A DNA stretch of 35,463 nt from positions 1-35,463 of the forward strand of contig CABMCA010000094.1 in the NCBI GenBank assembly GCA_902384525.1, given 5' to 3'. The notes under the pieces were generated by a model. That model was not told the origin of the DNA and ran no database searches. It was given only the letters and a program-made list of their open reading frames with translations. The number at the start of each line of letters is the position of its first letter. The stretch's first letter is position 1. The stretch comes from an uncultured archaeon. GTDB taxonomy: Archaea; Halobacteriota; Methanosarcinia; Methanosarcinales; Methanoperedenaceae. Of the stretch, positions 1 through 35,463 are shown one piece after another. Both the position numbers and the translations under genes were made by a program.

Positions 1-1390
1 ACACGATGCTCTTTTGATGTATCTGACTTATGTTGCAGTTATCAACAACACTTCTGTTTTTATCAAGCTTGAAGCCTGAGATATTGAACATTTCTCCTAC
101 CTGCATCTGCCTGTTAGTGATGTTCTGGTTCATCATGTCAGAACCGTTTATGGTTACTGTCATAGGCATCGCAGATACGTTCATCCATCCTGGCTGCATC
201 TGTTCTGCAACAGTATATGTGCCGTTTGACAGATTCATGAACTGGTACATACCATTGGAATCAGTTACATTGGTCAGGACTGTGTTGTCTGGTTTTTTCA
301 GAGTGATATTCCAACCCTGAAGACCCATTCCTGTGCTGTTATCGATCTTGAAGCCTGAGATGTTGAATGCTGCTCCTGGCGGTAATGATGGTATTAGGGC
401 AAAGTTCTGTGTGAATGTGGCTCCAGAAGTTACTGTGACGCTTGTGCTGTTGCTCTGGTATCCGGCTGCACTTGCTGTTAAAGTGTATGTCCCGGACATG
501 ATGCTTATAATGTAGTTGCCATTGAGGTCTGTAATATTGCTCTGGCTGTCTGCTGCCACGGTTGCATCTGCTATTGCTGAGCCTGATGCGTTGGTCACTG
601 TCCCCGCTATTGTGCCATTAGCAGCAACCACTGCAGGATCAACGAACCCGCTTGCATCTCCTCCAGGGCCATTGTGGCACTTGAAGCACCAGCCACCGCT
701 TGAAGCGTTTAGCGGGATTATGTTCGTATAATTCGGCTGTTTAAAGGCCAAGTTACCATGGCATCCACTGCATGTGTCTGTGCCATTATACGCTATTCCA
801 TGATTATTTGATCCAAGCATCCATGTCTGGAATGGAACCCCCAAACCATCATGATTGAGATTAGAGGTCGAAAAGCTGCTCAATTCCTCGGAAGTGTTAA
901 CTGCGCGCACTTCGATCTTGCTTGTAAGTGCCGAAACTATCACAAAGGCATACTTTGTTTCATTCGCGCCTGTATTGTAATTCACAACCGGGTGTCTTCC
1001 CCCCGACCTTGCCTTGATCCTGTAGATTACCGGGATCGTTTCATTACTTATGAAGCTATTTATCAGTCTCCTTCCGACGGACTGGTTGATGTCGGATGCG
1101 GTGCTGTCGATACGCGTAGGCACGCGGTCACCTGCAAGACCGTTGATTTCTATAAAGTAGTCATCCGGTGTTATGCTATTCAGGTCAAACTGTGCCGTCA
1201 TGTTGTCTGGTAATACTGCTGTTTCGACGATCCCGCCCGCCGTGTTAAGAAGGACTGCATTAGTGATGCTGGTCACTGTCGCATTCCCACCATCCATTGT
1301 AGTATTCAGTGTCAGTGTAAGATCTGGCGCAGCCGAAGCCATTGCGCCTAATATAGTTAATATTAATACTGATATTATTATTCTTTTCAT
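1..1390 (-). CDS. Secreted di-haem c-type cytochrome-like protein with SdrD/carboxypeptidase-regulatory-like repeats (3' end outside window)
   Basis: The frame is open from ATG at 1390 to the window edge, so the C-terminus is missing. RBS GGGAGTGAG lies just upstream. The protein starts MKRIIISVLILTILGAMASA, a clear signal peptide, so it acts outside the membrane. After about 190 residues come two haem-binding motifs, CSGCH (codons around 758-772) and CFKCH (674-688), suggesting two covalently bound c-type haems. Two or more beta-sandwich repeats follow, with phrases such as 'ISGFKID..TG' and 'TDSNGMYQF', typical of carboxypeptidase regulatory-like or SdrD B-like domains of cell-surface proteins. 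It is probably an extracellular electron-transfer or surface-anchored cytochrome. The haem motifs and signal peptide are read directly; the redox partner is unknown. The final ~20 residues before the edge look less repeat-like. Confidence 0.8.
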   Translation of the reverse strand, partial: MKRIIISVLILTILGAMASAAPDLTLTLNTTMDGGNATVTSITNAVLLNTAGGIVETAVLPDNMTAQFDLNSITPDDYFIEINGLAGDRVPTRIDSTASDINQSVGRRLINSFISNETIPVIYRIKARSGGRHPVVNYNTGANETKYAFVIVSALTSKIEVRAVNTSEELSSFSTSNLNHDGLGVPFQTWMLGSNNHGIAYNGTDTCSGCHGNLAFKQPNYTNIIPLNASSGGWCFKCHNGPGGDASGFVDPAVVAANGTIAGTVTNASGSAIADATVAADSQSNITDLNGNYIISIMSGTYTLTASAAGYQSNSTSVTVTSGATFTQNFALIPSLPPGAAFNISGFKIDNSTGMGLQGWNITLKKPDNTVLTNVTDSNGMYQFMNLSNGTYTVAEQMQPGWMNVSAMPMTVTINGSDMMNQNITNRQMQVGEMFNISGFKLDKNRSVVDNCNISQIHQKSIV

Positions 1391-1697
1391 ATTCTCACTC
1401 CCTTGTTACTTTACTAGATACGCCGTTTGATAGGATTTTGCCACCCTACAGATAAAATACATGATTAAATGATCATGAAATAACTGTTAGATTTGATCCC
1501 ATTTAGCTTAACGTTCCCACTCGTTTTGTTGGCTACTAAATGTTATAGTTTTTACCTATTATAAACCTTACGGTTACTTTTGGTTACTCTTTATAAATCT
1601 TTCTGTTATTCATATTCAAATTTATGATAATTTATCGGTAACCACTATGGTATTTCTGAGCGTTAGTATTAAGTTCCGCAAATCAAATACTAATAAT
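1391..1697. promoter_or_regulatory. Divergent intergenic region between cytochrome and rubredoxin
   Basis: About 300 bases without a gene. It should carry both divergent promoters. A TATA-like CTTTATAAATC lies near 1589-1599. Just before it a short tandem duplication, GGTTACTTTT (1572-1581) followed by GGTTACTCTT, is visible. An 18-base inverted repeat with arms CATGAT/ATCATG lies at 1461-1478. No hairpin-plus-T terminator and no RNA gene was recognised. Confidence 0.4.
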
Positions 1698-1859
1698 ATG
1701 GAAAAGTGGAAATGTACTCTTTGTGACTATGTATATGACCCGGCTGCCGGCGACCCCGACTCAGGTATTGCACCGGGAACGGCTTTTGAAGATCTTCCTG
1801 ATGGCTGGGTTTGCCCCTGGTGCGGCGCAGCTAAAGAAAAATTTAAAAAAATCGGTTGA
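1698..1859 (+). CDS. Rubredoxin
   Basis: A 53-residue protein, the usual rubredoxin length, with both iron-ligating pairs: CTLC near the N-terminus and CPWC near residue 39. It also has the family's [12 protein letters not shown] and W-V-C-P signatures. One Fe is held by four Cys and the protein is a soluble one-electron carrier. An upstream in-frame ATG exists at 1647, but the extra 17 residues do not fit the family, so ATG 1698 (MEKWKC) is chosen. No clear RBS is present and the gene may be leaderless. It stands alone on this strand, its 3' end overlapping the convergent protease gene by 17 bases. Electron-transfer partners are not shown by the sequence. In anaerobes rubredoxins often serve oxygen or superoxide reductases. 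Confidence 0.95.
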
Positions 1860-2460
1860 TTTTTAAGAACAAAATAATGGTAAGAAACATCATCATTCCC
1901 CATAACATTCGTTTGTAGCGCCAGACTTTTGCCCCATCAAGCGGTCCGAAAGGTATCATATTGAAGCCTGCAAGGAATACATTGATAAAGGCTGCTGTTC
2001 GCAGAACATCATATACAATACCGGGTACTAACACGAAATTTGAACTAATATAAAAAATCGTTGCAAGAACAAGGTTTACCACAGCCCCTGAAACAGATAT
2101 GTATGCCAATTCTTTTTCGGTCTGTTCCATATTTGGGTATTGTTCATAAGGACTGTAAAATACTTTTTTTCCCCTGATCATCACTGCGCCAGGTGCTGCG
2201 AATACAAAATTTCCACCAGTGGCAATTGATAGCCCGATAGCCATTACCAATCCCATGGGGCTTGCCTCGTAATCAGCTACATAGCCGTATCTCTGGGCTG
2301 TGAACTTGTGGGCAAGTTCATGAAGAAGAAAACCCGTACCAACACCAATGGCGGCTATAGCTAACGCTTCTATACTTGTACTGGGATAAGAAAACGCGAT
2401 TGTCAGAACAAGTAAAGAAGCTACAAGATGTACAATCTCCCGCAAACTGTTTCTATCCAT
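1843..2460 (-). CDS. Site-2 protease-like M50 family zinc metalloprotease
   Basis: A 205-residue integral membrane protein. The zinc-binding HELAH motif is at residues 47-51 inside a hydrophobic helix. Near the C-terminus [10 protein letters not shown] matches the second M50 signature that supplies the acidic ligand. Several further transmembrane segments are evident. The family performs intramembrane proteolysis. This short version lacks CBS or PDZ domains. ATG 2460 (MDRNSL) is preferred over a TTG three codons upstream, since GAGG lies directly before it. It sits 30 bases after a winged-helix regulator gene, probably cotranscribed. The substrate is unknown; cleavage of a membrane-tethered regulator is only one possibility. 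Confidence 0.85.
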
Positions 2461-2490
2461 GAGCCTCAAGTTAGTTTAAAAATATATAAA

Positions 2491-2811
2491 TCATACCATG
2501 CCGCATGCGAAGTTTGACAATAACTCATCATTCTGTGGAGCTTTAACGCCATAAAGGCATTGCCGTGCATCCTTATAATAGAGTCGCTCTTCCAGTATCC
2601 CTTCTTTCTTAAGTATACTCAGGGCATATCGCACAGTGCGGGGAGGAAGATAGCTTTCAGCGACAATTTCTTTCTGGGTCATAAGTCCTTTAAATTCAAG
2701 CACTTTGAAGACAAGCTTTACTGACGGTGATAATTGTAATATTTTCCGTGTATAAACGTTTTGCATCGCCGCAGTTTCAGAATATGTATATCCAGCTGTT
2801 GATTTTGTCAT
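2491..2811 (-). CDS. Winged helix-turn-helix transcriptional regulator (MarR-like)
   Basis: A 106-residue soluble protein. Residues about 30-95 form a winged-helix fold: the segment LTPK-like 'LMTQKEIVAESYLPPRTVRY' is the DNA-reading helix-turn-helix, followed by 'ILKKEGILEER' and a basic wing. Many archaea have such one-domain MarR/TrmB-like proteins. The ligand is unknown. It begins a new unit, because a hairpin terminator separates it from the CBS gene upstream. No RBS precedes ATG 2811, so leaderless translation is likely. An inverted repeat (TAGGCA-N5-TGCCTA) 41-57 bases upstream is a candidate autoregulatory site. The adjacent membrane protease may be its partner. Confidence 0.7.
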   Translation of the reverse strand: MTKSTAGYTYSETAAMQNVYTRKILQLSPSVKLVFKVLEFKGLMTQKEIVAESYLPPRTVRYALSILKKEGILEERLYYKDARQCLYGVKAPQNDELLSNFACGMV

Positions 2812-2851
2812 GTTAAATATTTGGATTACGATATGATATGATTTAAATCTT

Positions 2852-2868
2852 TAGGCAAAATATGCCTA
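2852..2868. promoter_or_regulatory. Inverted repeat upstream of winged-helix regulator
   Basis: Perfect six-base arms TAGGCA and TGCCTA separated by AAATA, 41-57 bases before the ATG of the regulator at 2811. Position and symmetry suit an operator for that protein. Binding is inferred only. Confidence 0.4.
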
Positions 2869-2901
2869 TATTGAAAAAACAAATAATATTTACTTAACGG
2901 T

Positions 2902-2937
2902 AAAAAACTAATAATTCGGATAGGATATCCGAATTAT
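2902..2937 (-). terminator. Hairpin terminator after the CBS gene
   Basis: On the minus strand the end of the CBS gene runs into a perfect inverted repeat with 12-base arms (ATAATTCGGATA / TATCCGAATTAT) and a three-base loop, followed by a run of six T (2907-2902). It overlaps the TAA stop. This is the form of an intrinsic terminator and would end the long minus-strand stress operon. A symmetric operator is the alternative. Confidence 0.65.
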
Positions 2938-3794
2938 ACTATTGCCTTCAACAGGTCTTTATCGCGTACCAGACCCAGTAGTTTTTTTGTGTTGGTGACG
3001 ACGGGTAGCTGATCTATTCTATGGCGCCTCATTTTACGAGCGCATTCACTTACCGACGAGCTTAACAATGCAGTTTCAGGTTCACCAGTTAACTTTATTA
3101 TTTTTTTCACAGGCGAATTCGGAAGCTGGATCTTAGAGACGCTGTAATATAAGCTCATAGTATCCCGCATGGATTCCCAGGTCCAGGCATCATCATCAGA
3201 TCCTGCAGACATATTGGACATCTCTGTCTTATCATCAATTATACTGGCACTAATAAGATCTTTATCAGATGCTACCCCAACCAGTGTAAGTGCCGAATCC
3301 AATATTGGAACAGCTTTTACATCGGCGATCTCCATTATCTCACCAACTACGCAAAGAGGTGTTTCGCTCCAGACCGAAACCACGCCATTTCCAATATGAT
3401 CACTTATCGGGGAAGTGATATTCAGTCTTCCTATTGCGCCCACAATATCAGCTATTGTGATGAGGCCTATAAGGATACTGTCTTCAACAACCGGCAATCG
3501 CCGAATATTATTATCCAGGATTATCCGGGCCGCATCAACGATTGACTTGTCGGGTGTGATCGTAATGGGATTTCTCGTCATCAGGAGCGCTATCTGTTCC
3601 TCTTCGGGATGTTTCAATAGATCAGTTCTTGTTACGATCCCTGCAAGTTCGCTACCCTTTACTATCGGAACTCCCGAAATATGCTTTGACTTCAGGATTT
3701 CAAGAACTTCATCCCTTGATCCTGGCAATTCAGCGCGGGCAACATCCCGGACCATCACATCATCAACTTTTATGGTATGTGGCGTATTCGGCAT
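2934..3794 (-). CDS. Four-CBS-domain protein
   Basis: A 286-residue soluble protein made of two tandem CBS pairs. Signatures such as 'HISGVPIVKGSELAGIVTRTDL', 'NIRRLPVVEDSILIGLITIADI', 'VKAVPILDS' and 'RIDQLPVVTNTKKLLGLVRDKDL' mark four CBS units, roughly at residues 10-62, 68-125, 130-185 and 225-285. CBS pairs bind adenine nucleotides or S-adenosylmethionine and sense energy state. No catalytic domain is attached. RBS GGAGAC precedes ATG 3794. It is 17 bases downstream of the universal stress protein gene, a frequent pairing in archaea, and ends in a hairpin terminator. Ligand and target are unknown. Confidence 0.88.
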   Translation of the reverse strand: MPNTPHTIKVDDVMVRDVARAELPGSRDEVLEILKSKHISGVPIVKGSELAGIVTRTDLLKHPEEEQIALLMTRNPITITPDKSIVDAARIILDNNIRRLPVVEDSILIGLITIADIVGAIGRLNITSPISDHIGNGVVSVWSETPLCVVGEIMEIADVKAVPILDSALTLVGVASDKDLISASIIDDKTEMSNMSAGSDDDAWTWESMRDTMSLYYSVSKIQLPNSPVKKIIKLTGEPETALLSSSVSECARKMRRHRIDQLPVVTNTKKLLGLVRDKDLLKAIV

Positions 3795-3811
3795 TTTTGT
3801 CTCCTTTTTTG

Positions 3812-4258
3812 TTATTTTTTAGTGTGGACGACCAGCACTGGTATTTTTGAATTGCGGACTACTTTCTCGGCAACGCTCCCCAGAAGGAACCTGTCAAGCC
3901 CGCTCTTTCCCAAGGTTCCCATTATTATAAGGGAAACCGAGTTTTTTTCAGAATATTTTATTATTTCATCAGCAGGATGGCCTTCGATCAAATTTCCTTC
4001 AACTTCTAATCCTTCTGCTTTTGCTTTATCCGCCACATATTTTATGGCTGCGTCGCCTTCCTGTTTAAGAAGTTCATACATGCTCTCCCACGCTGCATCC
4101 ATCGGGATAGAAGCAAAAGCAGCAGTATCAACCACATAAATTGTAAGCAGCTTTGCCCCTGTGTTCTTTGCCAGGTCGATACCGTAATCAACCGCATTTT
4201 TTGTATATTCCGAACCATCTGTTGCAATCAATATTTTTTCATACAATCTACTAGCCAT
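3812..4258 (-). CDS. Universal stress protein (UspA family, ATP-binding type)
   Basis: A 148-residue single-domain USP. The N-terminus 'ILIATDGSEYTKNAVDYG' and C-terminal nucleotide loop GTLG-x9-GS (within 'GTLGKSGLDRFLLGSVAEKV') are the ATP-binding hallmarks. It is a cytoplasmic dimer in the family, linked to stress or energy signalling. A strong RBS AGGAGGAAC lies before ATG 4258. Its neighbours are an amidohydrolase 20 bases upstream and a CBS protein 17 bases downstream, both nucleotide-sensing or metabolic genes, so it probably belongs to one operon with them. Confidence 0.92.
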   Translation of the reverse strand: MASRLYEKILIATDGSEYTKNAVDYGIDLAKNTGAKLLTIYVVDTAAFASIPMDAAWESMYELLKQEGDAAIKYVADKAKAEGLEVEGNLIEGHPADEIIKYSEKNSVSLIIMGTLGKSGLDRFLLGSVAEKVVRNSKIPVLVVHTKK

Positions 4259-4278
4259 AATGTTCCTCCTACTATTTT

Positions 4279-5322
4279 TTAAATTATTCTAATAATATCA
4301 TCCGGTCTGGCCCGCCTCACTAAACCGCTCAATGGATTCCGTAATCCCTGCATATTATAGGATTTTTTAGTTAAGATCATCAGTCTTGCTTTTTTCCCCA
4401 TTTTTATGGAACCTGATTCTTTATCCATACCTAATAGTTTTGCTCCATTTAGCGTGCACAGCTTAAATACTTGTCTATCATCGTAAAGATTAGTTTTAAC
4501 AAGAAATTCCATCTCAGAAAACATATTAACGGAGTTAAGCATTACATTATCAGTACCCACAGCAACAAGAATTCCTGCATCAAGCATTTTTGCAACCGGG
4601 GGAATCCCCGACCTCGTGATGTAATTCGAGCGCGGGCAGACCACAACAGGAATATTGGCATCTGCGATATCCTTAATATTTTTTAGTCCTGCCGTCGTAA
4701 GATGTATCAGGAAATCCGGATGAAGTGCAAGTGCACTGGAAATATCTGTTCGATCCCTTTCACCTGCATGTATTGCAAATTTCTTTTGCATTTCCCTCGT
4801 TTGTTTTAAAATATCCTGTATGTATCCAGGTTCCAGGTCGTTCGTGCTGCTAAGTCCGGTTCCATCGCAAGATTCAAGATAATTCATACCTTCATCATCC
4901 GGCCGTCCGAAAATTAAAGCTTTAATGCCTGAATCGGTTCCGAGGCCGTCATTAAGCGCCTGTATTCCGGTAGAACCACCTTCACGGAAGTCACAAAAAG
5001 CGTATGTTCCTGTTTTTATCATGTCTTGAACGCTTGCCTTTATTGAAGAGACAAGGTCGGAATAAGAGGTTTCCCTTAATATCCTGTGTTTTAAACCATC
5101 AGGAGGCTGCACGAGTTCGGGAAGAGGTAAAAAAGGAGGATCTTTCAGGACAGAATCACCTATATGAGTATGCGCATTCACAAAGCGGGGAGCGATTATT
5201 ACATCAGTGGCAACGGTACTTTCTTCAATGTTTTTGATTATGCCATCCTTGATAGTAATATAACCATCGATCGGTTCAAACTCATCGCCGTATATTATTG
5301 TGCCCTTGAGGGTTTGCTCCAT
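4279..5322 (-). CDS. Amidohydrolase-superfamily metal-dependent hydrolase/deaminase, substrate unknown
   Basis: A 347-residue TIM-barrel amidohydrolase. The metal ligands are visible in order: NAHTH after the first strand (about residues 49-53), HAGE, a His in 'FLIHLTTAG', and the catalytic Asp in 'VAVGTDNVML'. The terminal beta-sandwich is also present ('GYITIKDGIIKNI' and 'GSIKMGKKARLMIL'). It is somewhat shorter than typical chlorohydrolases or methylthioadenosine/S-adenosylhomocysteine deaminases (around 400-430). It most resembles the cytosine/guanine/MTA deaminase branch, but the sequence does not decide the substrate. It lies six bases after the beta-propeller gene and 20 before the USP gene, so is probably cotranscribed. 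Confidence 0.82.
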   Translation of the reverse strand: MEQTLKGTIIYGDEFEPIDGYITIKDGIIKNIEESTVATDVIIAPRFVNAHTHIGDSVLKDPPFLPLPELVQPPDGLKHRILRETSYSDLVSSIKASVQDMIKTGTYAFCDFREGGSTGIQALNDGLGTDSGIKALIFGRPDDEGMNYLESCDGTGLSSTNDLEPGYIQDILKQTREMQKKFAIHAGERDRTDISSALALHPDFLIHLTTAGLKNIKDIADANIPVVVCPRSNYITRSGIPPVAKMLDAGILVAVGTDNVMLNSVNMFSEMEFLVKTNLYDDRQVFKLCTLNGAKLLGMDKESGSIKMGKKARLMILTKKSYNMQGLRNPLSGLVRRARPDDIIRII

Positions 5323-5328
5323 ATGTAG

Positions 5329-6612
5329 TTATTTTTTCTTAAGGTACATTCCGATCACTGCTAATATCAGTAAGACCGAAACCGGAAATTCAAATCCTGG
5401 AGACCCTTTTGTTTGTGAAGGTTTAACCGTTGTAACAGTCGGGCTGGCAGTTTGTGCTGCTGTTGGCAGGGGTGTTGTTTCCTTAACAGCAGGCGTTGAG
5501 ACTCCCCCAGTTCCTGAATACGCAAACAATAGCCCGCTATGGGTTGCTGCGAACAGCATGTTGCCCGATATGGCAGGAGAAGTTATGTAATCCTTATCAT
5601 TTTGGCCGGTTGAATTTTTCCAGAGCATTTTTCCTGAATTGGCATCAAGTGCATATATAAAATTATTTCTTGTCCCAAAATAGACGATATCATTTGAAAT
5701 TACAGGTCCGCTAAGAACAGGGCCGGAATTTGGGAATTTCCAAATGACATTTCCGGTTAACGCATCAAGCGCAAAGAAATTTGAATCTGTTGAGCCAAAA
5801 TATACTACACCATTTCTTACAGATGGCGAAGACTCAATATTATTACTTGTGGAATATTTCCATTTTAGTGTTCCTTTATCTGTGGTAATTGCATAGACTG
5901 ATCCGTCATTTGACCCGATAAATAAGGTTCCGTCCGCTATTACAGGTGAAGATTTGATTTCAATCGCTCCTATATCATAATGCCATTTTTCTTTTCTTGT
6001 TGAAACATCAAGCGCCACTATATTTCCGCCATCTGTTCCAAATGCAACAATTCCCTCCCCGACAGCAGGTGAGGATTCAACGACTTTTCCTATAAGTGTC
6101 GGCCAGATAATTTGTCCATTCCTTATATCAAATGCATAAAATGAGCCATCTTTCGGAATTGCATAAACCATATTGTTTGCAACTACAGCCGAGGCGGTAT
6201 AGCCATTTAGAGCTGTATCATTTATCCATAGAAGGGTTCCATCTTTTGCATTTAATGCATAGAACTTGCGATCATCCGCGCCAAAATACACAACATCATT
6301 TACAACCGCTGGGACCGATTTTACAAAACCATTAGTATTATATCTCCAGAGTTCATTTCCAGATGATATGTCCAGCGCATGGATACCAAAAGTTGTTCCG
6401 ATATACAGAACATCATTAACTATCACAGGGGATGAGTCGGTTTCAAATCCGAGATATTTTGTCCATTTTAACGTGAGTGGCGGATTAACCGTATCACCTG
6501 TATAGCCGGAATGCGAAATGTCATTTTTGAACATGCTCCAATCGGCAGCATATACCGGCGTAATAAGCATCGATACAAATACCAGACTTATTATCATCCT
6601 ATAATTTTCCAT
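5329..6612 (-). CDS. Surface PQQ-like beta-propeller repeat protein with PGF-CTERM-like tail
   Basis: A 427-residue exported protein. Signal peptide in residues 1-22 (ending PVYAADW). About eight propeller blades of the 'G.ELWRYNTNG' / 'VVYFGADDRKFYALNAKDGTLLW' type fill residues 25-365. A Thr/Pro-rich linker follows (about 370-400). The tail reads SPGFEFPVSVLLILAVIGMYLKKK split as a PGF motif, hydrophobic helix and basic end, as in archaeosortase-processed PGF-CTERM proteins. The blades resemble PQQ-dehydrogenase/BamB repeats, but no quinoprotein active-site residues were recognised, so a binding or scaffold role is more likely than enzyme activity. It is 47 bases downstream of the TPR gene. 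Confidence 0.85.
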   Translation of the reverse strand: MENYRMIISLVFVSMLITPVYAADWSMFKNDISHSGYTGDTVNPPLTLKWTKYLGFETDSSPVIVNDVLYIGTTFGIHALDISSGNELWRYNTNGFVKSVPAVVNDVVYFGADDRKFYALNAKDGTLLWINDTALNGYTASAVVANNMVYAIPKDGSFYAFDIRNGQIIWPTLIGKVVESSPAVGEGIVAFGTDGGNIVALDVSTRKEKWHYDIGAIEIKSSPVIADGTLFIGSNDGSVYAITTDKGTLKWKYSTSNNIESSPSVRNGVVYFGSTDSNFFALDALTGNVIWKFPNSGPVLSGPVISNDIVYFGTRNNFIYALDANSGKMLWKNSTGQNDKDYITSPAISGNMLFAATHSGLLFAYSGTGGVSTPAVKETTPLPTAAQTASPTVTTVKPSQTKGSPGFEFPVSVLLILAVIGMYLKKK

Positions 6613-6659
6613 ATTAAATCTCTTGAATAATTTATTATTTCGTTTTCTCTTTTTTAAAA

Positions 6660-7673
6660 TCAGTGTTTTAATTTATGTCGGGCAAGAGTATGTGATGGAT
6701 CCAATTCCATTACTTTTCTGAAGCAATTCTGGGCATCAGCATCACTTCCAAGTTCTTTTGTAATCAATCCTTTCTCATACCATACATTAGCGCTATCGGG
6801 ATTTATTTCAATTGACTTATCAAAAGCCTTGAGTGCTTCATTAGCCTTGCCAAGGTTATTGAGAATAACACCTTTTTCAAACCATAATACCGGATCATCT
6901 GGTTTTAATTCAAGTGCTTTTCCATATGCGCCCAAAGCTGTTTCAAATGCTTTCATTGCATCATATTTCCGGTCTATTGAAACAAAGTCGTTGCCCTTTA
7001 ATCCCCAAACCTTTCCTTTACCATACCATGCATTCCAGTTAGACGGTTCGCTCTTAATAGATTTTTCAAGTAAGTCAAAGCTCTCGGCGTATTGTCTTTT
7101 CGTTCCTATGATCAATCCTTTCCTGGCAAGAGCCCCTGCATGTCCCGGATCGATCCCCAGTACTTTCTCATATGACAATAATGCATCAGCATCTTTTCCG
7201 AGAACTGATAGTATTAATCCCTTTTCAAACCACATTTTAGCATTATTCGGATCTTTCACAAGAAGCAGGTCGTAAATTTTTAATACTTCGGAATCTTTTT
7301 TCAATTCTTTCAATATCATTGCCTTTTCATTGAGCAATTTCATATTTCCAGGATCGGCTCCCAGGACTTTGTCATAAGCAACAAGTGCCTCTTCCAGTCT
7401 TCCAAGATTCACAAGTATGAATCCCAGTTCATGCCATGCTTTCATGTTTTTCGGATCAAGTTCCAGGATGGTCTTATAAGCATCAAGAGCCGGAAGATAT
7501 TGTTCAAGGGTAAGGTGTATCGAGGCTTTGTCATACCATGCTTTAAGATTCTTTGGTTCAATATTAAGGATGTTCGCATAAGATTCCAGGGCACGGTCGT
7601 ATTTTCCCGAATTCTTATAATCCTGTGCTTCTTGCATCAAATCTTTTTTCTTGAAAAACCCGCTTAATTTCAT
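6660..7673 (-). CDS. Tetratricopeptide repeat protein
   Basis: A 337-residue protein that is almost entirely TPR: about nine 34-residue repeats with the pattern 'AWYDKASIHLTLEQYLPALD' then 'ILELDPKN', giving the canonical W-x-x-x-G-x-x-x-x-x-G spacing. No signal peptide or membrane segment, so it is cytoplasmic and probably a protein-binding scaffold. One repeat (around residues 205-245, 'GKVWGLKGNDFVSIDRKYDA') is lengthened. It heads the minus-strand group that runs to the CBS gene. The partner is not identifiable from sequence. Confidence 0.9.
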   Translation of the reverse strand: MKLSGFFKKKDLMQEAQDYKNSGKYDRALESYANILNIEPKNLKAWYDKASIHLTLEQYLPALDAYKTILELDPKNMKAWHELGFILVNLGRLEEALVAYDKVLGADPGNMKLLNEKAMILKELKKDSEVLKIYDLLLVKDPNNAKMWFEKGLILSVLGKDADALLSYEKVLGIDPGHAGALARKGLIIGTKRQYAESFDLLEKSIKSEPSNWNAWYGKGKVWGLKGNDFVSIDRKYDAMKAFETALGAYGKALELKPDDPVLWFEKGVILNNLGKANEALKAFDKSIEINPDSANVWYEKGLITKELGSDADAQNCFRKVMELDPSHTLARHKLKH

Positions 7674-7878
7674 ATATTATATACCTCAGTCTAAATCATT
7701 TAGAGTATTTATACAGTATATACCTTTCTATAGCCGCATTGTGAATATTTAGAAAAATTTGATATAAATGGATCATGGGTTTGACCTGAATTACCAATAA
7801 GAATATATAGACGTTCAAACATTACGAATTCAGCGTTATTAATAATCATTAATTGCCGAATGTTTTGGAGAATCTTAA
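7674..7878. promoter_or_regulatory. Divergent promoter region (TPR operon / AtwA-type ATPase)
   Basis: A 205-base AT-rich gap between divergent genes. A TATA-like TTGATATAAAT lies near 7758-7768 for the plus strand. On the minus strand TATATACTGTATAAATAC lies near 7708-7725. RBS GGAGAATC precedes the plus-strand ATG at 7879. Exact start sites cannot be read. Confidence 0.4.
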
Positions 7879-9591
7879 ATGCTCAAAGTTAATAATCTGG
7901 TTAAAGACTATGTGATCGATTCTGATACGATCAGAGTGCTTGATGGTGTAAGTTTTGATGTAAAAGAAGGAGAAATACTTGGTATAATAGGAAGAAGCGG
8001 GGGCGGGAAATCAACAATATTAAAGGTATTGCGCGGAATGGAACCATTCGTGAGCGGGAGTTTCGAACTTGATGGATTTACGATAAAACCGGATGCATCG
8101 ATAGAAGATAAAAAAACACTTCAGAAAATGGCGGCGATACATCTCCAGAGAAATTTCGGGCTATGGTCTGGTGCTACATATGAAAACGTATTGCGCCGCG
8201 TTTATGCCGAAAAATTCGGATATGAGTCGCTCCCGGATAGGGACTCTCCTTATTATCAAGAATGTTATGAAAAAAGTCTTGAGTACTTGAAACTTGTAAA
8301 TCTTGACTCTAAGGCAGAACATTTCTCACAGGTATTAAGCGGTGGAGAAAAACAAAGGTTGCTGATTGCAAGGCAGTTAGCATCCAAACCCAGACTTCTT
8401 CTTCTTGATGAACCGGCCACAATGACATGCCCTGCAACAAAACAGGGGGTTCTTGACACAATAAAGAATGTCAATGAGAAATTAAAACTTAAGACGATTG
8501 TTGTATCCCATCTGCCAGAGATTCATTCATATCTTGCAGACCGCGTGTTATGGCTTGAAAATGGGAAAATAATAGATGAAGGCGAACCTGAGGAAATATT
8601 GAACAAATTCCTTAAGAAAATGAAACCCGCTATCCCGATGCCAGTTAGAACCCTGGATAAGACTGTGATCAAGGTAAATAACCTTTCAAAGAGATACTGG
8701 CTTATCAGGCAGGGAGAAGTGCTTGACCTTGATAAGATAAATCTTGAATTCAAACAGGGTGAGATGGTTGGACTTATTGGCCCAAGCGGAGCCGGAAAGA
8801 CAACATTGCTTCATGCTATGGATGGGCTTATTTACCCGGATGATGGAGACATAGAATTCCGTGTAAATGATGACTGGGTTGAAATGTCAACGTATTCTCC
8901 AAAAAGAATGGAAGTCAGGAGGATCACAAGCATAATGTACCAGGAATTCGCCCTTACACCGCACTCAACCATTAAGCAGCAGCTTGCATTCAGGCTGGGC
9001 GTAAAGGGACAAAATGTTGTTGAAGAAGCAAGAAAACGCGCAAAAGAGCTCGGTATATCTGATGTGGACCTGGATGAAATGTACAAGATGACCGATATGC
9101 CCGAGGAAAATGGGAAGGAGAAGCTTGCCAAGATGGGCTATACTCCTGCGATCCTTGGAGTCCTTTTCCCGAGCTATCCGCTTACAGAAGTTTTAAAATT
9201 TGCGCAACCGGTTTTTGAGGCAGTGGATTTGCCTATTGAAGTTCTTGATGTAAAACCGTACCAGATAAGCGGCGGTGAAAATGTGAGGGCTGCTCTTGCT
9301 CTTGCTCTTTCTACCCAGCCGTCTATACTGCTTCTTGATGAACCGTTTGGCGACCTTGATCCGATTACTTTGAGGGATGTGGCAAATGCTCTTAAGAATA
9401 TCAATAAGACTTTTAATACGACAATTATATTCATAAGTCACCATATTGATTTCATAAGGGAAGTCGCACAAAGGGCGATATTGATAGATAAAGGACATAT
9501 TGTCATGGACGGGGCTCCAGGAAAAGTATGCGATGAGTTCATAAAAGCAAGCAATGCAAGATACCTTGACCACTGTATTGAGGAGAAATAA
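7879..9591 (+). CDS. Twin-ATPase protein of the AtwA (MCR activation component A2) family, short form without zinc ribbon
   Basis: A 570-residue soluble protein of two ABC ATPase halves and no membrane segment. Half 1: Walker A GRSGGGKS (38-45), signature LSGGEKQR, Walker B LLLLDEPATM followed by TCPATKQ, a phrase I associate with this family. Half 2: Walker A GPSGAGKT (about 302-309), signature ISGGENVR, Walker B LLLLDEPFGD. AtwA hydrolyses ATP during reductive activation of the nickel cofactor F430 in methyl-coenzyme M reductase. This copy lacks the Cys-rich insert found in the second homologue at 23030, so it is a divergent paralogue and its exact target is uncertain. RBS GGAGAATC precedes the start. 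SppA follows after 24 bases. Confidence 0.82.
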   Translation: MLKVNNLVKDYVIDSDTIRVLDGVSFDVKEGEILGIIGRSGGGKSTILKVLRGMEPFVSGSFELDGFTIKPDASIEDKKTLQKMAAIHLQRNFGLWSGATYENVLRRVYAEKFGYESLPDRDSPYYQECYEKSLEYLKLVNLDSKAEHFSQVLSGGEKQRLLIARQLASKPRLLLLDEPATMTCPATKQGVLDTIKNVNEKLKLKTIVVSHLPEIHSYLADRVLWLENGKIIDEGEPEEILNKFLKKMKPAIPMPVRTLDKTVIKVNNLSKRYWLIRQGEVLDLDKINLEFKQGEMVGLIGPSGAGKTTLLHAMDGLIYPDDGDIEFRVNDDWVEMSTYSPKRMEVRRITSIMYQEFALTPHSTIKQQLAFRLGVKGQNVVEEARKRAKELGISDVDLDEMYKMTDMPEENGKEKLAKMGYTPAILGVLFPSYPLTEVLKFAQPVFEAVDLPIEVLDVKPYQISGGENVRAALALALSTQPSILLLDEPFGDLDPITLRDVANALKNINKTFNTTIIFISHHIDFIREVAQRAILIDKGHIVMDGAPGKVCDEFIKASNARYLDHCIEEK

Positions 9592-9615
9592 ATCCTAATA
9601 GCATTTTTCATTAAA

Positions 9616-10518
9616 ATGACACAATCACCAAGAAAAATCATACAGTTTATTGTTATTGTTCTTATATTATTGTTCATAATAGCAGGCAGCTTTTACTTGA
9701 TCATGGGGGGTAAGGACCTCCGGATTTCAAAAAATCGTGTTGAAGTAATTTATGTACAGGGAGAAATGCTGACAGGGAGTATTCCCACTGGCTTTGGGAT
9801 AGCAGCATCTGAAGATATTGTAAAAAGCCTGAAGGATGCTAACGAAGATGAAGGCGTTAAAGCCATTGTTATGCGGATAAACAGCCCTGGGGGTTCTCCC
9901 GCATCGGCAGAAGAAATTGTGGGCGCAATGAAAAAAATCGATAAGCCAATTGTTATCTCGATGGGTGATGTAGCGGCAAGCGCTGCTTATTACATAAGCG
10001 CTCCTGCTGATAAGATAATTGCTAATCCTGATACAATGACAGGAAGCATAGGTGTTATATGGGAATTCCAGAACAGGTCTAAATTTTACGATAAGGATGG
10101 AACATCGTTTTATATTGCAAAATCAGGCGAATTAAAGGATATGGGCGGTGACTGGAAAGGATTATCAGATGAAGAAAAGCAGTATGCAGACCAGGTGATC
10201 ACTGAAGCTTACAACCGTTTTATTAAAGAAGTGGCAGATGACAGGAACCTCTCTTTGGGCAAAGTCAAGGACCTTGCTGACGGCAGGATATACACAGGTG
10301 CAAAAGCAAAGGAACTGGGTCTTGTGGATGATCTCGGAAGTCTTGATGATGCCATTGAAATCGCCGCAAGACTTGGGGGTATTGTAGGAAAACCCGAAGT
10401 GGGATATTCCAACAGGCCATCTCTCTCTCGCTTATTGTTCGGCAGTGAGAAAACTGATGTTTCGGCATTTACAAGTTATTTTTTTGATAATCGTTTCGGA
10501 CAGCTTTTATCGATTTAG
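9616..10518 (+). CDS. sppA: Signal peptide peptidase SppA-like serine protease (S49)
   Basis: A 300-residue membrane-anchored protease. An N-terminal transmembrane anchor lies at residues 10-30. The S49 core follows: 'VKAIVMRINSPGGSPASAEEI', the nucleophile region 'GDVAASAAYYISAPADKI' with 'TGSIGVI' after it, and the general-base Lys in 'DGRIYTGAKAKELGLVD'. This is the short single-domain archaeal/Bacillus-like form. It degrades leftover signal peptides or membrane proteins. It lies 24 bases after the AtwA-type gene, so probably shares its transcript; a functional link to that ATPase is not evident. Confidence 0.9.
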   Translation: MTQSPRKIIQFIVIVLILLFIIAGSFYLIMGGKDLRISKNRVEVIYVQGEMLTGSIPTGFGIAASEDIVKSLKDANEDEGVKAIVMRINSPGGSPASAEEIVGAMKKIDKPIVISMGDVAASAAYYISAPADKIIANPDTMTGSIGVIWEFQNRSKFYDKDGTSFYIAKSGELKDMGGDWKGLSDEEKQYADQVITEAYNRFIKEVADDRNLSLGKVKDLADGRIYTGAKAKELGLVDDLGSLDDAIEIAARLGGIVGKPEVGYSNRPSLSRLLFGSEKTDVSAFTSYFFDNRFGQLLSI

Positions 10519-10614
10519 CACTAAACCATAACCGGGAACCGTAAGTATTATTTACCTGCACATAGATATTGATGGTTCAATAAATTCTCGGATCAAGGAA
10601 AATTTTAAAAAACA

Positions 10615-12063
10615 ATGAAAACAAAATTCAACAATAAAATTCTCATTATCGGCTATGGCTCAGTTTCACAATGCACCCTGCCTGTTCTATTGGACAAAAT
10701 CGATGTTCCGTTAAAAAACATAACGATAATTGATTTTGAAGATAAATTAAAAGCCCTGAAAAAATATACAGATCAGGGGTTAAAATATGTTTGTGAAAAA
10801 ATTACCCCGCAAAATTTGGATCATGTTTTATCAAAATACCTGGATAACGGGAGCCTGCTAATCGATCTGGCATGGAATATAGGCGCCAATGATATTATTA
10901 AATGGTGCCATGATCACGAAGTATTGTATGTTAATACATCTGTTGAACTCTGGGATCCTAATGAGGGACTTTATACAAAAAGCCCATATCAAAAATCACT
11001 ATATTGGCGGCAAATGCAACTGCTCGACCTTTCCCGTGATTGGAAAGATGCGCCAACCGCTGTTGTTGACCATGGAGCAAATCCCGGCCTTATTTCTCAC
11101 TTCGTAAAGGAAGCTTTACTGGATATTGCTGCGCGTATCATTTTTGATAAAAAAGCATCTGTACAGGATGAAAAAGAGATTGCCCAACTTGTAAAAGACA
11201 GGAATTTTCCCCGCCTTGCAAAAAAATTAGGAGTTAAAGTAATTCATTGCAGCGAGCGGGATACCCAAATTGCCAACAGGCCAAAAAAAGTAAACGAATT
11301 TGTAGGGACATGGAGCATTGAAGGATTGCGGGAAGAAGGGACAGCTCCTGCTGAAATTGGGTGGGGGACGCATGAAATGAAGCTGCCACCCCTGGCAGAT
11401 ATACCTCCGTGCGGACCGAAAAATCAGATCTTTTTGCCCCAGATGGGCATTAATACTTATGTCAGATCATGGATACCGGATGAAGAAATTATCGGTATGA
11501 TGATCCGGCATGGAGAAGCATTTGGCCTTTCAGACCGCTTGACCGTCTGGGAAGATGGTAAGGCAATTTACCGGCCTACCGTAAATTATGCTTATATGCC
11601 CTGTCACGATACGCTTTCCTCGCTCTGGGAATTGCGAGGAAGGAATTACGAACTCCAGCCAAAGATCAGGATTATGACAAATGAAATTATATCTGGCGAA
11701 GATACCCTGGGAGCTCTCCTGATGGGACACCCTTACAATTCCTGGTGGACGGGCAGCTCTTTGAGTATTGGCCAGGCCAGGTCTCTTGTTCCCGGTCAGA
11801 ACGCTACAACCCTTCAAGTAGCTGCCGGTATTGTTGCAGCTGTACTGTGGATGATCGAAAATCCGCGAGAAGGTATTAAATTGCCCGACGACTTGCCTCA
11901 TGATTTTATTCTGAATATTGCCAAACCGTATCTTGGTAAATTTATTTCAACCCCCTCGGACTGGACGCCGCTTAAAAATCGCAAAATATTTTTTAAAGAA
12001 AATCCGGCAGCGAAATACAATCCTGATCCATGGCAAATTGAAAATTTCCTTTTTATAGGATAA
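10615..12063 (+). CDS. hss: Homospermidine synthase
   Basis: A 482-residue enzyme of the saccharopine-dehydrogenase-like fold. The N-terminal Rossmann motif 'ILIIGYGSVSQCTLPVLL' binds NAD. Diagnostic homospermidine synthase stretches are present: 'DHGANPGLISHFVKEAL', 'IHCSERDTQIA', 'EEGTAPAEIGWGTHE', 'YRPTVNYAYMPCHDTLSSL' and 'GLQVAAGIVAAVLW'-like 'TLQVAAGIVAAVLWMIENP'. Length agrees with bacterial Hss. It joins two putrescines to sym-homospermidine with release of ammonia. RBS AAGGAAA is about 10 bases before the ATG. A PLP decarboxylase that could supply putrescine follows after 46 bases. The pair is AT-rich with many AAA and ATT codons, suggesting possible transfer from bacteria. Confidence 0.92.
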   Translation: MKTKFNNKILIIGYGSVSQCTLPVLLDKIDVPLKNITIIDFEDKLKALKKYTDQGLKYVCEKITPQNLDHVLSKYLDNGSLLIDLAWNIGANDIIKWCHDHEVLYVNTSVELWDPNEGLYTKSPYQKSLYWRQMQLLDLSRDWKDAPTAVVDHGANPGLISHFVKEALLDIAARIIFDKKASVQDEKEIAQLVKDRNFPRLAKKLGVKVIHCSERDTQIANRPKKVNEFVGTWSIEGLREEGTAPAEIGWGTHEMKLPPLADIPPCGPKNQIFLPQMGINTYVRSWIPDEEIIGMMIRHGEAFGLSDRLTVWEDGKAIYRPTVNYAYMPCHDTLSSLWELRGRNYELQPKIRIMTNEIISGEDTLGALLMGHPYNSWWTGSSLSIGQARSLVPGQNATTLQVAAGIVAAVLWMIENPREGIKLPDDLPHDFILNIAKPYLGKFISTPSDWTPLKNRKIFFKENPAAKYNPDPWQIENFLFIG

Positions 12064-12109
12064 TAATTATTAATTAATATAATTATAGTTAATACTATTG
12101 GATGCAATA

Positions 12110-13291
12110 ATGATGAACAAACAAAAAACAATGTTGGAAAAAATTGCCCGGGAACACGGTACGCCGGTTTTTATTATAGATCATAAAAAAATCCGGGAAA
12201 ATTATCATGAATTCAGGGAAAAATTGCCTGATGTCCAGGCATATTTCGCTGTCAAAGCCAATTCCAATCCGGAAATTGTCAAAACGATGTACGATATGGG
12301 TGCAAGTTTTGACGTAGCTTCTTTCCCTGAATTTATGCTTGTTTATGACAATATCAAGCATTTACCCGAAGAAGAAAGGCAAGATTTTATCTGGAATAAA
12401 ATTATCTATGCTAATACCATCAAGCCTGCCGAAGTTCTGGCTAAGTTAAATGCTTATAAGATTTTAGTTACTTTTGACAATATTGAAGAATTAAGAAAGA
12501 TAAAAAAATATGCTCCGGATGTTGGCCTGGTTTTAAGGATACGTGTGCCTAATACCGGTTCCATGGTTGAACTATCTTCTAAATTCGGAGCCCATCCGGG
12601 GGAAGCAGTTGATCTTATAGCAGAAGCCGTAAATCTTGGGCTTGGAGTTGAAGGGATTAGTTTTCACGTTGGCAGCCAGTGCAATAATTTTGATAACTAT
12701 TCACAGGCTTTGAATTTCGCCTCCTCGATTTTCAAGGAAGCACAATTAAGAAATTATCATATCGGGTTTACTGGCAAGGAAGAAAAGAAACGAAAAATTT
12801 TAGATATTGGCGGTGGGTTTCCGGTAAAGTATACGCCGGATGTAAAATCTTTTAGCTCTTTGTCTGAAAAATTGAATTCGGAAATAAAGCGTTTGTTCTC
12901 CAATGATGATATTCAGGTTATTGCAGAGCCCGGAAGATTTATAGTGGCGACTGCCTGTACTTTGATCACGAAAATTGTTGGTAAAGCTGTCCGCGACGGG
13001 AAAACATGCTATTACCTGAATGATGGTGTTTACCATACTTTTTCAGGACAGGTTTTTGATCACCAGCCCTATCCGCTGCATTCCATAAAGGGCGGAGTGA
13101 AAAAAGTCTGTGCTACGTTTGGCCCGACTTGCGACGCGTTCGACACTATTTCCCTGGCCGATGAGCTACCTGAGGATTTGCAAATTGATGACTTGCTGTA
13201 TGCTGAAAATATTGGGGCATATTCGATCGCTTCAAGCACTTATTTTAATGGTTTTCCGCCGGCTAAAATAGTGCATTTAAATAAACTTTAA
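12110..13291 (+). CDS. PLP-dependent ornithine decarboxylase-type enzyme (alanine-racemase fold)
   Basis: A 393-residue fold-III decarboxylase. PLP lysine K49 lies in 'YFAVKANSNP'. The HVGSQ segment, glycine loop 'LDIGGGFPVKY', 'AEPGRFIVATACTL' and C-terminal 'FGPTCDAFD' are all present; the last corresponds to the ornithine decarboxylase active-site Cys-Asp that points to ornithine. Expected product: putrescine, the substrate of the homospermidine synthase encoded just upstream. Start is uncertain (ATG at 12110 or 12113, with a further ATG at 12131); no clear RBS. Lysine or carboxynorspermidine as substrate cannot be excluded. Its stop overlaps the convergent membrane-protein gene by four bases. 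Confidence 0.87.
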   Translation: MMNKQKTMLEKIAREHGTPVFIIDHKKIRENYHEFREKLPDVQAYFAVKANSNPEIVKTMYDMGASFDVASFPEFMLVYDNIKHLPEEERQDFIWNKIIYANTIKPAEVLAKLNAYKILVTFDNIEELRKIKKYAPDVGLVLRIRVPNTGSMVELSSKFGAHPGEAVDLIAEAVNLGLGVEGISFHVGSQCNNFDNYSQALNFASSIFKEAQLRNYHIGFTGKEEKKRKILDIGGGFPVKYTPDVKSFSSLSEKLNSEIKRLFSNDDIQVIAEPGRFIVATACTLITKIVGKAVRDGKTCYYLNDGVYHTFSGQVFDHQPYPLHSIKGGVKKVCATFGPTCDAFDTISLADELPEDLQIDDLLYAENIGAYSIASSTYFNGFPPAKIVHLNKL

Positions 13292-13656
13292 GCGCAGCCA
13301 GTAACCTCATCATTATATCCGAAATTCCGGTTCATATAATCTATGATTTTACTCAAATTTCCCTTTCTCAATGATACTTTCCTCCCCGACCTGAATAGCT
13401 TATATGCCTTCCACTCTGAATCGCTAACCTTTCTTATCATTAATGTGTAAGATAAAACATTACTATGCAATCTATAGTCTATTTCATGTCCAATTTCTTG
13501 TTTACTGTTATCTATTAACATTCTTGATCTCATTTCAAAAAATCTGAGATATAGATAATATACCGTCATCATCAGGAAGAATAAAAACAAAATAGAGAGT
13601 GGAACAAAGATGCTTGTTACTGTGTACTCGCCAGGAAGTGTTCCATATGTTCCCAA
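13288..13656 (-). CDS. Small membrane protein of unknown function
   Basis: A 122-residue protein not recognised as a known family. The TTG start at 13656 is supported by a good RBS, GGGTGAT, five bases upstream. One strong transmembrane helix is seen at residues about 15-38 ('FVPLSILFLFFLMMTVYYLYL'-type run). A basic cytoplasmic domain of about 80 residues follows, with 'RSGRKVSLRKGNLSKIIDYMN', and ends EVTGCA. Short N-terminal part would lie outside. It is convergent with the decarboxylase (four-base overlap). A terminator-like hairpin separates its upstream side from the polyferredoxin gene, so it is probably transcribed alone. Confidence 0.6.
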   Translation of the reverse strand: MGTYGTLPGEYTVTSIFVPLSILFLFFLMMTVYYLYLRFFEMRSRMLIDNSKQEIGHEIDYRLHSNVLSYTLMIRKVSDSEWKAYKLFRSGRKVSLRKGNLSKIIDYMNRNFGYNDEVTGCA

Positions 13657-13796
13657 TTTAGATCACCCTTTTGAATTATATTATGTTACTATGTATATCT
13701 GTTACAATGAATAATAAAGTTTTCTATGATTTCAGTACTTCCGATTTAGCCTGGTTCCGAATGAGCTACTCTGAAATACTTAATTTGACCTCCACG

Positions 13797-13824
13797 AAAA
13801 AAAGATGTCCTCAAAAAGAGGACA
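13797..13824 (-). terminator. Intrinsic-type terminator after the polyferredoxin membrane gene
   Basis: Two bases after the TAA stop (13829-13827) the minus strand forms a seven-base stem TGTCCTC/GAGGACA with a five-T loop, followed by TC and seven T (13803-13797). Textbook hairpin plus U-tract. Confidence 0.75.
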
Positions 13825-13826
13825 GT

Positions 13827-15479
13827 TTAATGGCCGCGTGCTGCCATTGGTACGCTGTACATCCACAGGGCTATCAATCCGAACATCAAGATCATCACGA
13901 TATACGGCAAAACCGATGCCTTCGAATTGGGATTATTCTGTGATATCTTATATGCTGTATAAATAGCTCCCAGAACGCCCAATACTGAAAGGATATACTG
14001 TATTATCTGAACCGTTGGCATATTCAGGATCGATGGATCACCTGTAATATTCCATCCCACAAGTGAAGCTGAGGTATATATCACAGACAACCCTTCACCC
14101 AGGAAATGCTTTGCATTGTGAGCAAGGTGTATTCCAAGTCCCAGGGGGATAAGAGCGTATCCATAGCGAATGAAGCTGGAAAGTGTTGTTTCCGCAGGAA
14201 CATCCATATCAATATTCAATTCCGCAGACGAGTCAGATATAACATTTGTATTCTGTGTTTTTTTCGGCAATATACTCGAAATGAAACTTGCACCCAGCAT
14301 CAGCAAGAGAGGTATTACCATAGCTGCCGCAAATATTATAGTCCACGCGATTGTGAAATTGGCGATGCCAGTCGTATTTTCAAACCATTCCATGAATGGC
14401 CCCCATACTTCAAGCATAACCAGAGTCTGAACTACAACTATCCCGATAAGAGCTGTTGCAAGGAAAGATTCCTCAAACCGCGGTTTTTTTATGAACCAGA
14501 GTTCACTTGTAGGAGGTCGCGGCGTTATTCTTATGGCATTAGACTGGCATGTCTTTATGCAGTTTGAGCAGAAATTGCAGAACCTGTTTGAATCCATCGT
14601 TCTTGGGTACTCGAACATTGAACATCCGGCAACCTTCCCGTCTCCTTTAAAGCATGTCGGAGTCTTGCAGGTCTTGCATTTTTGGCTGTCAGCCCGGAGT
14701 TCAAGGGCTGAGCTCATGGAATAATTGCATGAGAGGCCGCCGAGAAAACAAAGATAACGGCACCAGGCTCTCCTTTCATATACTGCGCCCATAAGGACCA
14801 CGCCTGCGAACACGAAAAGCAGGAGATAGCCGGTGTTCCTTGGATTTTCCACAAGCCCAAGCACTGAATCAACCCAGGTTATTATCAGGAAAGCAGTTAT
14901 TATGACCCAGACGCCATAAGTCTGAAGGAATTTTGGAACTTTCTTATGCATCCCCACATTTTTTTGCACTTCATCACTGACCCGTGACAGAGGGCAGACT
15001 GAACACCAGAACCTGCCGAAAACAAGGAACAAGACAGGCAGGATTGGCCACAAGAGTATCCATACCATTACCGAGCCGAAATTAAGAGATGTTTCTTCAG
15101 GGCCAAAAAATAACTGGATGACAAGGATGCCAAATATTATCATTGTTGGCAGAACAAATATTAATGGATACCATTTGCTTTTTAAAAGGGATTTAATATG
15201 TGGATTATTAAGGAAATTTATTTTACTGAGCTTCCCGGTGTTGAATGCAACAAATCCTAAAGCCACTGTGCCAAGTAGGAACAAAGATATGACTAACCAG
15301 TTGACCTGTCCTCCCATGGAATGACCGCCTTCACTTGTTGTGGTGGCATGATCTGATGCAGGCATGTTACCCATATCCATATTTCCCATGTCCATATTCT
15401 CTTCATTTGCAACTGCTGGCAAAACGAATGCAGTCAGCAGTAAAAACAAATATAATAACAACAATTTTTTATAATTCAT
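13827..15479 (-). CDS. NosR/NapH/CcoG-like polyferredoxin membrane protein with Met/His-rich N-terminus
   Basis: A 550-residue membrane protein. The start ATG 15479 (MNYKK) has RBS GGTGA five bases upstream; an ATG four codons earlier lacks one. A signal peptide ends near residue 25. The mature N-terminus repeats MDMGNM and then has DHATTTSEGGHSM, a Met/His cluster suited to copper or another soft metal. About ten helices follow. Between helices are NapH/NosR-type motifs WCSVCPL and WCRYLC, then a cytoplasmic Cys-rich loop with CKTCKTPTC and FCNFCSNCIKTC, enough for two [4Fe-4S] clusters. The family moves electrons between the quinone pool or cytoplasm and exported metalloenzymes. The C-terminal four to five helices have no clear match. 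Partner unknown; terminator follows directly. Confidence 0.82.
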   Translation of the reverse strand: MNYKKLLLLYLFLLLTAFVLPAVANEENMDMGNMDMGNMPASDHATTTSEGGHSMGGQVNWLVISLFLLGTVALGFVAFNTGKLSKINFLNNPHIKSLLKSKWYPLIFVLPTMIIFGILVIQLFFGPEETSLNFGSVMVWILLWPILPVLFLVFGRFWCSVCPLSRVSDEVQKNVGMHKKVPKFLQTYGVWVIITAFLIITWVDSVLGLVENPRNTGYLLLFVFAGVVLMGAVYERRAWCRYLCFLGGLSCNYSMSSALELRADSQKCKTCKTPTCFKGDGKVAGCSMFEYPRTMDSNRFCNFCSNCIKTCQSNAIRITPRPPTSELWFIKKPRFEESFLATALIGIVVVQTLVMLEVWGPFMEWFENTTGIANFTIAWTIIFAAAMVIPLLLMLGASFISSILPKKTQNTNVISDSSAELNIDMDVPAETTLSSFIRYGYALIPLGLGIHLAHNAKHFLGEGLSVIYTSASLVGWNITGDPSILNMPTVQIIQYILSVLGVLGAIYTAYKISQNNPNSKASVLPYIVMILMFGLIALWMYSVPMAARGH

Positions 15480-15514
15480 CTTTTTCACCATGTAGTTTAA
15501 ATCCCTTATGTAAG

Positions 15515-15533
15515 GTTTACATTCATTGTAAAC
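15515..15533. promoter_or_regulatory. Inverted repeat upstream of the polyferredoxin gene
   Basis: Seven-base perfect arms GTTTACA and TGTAAAC around TTCAT, 36-54 bases before the ATG at 15479, with TAAGG/CCTTA partly extending the symmetry. The position relative to the minus-strand start suits an operator. The 15534-15695 remainder up to the DoxX stop shows no gene. Confidence 0.45.
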
Positions 15534-15695
15534 AAGCCTTATTGATGGTACCCAGTATATAAAGTAATATCATTTAAAACTTACTTATAGTGTTTTTTGC
15601 AGGAACAAGCCACAGCTTTGCCTGCTGCAAAACTACATCTTTCTTTTTATAGTGCCAAAATCAAACAAAATACAAAAATAAAATGGTGGCATAGC

Positions 15696-16145
15696 TCAGG
15701 ATATTAATTTCCCGATGAAATTGCTTCCTGTTTTTTCCCGGATATATTTATCTATAGACATTTCGCCTCCACCGTTTATCACAAGGTATAATGCCATCAA
15801 AAGCAGCGCGAATACATATTCAAATCCTATCTTATCGCCTGCTATGAAAAATCCCTGAGGAAGATGCACCGTGAACAGCGCTACAGCCATGTTTACAGCT
15901 ATACCTGCCGCGCCGATGCGGGTAAAGAACCCAAGGAGTACCATGAGCCCTCCGAAGAACTCAGCCAGGATCGCAAGCGCACCAAGAGCAGGCGGTATGC
16001 CCATCTGCTGGAAAAACTGGACTGTTGCATTAAAACCATATCCTCCGTACCAGCCAAGAAGCTTCTGGGAACCGTGGGCGAAAAAGATTACGCCCAGGGC
16101 TGCACGCAGAAATACCAGGCTGAAATTTTGCGTTTTTTCCGACAT
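15696..16145 (-). CDS. DoxX family membrane protein
   Basis: A 149-residue four-helix membrane protein. Typical DoxX features: 'FLRAALGVIFFAHGSQKLLGWYGGYG', 'MGIPPALGALAILAEFFGGLMVLLGFFTRIGA' and 'MAVALFTVHLPQGFF'. The family is associated with thiol and quinone redox functions and with thiosulfate:quinone oxidoreductase subunits. Start ATG 16145 has RBS GGAGTG inside the end of the small Cys-protein gene, six bases upstream. With that gene it faces an HxlR regulator, the same pairing as bacterial CatD with YodB/CatR (established for Bacillus; by analogy here). Confidence 0.9.
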   Translation of the reverse strand: MSEKTQNFSLVFLRAALGVIFFAHGSQKLLGWYGGYGFNATVQFFQQMGIPPALGALAILAEFFGGLMVLLGFFTRIGAAGIAVNMAVALFTVHLPQGFFIAGDKIGFEYVFALLLMALYLVINGGGEMSIDKYIREKTGSNFIGKLIS

Positions 16146-16151
16146 CTGGTT

Positions 16152-16283
16152 TCACTCCACTGATTTCAAAGCCTGCCTTGCCATACTTACAGGGCATTCA
16201 TTGGTGTGGCTGCTGCCGCAGTGGAGGCAAGCATCATTTACAGCATTGATTGCTGTTTTTATTTTTTCTTTGTCAAAACTCAT
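16152..16283 (-). CDS. 43-residue Cys-containing small protein in DoxX operon
   Basis: A short gene: ATG 16283 to TGA 16152. The protein starts MSFDKEKIKTAINAVNDACL, then has HCGSSHTNECPVSMARQAL and ends KSVE. Three Cys are arranged C-x2-C-x8-C with two His between, a plausible metal or redox site. It is not recognised as a known family. Only six bases separate it from the DoxX start, and its 3' end supplies the DoxX RBS, so the two are translationally linked. It is likely the first gene of the unit controlled by the divergent HxlR regulator. Confidence 0.65.
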   Translation of the reverse strand: MSFDKEKIKTAINAVNDACLHCGSSHTNECPVSMARQALKSVE

Positions 16284-16335
16284 ATTTAAAAACCTCAAAT
16301 CCCCTATTAATTATTATATTATATTTAAAATTAAA

Positions 16336-16351
16336 GTTACCAGCAGGTAAC
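16336..16351. promoter_or_regulatory. Palindrome between DoxX unit and HxlR gene
   Basis: GTTACC-AGCA-GGTAAC, perfect six-base arms, located 53 bases before the small Cys-protein ATG and 69 before the HxlR GTG. Two near-identical copies of CATGTAAAAGACC follow (16354-16367 and 16370-16382). A site for the HxlR protein is the simplest reading. A TATA box (TTATATAAC, about 16392-16400) lies ~25 bases before the HxlR GTG, implying a leaderless transcript. Confidence 0.5.
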
Positions 16352-16419
16352 CTCATGTAAAAAGACCATCATGTAAAAGACCAAAGATATATTATATAAC
16401 ACTTATATACAATCGAATT

Positions 16420-16818
16420 GTGACCCCCGGTACATCAACTTCAAAAAGTGAGATATGTCCTGTAGTAGAATCGATATATACAATAGGGAATAAGTGGTCG
16501 CTTGTTATTACGTATAATTTAATGAAATCACCGAAAAGGTTCAATGAATTGAAAGCCTGCATTCCAGGAATATCTTCCAAGGTTCTTACCCAGAATTTAT
16601 CCGAACTTCAGAAGAACGGGATTATAGAAAAAAAGACAACATTGGGCCAGCCTGAAAAAACAGAATATGTACTTACCCGGAAGGGCGAGGATTTAAGAAA
16701 GTTAATGCAGGAGGTAAAAGCCTGGGGAGAGAAATGGCTCACCGGGCAGCAGCCGCCAGAGTCATGCGGGCCGGAACTGATACGTGACCTCCTTACCATT
16801 CCTGCTCAATCTGTATAA
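16420..16818 (+). CDS. HxlR family transcriptional regulator, likely redox sensing
   Basis: A 132-residue winged-helix protein with HxlR hallmarks: 'CPVVESIYTIGNKWSLVITYNLM' and 'RFNELKACIPGISSKVLTQNLSELQKNGIIEKK' as recognition region, then 'YVLTRKGEDLRKLM'. The conserved N-terminal Cys (C13 in EICPVV) is the residue that Bacillus YodB/HypR-type members oxidise or S-alkylate. A GTG start is taken because an upstream stop closes the frame and a TATA box sits at leaderless distance. It is divergent from the DoxX unit, which it probably represses. The true inducer is not deducible. Confidence 0.9.
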   Translation: MTPGTSTSKSEICPVVESIYTIGNKWSLVITYNLMKSPKRFNELKACIPGISSKVLTQNLSELQKNGIIEKKTTLGQPEKTEYVLTRKGEDLRKLMQEVKAWGEKWLTGQQPPESCGPELIRDLLTIPAQSV

Positions 16819-16820
16819 CT

Positions 16821-17477
16821 TTATTTTCTTTGCACCATTATCTTTTCTGCAAGTTCCTTTCCTACTGATTTTTCCGATCCAGTTACCCTGATAAGAATCG
16901 GTCCTCCAAAAGGAGCGACACTCTTTACTTTCACTTCTATCTCAGGATATAATCCAAGACTGCCCAGATACTGTAACATCTCCGAATTCTCTTCAAAAAC
17001 GCTTATAATAACTCCTTTTTCGTTTGCTTTGAGTTCTGAAAGCTTTACTGTATTATCCCGGACTATCAATCCCTCTTTATCAGGTATCGGATAACCATGC
17101 GGGCATGTTCTGGGATTACCCAGTTTCTCTTCGATTTTTTCCTCCATCTCAGAACTTATATCGTGTTCAAGCCTGCATGCCTCCTCATGTACTTTATCCC
17201 ATTCAAAACCCAGAATATCCGTAAGCAGGCGCTCTGAGAGGCGATGTTTTCTTATCACTTTCCTGGCTTTAAGTTCGCCTTCTTTTGTCAATACCACTCC
17301 TTTCTCAGCGTACTCCACAAGTCCTCTCTGTTCAAGCTGCTTTAGCATCTCTGAAACAGATGAAGGGGCTAATTCCAGGCGCTGGGCTAATTTCGAGGTT
17401 GTGGCGGATTCATGCATCTCCTGCAGTTTATATATATATTCAAGATATTCTTCTATCCTTGGGGATTCTTTTGTCAT
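16821..17477 (-). CDS. DtxR/IdeR-type iron-dependent transcriptional regulator
   Basis: A 218-residue regulator. An N-terminal winged helix lies at about residues 5-65, a dimerisation/metal domain at 66-140 and a C-terminal SH3/FeoA-like domain at 145-216. The metal ligands align with Corynebacterium DtxR at an offset of one: H78, E82, H97, C101, E104, H105. Cys at 101 ('ACRLEH') marks the iron type rather than the manganese type MntR, which has Glu there. It is the last gene of the FTR1-ABC operon, 27 bases after the ATPase gene, so it probably reports cellular Fe(II) to the operon's own promoter. It ends two bases from the convergent HxlR gene. Confidence 0.93.
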   Translation of the reverse strand: MTKESPRIEEYLEYIYKLQEMHESATTSKLAQRLELAPSSVSEMLKQLEQRGLVEYAEKGVVLTKEGELKARKVIRKHRLSERLLTDILGFEWDKVHEEACRLEHDISSEMEEKIEEKLGNPRTCPHGYPIPDKEGLIVRDNTVKLSELKANEKGVIISVFEENSEMLQYLGSLGLYPEIEVKVKSVAPFGGPILIRVTGSEKSVGKELAEKIMVQRK

Positions 17478-17504
17478 TTATGATTTCAGTAGGCTTCTTG
17501 ATGA

Positions 17505-18146
17505 TTAATAGTTTACTTCACCGTGTGATATTTGTATTATTTTATCCCCTATTTCGCCGATCTCAGGGTTGTGGGTTACGATCACTATTGTTCTCCCTTC
17601 GCTGTGCAGCTCCCTGAATATATCAAGAACAGCTTCCTCATTTTTTTTATCGAGATTTCCTGTAGGCTCATCCGCTAATATTATCTGGGGCTGGTTTATC
17701 AATGCTCTCGCTATGCATACGCGCTGCTGTTCCCCTCCGGAAAGCCGGGAGGGCAGATGATGCAGCCTGTGCCCCATGCCAACATGCACAAGTGCTTCCC
17801 TTGCTTCTTTCTCGTCTTCAATGCTGTGAAAGTACTGCGCTATCATCACATTCTCAAGGGCGGTAAGATGGGGAATCATGTGGAACTGCTGGAAAACGAG
17901 ACCAATGTTCTCGCGCCGAAAACGCGTTCGCTCTTTCTGGCTGAGCTTTGATGTCTCGCTTCCATTCACCATCAAAGAGCCGCTTGTTGGAGAATCAAGG
18001 CATCCTATCAGGTTCAAAAGCGTGGTTTTTCCGCTACCAGAAGGTCCCATTATATTAGCCCATTCTCCTTTTTCAATAGTGAAACTGGCATCTTTCAGTG
18101 CACATGTAGTATCGTATTTCTTGACAAGATCTTTTGCTATTATCAT
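17505..18146 (-). CDS. ABC transporter ATP-binding protein, LolD/MacB type (Fit-like)
   Basis: A 213-residue single ATPase: Walker A GPSGSGKT, Q-loop 'LVFQQFHMIPHLTALEN', signature LSGGEQQRV, Walker B 'IILADEPTGNLD', H-loop 'VTHNPEIG'. The LFQQFH..LTALENV and TGNLD wording puts it with LolD/MacB/FtsE-like ATPases that power FtsX-fold permeases, two of which are encoded just upstream. Start ATG 18146 (MIIAKDL, AGGA eight bases before) is preferred over an ATG eight codons earlier that lies inside a palindrome. It is the likely motor of the iron-linked transporter in this operon. Confidence 0.92.
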   Translation of the reverse strand: MIIAKDLVKKYDTTCALKDASFTIEKGEWANIMGPSGSGKTTLLNLIGCLDSPTSGSLMVNGSETSKLSQKERTRFRRENIGLVFQQFHMIPHLTALENVMIAQYFHSIEDEKEAREALVHVGMGHRLHHLPSRLSGGEQQRVCIARALINQPQIILADEPTGNLDKKNEEAVLDIFRELHSEGRTIVIVTHNPEIGEIGDKIIQISHGEVNY

Positions 18147-18162
18147 TTTTATCAGTCCTATT

Positions 18163-18182
18163 CCCCGCATTTAAATGCGGGG
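18163..18182. repeat. Perfect 20-bp palindrome between permease and ATPase genes
   Basis: CCCCGCATTT followed directly by its reverse complement AAATGCGGGG. It lies in the 39-base gap inside the operon, three bases after the permease stop region. As RNA it would form a strong hairpin. It could be a processing/attenuation hairpin, an operator, or a hairpin scar of an IS200/IS605-like element, whose ends look like this. No U-tract follows on the minus strand, so it does not look like a terminator. Confidence 0.7.
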
Positions 18183-18185
18183 TCT

Positions 18186-19244
18186 TTACTCACCCCTAAG
18201 TATTACTACAGGATCGATTGAAATTGCACGCCTGATGGGTATCAGGCTTGAAATTGCAGCGATCATTGTTGAGATTAAAAGGGTGAGAACGAAAACCTCT
18301 GGCTTTATCGACACATTCATATCAAATATCTCCATTCCTATGAATTGCGCAAGTGAAAGCCCGACAAAATATCCAAGAATGCCGCCTGCTATACCCATTA
18401 CCCCGGCCTCGGCAAGAAATATAGCTGCAAGCCTGCCATTTCCGCAGCCAAGTGCCTTCATAAGACCTATTTCGCGGCTTCGTTCAAGTACACTTGTAAT
18501 CATTGTGCAAAAAAGACTGAGACTTGCGGCCGAGAGGACAAAAAAAGCCACCAGAGCCATTAAAAGCTGGGTTTTATCAAGAAGGACTTTCTCGCTCTCA
18601 GCCACCTGCCGAATCTTCTTTACTTTATAGCCTTCGTTCTCGAGATATTTGATTACTTCATCGACATCTCCAAGAACACTCACCTGTACCAGTGTTGCTC
18701 CGCTTTTACCTGAAATCTGCTCTGCAGTTTCCATGGGGATGAAAATCCTGTTATCGTCAGATGTACCTGTATCCATAATACCTGAGACTTTAAAGGATTT
18801 CTCCCCTATGCTCAGCATATCGCCGATTCTAAGTCCCAGTTTATTTGCAGCATTAATGCCCGGCATTACCTCTTCCTGTTCTGGAAGTACGCCTTCAACA
18901 TGCCACCAAGGGTTCATTTTTCTTGCTGCTTCAAGGTCTGCCCCTGCAAATTCTATCTGTTTTGCGTTAACCTCAGCTTTGAAATAAAGAAAAGGGACAG
19001 AACCTATGATAGAACCATGAGTAGCATTGAACTGGTCGATATATTCTCCTTCACCTGGCAAGATAACAAGATTGGCTCCGTAGCTTCTAAGTTCCTTGCC
19101 CATCTTCTCCCTTATATCCAGAGAGATGGTTAGCAGAGAAGTCACCATGGCAGCCCCAAGCATTACTGCAATTACAGATATCAACAACCTCTCTCTCCTT
19201 ACCCAGAGTGATTTTGTTACCAGGCGAGTGAACAATTTAATCAC
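18186..19244 (-). CDS. FtsX/MacB-fold ABC permease, second copy (FitC-like)
   Basis: A 352-residue permease. One N-terminal helix (residues about 15-40), a large external domain of about 190 residues, then three C-terminal helices, which is the FtsX/MacB topology. 'MGKELRSYGANLVILPGEG' after the first helix and 'RSREIGLMKALGCGNGRLAAIFLAEA' near the C-terminus (the coupling region) are diagnostic. It uses a GTG start and overlaps the preceding permease gene by eight bases. It is clearly paralogous to that permease, so the pair arose by duplication and probably forms a heterodimer with the ATPase downstream. Confidence 0.9.
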   Translation of the reverse strand: MIKLFTRLVTKSLWVRRERLLISVIAVMLGAAMVTSLLTISLDIREKMGKELRSYGANLVILPGEGEYIDQFNATHGSIIGSVPFLYFKAEVNAKQIEFAGADLEAARKMNPWWHVEGVLPEQEEVMPGINAANKLGLRIGDMLSIGEKSFKVSGIMDTGTSDDNRIFIPMETAEQISGKSGATLVQVSVLGDVDEVIKYLENEGYKVKKIRQVAESEKVLLDKTQLLMALVAFFVLSAASLSLFCTMITSVLERSREIGLMKALGCGNGRLAAIFLAEAGVMGIAGGILGYFVGLSLAQFIGMEIFDMNVSIKPEVFVLTLLISTMIAAISSLIPIRRAISIDPVVILRGE

Positions 19245-20502
19245 CCCTGAGTATAACGGATGGTTCTATTTCAACAGCCTTTTTCACCGGCAGCATGCTG
19301 CCAAGAAGAGCAACTGCCAGCGATAGTATCCCTGAAATCAATACAGAGAAAAGGGATGGATTTATGATAGCGCCGAATACCCACATGCCTACTATTCTGG
19401 CCAGTACAATGCCAATAATAATTCCAATTGCTCCGCCCATCATGCCGGTAACAGCCGCCTCTGCAAAGAATAGCTGTGCGATTTGATTTCCATCGGCACC
19501 TATCGCTTTCATCAATCCGATTTCTTTTTTCCTCTCGAAAATTGAGGTATTCATGGCGGCGGCGACACCCAATGAGGCTGTGGTCATGGCTATACCTGTG
19601 ATCAGGAACATAAGCCATTCAAATTTTTTAAGCAGCTTTCCTTCATTGTCTGCCACCTGCCTGATGGGCCTGGCGCTTGCACTGGGTACTGTTTCTTCGA
19701 TCTGGAGCATTATGGAGGAAATATACGGCGTGCAGTACCAGATTTCATATTTCTCAGGTGGAAGCCTGGATGGGTCTATCTTCTGTTCAGGCTCAGGCTT
19801 GGTCAGCGCACTAACCACCACTCGATCAACCATCCCCTGCTTCTCGAAAAGCATCTGTGCATCCTTGAGGGATACTATCACCTGCCCATCCTCATCCCCG
19901 CCAGTGGAGAGAATACCCGATACTTTGAAAGTCCTATTATTACTGCCGGACTCTGCCCTGAAAAGATCTCCTTGCTTTAACCCTAAATTCTCAGCAGCAA
20001 TGATACCAACAAGCGCTTCCCCAACAAGCGTTTCCTTCGGTGCAGGCCATTCTCCATCTACCTTCCACCATGGCGCTATAGTCTTTACCCCTGTCCTGAT
20101 AGTTGCTTCTTTCTCGTCCGCTTTTCTGTTTCCGATAAATGTTTTGTTGAGCCCTGGTATCCTGATTTCCTCGTCAAAATAAGTGCCGCTCAATACTATT
20201 TCCGTGTCTTTTACCTTTACAGTATCACCGAGATAGGGGGAATATCCCATTATGTTGTGCCTCCAGAAGATGGTTTTCATTTTGTAGAGTTCGCTCTCGT
20301 TTATGAAAGCGCCTTCGGATGAAGGCTGCAAAAGGATGTTTGCGCCGTAGCTTTTTAACTCTTTTCCCATTTTATCATTGATGTCAAATGATACTGTAAG
20401 AAGCGTTGAGGCTATAGAGGCGCCCATGACAACAGCGAGTACTGCCAGGGCAATTCTCAGCTTTCTTCGCTGAATGGCTTTTAAGAGCAGTTGCGGGAAC
20501 AT
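19237..20502 (-). CDS. FtsX/MacB-fold ABC permease, first copy (FitB-like)
   Basis: A 421-residue permease of the same topology as its neighbour: helix 1 at about residues 12-38, 'MGKELKSYGANILLQPSSEG' next, a larger external domain of about 250 residues, then three helices with 'FERKKEIGLMKAIGADGNQIAQLFFAEA'. In FetM/Fit-type bacterial systems a pair of such permeases accompanies FTR1 and a DUF2318 protein, which is the arrangement here; the transported or extruded compound is not established. ATG 20502 follows an AAGGTAA RBS and lies seven bases after the lipoprotein gene. Confidence 0.9.
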   Translation of the reverse strand: MFPQLLLKAIQRRKLRIALAVLAVVMGASIASTLLTVSFDINDKMGKELKSYGANILLQPSSEGAFINESELYKMKTIFWRHNIMGYSPYLGDTVKVKDTEIVLSGTYFDEEIRIPGLNKTFIGNRKADEKEATIRTGVKTIAPWWKVDGEWPAPKETLVGEALVGIIAAENLGLKQGDLFRAESGSNNRTFKVSGILSTGGDEDGQVIVSLKDAQMLFEKQGMVDRVVVSALTKPEPEQKIDPSRLPPEKYEIWYCTPYISSIMLQIEETVPSASARPIRQVADNEGKLLKKFEWLMFLITGIAMTTASLGVAAAMNTSIFERKKEIGLMKAIGADGNQIAQLFFAEAAVTGMMGGAIGIIIGIVLARIVGMWVFGAIINPSLFSVLISGILSLAVALLGSMLPVKKAVEIEPSVILRGD

Positions 20503-20509
20503 AATTGGA

Positions 20510-21193
20510 TTACCTTGCCGTTATCTGGACGTTGTCAAAACAAGTAACTGAGTCAGCTTTTGTCCAGATGCCCACCCCGCCTGCACTGAAAGTATCATCA
20601 GTAGCCTCGACCACCATTTGACCATTCAGAAAACCTTGAATACGATTTCCGGTGTTTTCGACGCGCAACTCCTGCCATTTTCCTGACTCTACATTCACGG
20701 GGACACCTTTGATGAGGCTTCGCCTTCCGGCAACGTACTTATAGAGGTTAATGTTGTCTTCGAGCGCATTGACACGCAGGATGTAGTAATTATCTTTATC
20801 CTGGATACGAAAGATGATTCCTGCTGCCTGATCAGTACGACCAGATATCGGTTTGAAAAAACTAGATACAGCAGCATCAACATACACTGTATCGCTCAGT
20901 GAAAGAGCAGGGAACTCTGAAACCCCAATCTGTCAGAGAGCATTTGGTGGTGTCGGAGCATCGCTATCTGTGCTTATTACCCAGTCCCCGCTGAAAACAT
21001 TTGCTTCCTTAGGAAGTCCACCCACAGGATCGGTATCGAAAGTCCATTTTATCATTTGACCTGGAGCAGCACTCTTATTAAGTGGATATTTAATAGCTGG
21101 CTGTTTGGTGACACAACCTGAGATAAGAAGCACAGCTGCGGCAATGACAATCAGGCACAACACATTTGCTTCTTTGGAGGTAATCCTTTTCAT
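20510..21193 (-). pseudogene. Lipoprotein with concanavalin/LamG-like (DUF1080-type) domain, interrupted by in-frame TGA
   Basis: ATG 21193 has RBS AAGGTG. The product starts MKRITSKEAN and has a lipobox 'LLISGC' with Cys27. It reads to 'APTPPNAL' at codon 86, then TGA at 20935-20933. The same frame continues open with 'QIGVSEFPALSLSDTVYVDAA' and 140 sense codons that match one continuous beta-sandwich domain: 'KPISGRTDQAAGIIFRIQD', 'NALEDNINLYKYVAGRR', 'GVGIWTKADSVTCFDNVQI'. Both sides therefore belong to one gene of about 226 codons. Because the downstream part has kept its frame, the nonsense change is recent, or is a read error, or is recoded. Its place between FTR1 and the Fit-like permeases is where bacterial operons carry the P19 iron-binding protein. 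Carbohydrate binding is the usual guess for the fold. Confidence 0.75.
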
Positions 21194-21205
21194 TTGCACA
21201 CCTTT

Positions 21206-22495
21206 TTATTTGAACAGGTCGGCCTTTTCTCCCGCATCATCTGTTTTTATTACGATCTCATCGCCAGCAACTGTATATTTAAGGGGTATGGGATTGCATC
21301 CTCCTGCTTCGCCTATGGTATCAGGGTTAATAGGTGCTCCGCACCGCTTGCATATGAGCTGCTCCCCCTCCTGTACATACCCTGCAGCGCCGCACAGGGC
21401 GCAGGCATCATAAGCTACGGCAGCGCTCCCATCGCTCTTTGTCATAGCCAGAATCCTCACATTCGCTTTGCCATTGCTGCCGTGCATCGGGCAGGCTTCA
21501 CCCGCAGCGTGCTGCATATCGCAAACGTATTTATGCAAATTCCCATCAGATGCGCTTGCTGCAGAGATCTTTATCGCGCCTCCTGCTGTGCTCATTTTTT
21601 CAGGCTTTGGATCTACCCCGGACGGCAGCGCGGATATCTGGGTGCTCACGAAAGCAAATATTATAAATGCTGCTACTATGCCCACTGTGATTTTCCTGTT
21701 TCTCTCTTTACGCATAGCACCGAGCGCTTTTCTTTTTTCAATGCCTTCAATACCGTCAGTTTTTATCTGCTTCCATGGCACCATTACGAATAACACCACA
21801 AGGAAACCAAGCAAGATACCAGTGAATACAATGGAAGCCGAGTCCTTTACTAACGGACCTATGATACTCATACCGAAAGGGTTGAGAGTTATTACTCCTA
21901 CTTCCGACAACTCATGTATTCCGCCCACAATCAGTTGGAAGATTATTATAGCTAACATAACACCAGTTATCTTGAAGAACCTTCCAAGGTTCATCTTAAG
22001 GCTGCCTTTAATGAATAAGTAACCAAAAAGCGTTTCCAATGCAAAACCTACAGTTGCTTCCAAAGCAACAAAAGAATTTGTCTTTGTTATTGTTGTAGAG
22101 AGGAATAATACAATTTCTGCACCTTCTCTGTATATCATGAAAAAGGTAAGCGCAAAAACTCCTAATGCCTGCCACTTACTCAGGGCACTTTCCATGTTCT
22201 GCTCGATATCCTGCCTGATGTGCTTTGAAGTGTGTTGCATCCACAGCAGCATTGTAACTAAGAAGAACGCCGTTATGAAGTACATAAGACCCCCCATGAA
22301 ATCACTCCATTGCGTCTTAAGCATTTGAATTACTATGGCAGTCGCGATGCTTCCTACTATAGCCGCAATTATCCCGGCATATACATATTTCTTCAGCGCC
22401 TCTTTATTGGTCTTGCCAAGGTATGCAAGTATTATACCAATTACAAGCGCTGCTTCTATTCCTTCTCTTAAAGTAATTGTCAGTGTTTCAAACAT
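21206..22495 (-). CDS. FTR1-type iron permease fused to a C-terminal DUF2318 Cys-rich domain
   Basis: A 429-residue fusion. Residues 1-285 are an FTR1 permease with both REGxE iron motifs (REGIE at 10-14, REGAE at 123-127) and seven or more helices. Residues about 310-420 are a domain of the DUF2318 type, with Cys at 325, 335, 365, 368, 382, 385 and 400 and phrases 'CDMQHAAGEACPMHG', 'ACALCGAAGYV', 'ICKRCGAPIN'. Such a domain is usually a separate protein in FetM/Fit operons. ATG 22495 is chosen because GGTGAG lies four bases before it; a start 14 codons upstream has none. It heads the iron operon. Likely role: uptake of Fe(II)/Fe(III) with a redox-active outer domain. Confidence 0.9.
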   Translation of the reverse strand: MFETLTITLREGIEAALVIGIILAYLGKTNKEALKKYVYAGIIAAIVGSIATAIVIQMLKTQWSDFMGGLMYFITAFFLVTMLLWMQHTSKHIRQDIEQNMESALSKWQALGVFALTFFMIYREGAEIVLFLSTTITKTNSFVALEATVGFALETLFGYLFIKGSLKMNLGRFFKITGVMLAIIIFQLIVGGIHELSEVGVITLNPFGMSIIGPLVKDSASIVFTGILLGFLVVLFVMVPWKQIKTDGIEGIEKRKALGAMRKERNRKITVGIVAAFIIFAFVSTQISALPSGVDPKPEKMSTAGGAIKISAASASDGNLHKYVCDMQHAAGEACPMHGSNGKANVRILAMTKSDGSAAVAYDACALCGAAGYVQEGEQLICKRCGAPINPDTIGEAGGCNPIPLKYTVAGDEIVIKTDDAGEKADLFK

Positions 22496-22508
22496 TATCT
22501 CACCGTTA

Positions 22509-22522
22509 TTAGGTTTACCTAA
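22509..22522. promoter_or_regulatory. Candidate DtxR operator 1 at the FTR1 start
   Basis: TTAGGT-TT-ACCTAA, perfect six-base arms, 14-27 bases before the FTR1 ATG. The half-site TTAGGT equals the left end of the DtxR/IdeR consensus. The regulator is encoded at the far end of this operon. Confidence 0.6.
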
Positions 22523-22554
22523 TATCTTATAATGCAATAGTAGTTATTAAATAT

Positions 22555-22568
22555 TTCGGTTAACCGAA
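22555..22568. promoter_or_regulatory. Candidate operator 2 upstream of FTR1
   Basis: Uninterrupted 14-base palindrome TTCGGTTAACCGAA in AT-rich flanks, 60-73 bases upstream of the FTR1 ATG, where the basal promoter would lie. The half-site TCGGTT resembles, but is not identical to, TTAGGT of operator 1. A DtxR-family or other metalloregulator site is likely. Confidence 0.55.
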
Positions 22569-22668
22569 TATTATATTTTCTGATGACCTTAGTATTAAAC
22601 AATCTTAGAGCGCAAAGGCCGCTCTGGATGAAAGAATGCTGATTTTATCCCAAACGTATTTATAATAG

Positions 22669-22694
22669 AACGTATGAACATACATACATATGTT
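22669..22694. promoter_or_regulatory. Imperfect inverted repeat over the arsR start (autoregulatory operator)
   Basis: AACGTATG, ten bases, CATATGTT: arms match at seven of eight positions. The right arm contains the arsR ATG (22690). A TATA element (TTTATAATA, about 22658-22666) is about 28 bases before the ATG, implying a leaderless transcript that a bound repressor would block. Confidence 0.55.
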
Positions 22695-23028
22695 ACATGG
22701 AGATTTAACCACTGCAAAAAAGTATTTCTTCAGCGCATTGAGCGATGAAACCAGGCTTTCAATACTCTATGCATTGAAAGAGAACGGCGGAATGTGCGTA
22801 AATGATATCTGCGAGGCGACAGGAAAAGACCAGAGTCTCATCTCGCACCATATGGCATGTCTGCGAAACTGCGGGCTTGTAAACACCGAAAAAGATGGAA
22901 AATTTGTGGTTTACTCGATAAAGAACGAGCTTATCTCACAAATTCTTGATCTTTCGGATAAGCATGTGAAGGAAATGTTTGAAGGAATTCTTTCTTGCGA
23001 GGTTGTAAAAAACAAAAGCAGGAGTTAA
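22690..23028 (+). CDS. ArsR/SmtB family metal-responsive repressor
   Basis: A 112-residue winged-helix protein. 'KKYFFSALSDETRLSILYAL' is the usual ArsR opening. Helix-turn-helix: 'VNDICEATGKDQSLISHHMACLRNCGLVNTEKDGKFVVYSI'. Cys pairs fit the metal-sensing type: MCVNDIC in the alpha3 region (the CVC-box position of ArsR/CadC), C in 'MACLRNCG', and one in 'ILSCEVV'. Ligand could be a soft metal such as Hg, Cd, Pb or As; sequence alone does not decide. It starts the operon, one base ahead of the AtwA homologue, and an inverted repeat covers its start codon. Confidence 0.9.
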   Translation: MLHGDLTTAKKYFFSALSDETRLSILYALKENGGMCVNDICEATGKDQSLISHHMACLRNCGLVNTEKDGKFVVYSIKNELISQILDLSDKHVKEMFEGILSCEVVKNKSRS

Positions 23029-23029
23029 A

Positions 23030-25144
23030 ATGGCAGCTTTAATTGAGATACGGGATTTGAGCATAAGTGCTAATGGCAAACAGATTCTCAAAAATATAAA
23101 CCTGGACATAAATGAAGGCGATAGCATCGGTATAATTGGAAAGAGCGGTGCAGGAAAAAGTACTCTTTTACATTTGCTTCGAGGTTTTGAGGAATTTGAA
23201 GATATTTCTGGCGAGGTCATATTTAACATTTCCTTGTGTCCCAAATGCGGTAAAGTAAATCCACCAGGTAATGCAGGCAAAGCGTGCTCAAAATGTGGCA
23301 TAAAAACAGAATTGAAAAGGGTGAATTATTTTAATTCGAAGGACATGCACCGGAAAATCATGGACAGGACTGCTATTATGATGCAGCGAACCTTTGGATT
23401 ATATGGCGATGAGACAGTTCTTGAGAATATCATTCACAGCTTTGAATGTTCCGATATTCCTAATGAAAAACGTCCTTATGTAGCAGCAGAATTAATAGAA
23501 AAAATGAAACTCAGCCATAGAATGACTTACACCGGGAAAGAACTCAGCGGGGGAGAGAAACAGCGCGTAGTGCTGGCAAGGCAGCTTGCGAAATACCCGA
23601 TGCTTTTGCTTGCGGATGAACCGACCGGGACACTTGATCCAAGAACTGCAAAGCTTGTGCATGACAGCATATTAAAAGCAAAACAGGAACACAACATGAC
23701 AATGCTTGTTACTTCGCATCTGCCTGGCGTTTTGCATGACCTGACAAACAAGGCGATCCTTCTGGAAAATGGAGAAATCATCGAAATAGGAAAACCGGAT
23801 GATATTATTGAAAAGTTCTCTGCAATGACAGAAGTTGTGAATGAGGGCAAAGCAGTCATCGGTGAACCGATCATTATTCTTAAGGATTTGAAGAAAAAAT
23901 ATTACTCTTATTCAAAAGGTATGATCCCTGCGGTGAATGGCGTGAACTTCGAAGTCAACGAAGGAGAAATTTTCGGTATACTGGGTATAAGCGGAGCAGG
24001 TAAAACAACACTCTCTAAAATCATAGCAGGCATTATGGAGAGAGATAGCGGAAAAGTGGATGTTAGAATCGGGGATATATGGGTTGATATGACCGAGAAA
24101 GGAACAGATTTCAGGGGACGCGCAAAACCGCATATTGGCTACTTGCATCAGGAATATTCCCTTTATCCTCACAGGAATGTATTGTCTAATCTGACCGATT
24201 CGATAGGTCTGAAACTTGAGCCTGAACTCGCAAGAACAAAAACGATTGCTGCATTGAAAGCAGTGGGCTTTGATGAAAATACAGCACATGAGATTTTAGA
24301 GAAGACATCATATGAGCTCAGCGTTGGAGAACGTCAGAGGGTGACAATGGCGCAGGTTCTCATAAGAGAACCGAGGATTATTATTTTTGACGAACCAACA
24401 GGAACGATGGACCCGATCACAAAGAACGAAGTTGCAAACTCGATACTGACAGCAAGAAAAGAGACGGGGACGACATTTGTTATAGTTTCTCACGACATGG
24501 AATTTGTCCGGAATGTTTGCGACCGCACTGCGCACATGAAGCTTGGCAAAATAACGGCGATGGGAGATGCCGGTTCGGTGCTTGAGGAAATTAAGATCGA
24601 AGAAAAAGCAGACAGGGAAAAGACTCCGCAAGACAGGAATAACGATCTGGAGAGATTTCTTAAAAGAGCACAGCAGTGTACAGATCTGAATGTTTTGAAC
24701 GATGTTGATTTTTATGTATCAAAGGCAAAGGAGACTGCCGTAAAACTCAACAAGGATATCAGCGGCGAGCTTGAAAGGCTAAAGCCAGCATATGAAAAAG
24801 GGATCTCTGAAATGCTTAAAGAAGCGGAAAAATATGCATCAGAAGGGCAAATCTATGGAATGCATGTGTATATAGAAAATGCAATAAATTATGCAGCTAA
24901 AGCAGGTATCGATATTTCAGGGGAGCTTGCGAAATTCATGCCTTCATACGAGGAAGGTCTCAAAGAGGCTTTGCAGGAAGCAGAGAAGCATGAAGCTGAA
25001 GGTTTCCTTGGAATGTCGTATCAATATATTCATAGAGCAGGAAATTATGCCGGAAAGCTTGGAAGAGACATAGAGGAAATCTTAAAATCATTACCGTGGT
25101 ATGAGAAATGGACGCTGACAGATATACATATGAAATTGAGGTGA
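23030..25144 (+). CDS. AtwA (MCR component A2) homologue with zinc ribbon and helical-repeat C-terminal extension
   Basis: A 704-residue twin ABC ATPase without membrane segments. Half 1: Walker A GKSGAGKS (37-44); zinc ribbon C70-x2-C73-x12-C86-x2-C89; LSGGEKQR (172-179); LLLADEPTGTLD. Half 2: Walker A GISGAGKT (319-326); signature LSVGERQR (430-437); IIFDEPTGTMD. The ribbon, 'MMQRTFGLYGDETVLENI' and 'LPGVLHDLTNKAILLENGEI' match canonical AtwA as I know it, the ATPase used in reductive activation of methyl-coenzyme M reductase. Unusual is the tail, residues about 525-704: three helical repeats of about 52 residues ('MLKEAEKYASEGQIYGM', 'ALQEAEKHEAEGFLGM'). RBS AGGAGTTAAA lies in the arsR end. 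Its operon with arsR, ferredoxin and MerA-like genes suggests metal or redox stress control. Confidence 0.88.
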   Translation: MAALIEIRDLSISANGKQILKNINLDINEGDSIGIIGKSGAGKSTLLHLLRGFEEFEDISGEVIFNISLCPKCGKVNPPGNAGKACSKCGIKTELKRVNYFNSKDMHRKIMDRTAIMMQRTFGLYGDETVLENIIHSFECSDIPNEKRPYVAAELIEKMKLSHRMTYTGKELSGGEKQRVVLARQLAKYPMLLLADEPTGTLDPRTAKLVHDSILKAKQEHNMTMLVTSHLPGVLHDLTNKAILLENGEIIEIGKPDDIIEKFSAMTEVVNEGKAVIGEPIIILKDLKKKYYSYSKGMIPAVNGVNFEVNEGEIFGILGISGAGKTTLSKIIAGIMERDSGKVDVRIGDIWVDMTEKGTDFRGRAKPHIGYLHQEYSLYPHRNVLSNLTDSIGLKLEPELARTKTIAALKAVGFDENTAHEILEKTSYELSVGERQRVTMAQVLIREPRIIIFDEPTGTMDPITKNEVANSILTARKETGTTFVIVSHDMEFVRNVCDRTAHMKLGKITAMGDAGSVLEEIKIEEKADREKTPQDRNNDLERFLKRAQQCTDLNVLNDVDFYVSKAKETAVKLNKDISGELERLKPAYEKGISEMLKEAEKYASEGQIYGMHVYIENAINYAAKAGIDISGELAKFMPSYEEGLKEALQEAEKHEAEGFLGMSYQYIHRAGNYAGKLGRDIEEILKSLPWYEKWTLTDIHMKLR

Positions 25145-25149
25145 AAAAT

Positions 25150-25317
25150 ATGTGCATGGTCGGAGATGTGCCCGAATTCGATATAGAAAAAATAGAAATG
25201 GATTTGAAAGAATATGTTTGCCTTGATTGCGAAAATAGATTTAAAGGACTTGGAAAAAGCATAATCTGTCCTGCCTGCAAATCCAGCAACATTGAAGTAG
25301 TGAGTGTAGAGAAATGA
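25150..25317 (+). CDS. Small zinc-ribbon/rubredoxin-like protein
   Basis: A 55-residue protein, MCMVGDVPEFDIEKIEMDLK followed by EYVCLDCENRF, GLGKSIICPACKSSNI. Two CxxC pairs form a zinc ribbon or rubredoxin-like metal site. The start at ATG 25150, with RBS GAGGTGA overlapping the stop of the ATPase gene (25142-25144), is preferred over an ATG 14 codons earlier that would overlap that gene. Its stop overlaps the next start (ATGA at 25314). Tight coupling suggests that it works with the ATPase and the ferredoxin, as electron carrier or structural partner. Confidence 0.82.
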   Translation: MCMVGDVPEFDIEKIEMDLKEYVCLDCENRFKGLGKSIICPACKSSNIEVVSVEK

Positions 25318-25601
25318 AGAGTTGCTGCTGTGAACTTGATGATGTTGCATATTATCAGGGACAAACAAAGTCAGGCGATAAATGGACTCCAGCCTTTATA
25401 GAATATGTTGATAAAGAGAAATGCAATGGCTGCGGGATGTGCGTGAAGGTATGCTCAAGAGGAGTATACGAGATCCAAGAATTAAATGGCAGGAAAATCT
25501 CAGTCGCTGTAAACACTGGTAACTGTGTTGGAGACGGGAGCTGCCACATGGTATGCAAACCGAATGCGATGGTGTGCGTACCAAGGAAAATAGAAAACTG
25601 A
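25314..25601 (+). CDS. Two-cluster ferredoxin with one Asp-type [4Fe-4S]/[3Fe-4S] site
   Basis: A 95-residue protein. N-terminus MKSCCCELDD carries three adjacent Cys. 'KWTPAFIEYVDKEKCNGCGMC' recalls the nif-associated ferredoxin III (FdxB) group. Cluster 1 has C37, C40, C43, C47 (CxxCxxCxxxC). Cluster 2 has C71, D74, C77, C81: CVGDGSCHMVCKP, with Asp replacing the second Cys exactly as in Pyrococcus furiosus ferredoxin (CxxDxxCxxxC). A low-potential electron donor is expected. Start overlaps the preceding stop by four bases, so the genes are translationally coupled to the AtwA homologue. It could feed electrons to the ATPase-driven reaction. Confidence 0.9.
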   Translation: MKSCCCELDDVAYYQGQTKSGDKWTPAFIEYVDKEKCNGCGMCVKVCSRGVYEIQELNGRKISVAVNTGNCVGDGSCHMVCKPNAMVCVPRKIEN

Positions 25602-25651
25602 ATACAGTAGCATCGATAAAATCTAAATTATATTAAAGTGAGTTGTGTGAT

Positions 25652-27040
25652 ATGGAAAAATATGATTTAATAATCATCGGCAGTGGCTCTGCTGCTTTTG
25701 GGGCGGCGATAAAAGCCGTAGATTTAGGAGCAAATGTGGCGATGGTTGAGAAAGGCACAATCGGCGGCACTTGCGTTAATGTTGGCTGCGTTCCAAGCAA
25801 GCACCTGCTTAGAGTTGGAGAAATCAACTACTATAAGAATCATGGTCATGCTGGCTTGGATGTTACTTCTTCCCTTGATTTCGCTGTCACAATAACCGAG
25901 AAAAGAGAGATTGTAGATGGATTGAGGAAGAGCAGGTATATTGATGTAATTGATGCTTCAGGGATAACTCTTCTGAGAGGGCAGGCTGTTTTTGTTTCCA
26001 AAAACGAGGTAAAGGTGAACGGCAGGACTCTACATGCTGATAAGTTCGTTATAGCCACTGGTTCCTCTCCACATATCCTTCCGTTAGAAGGTATAGACAG
26101 CGTAGATTACCTGACCAACGTAGAGGCTATGGAGCTATCCGAACTCCCTGAATCAATGATAGTGCTGGGCGGAAGGGCTATTGGTCTGGAATTCGCCCAG
26201 ATGTTTTCTCATTTTGGAACAAAAGTTACCGTGCTCCAGAGAAGTCCCAGGATAATACCTGAAGAGGAAAGCATAATCTCAGATTATCTCAAAGCCTATC
26301 TTGGGGAGGAAGGCATAAATATTCAGACCGGGGCAAATGTAAGAAGTGTCAGGAAAGAGAACGGTAATATCGTAGTAACTGCGCTTTTTGGAGAAGAAAA
26401 AAGAGAATTTAAGGCTGAAAAACTGCTGATGGCAACAGGCAGGAAGCCCAATACGAGGGATTTAGGTCTGGAAAGAGCAGGTGTTCAGGTTGATAAGAAC
26501 GGCGCAGTAATCGTGGATGATGAGATGAGAACCACATCAAATATCTGGGCAGCAGGTGATGTTATAGGCGAACCAATGCTTGAAACTGTGGCAGGCAAAG
26601 AAGGCTCAATTGCGGCTGAGAACGCCCTGGCAGATAAAGGGAAAAAGATGGACTTTTCGGCAGTGCCCCATGCCGTATTCACCATACCGCAAGTGGCGAG
26701 TGTCGGTCTGACAGAAAAGAAGGCTGAAGAAACAGGCATAACTTGCAGATGCAGCACTATCCCGATGGAACTTGTGCCAAGAGCAGTACTGGCAAAAGAT
26801 ACACGGGGACTTATCAAAATGGTGATTGATGCAAAAACCGAGCGCATAATCGGCGTGCATATAGTGGCATCGCTGGCAGCGGATATGATTCATGAAGGAG
26901 TGATTGCTGTAAAATATGGAATGACTATTGATGATATTATAGACACAGTTCATGTTTTCCCGACAATGACAGAGGCGGTAAAACTTGTGGCACAGTCCTT
27001 TAGAAAGGATATCAGCAAGATGAGCTGCTGTGCTGAATAG
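25652..27040 (+). CDS. merA: MerA-like FAD/NAD(P)H mercuric reductase-type flavoprotein
   Basis: A 462-residue pyridine nucleotide-disulfide oxidoreductase. FAD motif GSGSAAFG (10-17), redox-active pair C41/C46 in GGTCVNVGCVPSK, NAD(P) motif 'VLGGRAIGLEFAQMF', second FAD motif 'IWAAGDVIGEP', dimerisation domain with 'HVFPTMTEAVKL'. C-terminus MSCCAE: the Cys pair that binds Hg(II) in mercuric reductase. The N-terminal HMA domain common in bacterial MerA is absent; a separate HMA protein is encoded next. ATG 25652 is chosen over a TTG three codons upstream. Expected reaction: Hg(II) to Hg(0). No merB or merT is present, so another disulfide or metal substrate is possible. Confidence 0.87.
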   Translation: MEKYDLIIIGSGSAAFGAAIKAVDLGANVAMVEKGTIGGTCVNVGCVPSKHLLRVGEINYYKNHGHAGLDVTSSLDFAVTITEKREIVDGLRKSRYIDVIDASGITLLRGQAVFVSKNEVKVNGRTLHADKFVIATGSSPHILPLEGIDSVDYLTNVEAMELSELPESMIVLGGRAIGLEFAQMFSHFGTKVTVLQRSPRIIPEEESIISDYLKAYLGEEGINIQTGANVRSVRKENGNIVVTALFGEEKREFKAEKLLMATGRKPNTRDLGLERAGVQVDKNGAVIVDDEMRTTSNIWAAGDVIGEPMLETVAGKEGSIAAENALADKGKKMDFSAVPHAVFTIPQVASVGLTEKKAEETGITCRCSTIPMELVPRAVLAKDTRGLIKMVIDAKTERIIGVHIVASLAADMIHEGVIAVKYGMTIDDIIDTVHVFPTMTEAVKLVAQSFRKDISKMSCCAE

Positions 27041-27079
27041 AGCAGAAAGACGGCAATTAAACAAAAAACGAGGTGCATT

Positions 27080-27295
27080 ATGGAAAAACTGATTCTTGAT
27101 ATCGCTGGGATGCGCTGCGGAGCGTGTGCAGTGGGCATAGAGCTTATGCTCGCAAAAAAGAAAGGAATCAAAAGTGCGAAAGTATCCTTGAACGAGAAAA
27201 TGGCAGTCGTAGAATACGATCCTGCAATAGTGGGAGTATCAGACATTACAAAGGCTGTAAACGATTTCGGATATATTGCAACAACAGGAAGTTAA
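27080..27295 (+). CDS. HMA-domain metallochaperone (MerP/CopZ-like)
   Basis: A 71-residue single heavy-metal-associated domain with motif GMRCGACAVGIE (Cys14 region 'M-x-C-x2-C') and the usual beta-alpha-beta pattern ('KSAKVSLNEKMAVVEYDP', 'DITKAVNDFGY'). No signal peptide, so cytoplasmic. It lies 39 bases after the MerA-like gene (RBS GAGGTG) and can pass a soft metal ion to that enzyme or to the P1B ATPase further down. Metal identity cannot be read. Confidence 0.92.
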   Translation: MEKLILDIAGMRCGACAVGIELMLAKKKGIKSAKVSLNEKMAVVEYDPAIVGVSDITKAVNDFGYIATTGS

Positions 27296-27360
27296 AATAG
27301 GTGATTAAAAGTAAGTGAGCGATAAAATTTGAAAAATAACTATTTCAGGTAATCAAGCAT

Positions 27361-27376
27361 CATAGAGTATTCTATG
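27361..27376. promoter_or_regulatory. Inverted repeat over the NikR-like gene start
   Basis: CATAGA-GTAT-TCTATG with perfect six-base arms; its last three bases are the ATG at 27374. Suitable place for autorepression by the ribbon-helix-helix protein. The arms differ from the Escherichia coli NikR half site GTATGA. Confidence 0.35.
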
Positions 27377-27751
27377 GTAGTTATAAGCATATCACTTTCA
27401 GGCACAGAACTAAAGGAATTCGACAATATCACGAATAAGCTGGGTTTTTCCAGCCGTTCGGATGCAGTCCGTGAAGCTCTTCATAGATTCGTTGCCCAGA
27501 ATAAATGGATAGAGCATATTGACAGCTTTACTCCATTCATCGCGACTATTGTTTATGACGATAAAAGAGAACAGCCAGTACACAATATCATCCATGAATT
27601 TAAAAATATTGTAAAATCTGCAACCCACACTCATTTTGGTGACAGGTGTGCTGAATGGGTAATCCTTCAGGGAGATAATGACAGTATCAAACATTTTGTA
27701 GAACGCATATCTGCAATAAAGGATGTTATGGTCTGCCACTGTTCCGTCTGA
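27374..27751 (+). CDS. NikR-like ribbon-helix-helix metal-responsive regulator
   Basis: A 125-residue protein. Residues 1-45 form a ribbon-helix-helix ('VVISISLSGTELKEFDNI', 'SRSDAVREALHRFV'). The rest is the ACT-like metal domain. The nickel ligands of NikR have counterparts: H74, then H85-T-H87 and C92, giving H-x10-H-x-H-x4-C. Escherichia coli NikR has x5 before Cys, so the site is one residue shorter. Two extra Cys end the protein (CHCSV). It may sense Ni or another ion and control the downstream P1B ATPase, 65 bases away, or nickel supply for coenzyme F430 enzymes. Confidence 0.85.
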   Translation: MVVISISLSGTELKEFDNITNKLGFSSRSDAVREALHRFVAQNKWIEHIDSFTPFIATIVYDDKREQPVHNIIHEFKNIVKSATHTHFGDRCAEWVILQGDNDSIKHFVERISAIKDVMVCHCSV

Positions 27752-27816
27752 TTTTATTAACTTTGCACCGGTTTCTTAGCACAATCTACTTTTAAAAGCA
27801 TGTAATACAGATATGC

Positions 27817-29958
27817 ATGGTTGAGCTAAAGGACGTCGAATTAAGAGTCAAAGGCATGGACTGCCCTTCCTGCGCCATGAACGTGGAAAATGCAATCAGG
27901 AAACTGAAAGGTATCGCCGGGGTAAGTGTGGATTTCATTACTGGAAAAGCGGTGATAAAGTATGACCCGTCCCGCACCACTACATCAGAAATCAGAGAGG
28001 TTATTGAAAAAGCCGGATATAACGCTCTTGAAGATGGGAAGGATGATTATGAAGAAAGCTGTTCCTCATGTTCAACCGATATTTTTGAGGAAAAACTTCC
28101 TCTCTGGAAACAACTGAAGATACGTATTATAGCACTTTCGTCCCTGTTACTGTTTCTTGGGCTTTCCATAGAATACATAAGGGGAACAACAGCTTTATCT
28201 CACATTCTCTTCCTGTTCGCAGGAATAATTTCTGGATACAGCATAGCTAAAAAGGGCATATCTTCGCTCCTGAAAAAACGCCTGGATATGAATTTCCTGA
28301 TGACAATTGCTGCCGTTGGTGCATTTTCCATCGGCTACGGGGAAGAGGGGGCATCTGTGCTTTATCTGTTTTTTATTGCCGAGTTTTTAGAAGATTATGC
28401 AGGAGAAAGGGCGAGGAAATCTATTGGTTCTCTTGTTAAACTTGCGCCTGATACTGCCATTGTAATAAGGGATGGAAAAGAAGTCAACGTAGATGTTCAT
28501 GATGCGAAAATCAATGAAATTACAGTTGTCAGACCGGGTGAGAAAATACCTCTTGACGGATTTGTGATTAGCGGAGAGTCAAGTGTAAATCAGGCCGCTA
28601 TCACTGGAGAATCAATGCCTGTCCATAAAAAGACAGGAGATTCAGTATATGCAGGAACGCTGAATGAGCACGGATATCTTGAAATAAAAGTTTCAAAAGG
28701 GTCGCAAGACACGGTATTATCAAAAATTGTCAGGCTGGTTGAGGAGGCTGAACGAAAAAAATCCCCGACCGAGAAATTCGTTGATATATTTGCCCGTTAT
28801 TATACCCCTGCGGTGATCTTCCCGGCAGTGAGTGTGGCGATTATTCCAAGCCTTGTTTTCGGTAAGCCTTTTGATGAATGGCTTTACAAAGCCCTGGTTC
28901 TTCTGGTCATTTCCTGCCCCTGCGCCCTTGCAATTTCCACGCCTGTATCAATGGTTTCTGGAATAACAGGCGCTGCAAGGAACGGGGTCTTGATAAAAGG
29001 AGGAAATTACATAGAGGAGATGGCAAAGGCAAAGGTTTTTGTTTTTGATAAAACCGGCACATTGACTGAGGGAAGACCGGTGGTGACAGATACGATAGAA
29101 GTTAATAATTATTCATCCAGGGAGATTCTTGAGACAGCCGCATCCATAGAGGCATTATCCGAACATCCGCTGGCAAAGGCTATTGTTTTAAAATCCAGAA
29201 TCGATGGAGTGAGTTTAAAACCTGTAAGTGGATTTAAGGCTACTCCGGGCAAAGGTGTAAAAGGTGTTATAGACAAAAGCGCCTATTATATCGGCAGCCC
29301 TGTCATGTTTTCTGAGTTATCAATTCCGTTCCCGGAAGAAAAAGTCAGAAAGCTTGAAAGTGATGGTAAAACTTCAATTCTTATAGGGAACCGGGAATGT
29401 ATGGGAATTATTGCAATAATGGATAAAGTCAGGGACGCTGCGCCTGAAACCATATGCTTGTTAAAGAAAAAGGACATGCGTGTGGTGATGCTGACAGGAG
29501 ACAATGATAGAATTGCAAAGACGATAGCTAATAAGCTTGAGATTGATGAATACCATTCAAATCTCCTTCCGGAAGATAAGGTCAGGATGATCGAGGAATT
29601 GACCCAAAAATACGGTAAGGTAGTTATGATAGGCGACGGAGTGAACGATGCCCCTGCGCTGGCAAAGGCGACTGTTGGCATAGCAATGGGAGCAATCGGC
29701 AGCGATGTTGCACTTGAGACCGCCGACATAGCGCTAATGCATGATGATATATCCAAACTGCCTTATTTATTTGAACTTAGTAAAAAGACTTTTAGGATAG
29801 TTAAGCAGAATATCTTTACTTCAATTGCAGTAAAAGGAAGTTTTGCTGTTCTTGCTTTTCCTGGCATTGTGACACTCTGGATGGCTGTTGCATTTGGAGA
29901 TATGGGCCTGTCCCTGCTTGTGATAGTGAATGCGATGCGGCTGGCGGTGTTTAAATGA
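27817..29958 (+). CDS. P1B-type heavy-metal ATPase, Zn/Cd/Pb class (CadA/ZntA-like)
   Basis: A 713-residue exporter. One N-terminal HMA domain (GMDCPSCAMNVE, residues about 13-24), then a Cys cluster CSSCS near residue 80. Eight membrane helices with the transport motif SCPCALAISTP; the I-S-T-P form and 'FGDMGLSLLVIVNAMRL' in the last helix, with its Asp, point to the divalent class P1B-2. Actuator TGES, phosphorylation DKTGTLTEG, SEHPL and GDGVNDAPA are intact. Energy: ATP. Likely substrates Zn, Cd, Pb and perhaps Hg given the neighbours. ATG 27817 is preceded by a TATA-like TTTTAAAA about 25 bases before, so the gene may also have its own leaderless promoter. Confidence 0.93.
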   Translation: MVELKDVELRVKGMDCPSCAMNVENAIRKLKGIAGVSVDFITGKAVIKYDPSRTTTSEIREVIEKAGYNALEDGKDDYEESCSSCSTDIFEEKLPLWKQLKIRIIALSSLLLFLGLSIEYIRGTTALSHILFLFAGIISGYSIAKKGISSLLKKRLDMNFLMTIAAVGAFSIGYGEEGASVLYLFFIAEFLEDYAGERARKSIGSLVKLAPDTAIVIRDGKEVNVDVHDAKINEITVVRPGEKIPLDGFVISGESSVNQAAITGESMPVHKKTGDSVYAGTLNEHGYLEIKVSKGSQDTVLSKIVRLVEEAERKKSPTEKFVDIFARYYTPAVIFPAVSVAIIPSLVFGKPFDEWLYKALVLLVISCPCALAISTPVSMVSGITGAARNGVLIKGGNYIEEMAKAKVFVFDKTGTLTEGRPVVTDTIEVNNYSSREILETAASIEALSEHPLAKAIVLKSRIDGVSLKPVSGFKATPGKGVKGVIDKSAYYIGSPVMFSELSIPFPEEKVRKLESDGKTSILIGNRECMGIIAIMDKVRDAAPETICLLKKKDMRVVMLTGDNDRIAKTIANKLEIDEYHSNLLPEDKVRMIEELTQKYGKVVMIGDGVNDAPALAKATVGIAMGAIGSDVALETADIALMHDDISKLPYLFELSKKTFRIVKQNIFTSIAVKGSFAVLAFPGIVTLWMAVAFGDMGLSLLVIVNAMRLAVFK

Positions 29959-30128
29959 GTATCTCTCCTGATACTGGAATTCATCTTATTCATGTTTTTT
30001 TGCCCTGTACAGGGAAAGCGTACCAAAAAGCGTCATAAATCTTGATTTGTGCTTTATAAAATTAAGATAAAAATTCTTTAAATTCGTTGAAGCAGGAAGC
30101 GACAATGCCTTTAGGCTGTGGTAGTTCA

Positions 30129-30728
30129 CTATATCCTGGCTACCATCTTAGTGTATTTCTTCTCAAACTCGCCCTGGCATGTAGTGCAGCAAAAGAAATA
30201 GTCTTTGTCATCGAATTTCTTTCTTACTGCATCTCCTGTCACTTTCTTTTCGCAATAAGAACAGGTCAATATTATGCTAGAGGACGCGAGCGGGATAGTT
30301 GACCCCTTTGCGAATGCATTTTTTACTGATAATATACGGATGTTATTTACATCAGTAAGATCTATTTTCTCCTGTATCGCAAGAATCCGCTGCATATCCC
30401 CTGCTACTCTTGATACGATGGCTGTGTCAGAATCAGAGGTTACATACAGTTCCTTAACTTCTTCAATCCCCCGGAGTTCTTCAGTTATCCTCCTGACAGC
30501 GCCTGGCTTTGCATTTACAAGGAGTATCGCTTCTGTTATCCCCAGCTTACTGTTGTCGATATCTATTGTGAATTTATTGATAATCCCGAGTTCAAGCATC
30601 CTGTCCACACGGCTCTTGACCGTGGGAACGCTTGTAAGACACCGCTTTGCGATCTCCTGGAATGATTCCCTGCTATTGCTCTGCAAATGTGCCAATATCT
30701 TTACATCGAGATTGTCCAGTTCTATCAT
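30129..30728 (-). CDS. Lrp/AsnC-type regulator with C-terminal TRASH metal-sensing domain (CopR/CopT-like)
   Basis: A 199-residue regulator. N-terminal helix-turn-helix 'LDVKILAHLQSNSRESFQEI' and 'SVPTVKSRVDRMLELGII', then an Lrp effector-type alpha/beta domain (about residues 65-140). The C-terminal TRASH motif is CSYC ... FFCCTTCQGEF, with C-x2-C and C-x3-C, a copper or soft-metal site known in archaeal copper regulators. It is the third gene of the copA unit, 25 bases after a small membrane-protein gene, and probably controls copA. Confidence 0.9.
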   Translation of the reverse strand: MIELDNLDVKILAHLQSNSRESFQEIAKRCLTSVPTVKSRVDRMLELGIINKFTIDIDNSKLGITEAILLVNAKPGAVRRITEELRGIEEVKELYVTSDSDTAIVSRVAGDMQRILAIQEKIDLTDVNNIRILSVKNAFAKGSTIPLASSSIILTCSYCEKKVTGDAVRKKFDDKDYFFCCTTCQGEFEKKYTKMVARI

Positions 30729-30753
30729 ATAGATATTTACAAGGGGTGTAAAC

Positions 30754-30996
30754 TTAAGTATTTTGTGGTAAATTCTTGAGTTTCTTTAGCCTTTTTTCAA
30801 TTACTCCAGGCCATATCGAAGCCGATACTATCATCGAAAGAATGAACACATAAACCATCCCCGCATACACATCGGTATAACTGTATTGAGTGGATGGGCC
30901 AACTTTCTGAATAGCAGATATATAAAATAATACTACGATCAATATCGATGTTACCGTACTTGCTATTATGCTATAAAATCCAGTTTTATTCTCCAT
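30754..30996 (-). CDS. Small two-helix membrane protein in the copA operon
   Basis: An 80-residue protein with helices at about 8-28 ('YSIIASTVTSILIVVLFYIS') and 45-65 ('AGMVYVFILSMIVSASIWP'), then a basic tail EKRLKKLKNLPQNT. No Cys, His-rich or Met-rich motif, so a direct copper ligand role is not visible. It is nine bases after copA and 25 before the TRASH regulator, so surely cotranscribed. Not recognised as a family. Confidence 0.7.
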   Translation of the reverse strand: MENKTGFYSIIASTVTSILIVVLFYISAIQKVGPSTQYSYTDVYAGMVYVFILSMIVSASIWPGVIEKRLKKLKNLPQNT

Positions 30997-31005
30997 ATTT
31001 CACCT

Positions 31006-33765
31006 TTAAAGCTTTATCCTCTTCATCAAAAGCGTGTTCAATGTCACGGAAACCGAGCTTGTAGCCATTGCGGCTGCGGCTATAGCTGGATCCAGTAAGA
31101 ATGGTTTGTCTGTTAATGGGTTAGTATATGTATATAGAATTCCTGCAGCTATGGGTATTCCCACAGCGTTATAGAAGAAAGCCCAGAACAGGTTCTGCTT
31201 TATCTTGTTCAATGTAAGTCTGCTAAGGCGTATGGCCTTTGCCACATCGCGCACGTCGCTCTTTATCAGGACAATTTGTGCCGACTCGATCGCAACATCT
31301 GTACCGCTTCCGATAGCGATACCAACATCAGACTGCATGAGAGCTGGCGCATCATTAATGCCATCGCCGACCATCGCCACTTTTTTCCCTTCGGCCTGGA
31401 GTTTCTTTATTTGTGTTGCTTTTTCCTCTGGCAGCACTTCTGATAATACAATGTCGATACCCACCTGTTTTGCGATCGCATCAGCAGTACGCCTGTTATC
31501 TCCTGTGATCATGGCGACCGTAAATCCCATCTTATGAAGTTCGCTCACTGCTTGTTTTGAATGCTCTTTCAATGTATCCGCAACAGCGATCATTCCAACT
31601 ATTTCATTACCGGATGACACAAGCATGGCAGTTTTCCCCCGGGTTTCGAGTTCTTCCATCCTGCTATTTACTGGTTTGATGTCCATATTGTTCTCAGTCA
31701 TCAGTTTTCGTGTGCCAACAAGGACTCGCTTTCCACCGGATTTTACTTCTATTCCTCTTCCCGGAATTGCCTTGAAGCTCTCTGCATCAGGGATTTCAAT
31801 ACCACGTTCTTTTGCGCCTTTCAAAATAGCCTCACCAAGCGGATGCTCCGATCCTTTTTCAGCAATAGCAGCAAGTGTCAGGATTTCAACCTCTGTTCCT
31901 TTAATGGCTATTACATCAGTGAGAGAAGGCTCACCTTTTGTAAGCGTTCCTGTCTTATCAAATACAATAGTATCAAGTTTCTGCGCACGCTCAAGCGCCT
32001 CACCGCCCTTTATAAGAATACCGTTCTCGGCTCCTTTTCCTGTGCCCACCATTATCGCAGTAGGTGTGGCAAGTCCCACGGCGCATGGGCATGAGATGAT
32101 CAGGACTGTTATGGATATCAATAGCGAGAAAAGGAATGGTGAAGTCATTCCCATCCCGAAAGTTGCGGGAACATTGAAATATTCAAATCCGATAAAGAAC
32201 CAGAAAAAGAATGTTAGAAGCGCAAGCACATGGACTGCAAGAATGAAATGCCCTGCAACAATATCAGCAAGTTTCTGGATCGGTGCTTTCTGGGTCTGTG
32301 CGTCTTCTACTAATTTGATTATCTGGGCAAGAGCTGTATCTGCTCCAACTTTTGTGGCCGTGAATTTTATCATCCCGGTCTTGTTCATTGTGGCGCCGAT
32401 AACTTCTGAGCCTGCCGTTTTTTCAACAGGTATGCTCTCCCCTGTCAGCATTGATTCATCAATTGCAGTAAGACCCTCCAATACTTTGCCATCAACCGGT
32501 ATTTTCTCTCCAGGTCTTACGATCACCACGTCATTGACCGTGACATTTTCCACAGGGATCTCTTTTTCTTCACCATTCACAAGAATTCGGGCTGTCTTTG
32601 CACGTAGACCCATCAGCTTCCTTATCGCCTCGGAAGTTTTTCCTTTGGTTAGCGCCTCAAGATACCGTCCCAGCACTATGAACATGATAAGAAGCGCAGC
32701 AGTATCGTAATAGGTATGTTTGTATGCTTCACCAAGGTCAAGGAAAGTTGCTGCGGCGCTAATGACATACGCAGCTCCCGTCCCTGTTGCGATCAGGAGG
32801 TTCATGTCAGTGACGCCGTGTTTTAAACCTTTGTATGTACCCTCGAAGAACTGGCGTCCCGGAAATAGCATTACGATTGTTGCAAGAATAAATAGCAAGT
32901 AATCGTTTTTCAGTATTTCGGGAACAAATTCCCAGCGAAGGTTTCGTCCCATATCGCCAAGTGAAATGGGAATTGCAAGAACCAGCGCGATTATGAAATT
33001 AATCTTCTGTCTTTTTATCTCTGACTCTCTTGCTCTTTGCTCTCTGTCAGCCTCTGTCTTATCAACTTTTTCAGATGCTGTATAACCCACATTTTCAATG
33101 ACTTTTTTTATTTCCGGGATTGAAACTATTCCAGGATCATAATTGATCTTTGCCTGCTCAAGAGGAAAACTCACATTTGCAGAGGTTATCCCGTTTGTTT
33201 TCTTAAGGGCGGTTTCTATATTAAGAGCGCATGAAGCACAGTGCATCCCCCCTATTTTTAACGTGATCTCCTGTTTTGCAACCCCGTATCCGATGCCTGC
33301 AATAGCGGTTTCAAAAGCTGCCGGGTTCACCTTTCCCGGATCATACTCGATCGTTGCTTTTTCAACAGAGAAATTGACTGTTGCTTTTTTCACCCCGTCT
33401 ATCTTATTAAGAACTTTCTCGATATTCTGGGCACATGATGCGCATGTCATTCCTGTAAGTTTCAAAGTGGTTTTTTGTATTCCGCCGGATTTAATTTCTT
33501 TTTTCACTAATGGCAAAGTGACAGCCTGTTTAAGAGGTACAGGGCATGCTTCTTCTTCATCGATGACCTCATACCCGGATGCTATGATAGCTTTTTTTAT
33601 AGATTCAAGATCTGTAATAGAAGTATCATACGAAACCAAAACCTGTCCTTTTTTATAATCCGATAAGGCTTTTGTTACACCTTTAACACTCTTTGCTGCT
33701 TCACTGACCGTTTTTTCACAGTGTCCGCACATCATGCCTTTGATTTTTATCAAAACGTTTTCCAA
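31006..33765 (-). CDS. copA: Copper-exporting P1B-1 ATPase with three HMA domains
   Basis: A 919-residue ATPase. Three N-terminal HMA domains: GMMCGHC, GMTCASC and GMHCASC. Eight helices carry the Cu(I) signatures [11 protein letters not shown], '[13 protein letters not shown]' and the last-helix '[11 protein letters not shown]'. [22 protein letters not shown] and GDGINDAPA are intact. It exports cytoplasmic Cu(I). The TTG at 33765 is chosen as start because AGGAG lies eight bases before it; the ATG 11 codons upstream has no RBS and adds a basic tail. Domain 1 is separated from the other two by a linker of about 30 residues. It is followed by a small membrane protein and a TRASH regulator. 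Confidence 0.95.
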
Positions 33766-33964
33766 TTTAATTCTCCTGGGTTTTTTGAATTTATGCAATA
33801 ATTATAATACTTCAATTATCTCTATCTTTTATGTTTGTTTTGGTTAAAATATTGAAACTTTTTGATGCAGATTATTGTTTAATAATAAAATCAAAGCTTG
33901 AACTCTTGCAGAACGTAAAATGAACCGGAAAAGAATAAATGTGAAAAATTTAAAGGAAAATGTT

Positions 33965-34144
33965 CTATTTCCCAAAGACCTTCTTGATCTGGCCGGTCTT
34001 TTCTTGAACTTTGCCGACAATTTTTTCTGCTGTACCTTCGGCTTCCATTTTGGGATCATCGAGGAGTTCCCCTGCAGTTTCCTTGATTTCACCCTTTATT
34101 TGATGAGCTTTGCCTTTAATCTGATCTTTTGTGCTGCTTTTCAT
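33965..34144 (-). CDS. CsbD family stress-response protein
   Basis: A 59-residue highly charged helical protein: MKSSTKDQIKGKAHQIKGEI followed by KETAGELLDDPKMEAEG and KIVGKVQEKTGQIKKVFGK. This is the CsbD pattern, with its repeated K-G-K and E-x-A-G units. CsbD proteins are general stress proteins of unknown mechanism. RBS GGTGA precedes ATG 34144; an in-frame GTG three codons upstream is less likely. Between copA and this gene (33766-33964) about 200 AT-rich bases hold no gene, only a likely copA promoter. Confidence 0.9.
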   Translation of the reverse strand: MKSSTKDQIKGKAHQIKGEIKETAGELLDDPKMEAEGTAEKIVGKVQEKTGQIKKVFGK

Positions 34145-34193
34145 AATATTCACCAGTTTCTTAATTTATAAGTGATGATTTAAACTCTCACGA

Positions 34194-34565
34194 TTATCTC
34201 ACGATTACTTTTCCGTGCGGCATGCTTGGATGGTTTGTACAGCTATATTCAAACGTTCCGGCTTGATCAAATTTGAAACTGTATGTTTTACCCGGACCGA
34301 TACTTCCTGAATCGAATGTGCCTGATACTGAAGTTATTGTGTGTGGAACATTATCATCATTAACCCAGGTCACGGTTGTTCCTATTGGGACTTCTGCAGT
34401 AGCGGGAACGAAATTAAAGTCTTTAATATTTACCTGTTGTTCGGTTGTCTGTGGCGGAGTTGTTGGTCCAGGTGTTGTCGATGCAGGTGTAACCGTAGTC
34501 GTTGAAGTACACCCGCTTATTAACACAAACACTACTAACAATCCAATAATCAATGTCTTTTTCAT
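34194..34565 (-). CDS. Amicyanin/plastocyanin-like cupredoxin lipoprotein
   Basis: A 123-residue exported blue copper protein. Signal peptide with lipobox LISGC (Cys19), then a Thr/Pro-rich linker (20-45), then a cupredoxin domain. Copper ligands: His in 'NVPHTI' and the C-x2-H-x2-M loop 'YSCTNHPSM', the loop length of amicyanin. One-electron carrier at the outer membrane face. RBS AAGGAGG eight bases before the ATG. It lies 49 bases upstream of the CsbD gene and close to the copper-export operon; a link to the polyferredoxin protein or to extracellular electron transfer is only a guess. Confidence 0.93.
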   Translation of the reverse strand: MKKTLIIGLLVVFVLISGCTSTTTVTPASTTPGPTTPPQTTEQQVNIKDFNFVPATAEVPIGTTVTWVNDDNVPHTITSVSGTFDSGSIGPGKTYSFKFDQAGTFEYSCTNHPSMPHGKVIVR

Positions 34566-34761
34566 AACTAACCTCCTTAATATAGAATATTTGTATTAAC
34601 TGCATATAATCTTTTCGCTTGATTCGAATCAAACCAAAAAATAGAACATATGAATGAAAAATTAGAATTAAAGGAAATAAAAATTGAAAATACAAGAGGA
34701 TATGGAGTGCTACTAAAAAATAAAGTACTGAAGACAAATCCAGTACTGTTTTTTTTCTAAC
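34566..34761. other. AT-rich gap before the surface-protein remnant
   Basis: Upstream of the cupredoxin gene, about 200 bases without a convincing gene. It should contain that gene's promoter. The minus-strand frame coming from the surface-protein fragment drifts here into hydrophobic, unstructured translation, consistent with decay. Confidence 0.4.
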
Positions 34762-34905
34762 ATTGAATACTTCTGTTTCGACTTCTGTTTCGTTAATATA
34801 CCAGGTTACATTTGTTGTCTGATTCACGTTTATAGTGAAAGTTCTGGTGGCTTCAATAATATCATTCACTGGCGAAGCCGGAGTAAAGCTGGTTATTTCA
34901 GGCGC
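34762..34905 (-). pseudogene. Remnant of a surface-layer/PKD-like repeat protein
   Basis: About 48 codons on the minus strand read APEITSFTPASPVNDIIEAT and then RTFTINVNQTTNVTWYINET followed by EVETEVFN. I recognise this as a repeat common in Methanosarcinales cell-surface proteins. It has no own start or stop in frame with a gene: upstream a different frame reads 'NGGAYLYQTVNVYWLINGSG', which looks like more of the same protein, so at least one frameshift occurred. Downstream the frame degenerates. It lies just 3' of a group II intron end, so may be the intron's former 3' exon. Confidence 0.55.
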
Positions 34906-35081
34906 TCCCTGTATTATAATCGGTTGTACAACCCACTCCCGTTGATAAGCCAGTATACATTCACTGTCTGATATAGATAAGCTCCACCATTTGCTATTCT
35001 GCCTGAGGAATTGTAAGGAAGCATTGTATCTCCCACATTCTTGCATCAAGTTTGTTAAATATTTCACTGGATACAACAGAT

Positions 35082-35157
35082 TGCCGAATAAAGAAGAACG
35101 GTTGCCCGTCCTCCCTCTTCTAAGAACCGTACGTGAAACTTTCATCTCATACGGCTC
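35082..35157 (-). mobile_element. Group II intron 3' end (domains V and VI), orphan remnant
   Basis: On the minus strand 35157-35124 is exactly 34 bases: GAGCCGTATGAGAT, GAAA tetraloop, GUUUCACGUACGGUUC. The lower stem GAGCCGT/ACGGTTC, two-base bulge and upper stem TGAGAT/GTTTCA reproduce catalytic domain V, with the AGC triad in place. It is followed by a second hairpin, GAGGACGG-GCAA-CCGTTCTTC, fitting domain VI, and TTTATTCGGC near 35085 as a degenerate 3' splice end. No reverse transcriptase frame lies upstream within the window, so the intron is truncated or its maturase is missing. Confidence 0.75.
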
Positions 35158-35164
35158 AAGCGTT

Positions 35165-35329
35165 CTATAACCCTTTAATCGGGCAGCAGTTATTTGTCAT
35201 GGTCACAGTTTCAGGTTTGCATATCTTGTTTGCTTTATCCACTATTTTCATTGCTACATCTGTTAGTTTCTTGATTCCTTGTTTAAGTTTCCTTGAAACA
35301 AAGTATTCCTCATCAAGATGGGGGTTCAT
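35165..35329 (-). CDS. 54-residue ORF upstream of the intron remnant, unrecognised
   Basis: ATG 35329 to TAG 35165. Starts MNPHLDEEYFVSRKLKQGIK, ends NNCCPIKGL. Basic and mostly helical, with one Cys pair and one single Cys. It ends seven bases before domain V, where an intron-encoded protein could sit, but no reverse transcriptase or maturase motif is seen. It may be non-coding or a fragment. Confidence 0.25.
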   Translation of the reverse strand: MNPHLDEEYFVSRKLKQGIKKLTDVAMKIVDKANKICKPETVTMTNNCCPIKGL

Positions 35330-35411
35330 GTCTAACGTTCATGTCCAGTGACCTTCCGCAGTAAATTTTATTTAAATCATCTGGCGTATTTGTAATTAAA
35401 AAGCAATATCT

Positions 35412-35463
35412 ATGACTGAAATAAATGTATATGAATGGGAAGATATCCGGAAATATTTTCCAC
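35412..35463 (+). CDS. Start of an unidentified gene running off the window
   Basis: ATG 35412 opens a frame MTEINVYEWEDIRKYFP that continues to the edge. Only 17 residues are available, acidic-aromatic, without a family call. No RBS; AT-rich upstream (TAAATTTTATTTAAATC, about 35365-35380) could hold a TATA box at a leaderless distance of roughly 40 bases. Confidence 0.35.
   Translation, partial: MTEINVYEWEDIRKYFP

Follow-up and report, generated by a model that had tools for sequence, protein, structure and literature searches.

FetMP-FetABCDEF systems, described in Campylobacter jejuni and with homologues in E. coli and Pasteurella, combine an FTR1 permease with P19 (FetP), a DUF2318 protein (FetA), two FtsX-type permeases (FetB and FetC), a LolD-type ATPase (FetD), thioredoxins and a YHS domain. 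In C. jejuni, fetM, fetP and fetA–D are each required for normal growth in low iron, although it is not known how DUF2318/FetA and the FetBCD ABC unit contribute to iron uptake in bacteria (PMC10783030). Eight helices are predicted for FetA, whose membrane part lacks the REXXE pair. The FTR1/EfeU permeases of the EfeUOB and FtrABCD systems likewise have an FTR1 domain with two REXXE motifs, and their neighbours are EfeO/EfeB or FtrA/FtrB cupredoxin genes. Here we describe an operon from Candidatus Methanoperedens, found in a window of 35,463 nucleotides, the whole stretch of DNA that was analysed. It resembles the known Fet type but has FtrD (DUF2318) fused to FTR1, lacks P19 and is preceded by DtxR-type boxes.

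A P19-free operon with an FTR1–FtrD fusion

The operon is real: gene order and Pfam domains show a succession of FTR1–FtrD/DUF2318 fusion, lipoprotein, FtsX, FtsX, LolD-type ATPase and DtxR. Judged by sequence, its core is the bacterial Fet core (FTR1, DUF2318/FtrD with the same Cys motif, two FtsX and ATPase) minus P19, in the same relative order and, as in bacteria, behind a metal-repressor box. Unlike the bacterial systems, it encodes FTR1 and DUF2318 as one protein, lacks P19, thioredoxins and a YHS domain, and has DtxR and its boxes in place of Fur.

The fusion gene (21206–22495, minus strand) matched Pfam FTR1 over residues 1–199 (1e-34) and FtrD-like/DUF2318 over residues 342–428 (2e-26). 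Both domains thus lie in one protein, as an earlier note on this DNA had proposed, and the DUF2318 domain is close to the span of about 310–420 suggested there. The FTR1 part holds both REXXE motifs (REGIE, 10–14, and REGAE, 123–127), and the FtrD domain carries CxxC-x13-CxxC-x14-C, the same motif that has been published for bacterial DUF2318 (CxxC-x13-CxxC-x14,15-C; PMC6083913). An alignment of 13 orthologues showed that both REXXE motifs and all seven cysteines of the FtrD end are invariant. Motifs and hydropathy outline a layout in which the FTR1 permease is followed by a basic loop, an extra (eighth) membrane helix and the Cys-rich FtrD/DUF2318 domain. Because the basic loop precedes the eighth helix, the positive-inside rule would place the FtrD domain outside the cell. 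An AlphaFold2 model of the fusion (mean pLDDT 40.6, from a shallow alignment) was set aside, and no solved structure matched the fusion in sequence. EfeU shares the FTR1 domain with two REXXE motifs, but here an FtrD domain is attached, EfeO/EfeB and FtrA/FtrB cupredoxin neighbours are missing, and the fusion scored 147.5 bits against the NCBIfam EfeU model, below its 255-bit cut-off.

The fusion is not unique to Methanoperedens. A second archaeal family of the same phylum has one (locus L080), with the same core and with neither DtxR nor lipoprotein. A comparison of archaeal fusions and their neighbours, of the kind that the earlier note had advised, showed the lipoprotein to be missing from every other FTR1–FtrD operon seen. 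A search for relatives in viral contigs found none. Bacteria were sampled through plasmids, among which no record covered 80% of the fusion; bacterial chromosomes may carry fusions.

The lipoprotein frame (20510–21199, minus strand), with a 3-keto-disaccharide-hydrolase/lectin-like domain by Pfam, contains an in-frame TGA that interrupts it (20933–20935), and the gene is not intact. TGA is an ordinary stop in the window, where it ends 5 of the 17 genes checked. We rejected its reading as a coding codon because several genes of the window end in it and because no conserved counterpart matches the frame; none of the 30 other genus genomes encodes a close relative. In the other FTR1–FtrD operons, which have no lipoprotein, the gap between FTR1 and FtsX is mostly 3–17 bp. 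One 203-bp gap (L033) was considered as a lipoprotein relic and rejected, similarity being absent. The frame is probably a recent insertion that is now decaying, or a consensus error, and not a core part. It had earlier been taken as a ConA-like lipoprotein in the P19 (FetP) position, a view that we abandon: the frame is broken, is unique to this genome and lies after FtrD, before the FtsX genes, and therefore not between FTR1 and the DUF2318 protein, where bacterial P19 stands. P19 itself (PF10634) is absent from this genome and from 59 of 60 genomes searched, and neither the operon nor its conserved neighbours include a thioredoxin-like (FetE/F) or FMN-binding gene. Within the window, copper-type P-type ATPases neighbour the operon, and a NapH-like polyferredoxin is encoded near it, as it is in loci L028 and L038.

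Kinship and co-inheritance of the ABC genes

Three genes assigned by Pfam follow on the minus strand: FtsX-type permease 1 (19237–20502), FtsX-type permease 2 (18186–19244) and a LolD/MacB-type ABC ATPase (17505–18170). In a tree, the ATPase grouped with bacterial FetD, apart from unrelated LolD-type ATPases (97/97), which supports its kinship to FetD. The evidence that the permeases are kin to FetB and FetC is weaker: permease 2 falls with FetC (tree support 84/80), and permease 1 has 38% identity to E. coli FetB versus 26% to FetC by BLAST, its placement in the tree being unresolved. Of the 31 genus genomes, 15 have the fusion; each of these also has an orthologue of permease 1 (at least 76% identity), which all 16 others lack. 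These counts are not independent, as the 31 genomes share ancestry. In two genomes (G015 and G024), the ABC genes are unlinked from FTR1–FtrD, and the resulting FtsX–FtsX–ATPase–DtxR operon has a box of its own about 28 bp upstream.

FtrD–FtsX–ATPase sets without FTR1 exist in methanogens, and FtrD and ABC genes also occur in a heavy-metal cluster on a Pelobacter plasmid; the chemistry of FtrD and the ABC unit is therefore not confined to FTR1. The sets of Methanosarcinales (L042–L046) and of the Pelobacter plasmid pPRO1 resemble the operon in having an FtrD-like domain beside FtsX and an ATPase. They differ in that no FTR1 is adjacent, FtsX is single, FtrD is encoded separately, as a small lipoprotein or membrane-anchored protein, and the ATPases lie outside the FetD group in the tree.

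DtxR-type boxes and the regulator

Two DtxR-type boxes precede the fusion gene. The distal box, TTCGGTTAACCGAA (22555–22568), is a perfect palindrome 73 bp 5′ of the FTR1–FtrD start. The proximal box, TTAGGTAAACCTAA on the gene strand (22509–22522), lies 27 bp 5′ of this start and matches exactly, on that strand, TTAGGNNNNCCTAA, the 14-bp IdeR/DtxR minimal consensus (PMC8464063). The pattern TTMGGTNNACCKAA has only four matches in the 2.92-Mb genome: one pair precedes this operon and the other an FTR1–DtxR–FeoB operon. Across the 31 genus genomes the pattern has 46 matches, of which 34 fall no more than 150 bp before an FTR1 gene, in regions that account for about 0.008% of the sequence. The pair is conserved at about −73/−27 in most Methanoperedens homologues, and two similar boxes precede the fusion in the other archaeal family. 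The earlier idea of a Fet-type iron system with its own DtxR gains support from these comparisons, as putative operators of the DtxR/IdeR type stand before this operon and almost every homologous one.

The regulator gene (16821–17477, minus strand) is the last in the operon. Its product, which has PDB sequence matches to IdeR/DtxR, consists of HTH, Fe_dep_repr_C and C-terminal FeoA/SH3-like domains by Pfam. It shares this three-domain build with IdeR/DtxR regulators, along with the Cys-x-x-Glu-His site and the 14-bp TTAGG(N4)CCTAA half-operator; its EACRLEH aligns with EACRWEH of IdeR, and two His regions also align. In contrast to IdeR, it carries Glu at the Met10 position, which makes its metal uncertain, and its best NCBIfam score was to the MntR model, below cut-off. 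The arrangement also differs, with two boxes 46 bp apart rather than one 19-bp site and with the gene lying inside the operon that its product, on the evidence of the boxes, probably controls.

Proposed working and alternatives

We think it likely, on sequence grounds, that the operon encodes a DtxR-repressed, P19-free, Fet-type iron importer in which FtrD is tethered to a permease that is live, having both REXXE motifs. From the domains, motifs, candidate operators, co-occurrence and kinship observed here, we infer the following on the direction of transport, on repression by iron, on what FtrD does (redox or delivery) and on how the ABC unit takes part. With plentiful iron in the cytoplasm, Fe(II)-DtxR would occupy the two boxes and keep the operon off; when iron falls, the operon would be expressed. 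The FTR1 part would move iron through the membrane, and FtrD, kept outside by the eighth helix, would employ its conserved cysteines either to pass iron on to the pore or to alter the metal's redox state there. FtsX–FtsX–ATPase, of the MacB/LolCDE mechanotransmission type, would spend ATP on driving or resetting FtrD and would not itself carry iron. This scheme leaves the redox supply without explanation, because the usual bacterial partners (P19, thioredoxins and an FMN-binding protein) are missing from the operon. The absence of P19 would agree with the earlier note's suggestion of an iron uptake variant adapted to an archaeal envelope, without proving it.

A more general proposal, which we regard as doubtful, is that FtrD acts where the FTR1 pore opens and is energised by FtsX–ATPase, making Fet systems in effect ATP-driven FTR1 permeases; the arrangement of the archaeal fusion would then be ancestral or minimal, and bacterial FetA would contain, as its eight-helix part, an FTR1 copy that has lost its REXXE motifs. 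The common eight-helix layout supports such a copy. End-to-end hhalign of the FetA membrane part and FTR1 gave a score of 29.4 (P 0.0028; 11–17 for unrelated membrane families), and the HMM score exceeded 200 shuffles, although as high a score was reached by 3 of 150 fine-grained column shuffles and by rotated profiles.

It seems improbable that the operon imports another metal, such as manganese, or exports excess iron. The MntR model as the regulator's top match and the Glu at the Met10 position would suit such a role, as would the heavy-metal cluster that holds FtrD–ABC genes on the Pelobacter plasmid and the copper-type ATPases beside the operon, but the regulator retains the Cys-x-x-Glu-His of iron-type regulators, FTR1–DtxR–FeoB is preceded by the same boxes, which fit the IdeR consensus, and FTR1 proteins with both REXXE motifs form an iron permease family. 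We give still less credence to the view that FtsX–FtsX–ATPase works independently, in MacB-like efflux or in handling lipoproteins, and is a mere neighbour of the permease. The separate ABC operons of G015 and G024 and the FTR1-less methanogen sets speak for it; however, NCBIfam MacB and LolCDE models scored far under their cut-offs on the operon's ABC genes, the ATPase clusters with FetD and is a separate protein, and the operon has two permeases and no MacB adaptor or outer channel partners. Nor are these genes a separately conserved MacB efflux operon, the finding that the earlier note had named as fatal to its reading: the first FtsX gene is retained by all 15 genomes that have the fusion and by none of the 16 others, and even the unlinked copies keep the same type of box and end in DtxR.

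Methanoperedens is noted for multihaem cytochromes. This, together with the NapH-like polyferredoxin encoded close to the operon here and at loci L028 and L038, could suggest that FtrD is an electron or metal donor in a wider extracytoplasmic redox network and that the fusion supplies iron for the maturation of cytochromes or other metalloproteins outside the cell, not for the cytoplasm. We consider this very unlikely, as iron goes inward through FTR1 in characterised systems and the DtxR-type boxes would link expression to cytoplasmic iron.

A natural fusion of DUF2318 to a live FTR1, inherited all-or-none with the ABC genes and lacking P19, suggests that the permease itself is what FtrD and the ABC unit act on, and that the system can do without P19. 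The locus also provides a candidate iron regulon with putative operators for an archaeon that oxidises methane anaerobically and has a high need for iron.

Operon layout and retention of the ABC genes

The source of the window, Candidatus Methanoperedens, is an archaeon that oxidises methane anaerobically; the genome to which the window belongs comprises 130 contigs and 2.92 Mb. All 12 of the 12 nearest named fusion-bearing loci are Methanoperedens or are labelled with its family or order. Tightly packed on the minus strand are the FTR1-FtrD fusion (22495-21206; FtrD is the DUF2318 domain), a lipoprotein frame, the permeases FtsX1 (20502-19237) and FtsX2 (19244-18186), an ATPase (18170-17505) and, last, DtxR (17477-16821). 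Downstream lies a NapH-like membrane polyferredoxin with a Met/His-rich N-terminus (13827-15491), homologues of which are also found near the operon in loci L028 and L038. On the other side (22690-25144) are a divergent ArsR regulator and a double-ATPase protein resembling methyl-CoM reductase component A2; in L027 and L029, too, this pair adjoins the FTR1 operon.

The earlier note had counted the ABC genes (both FtsX genes and the ATPase) as part of an iron system, the alternative being a separate MacB operon. FtsX1 (at least 76% identity) and the fusion occur together in the same 15 of 31 genus genomes, and the other 16 lack both; the chance of this is about 3e-9 (1 in C(31,15)) if genomes are independent, and the true weight is less because they are related. 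Of 16 fusion loci, 13 have the ABC genes directly downstream or past a PhnCDE-like insert. Genomes G015 and G024 carry an unlinked ABC copy as its own FtsX-FtsX-ATPase-DtxR operon, with a box (a candidate DtxR/IdeR-type operator), TTCGGTAGTCCGAA or TTCGGTAATCCGAA, about 28 bp upstream. G021 has lost the FTR1 part next to its ABC genes and encodes a full fusion on another contig; the remnant (L039:9191-9496, contig C39) joins the fusion start to the FtrD end, the permease being deleted, and retains FtsX-FtsX-ATPase downstream and boxes upstream. Because of this co-retention, the linkage, and the boxes and DtxR of the unlinked copies, the reading of the ABC genes as a separate MacB operon is rejected within the genus, in support of the original assignment. 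A 191-aa ferritin-like protein occurs near stand-alone FTR1-FtrD genes (L041:8175-8750 and L034:16811-17386; 99% identical).

Candidate operators and the PhnCDE-like insert

Upstream of the fusion are two palindromic boxes, a proximal one at -27 (TTAGGTAAACCTAA) and a distal one at -73 (TTCGGTTAACCGAA); the former agrees with the 14-bp minimal IdeR/DtxR consensus TTAGGNNNNCCTAA (PMC8464063). The pattern TTMGGTNNACCKAA occurs four times genome-wide: twice before this operon and twice (7425-7438 and 7467-7480) before a second iron operon, FTR1-DtxR-FeoB, on contig C2 (3881-7416). The 31 genomes contain 46 matches, only about twofold over the 23 of a reversed control pattern, so it is their positions, not the raw count, that carry the signal: 34 fall in the 150 bp ahead of an FTR1 gene, stretches in which almost none would be expected by chance. 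Some of the remainder precede ABC genes, a DtxR gene or a PhnD-like binding protein, and others sit inside unrelated coding sequence. In the window DtxR the Cys-x-x-Glu-His site of IdeR is intact, but the position of Met10 is occupied by Glu.

A PhnCDE-like ABC importer lies inside the FTR1-FtrD operon at L027:10305-12751 and in L031, L035 and L038. Its binding lipoprotein matches PF12974 and also passes the Transferrin model cut-off, and a copy in a genome without the fusion (L124:3330-5026) is itself preceded by a DtxR-type box, at a distance of about 67 bp. This importer is probably iron-regulated and not a phosphonate importer.

The fusion protein and the lipoprotein frame

The FTR1 domain of the fusion comes first and carries both REXXE motifs. 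A basic loop and then an additional membrane helix link it to the FtrD domain at the C-terminus, whose Cys motif, CxxC-x13-CxxC-x14-C, has spacing identical to that published for bacterial DUF2318 (PMC6083913). Since the basic loop precedes the extra helix, the positive-inside rule predicts that FtrD faces outside the cell. Methanoperedens orthologues share two more invariant cysteines upstream, in a C-x9-C-P-M-H-G type segment (residues 325-339, about 21479-21523) that resembles heavy-metal-binding CPMH motifs; this pair is absent from the homologue in L080, a locus of another archaeal family.

The lipoprotein had been proposed to take the place of P19. Its frame is interrupted by an in-frame TGA (20933-20935), downstream of which it matches 3-keto-disaccharide hydrolase and lectin models, and a search of the 31 genomes returned itself and two weak matches at 27% identity, nothing else. 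In other operons FTR1-FtrD is spaced 3-17 bp from FtsX, is separated from it by 203 bp of unrelated DNA (one operon) or by the PhnCDE-like importer (several). Being cut by the TGA, lacking close relatives in the genus and missing from other operons, the frame is either an insertion that arrived recently and is probably decaying, or an assembly error, and the proposed replacement falls. In bacterial loci P19 sits at the boundary of FTR1 and the DUF2318 protein; a fusion has no such boundary. A search of the window's genome found no P19.

Kinship with Fet and proposed working

E. coli, Pasteurella and Fusobacterium loci encode a DUF2318 protein, two FtsX proteins and an ATPase in the same order as the window, with FTR1 and P19 standing first in E. 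coli and Pasteurella. In trees, the window ATPase clusters with FetD (support 97/97) and FtsX2 with FetC (84/80); FtsX1 is nearest FetB by identity (38%), though the tree does not resolve its position. The FtrD-linked ATPases of methanogens and Pelobacter fall outside the FetD group. L080, from one genome of another family of the phylum, has the fusion, two FtsX genes, an ATPase and two box-like sites, a core not found in the other sampled genomes of its class. Methanogens of the same order (L042-L046) carry FtsX, an ATPase and a small FtrD-like lipoprotein without adjacent FTR1. Bacteria were sampled for the fusion through plasmid records. On Pelobacter propionicus plasmid pPRO1 (L091:1055-8208), FtrD, FtsX and an ATPase lie beside a heavy-metal P-type ATPase and a heavy-metal-associated domain protein, a cluster suggesting that the module serves other metals too. 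One testable idea is that bacterial FetA, in its eight-helix part, represents a dead FTR1.

Alongside the observed parts, motifs, candidate operators, co-retention and kinship, we propose how the operon might work. Iron-loaded DtxR would repress it; under iron shortage, FTR1 would carry iron inward, and FtrD would deliver iron to the pore or alter its redox state there, powered by the FtsX-ATPase unit acting as a mechanotransmission-type ABC complex. In C. jejuni, fetM, fetP and fetA-D are each required for normal low-iron growth, and FetA-F have been proposed as the source of reducing power (PMC10783030). These results fit such a working, without proving it.

Follow-up and report, generated by a model that had tools for sequence, protein, structure and literature searches.

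A divergent AtwA-type ATPase in an ArsR-led mercury-resistance cluster of Methanoperedenaceae, a candidate metal-inducible helper of MCR activation

Described systems and the layout of the cluster

Activation of methyl-coenzyme M reductase (MCR) requires reduced ferredoxin and ATP, and Methanothermobacter carries more than one AtwA per genome (available text of PMC3087415). According to the accessible part of PMC12176620, component A2 (AtwA) docks on McrG via positive residues, and P396 and F399 of the M. maripaludis protein contact the McrA latch in the structure; the same part holds that MCR reduction in the cell may require additional factors and names ferredoxin as a possible donor. On the metal side, the closest described systems are mer operons, with the archaeal MerA clade K15 (PMC8261052, in part), and hgcAB, a mercury-related gene pair with a ferredoxin under ArsR-type control (PMC10349881, in part). 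The window, a 35,463-nt stretch of a Methanoperedens-type (ANME-2d) genome, holds a cluster that shares features with each of these. Its features are as follows.

22659..22694, plus strand: arsR promoter/operator, with a TATA-like TTTATAAT (22659-22666) and an imperfect palindrome AACATACATACATATGTT (22677-22694)
22690..23028, plus strand: arsR, ArsR/SmtB metalloregulator with C36, C41, C57, C61 and C103
23030..25144, plus strand: atwA2, component-A2-type double ABC ATPase of 704 aa, with a Zn-ribbon loop and an altered McrA-latch loop
24614..25141, plus strand: C-terminal extension of AtwA2 (residues 529-704), predicted helical hairpins
25150..25317, plus strand: small zinc-ribbon protein, 55 aa counted from the conserved start
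25314..25601, plus strand: Asp-type two-cluster ferredoxin with a Cys-rich N-terminus (MKSCCC) and a Fer4 match
25643..27040, plus strand: merA, mercuric reductase with a GGTCVNVGC motif and a C-terminal CC
27080..27295, plus strand: HMA-domain metal chaperone (CxxC; PF00403)
27374..27751, plus strand: NikR-like ribbon-helix-helix regulator (NikR_C, PF08753)
27817..29958, plus strand: P1B heavy-metal ATPase with CPC and DMG motifs and an N-terminal HMA domain (TIGR01512)

The first-pass annotation had placed these eight genes in this order on one strand with the first four tightly spaced, and the ORF coordinates confirm both points. The arsR-atwA2 gap is 1 nt, the atwA2-ribbon gap is 5 nt (taking the ribbon start Met at 25150, which is conserved in relatives, and not the overlapping start at 25108), and ribbon and ferredoxin overlap by 4 nt; 41 nt separate the ferredoxin from merA. 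Its eight family assignments were borne out by profile matches, weakly for the zinc ribbon, whose Pfam matches all fell below cut-off. ArsR scored 93.5 bits with NF033788 (cut-off 55), AtwA2 730.7 bits with the AtwA model TIGR03269 (curated equivalog cut-off 517.1), MerA 582.2 bits with TIGR02053 (equivalog cut-off 454.45) and the P1B ATPase 515.6 bits with TIGR01512 (cut-off 313.5). We take the CPC and DMG motifs of the latter to be P1B-2 marks. The ferredoxin stayed below cut-off with TIGR02936, nif-specific ferredoxin III (53.2 against 80.55 bits).

As in the described mer operons, MerA is present, with MerB in some relatives. Here, however, the regulator leading the mer-type cluster belongs to the ArsR family and not to MerR, and an ATPase, a zinc ribbon and an FeS protein sit between regulator and merA. 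ArsR-type control is shared with hgcAB, but the cluster has no HgcA gene and the ferredoxin scores only 28.7 bits with the HgcB model NF040864 (cut-off 99). By term search, "ArsR" is absent from the main text of PMC8261052, and MCR activation terms do not occur in the available text of PMC9012536. No description of this gene arrangement was recognised in a literature search whose scope was papers other than preprints and most subscription articles.

Recurrence, regulation and mercury context

The core of arsR, atwA2, ribbon and FeS protein was found again in 15 relatives, with arsR visible in 14 of them and the contig cut in the remaining one. In the 14 other loci measured, 1-3 nt separate arsR from atwA2 and 4-7 nt separate atwA2 from the ribbon, and the recurrence of these short gaps argues against chance; a chance neighbourhood in one genome was ruled out by the survey of 34 family genomes and by these 15 loci. 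Linkage is thus not confined to this genome; confinement to it had been named as grounds for rejecting the proposal. The annotation had also tied the Asp-type ferredoxin to arsR, atwA2 and ribbon; the latter three do recur, but the FeS slot holds the Asp-type ferredoxin in 10 relatives and a CopZ-type protein in five (that of L017 was tested as NF047645). The whole array up to the P1B ATPase recurs in L020, where merB is added, and in G004, which has a truncated atwA2. The composition proposed at first needs correcting: what is conserved is arsR-atwA2-ribbon-FeS protein, in most cases with merB/merA or what is left of them behind it, and HMA-nikR-P1B is attached more loosely.

merA or its remnants lie downstream of the core in 11 of the 15 loci. 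Four loci combine a decayed merA with a core that is intact. merB, absent in the window, is linked in five relatives and is broken or truncated in two of these. On these counts of merA and merB we regard the cluster as a mercury-resistance operon, and the metal link first suggested is sharpened to mercury. Among 34 family genomes, 14 carry both merA and atwA2, three merA only, five atwA2 only and 12 neither (Fisher p 0.005, with partial genes counted as present, merA called at 70% identity or more and relatedness uncorrected).

Of the 34 family genomes, 15 carry an AtwA2 of full or almost full length and four a partial one. Five shortened atwA2 copies were found (G004, G005, G019, G032 and the second copy of G007), beside which the ferredoxin is kept in all five cases and merA in three. 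The distribution of atwA2 is patchy, with several losses in situ. Where present, AtwA2 is under purifying selection, with a median dN/dS of 0.08 for the ATPase part and 0.15 for the tail (13 sequences each); values for arsR (0.07, 13 sequences), ribbon (0.08, eight), ferredoxin (0.10, five) and merA (0.09, seven) are similarly given as medians. A virus origin was set aside, as a scan of viral contigs returned no relative.

The palindrome AACATACATACATATGTT extends across the arsR start codon (22690), and GAACATANNTACATATGTT, with at most one mismatch, recurs at this position in all 16 upstream regions. Scanning the genome for this operator gave one exact match and one further site with two mismatches on C18; a reversed control also gave one, so no second operator was accepted. 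All five ArsR cysteines are kept in 16 of 16 sequences, and these together with the palindrome favour the metal-inducible design proposed earlier, insofar as sequence can indicate it. Cys57 and Cys61 are presumably at the metal-ligand positions of CmtR-type Cd/Pb-sensing ArsR proteins. In the match table, residues 45-84 align with residues 45-84 of PDB 2jsc; since ArsR scores 44.6 bits with the CmtR model NF047906, below the cut-off of 150, it was not filed as CmtR.

AtwA2 compared with component A2

The genome matches mcrA once and encodes, besides AtwA2, one further AtwA ATPase (AtwA1), which adjoins a probable mmp3 gene; AtwA2 is thus not the sole canonical AtwA, whereas being the sole one had been named as counting against the proposal. 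It is 53.6% identical to AtwA1 over residues 1-526, and its model aligns over 520 residues with 8s7v_K, which is A2 in the activation complex (Z 32.8, rmsd 2.9), suggesting a similar predicted fold. Like component A2 (PDB 8s7v, 9h1l; PMC12176620, in part), AtwA2 has two ABC domains. The Walker A/B, signature and H-loop residues of both ATP sites are invariant across an alignment of 38 chosen AtwA sequences, and the conserved cysteine columns, including the Zn loop in the first ABC domain, are kept (5/5 in 14 AtwA2). Of the conserved basic columns 24/27 are kept, two of the three lost ones being non-basic in M. maripaludis A2 as well; only 22/29 acidic columns are kept.

AtwA2 departs from component A2 in the latch loop and elsewhere. 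The position of M. maripaludis P396 is E or D in 14/14 AtwA2 (E397 in this genome) and P in 62/62 other AtwAs, and E394, an acidic residue of the same loop, is K in 14/14; these counts leave out shortened copies (L027, L028 and others) and keep L022 despite the absence of its first 22 residues. Position 399 is uninformative because L stands there in AtwA2 and in all others but M. maripaludis. Further unique residues are fixed: nine of the 156 columns conserved among other AtwAs are fixed to a different residue in AtwA2, which gives a roughly 6% chance of one such difference at the latch site, a single a priori position. With these two changes in its loop, AtwA2 possibly does not hold the McrA latch in its own cell. 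AtwA2 also differs in its arsR and mer context and in its helical tail of about 175 residues. Among 390 genomes the tail turned up in three, each belonging to this genus, and no known domain was recognised in it: it matched nothing in Pfam or NCBIfam, its model found nothing in Foldseek at E 0.001 or better, and the model's best VIA Z (9.1) is inside the range of common helical arrangements. It may recruit a partner.

In the AtwA tree, which was thinned (23/77 rows), AtwA2 forms one clade (100/100) on a long separate branch and falls outside the Methanosarcinia clade containing AtwA1 (96/92), and a recent copy of the local AtwA1 was rejected on this ground; with one distant outgroup row and so long a branch, any deeper placement is tentative. 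Among the matches listed for the phylum, genomes with more than one AtwA are common, at most two candidates being scored per genome. Nine second AtwA copies of other methanogens, so labelled from gene context, are likewise additional to an mmp-linked copy but, unlike AtwA2, keep P396 and a short C-terminus. Six of the nine adjoin MRP/NifX-like genes, as judged by eye.

Explanations for the cluster

The reading we lean towards, somewhat short of an even chance, is that the cluster encodes a soft-metal-induced, ferredoxin-fed helper of MCR activation or reactivation with altered MCR contacts. On this view a reactivation module has been added to a mercury-resistance operon of Methanoperedenaceae. 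The trigger would be a soft metal, Hg and possibly also Cd or Pb, that frees the Cys-rich ArsR from the palindrome at its own start codon, and arsR, atwA2, zinc ribbon, ferredoxin and merA would then be produced together. MerA, plus MerB in some relatives, would lower the metal level, and AtwA2, a metal-inducible second component A2, would spend ATP on MCR in which metal had oxidised or blocked the Ni(I)-F430 or the FeS relay. Low-potential electrons would be supplied by the ferredoxin or its CopZ-type substitute, and the helical tail would bring in a partner. We infer co-transcription, the inducing metal, MCR as the target of AtwA2, electron flow from the ferredoxin and what the tail does. 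Read from sequence, the cluster suggests that some methane-eating archaea may restart MCR after metal poisoning via AtwA2.

The loss of the latch proline, the reversed charge two residues off and the private conserved tail could also mean that AtwA2 is an AtwA-lineage ATPase redirected to gate low-potential electrons, from ferredoxin or a CopZ-type donor, to another metal enzyme or to detoxification. The nine other second AtwA copies all retain the proline, a CopZ-type protein fills the FeS slot in 5/15 loci, and the ferredoxin may itself serve metal handling and not MCR, since it is present without operon-type arsR and atwA2 in G006 and G014 and in 3/4 genomes, where context is visible, an arsenic-type cluster contains its closest outside relatives. 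However, only 9/156 conserved columns are fixed-different, the Zn-loop cysteines persist, as do most basic columns, and no candidate target gene was seen travelling with AtwA2; we consider redirection possible but rather unlikely. An extra McrC-family partner was ruled out, since PF04609 gave one strong and one weak match in 28/34 family genomes with or without AtwA2, and a third match in G023 looks like one gene split over two contigs; none of the operon genes matched McrC. Of similarly doubtful standing is the idea that AtwA2 founds another class of low-potential activation machine powered by ATP, combining A2-like docking without McrA latching, a tail-recruited partner, a swappable FeS donor and a soft-metal switch, and repairing MCR or another enzyme.

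Intact ATP-site residues and Zn-loop cysteines, and the several AtwAs per genome among the matches listed in the phylum, as in Methanothermobacter, would suit a mere metal-inducible spare for an AtwA1 with a damaged Zn loop, unspecialised in mechanism; the unique fixed substitutions and the constraint acting on the private tail make this improbable. Still further down, we give very little weight to a historical linkage in which a metal-resistance cassette trapped a divergent atwA that now drifts. Patchy presence, the five shortened copies and merA decay in four loci speak for drift, but dN/dS is low, gene order is unchanged and gaps stay at 1-7 nt across the loci measured, and the operator-like site is conserved.

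If the favoured reading of AtwA2 as an MCR helper is true, mercury toxicity would be tied to methane oxidation. The A2-type ATPase and the ferredoxin are near neighbours, and a natural cluster in which a metal-type switch stands ahead of such an ATPase and one FeS protein provides a candidate donor and an inducible entry point. P396E with E394K is a natural latch-site variant for probing how A2 works. As to the zinc ribbon, a similar unnamed ORF, two examples of which were scanned and matched nothing in Pfam or NCBIfam, adjoins its relatives in five of seven loci inspected, and such relatives occur in 163 of the 237 genomes of the class.

The arsR-atwA2 unit in the window and in related genomes

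The contig is part of a 2.9 Mb genome whose closest named relatives are Methanoperedens. Gene calls and profile matches agree with the first-pass annotation on the order and families of all eight genes (arsR, atwA2, zinc ribbon, ferredoxin, merA, HMA chaperone, nikR and P1B ATPase). The whole genome has one mcrA match, and two of its proteins score above the AtwA equivalog cut-off. One, of 542 residues, is encoded on contig C112 and adjoined by a gene that we take to read like Mmp3; the other is the 704-residue AtwA2 in the window. The two are 53.6% identical across residues 1-526. The window's genome also encodes a second MerA, 77% identical, at G000:C53:13299-14684 (L113), with neither arsR nor atwA2 around it within the 12 kb examined. 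Methanothermobacter genomes carry two or three AtwA genes each (PMC3087415), and AtwA duplication as such is already known; no description of an AtwA inside a metal-resistance operon was recognised in the literature searched.

A scan of genome contigs yielded 35 loci, comprising 20 distant ABC proteins and 15 relatives with the arsR-atwA2-zinc ribbon-FeS protein unit (L014-L028), all from Methanoperedens or archaea near it. The gene immediately 5' of atwA2 is arsR in 14/15 relatives, the exception being L022, where the contig begins within atwA2; the zinc ribbon is immediately 3' in all 15. Spacing at the 14 loci measured is 1-3 nt between arsR and atwA2 and 4-7 nt between atwA2 and the ribbon. 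The FeS slot that follows is filled by a ferredoxin in ten relatives and by a CopZ-type FeS protein in five (L015, L017, L022, L024 and L026; 130 bits against a cut-off of 100 for L017), and both protein types begin alike, with MK or MN and 0-2 residues before CC. Intact merA lies near the unit in 7/15 relatives and remnants only in four (L015, L024, L025 and L026), three of whose genomes (G002, G003 and G012) have intact merA elsewhere; merA was not found at L014, L016, L019 or L027, the first three of which have contigs ending within about 2.3 kb. Matches to merB occur at 5/15 loci, full length at L020, L023 and L025 and broken or truncated at L015 and L024. Zinc-ribbon relatives also adjoin a similar ORF of 150-180 residues at five of the seven loci inspected (L158, L159, L160, L162 and L165), the two copies scanned giving no Pfam or NCBIfam match.

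AtwA2 and its possible role in methyl-coenzyme M reductase activation

By alignment, AtwA2 retains the residues of both ATP sites, as well as the Zn-loop cysteines. Its AlphaFold2 model (mean pLDDT 84.6) aligns with 8s7v_K over 520 residues (Z 32.8, rmsd 2.9), ahead of the next chain, a single-domain match, by 4.9 Z units. We compared 14 AtwA2 sequences with 62 other AtwAs, consisting of 53 first copies (M. maripaludis A2 included) and nine second copies. Nine of the 156 columns conserved in these 62 are fixed to a different residue in AtwA2.

Conserved AtwA columns fixed to a different residue in AtwA2 (n=14)
H65N; D97N (12/14); L136F (13/14); H165Y; R168K
R295K; P396E/D; H435Q; A438T

In component A2 (AtwA), P396 and F399 hold the unfolded McrA helix, and McrG docking uses basic residues, as described in PMC12176620. 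Position 394, acidic (E394) in at least 95% of other AtwAs, is K in 14/14 AtwA2. Conserved basic columns are kept at 24/27 and conserved acidic columns at 22/29. From these residues, AtwA2 could be an A2 still able to dock McrG but treating the latch, the contacted McrA segment, differently, or one that has moved on. The C-terminal tail (residues 529-704) is predicted to form helical hairpins (mean pLDDT 90.7), and its end is strongly conserved; structure searches with the tail gave no significant match. Every operon gene tested is under purifying selection, weakest on the tail.

Activation of methyl-coenzyme M reductase (MCR) requires reduced ferredoxin and ATP (PMC3087415); PMC12176620 does not settle the physiological route and mentions ferredoxin as one possible donor. 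Given these needs, a cluster in which an A2, a single FeS carrier and a regulator of metal type are joined to merA reads most simply as one for MCR (re)activation in or following soft-metal stress. The main rival is that AtwA2 acts on a changed target, for which the altered latch loop is the chief evidence. The complement of the McrC family (PF04609) is alike with and without AtwA2: 28 of the 34 family genomes have two matches, G023 has three (an apparently split gene), G018 has one, and G015, G021, G025 and G033 (63-77% complete) have none. AtwA2 must thus either share the common activation machinery or operate without it.

Probable metal-linked regulation and the ferredoxin family

The upstream regions of arsR from the window, L014-L021, L023-L028 and L114 (n=16) have a TATA-like stretch in common, and GAACATANNTACATATGTT, spanning the arsR start codon, is present in all 16, one with a single mismatch. 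The window's own genome contains one exact match to this operator-like site and one at two mismatches (the reversed control also gave one). A repressor bound there would probably block a transcript that is nearly leaderless. ArsR cysteines C36, C41, C57, C61 and C103 are kept in 16/16, and since residues 45-84 align to residues 45-84 of CmtR (2jsc), C57 and C61 coincide with positions that we take to be its Cd/Pb ligands. The protein falls below the CmtR equivalog cut-off, and in full-length comparison the CadC score exceeds that of CmtR. The window ArsR is likely a soft-metal sensor. Two other regions of the window also carry metal-related genes:

21206-22537, minus strand: FTR1 permease with an FtrD-like domain, divergent from arsR
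30129-33798, minus strand: regulator of the AsnC/Lrp type ending in a TRASH domain, close to a P1B ATPase of the copper type that carries several HMA-like repeats

Three relatives (L026, L096 and L097) likewise have FTR1 matches on that side, so the control region may be shared with metal uptake. The second region is likely a separate copper unit.

The second cluster of the ferredoxin is C-x2-D-x2-C-x3-C in ten Methanoperedens-type ferredoxins and in L153, a relative from family f5 (probably Methanosarcinaceae). Four f5 genomes encode such relatives at 61-62% identity. At L152-L154 the gene is accompanied by an ArsR-like gene, one of the DUF6951 type and a permease of the SBF family and ACR3 kind (Pfam was run on L152 and L153 only); the fourth locus, L155, is interrupted by a contig end. 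In Methanoperedens G006 and G014 the ferredoxin is present without the unit's arsR or atwA2. The ferredoxin family therefore accompanies metal(loid) genes with or without an AtwA.

Distribution, shortened copies and other extra AtwAs

Of the 34 family genomes, 15 encode AtwA2 at full or almost full length (interrupted in G015 by a contig end), and four encode only part of it (G004, G005, G019 and G033, the last interrupted by a contig end). Outside the family, no AtwA matching residues 1-704 was found among the matches listed for 237 class and 390 phylum genomes; the tail profile matched in 3/390 phylum genomes, all of the same genus as the window genome. G032, from another genus of the family, keeps arsR-ferredoxin-merA and 46 codons matching atwA2, which continue in frame into the zinc-ribbon end. 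This remnant indicates that the unit predates the genus split or was exchanged.

Among shortened copies, G004 is without about residues 1-324, and G005 has lost several parts, including the arsR start and most of the ribbon. In-frame losses remove about residues 363-423 in G019 and about 135-493 in a second copy in G007, and may be favoured because downstream start codons overlap upstream stops. In-place deletions of atwA2 with flanking genes retained recur at L114, L096, L097, L098 and L100, three of them in frame; at the L114 junction the Walker A region runs directly into the zinc ribbon.

Second AtwA copies in f13 genomes, inferred to be Methanocella-like, adjoin MRP/NBP35-like ATPase, NifX-like and HTH genes at L167, L169, L171 and L172, with a NuoD/FpoD-like subunit as well at L167 and L172 (models were run on L169 and L167 only, with matches below cut-off; others were assigned by eye). 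They are possibly a further AtwA system tied to FeS-cluster trafficking. The extra AtwA of G021 (L095:2062-4454) has a similar context, being preceded by a pair of PF02579 genes (FeMo-cofactor family) and by MRP-like frames. That of G030 (L093:6362-12769) has an ArsR-like gene at a distance of 2-4 kb, together with an HGD-D protein and a BcrAD/BadFG ATPase, another ATP-driven low-potential electron system.
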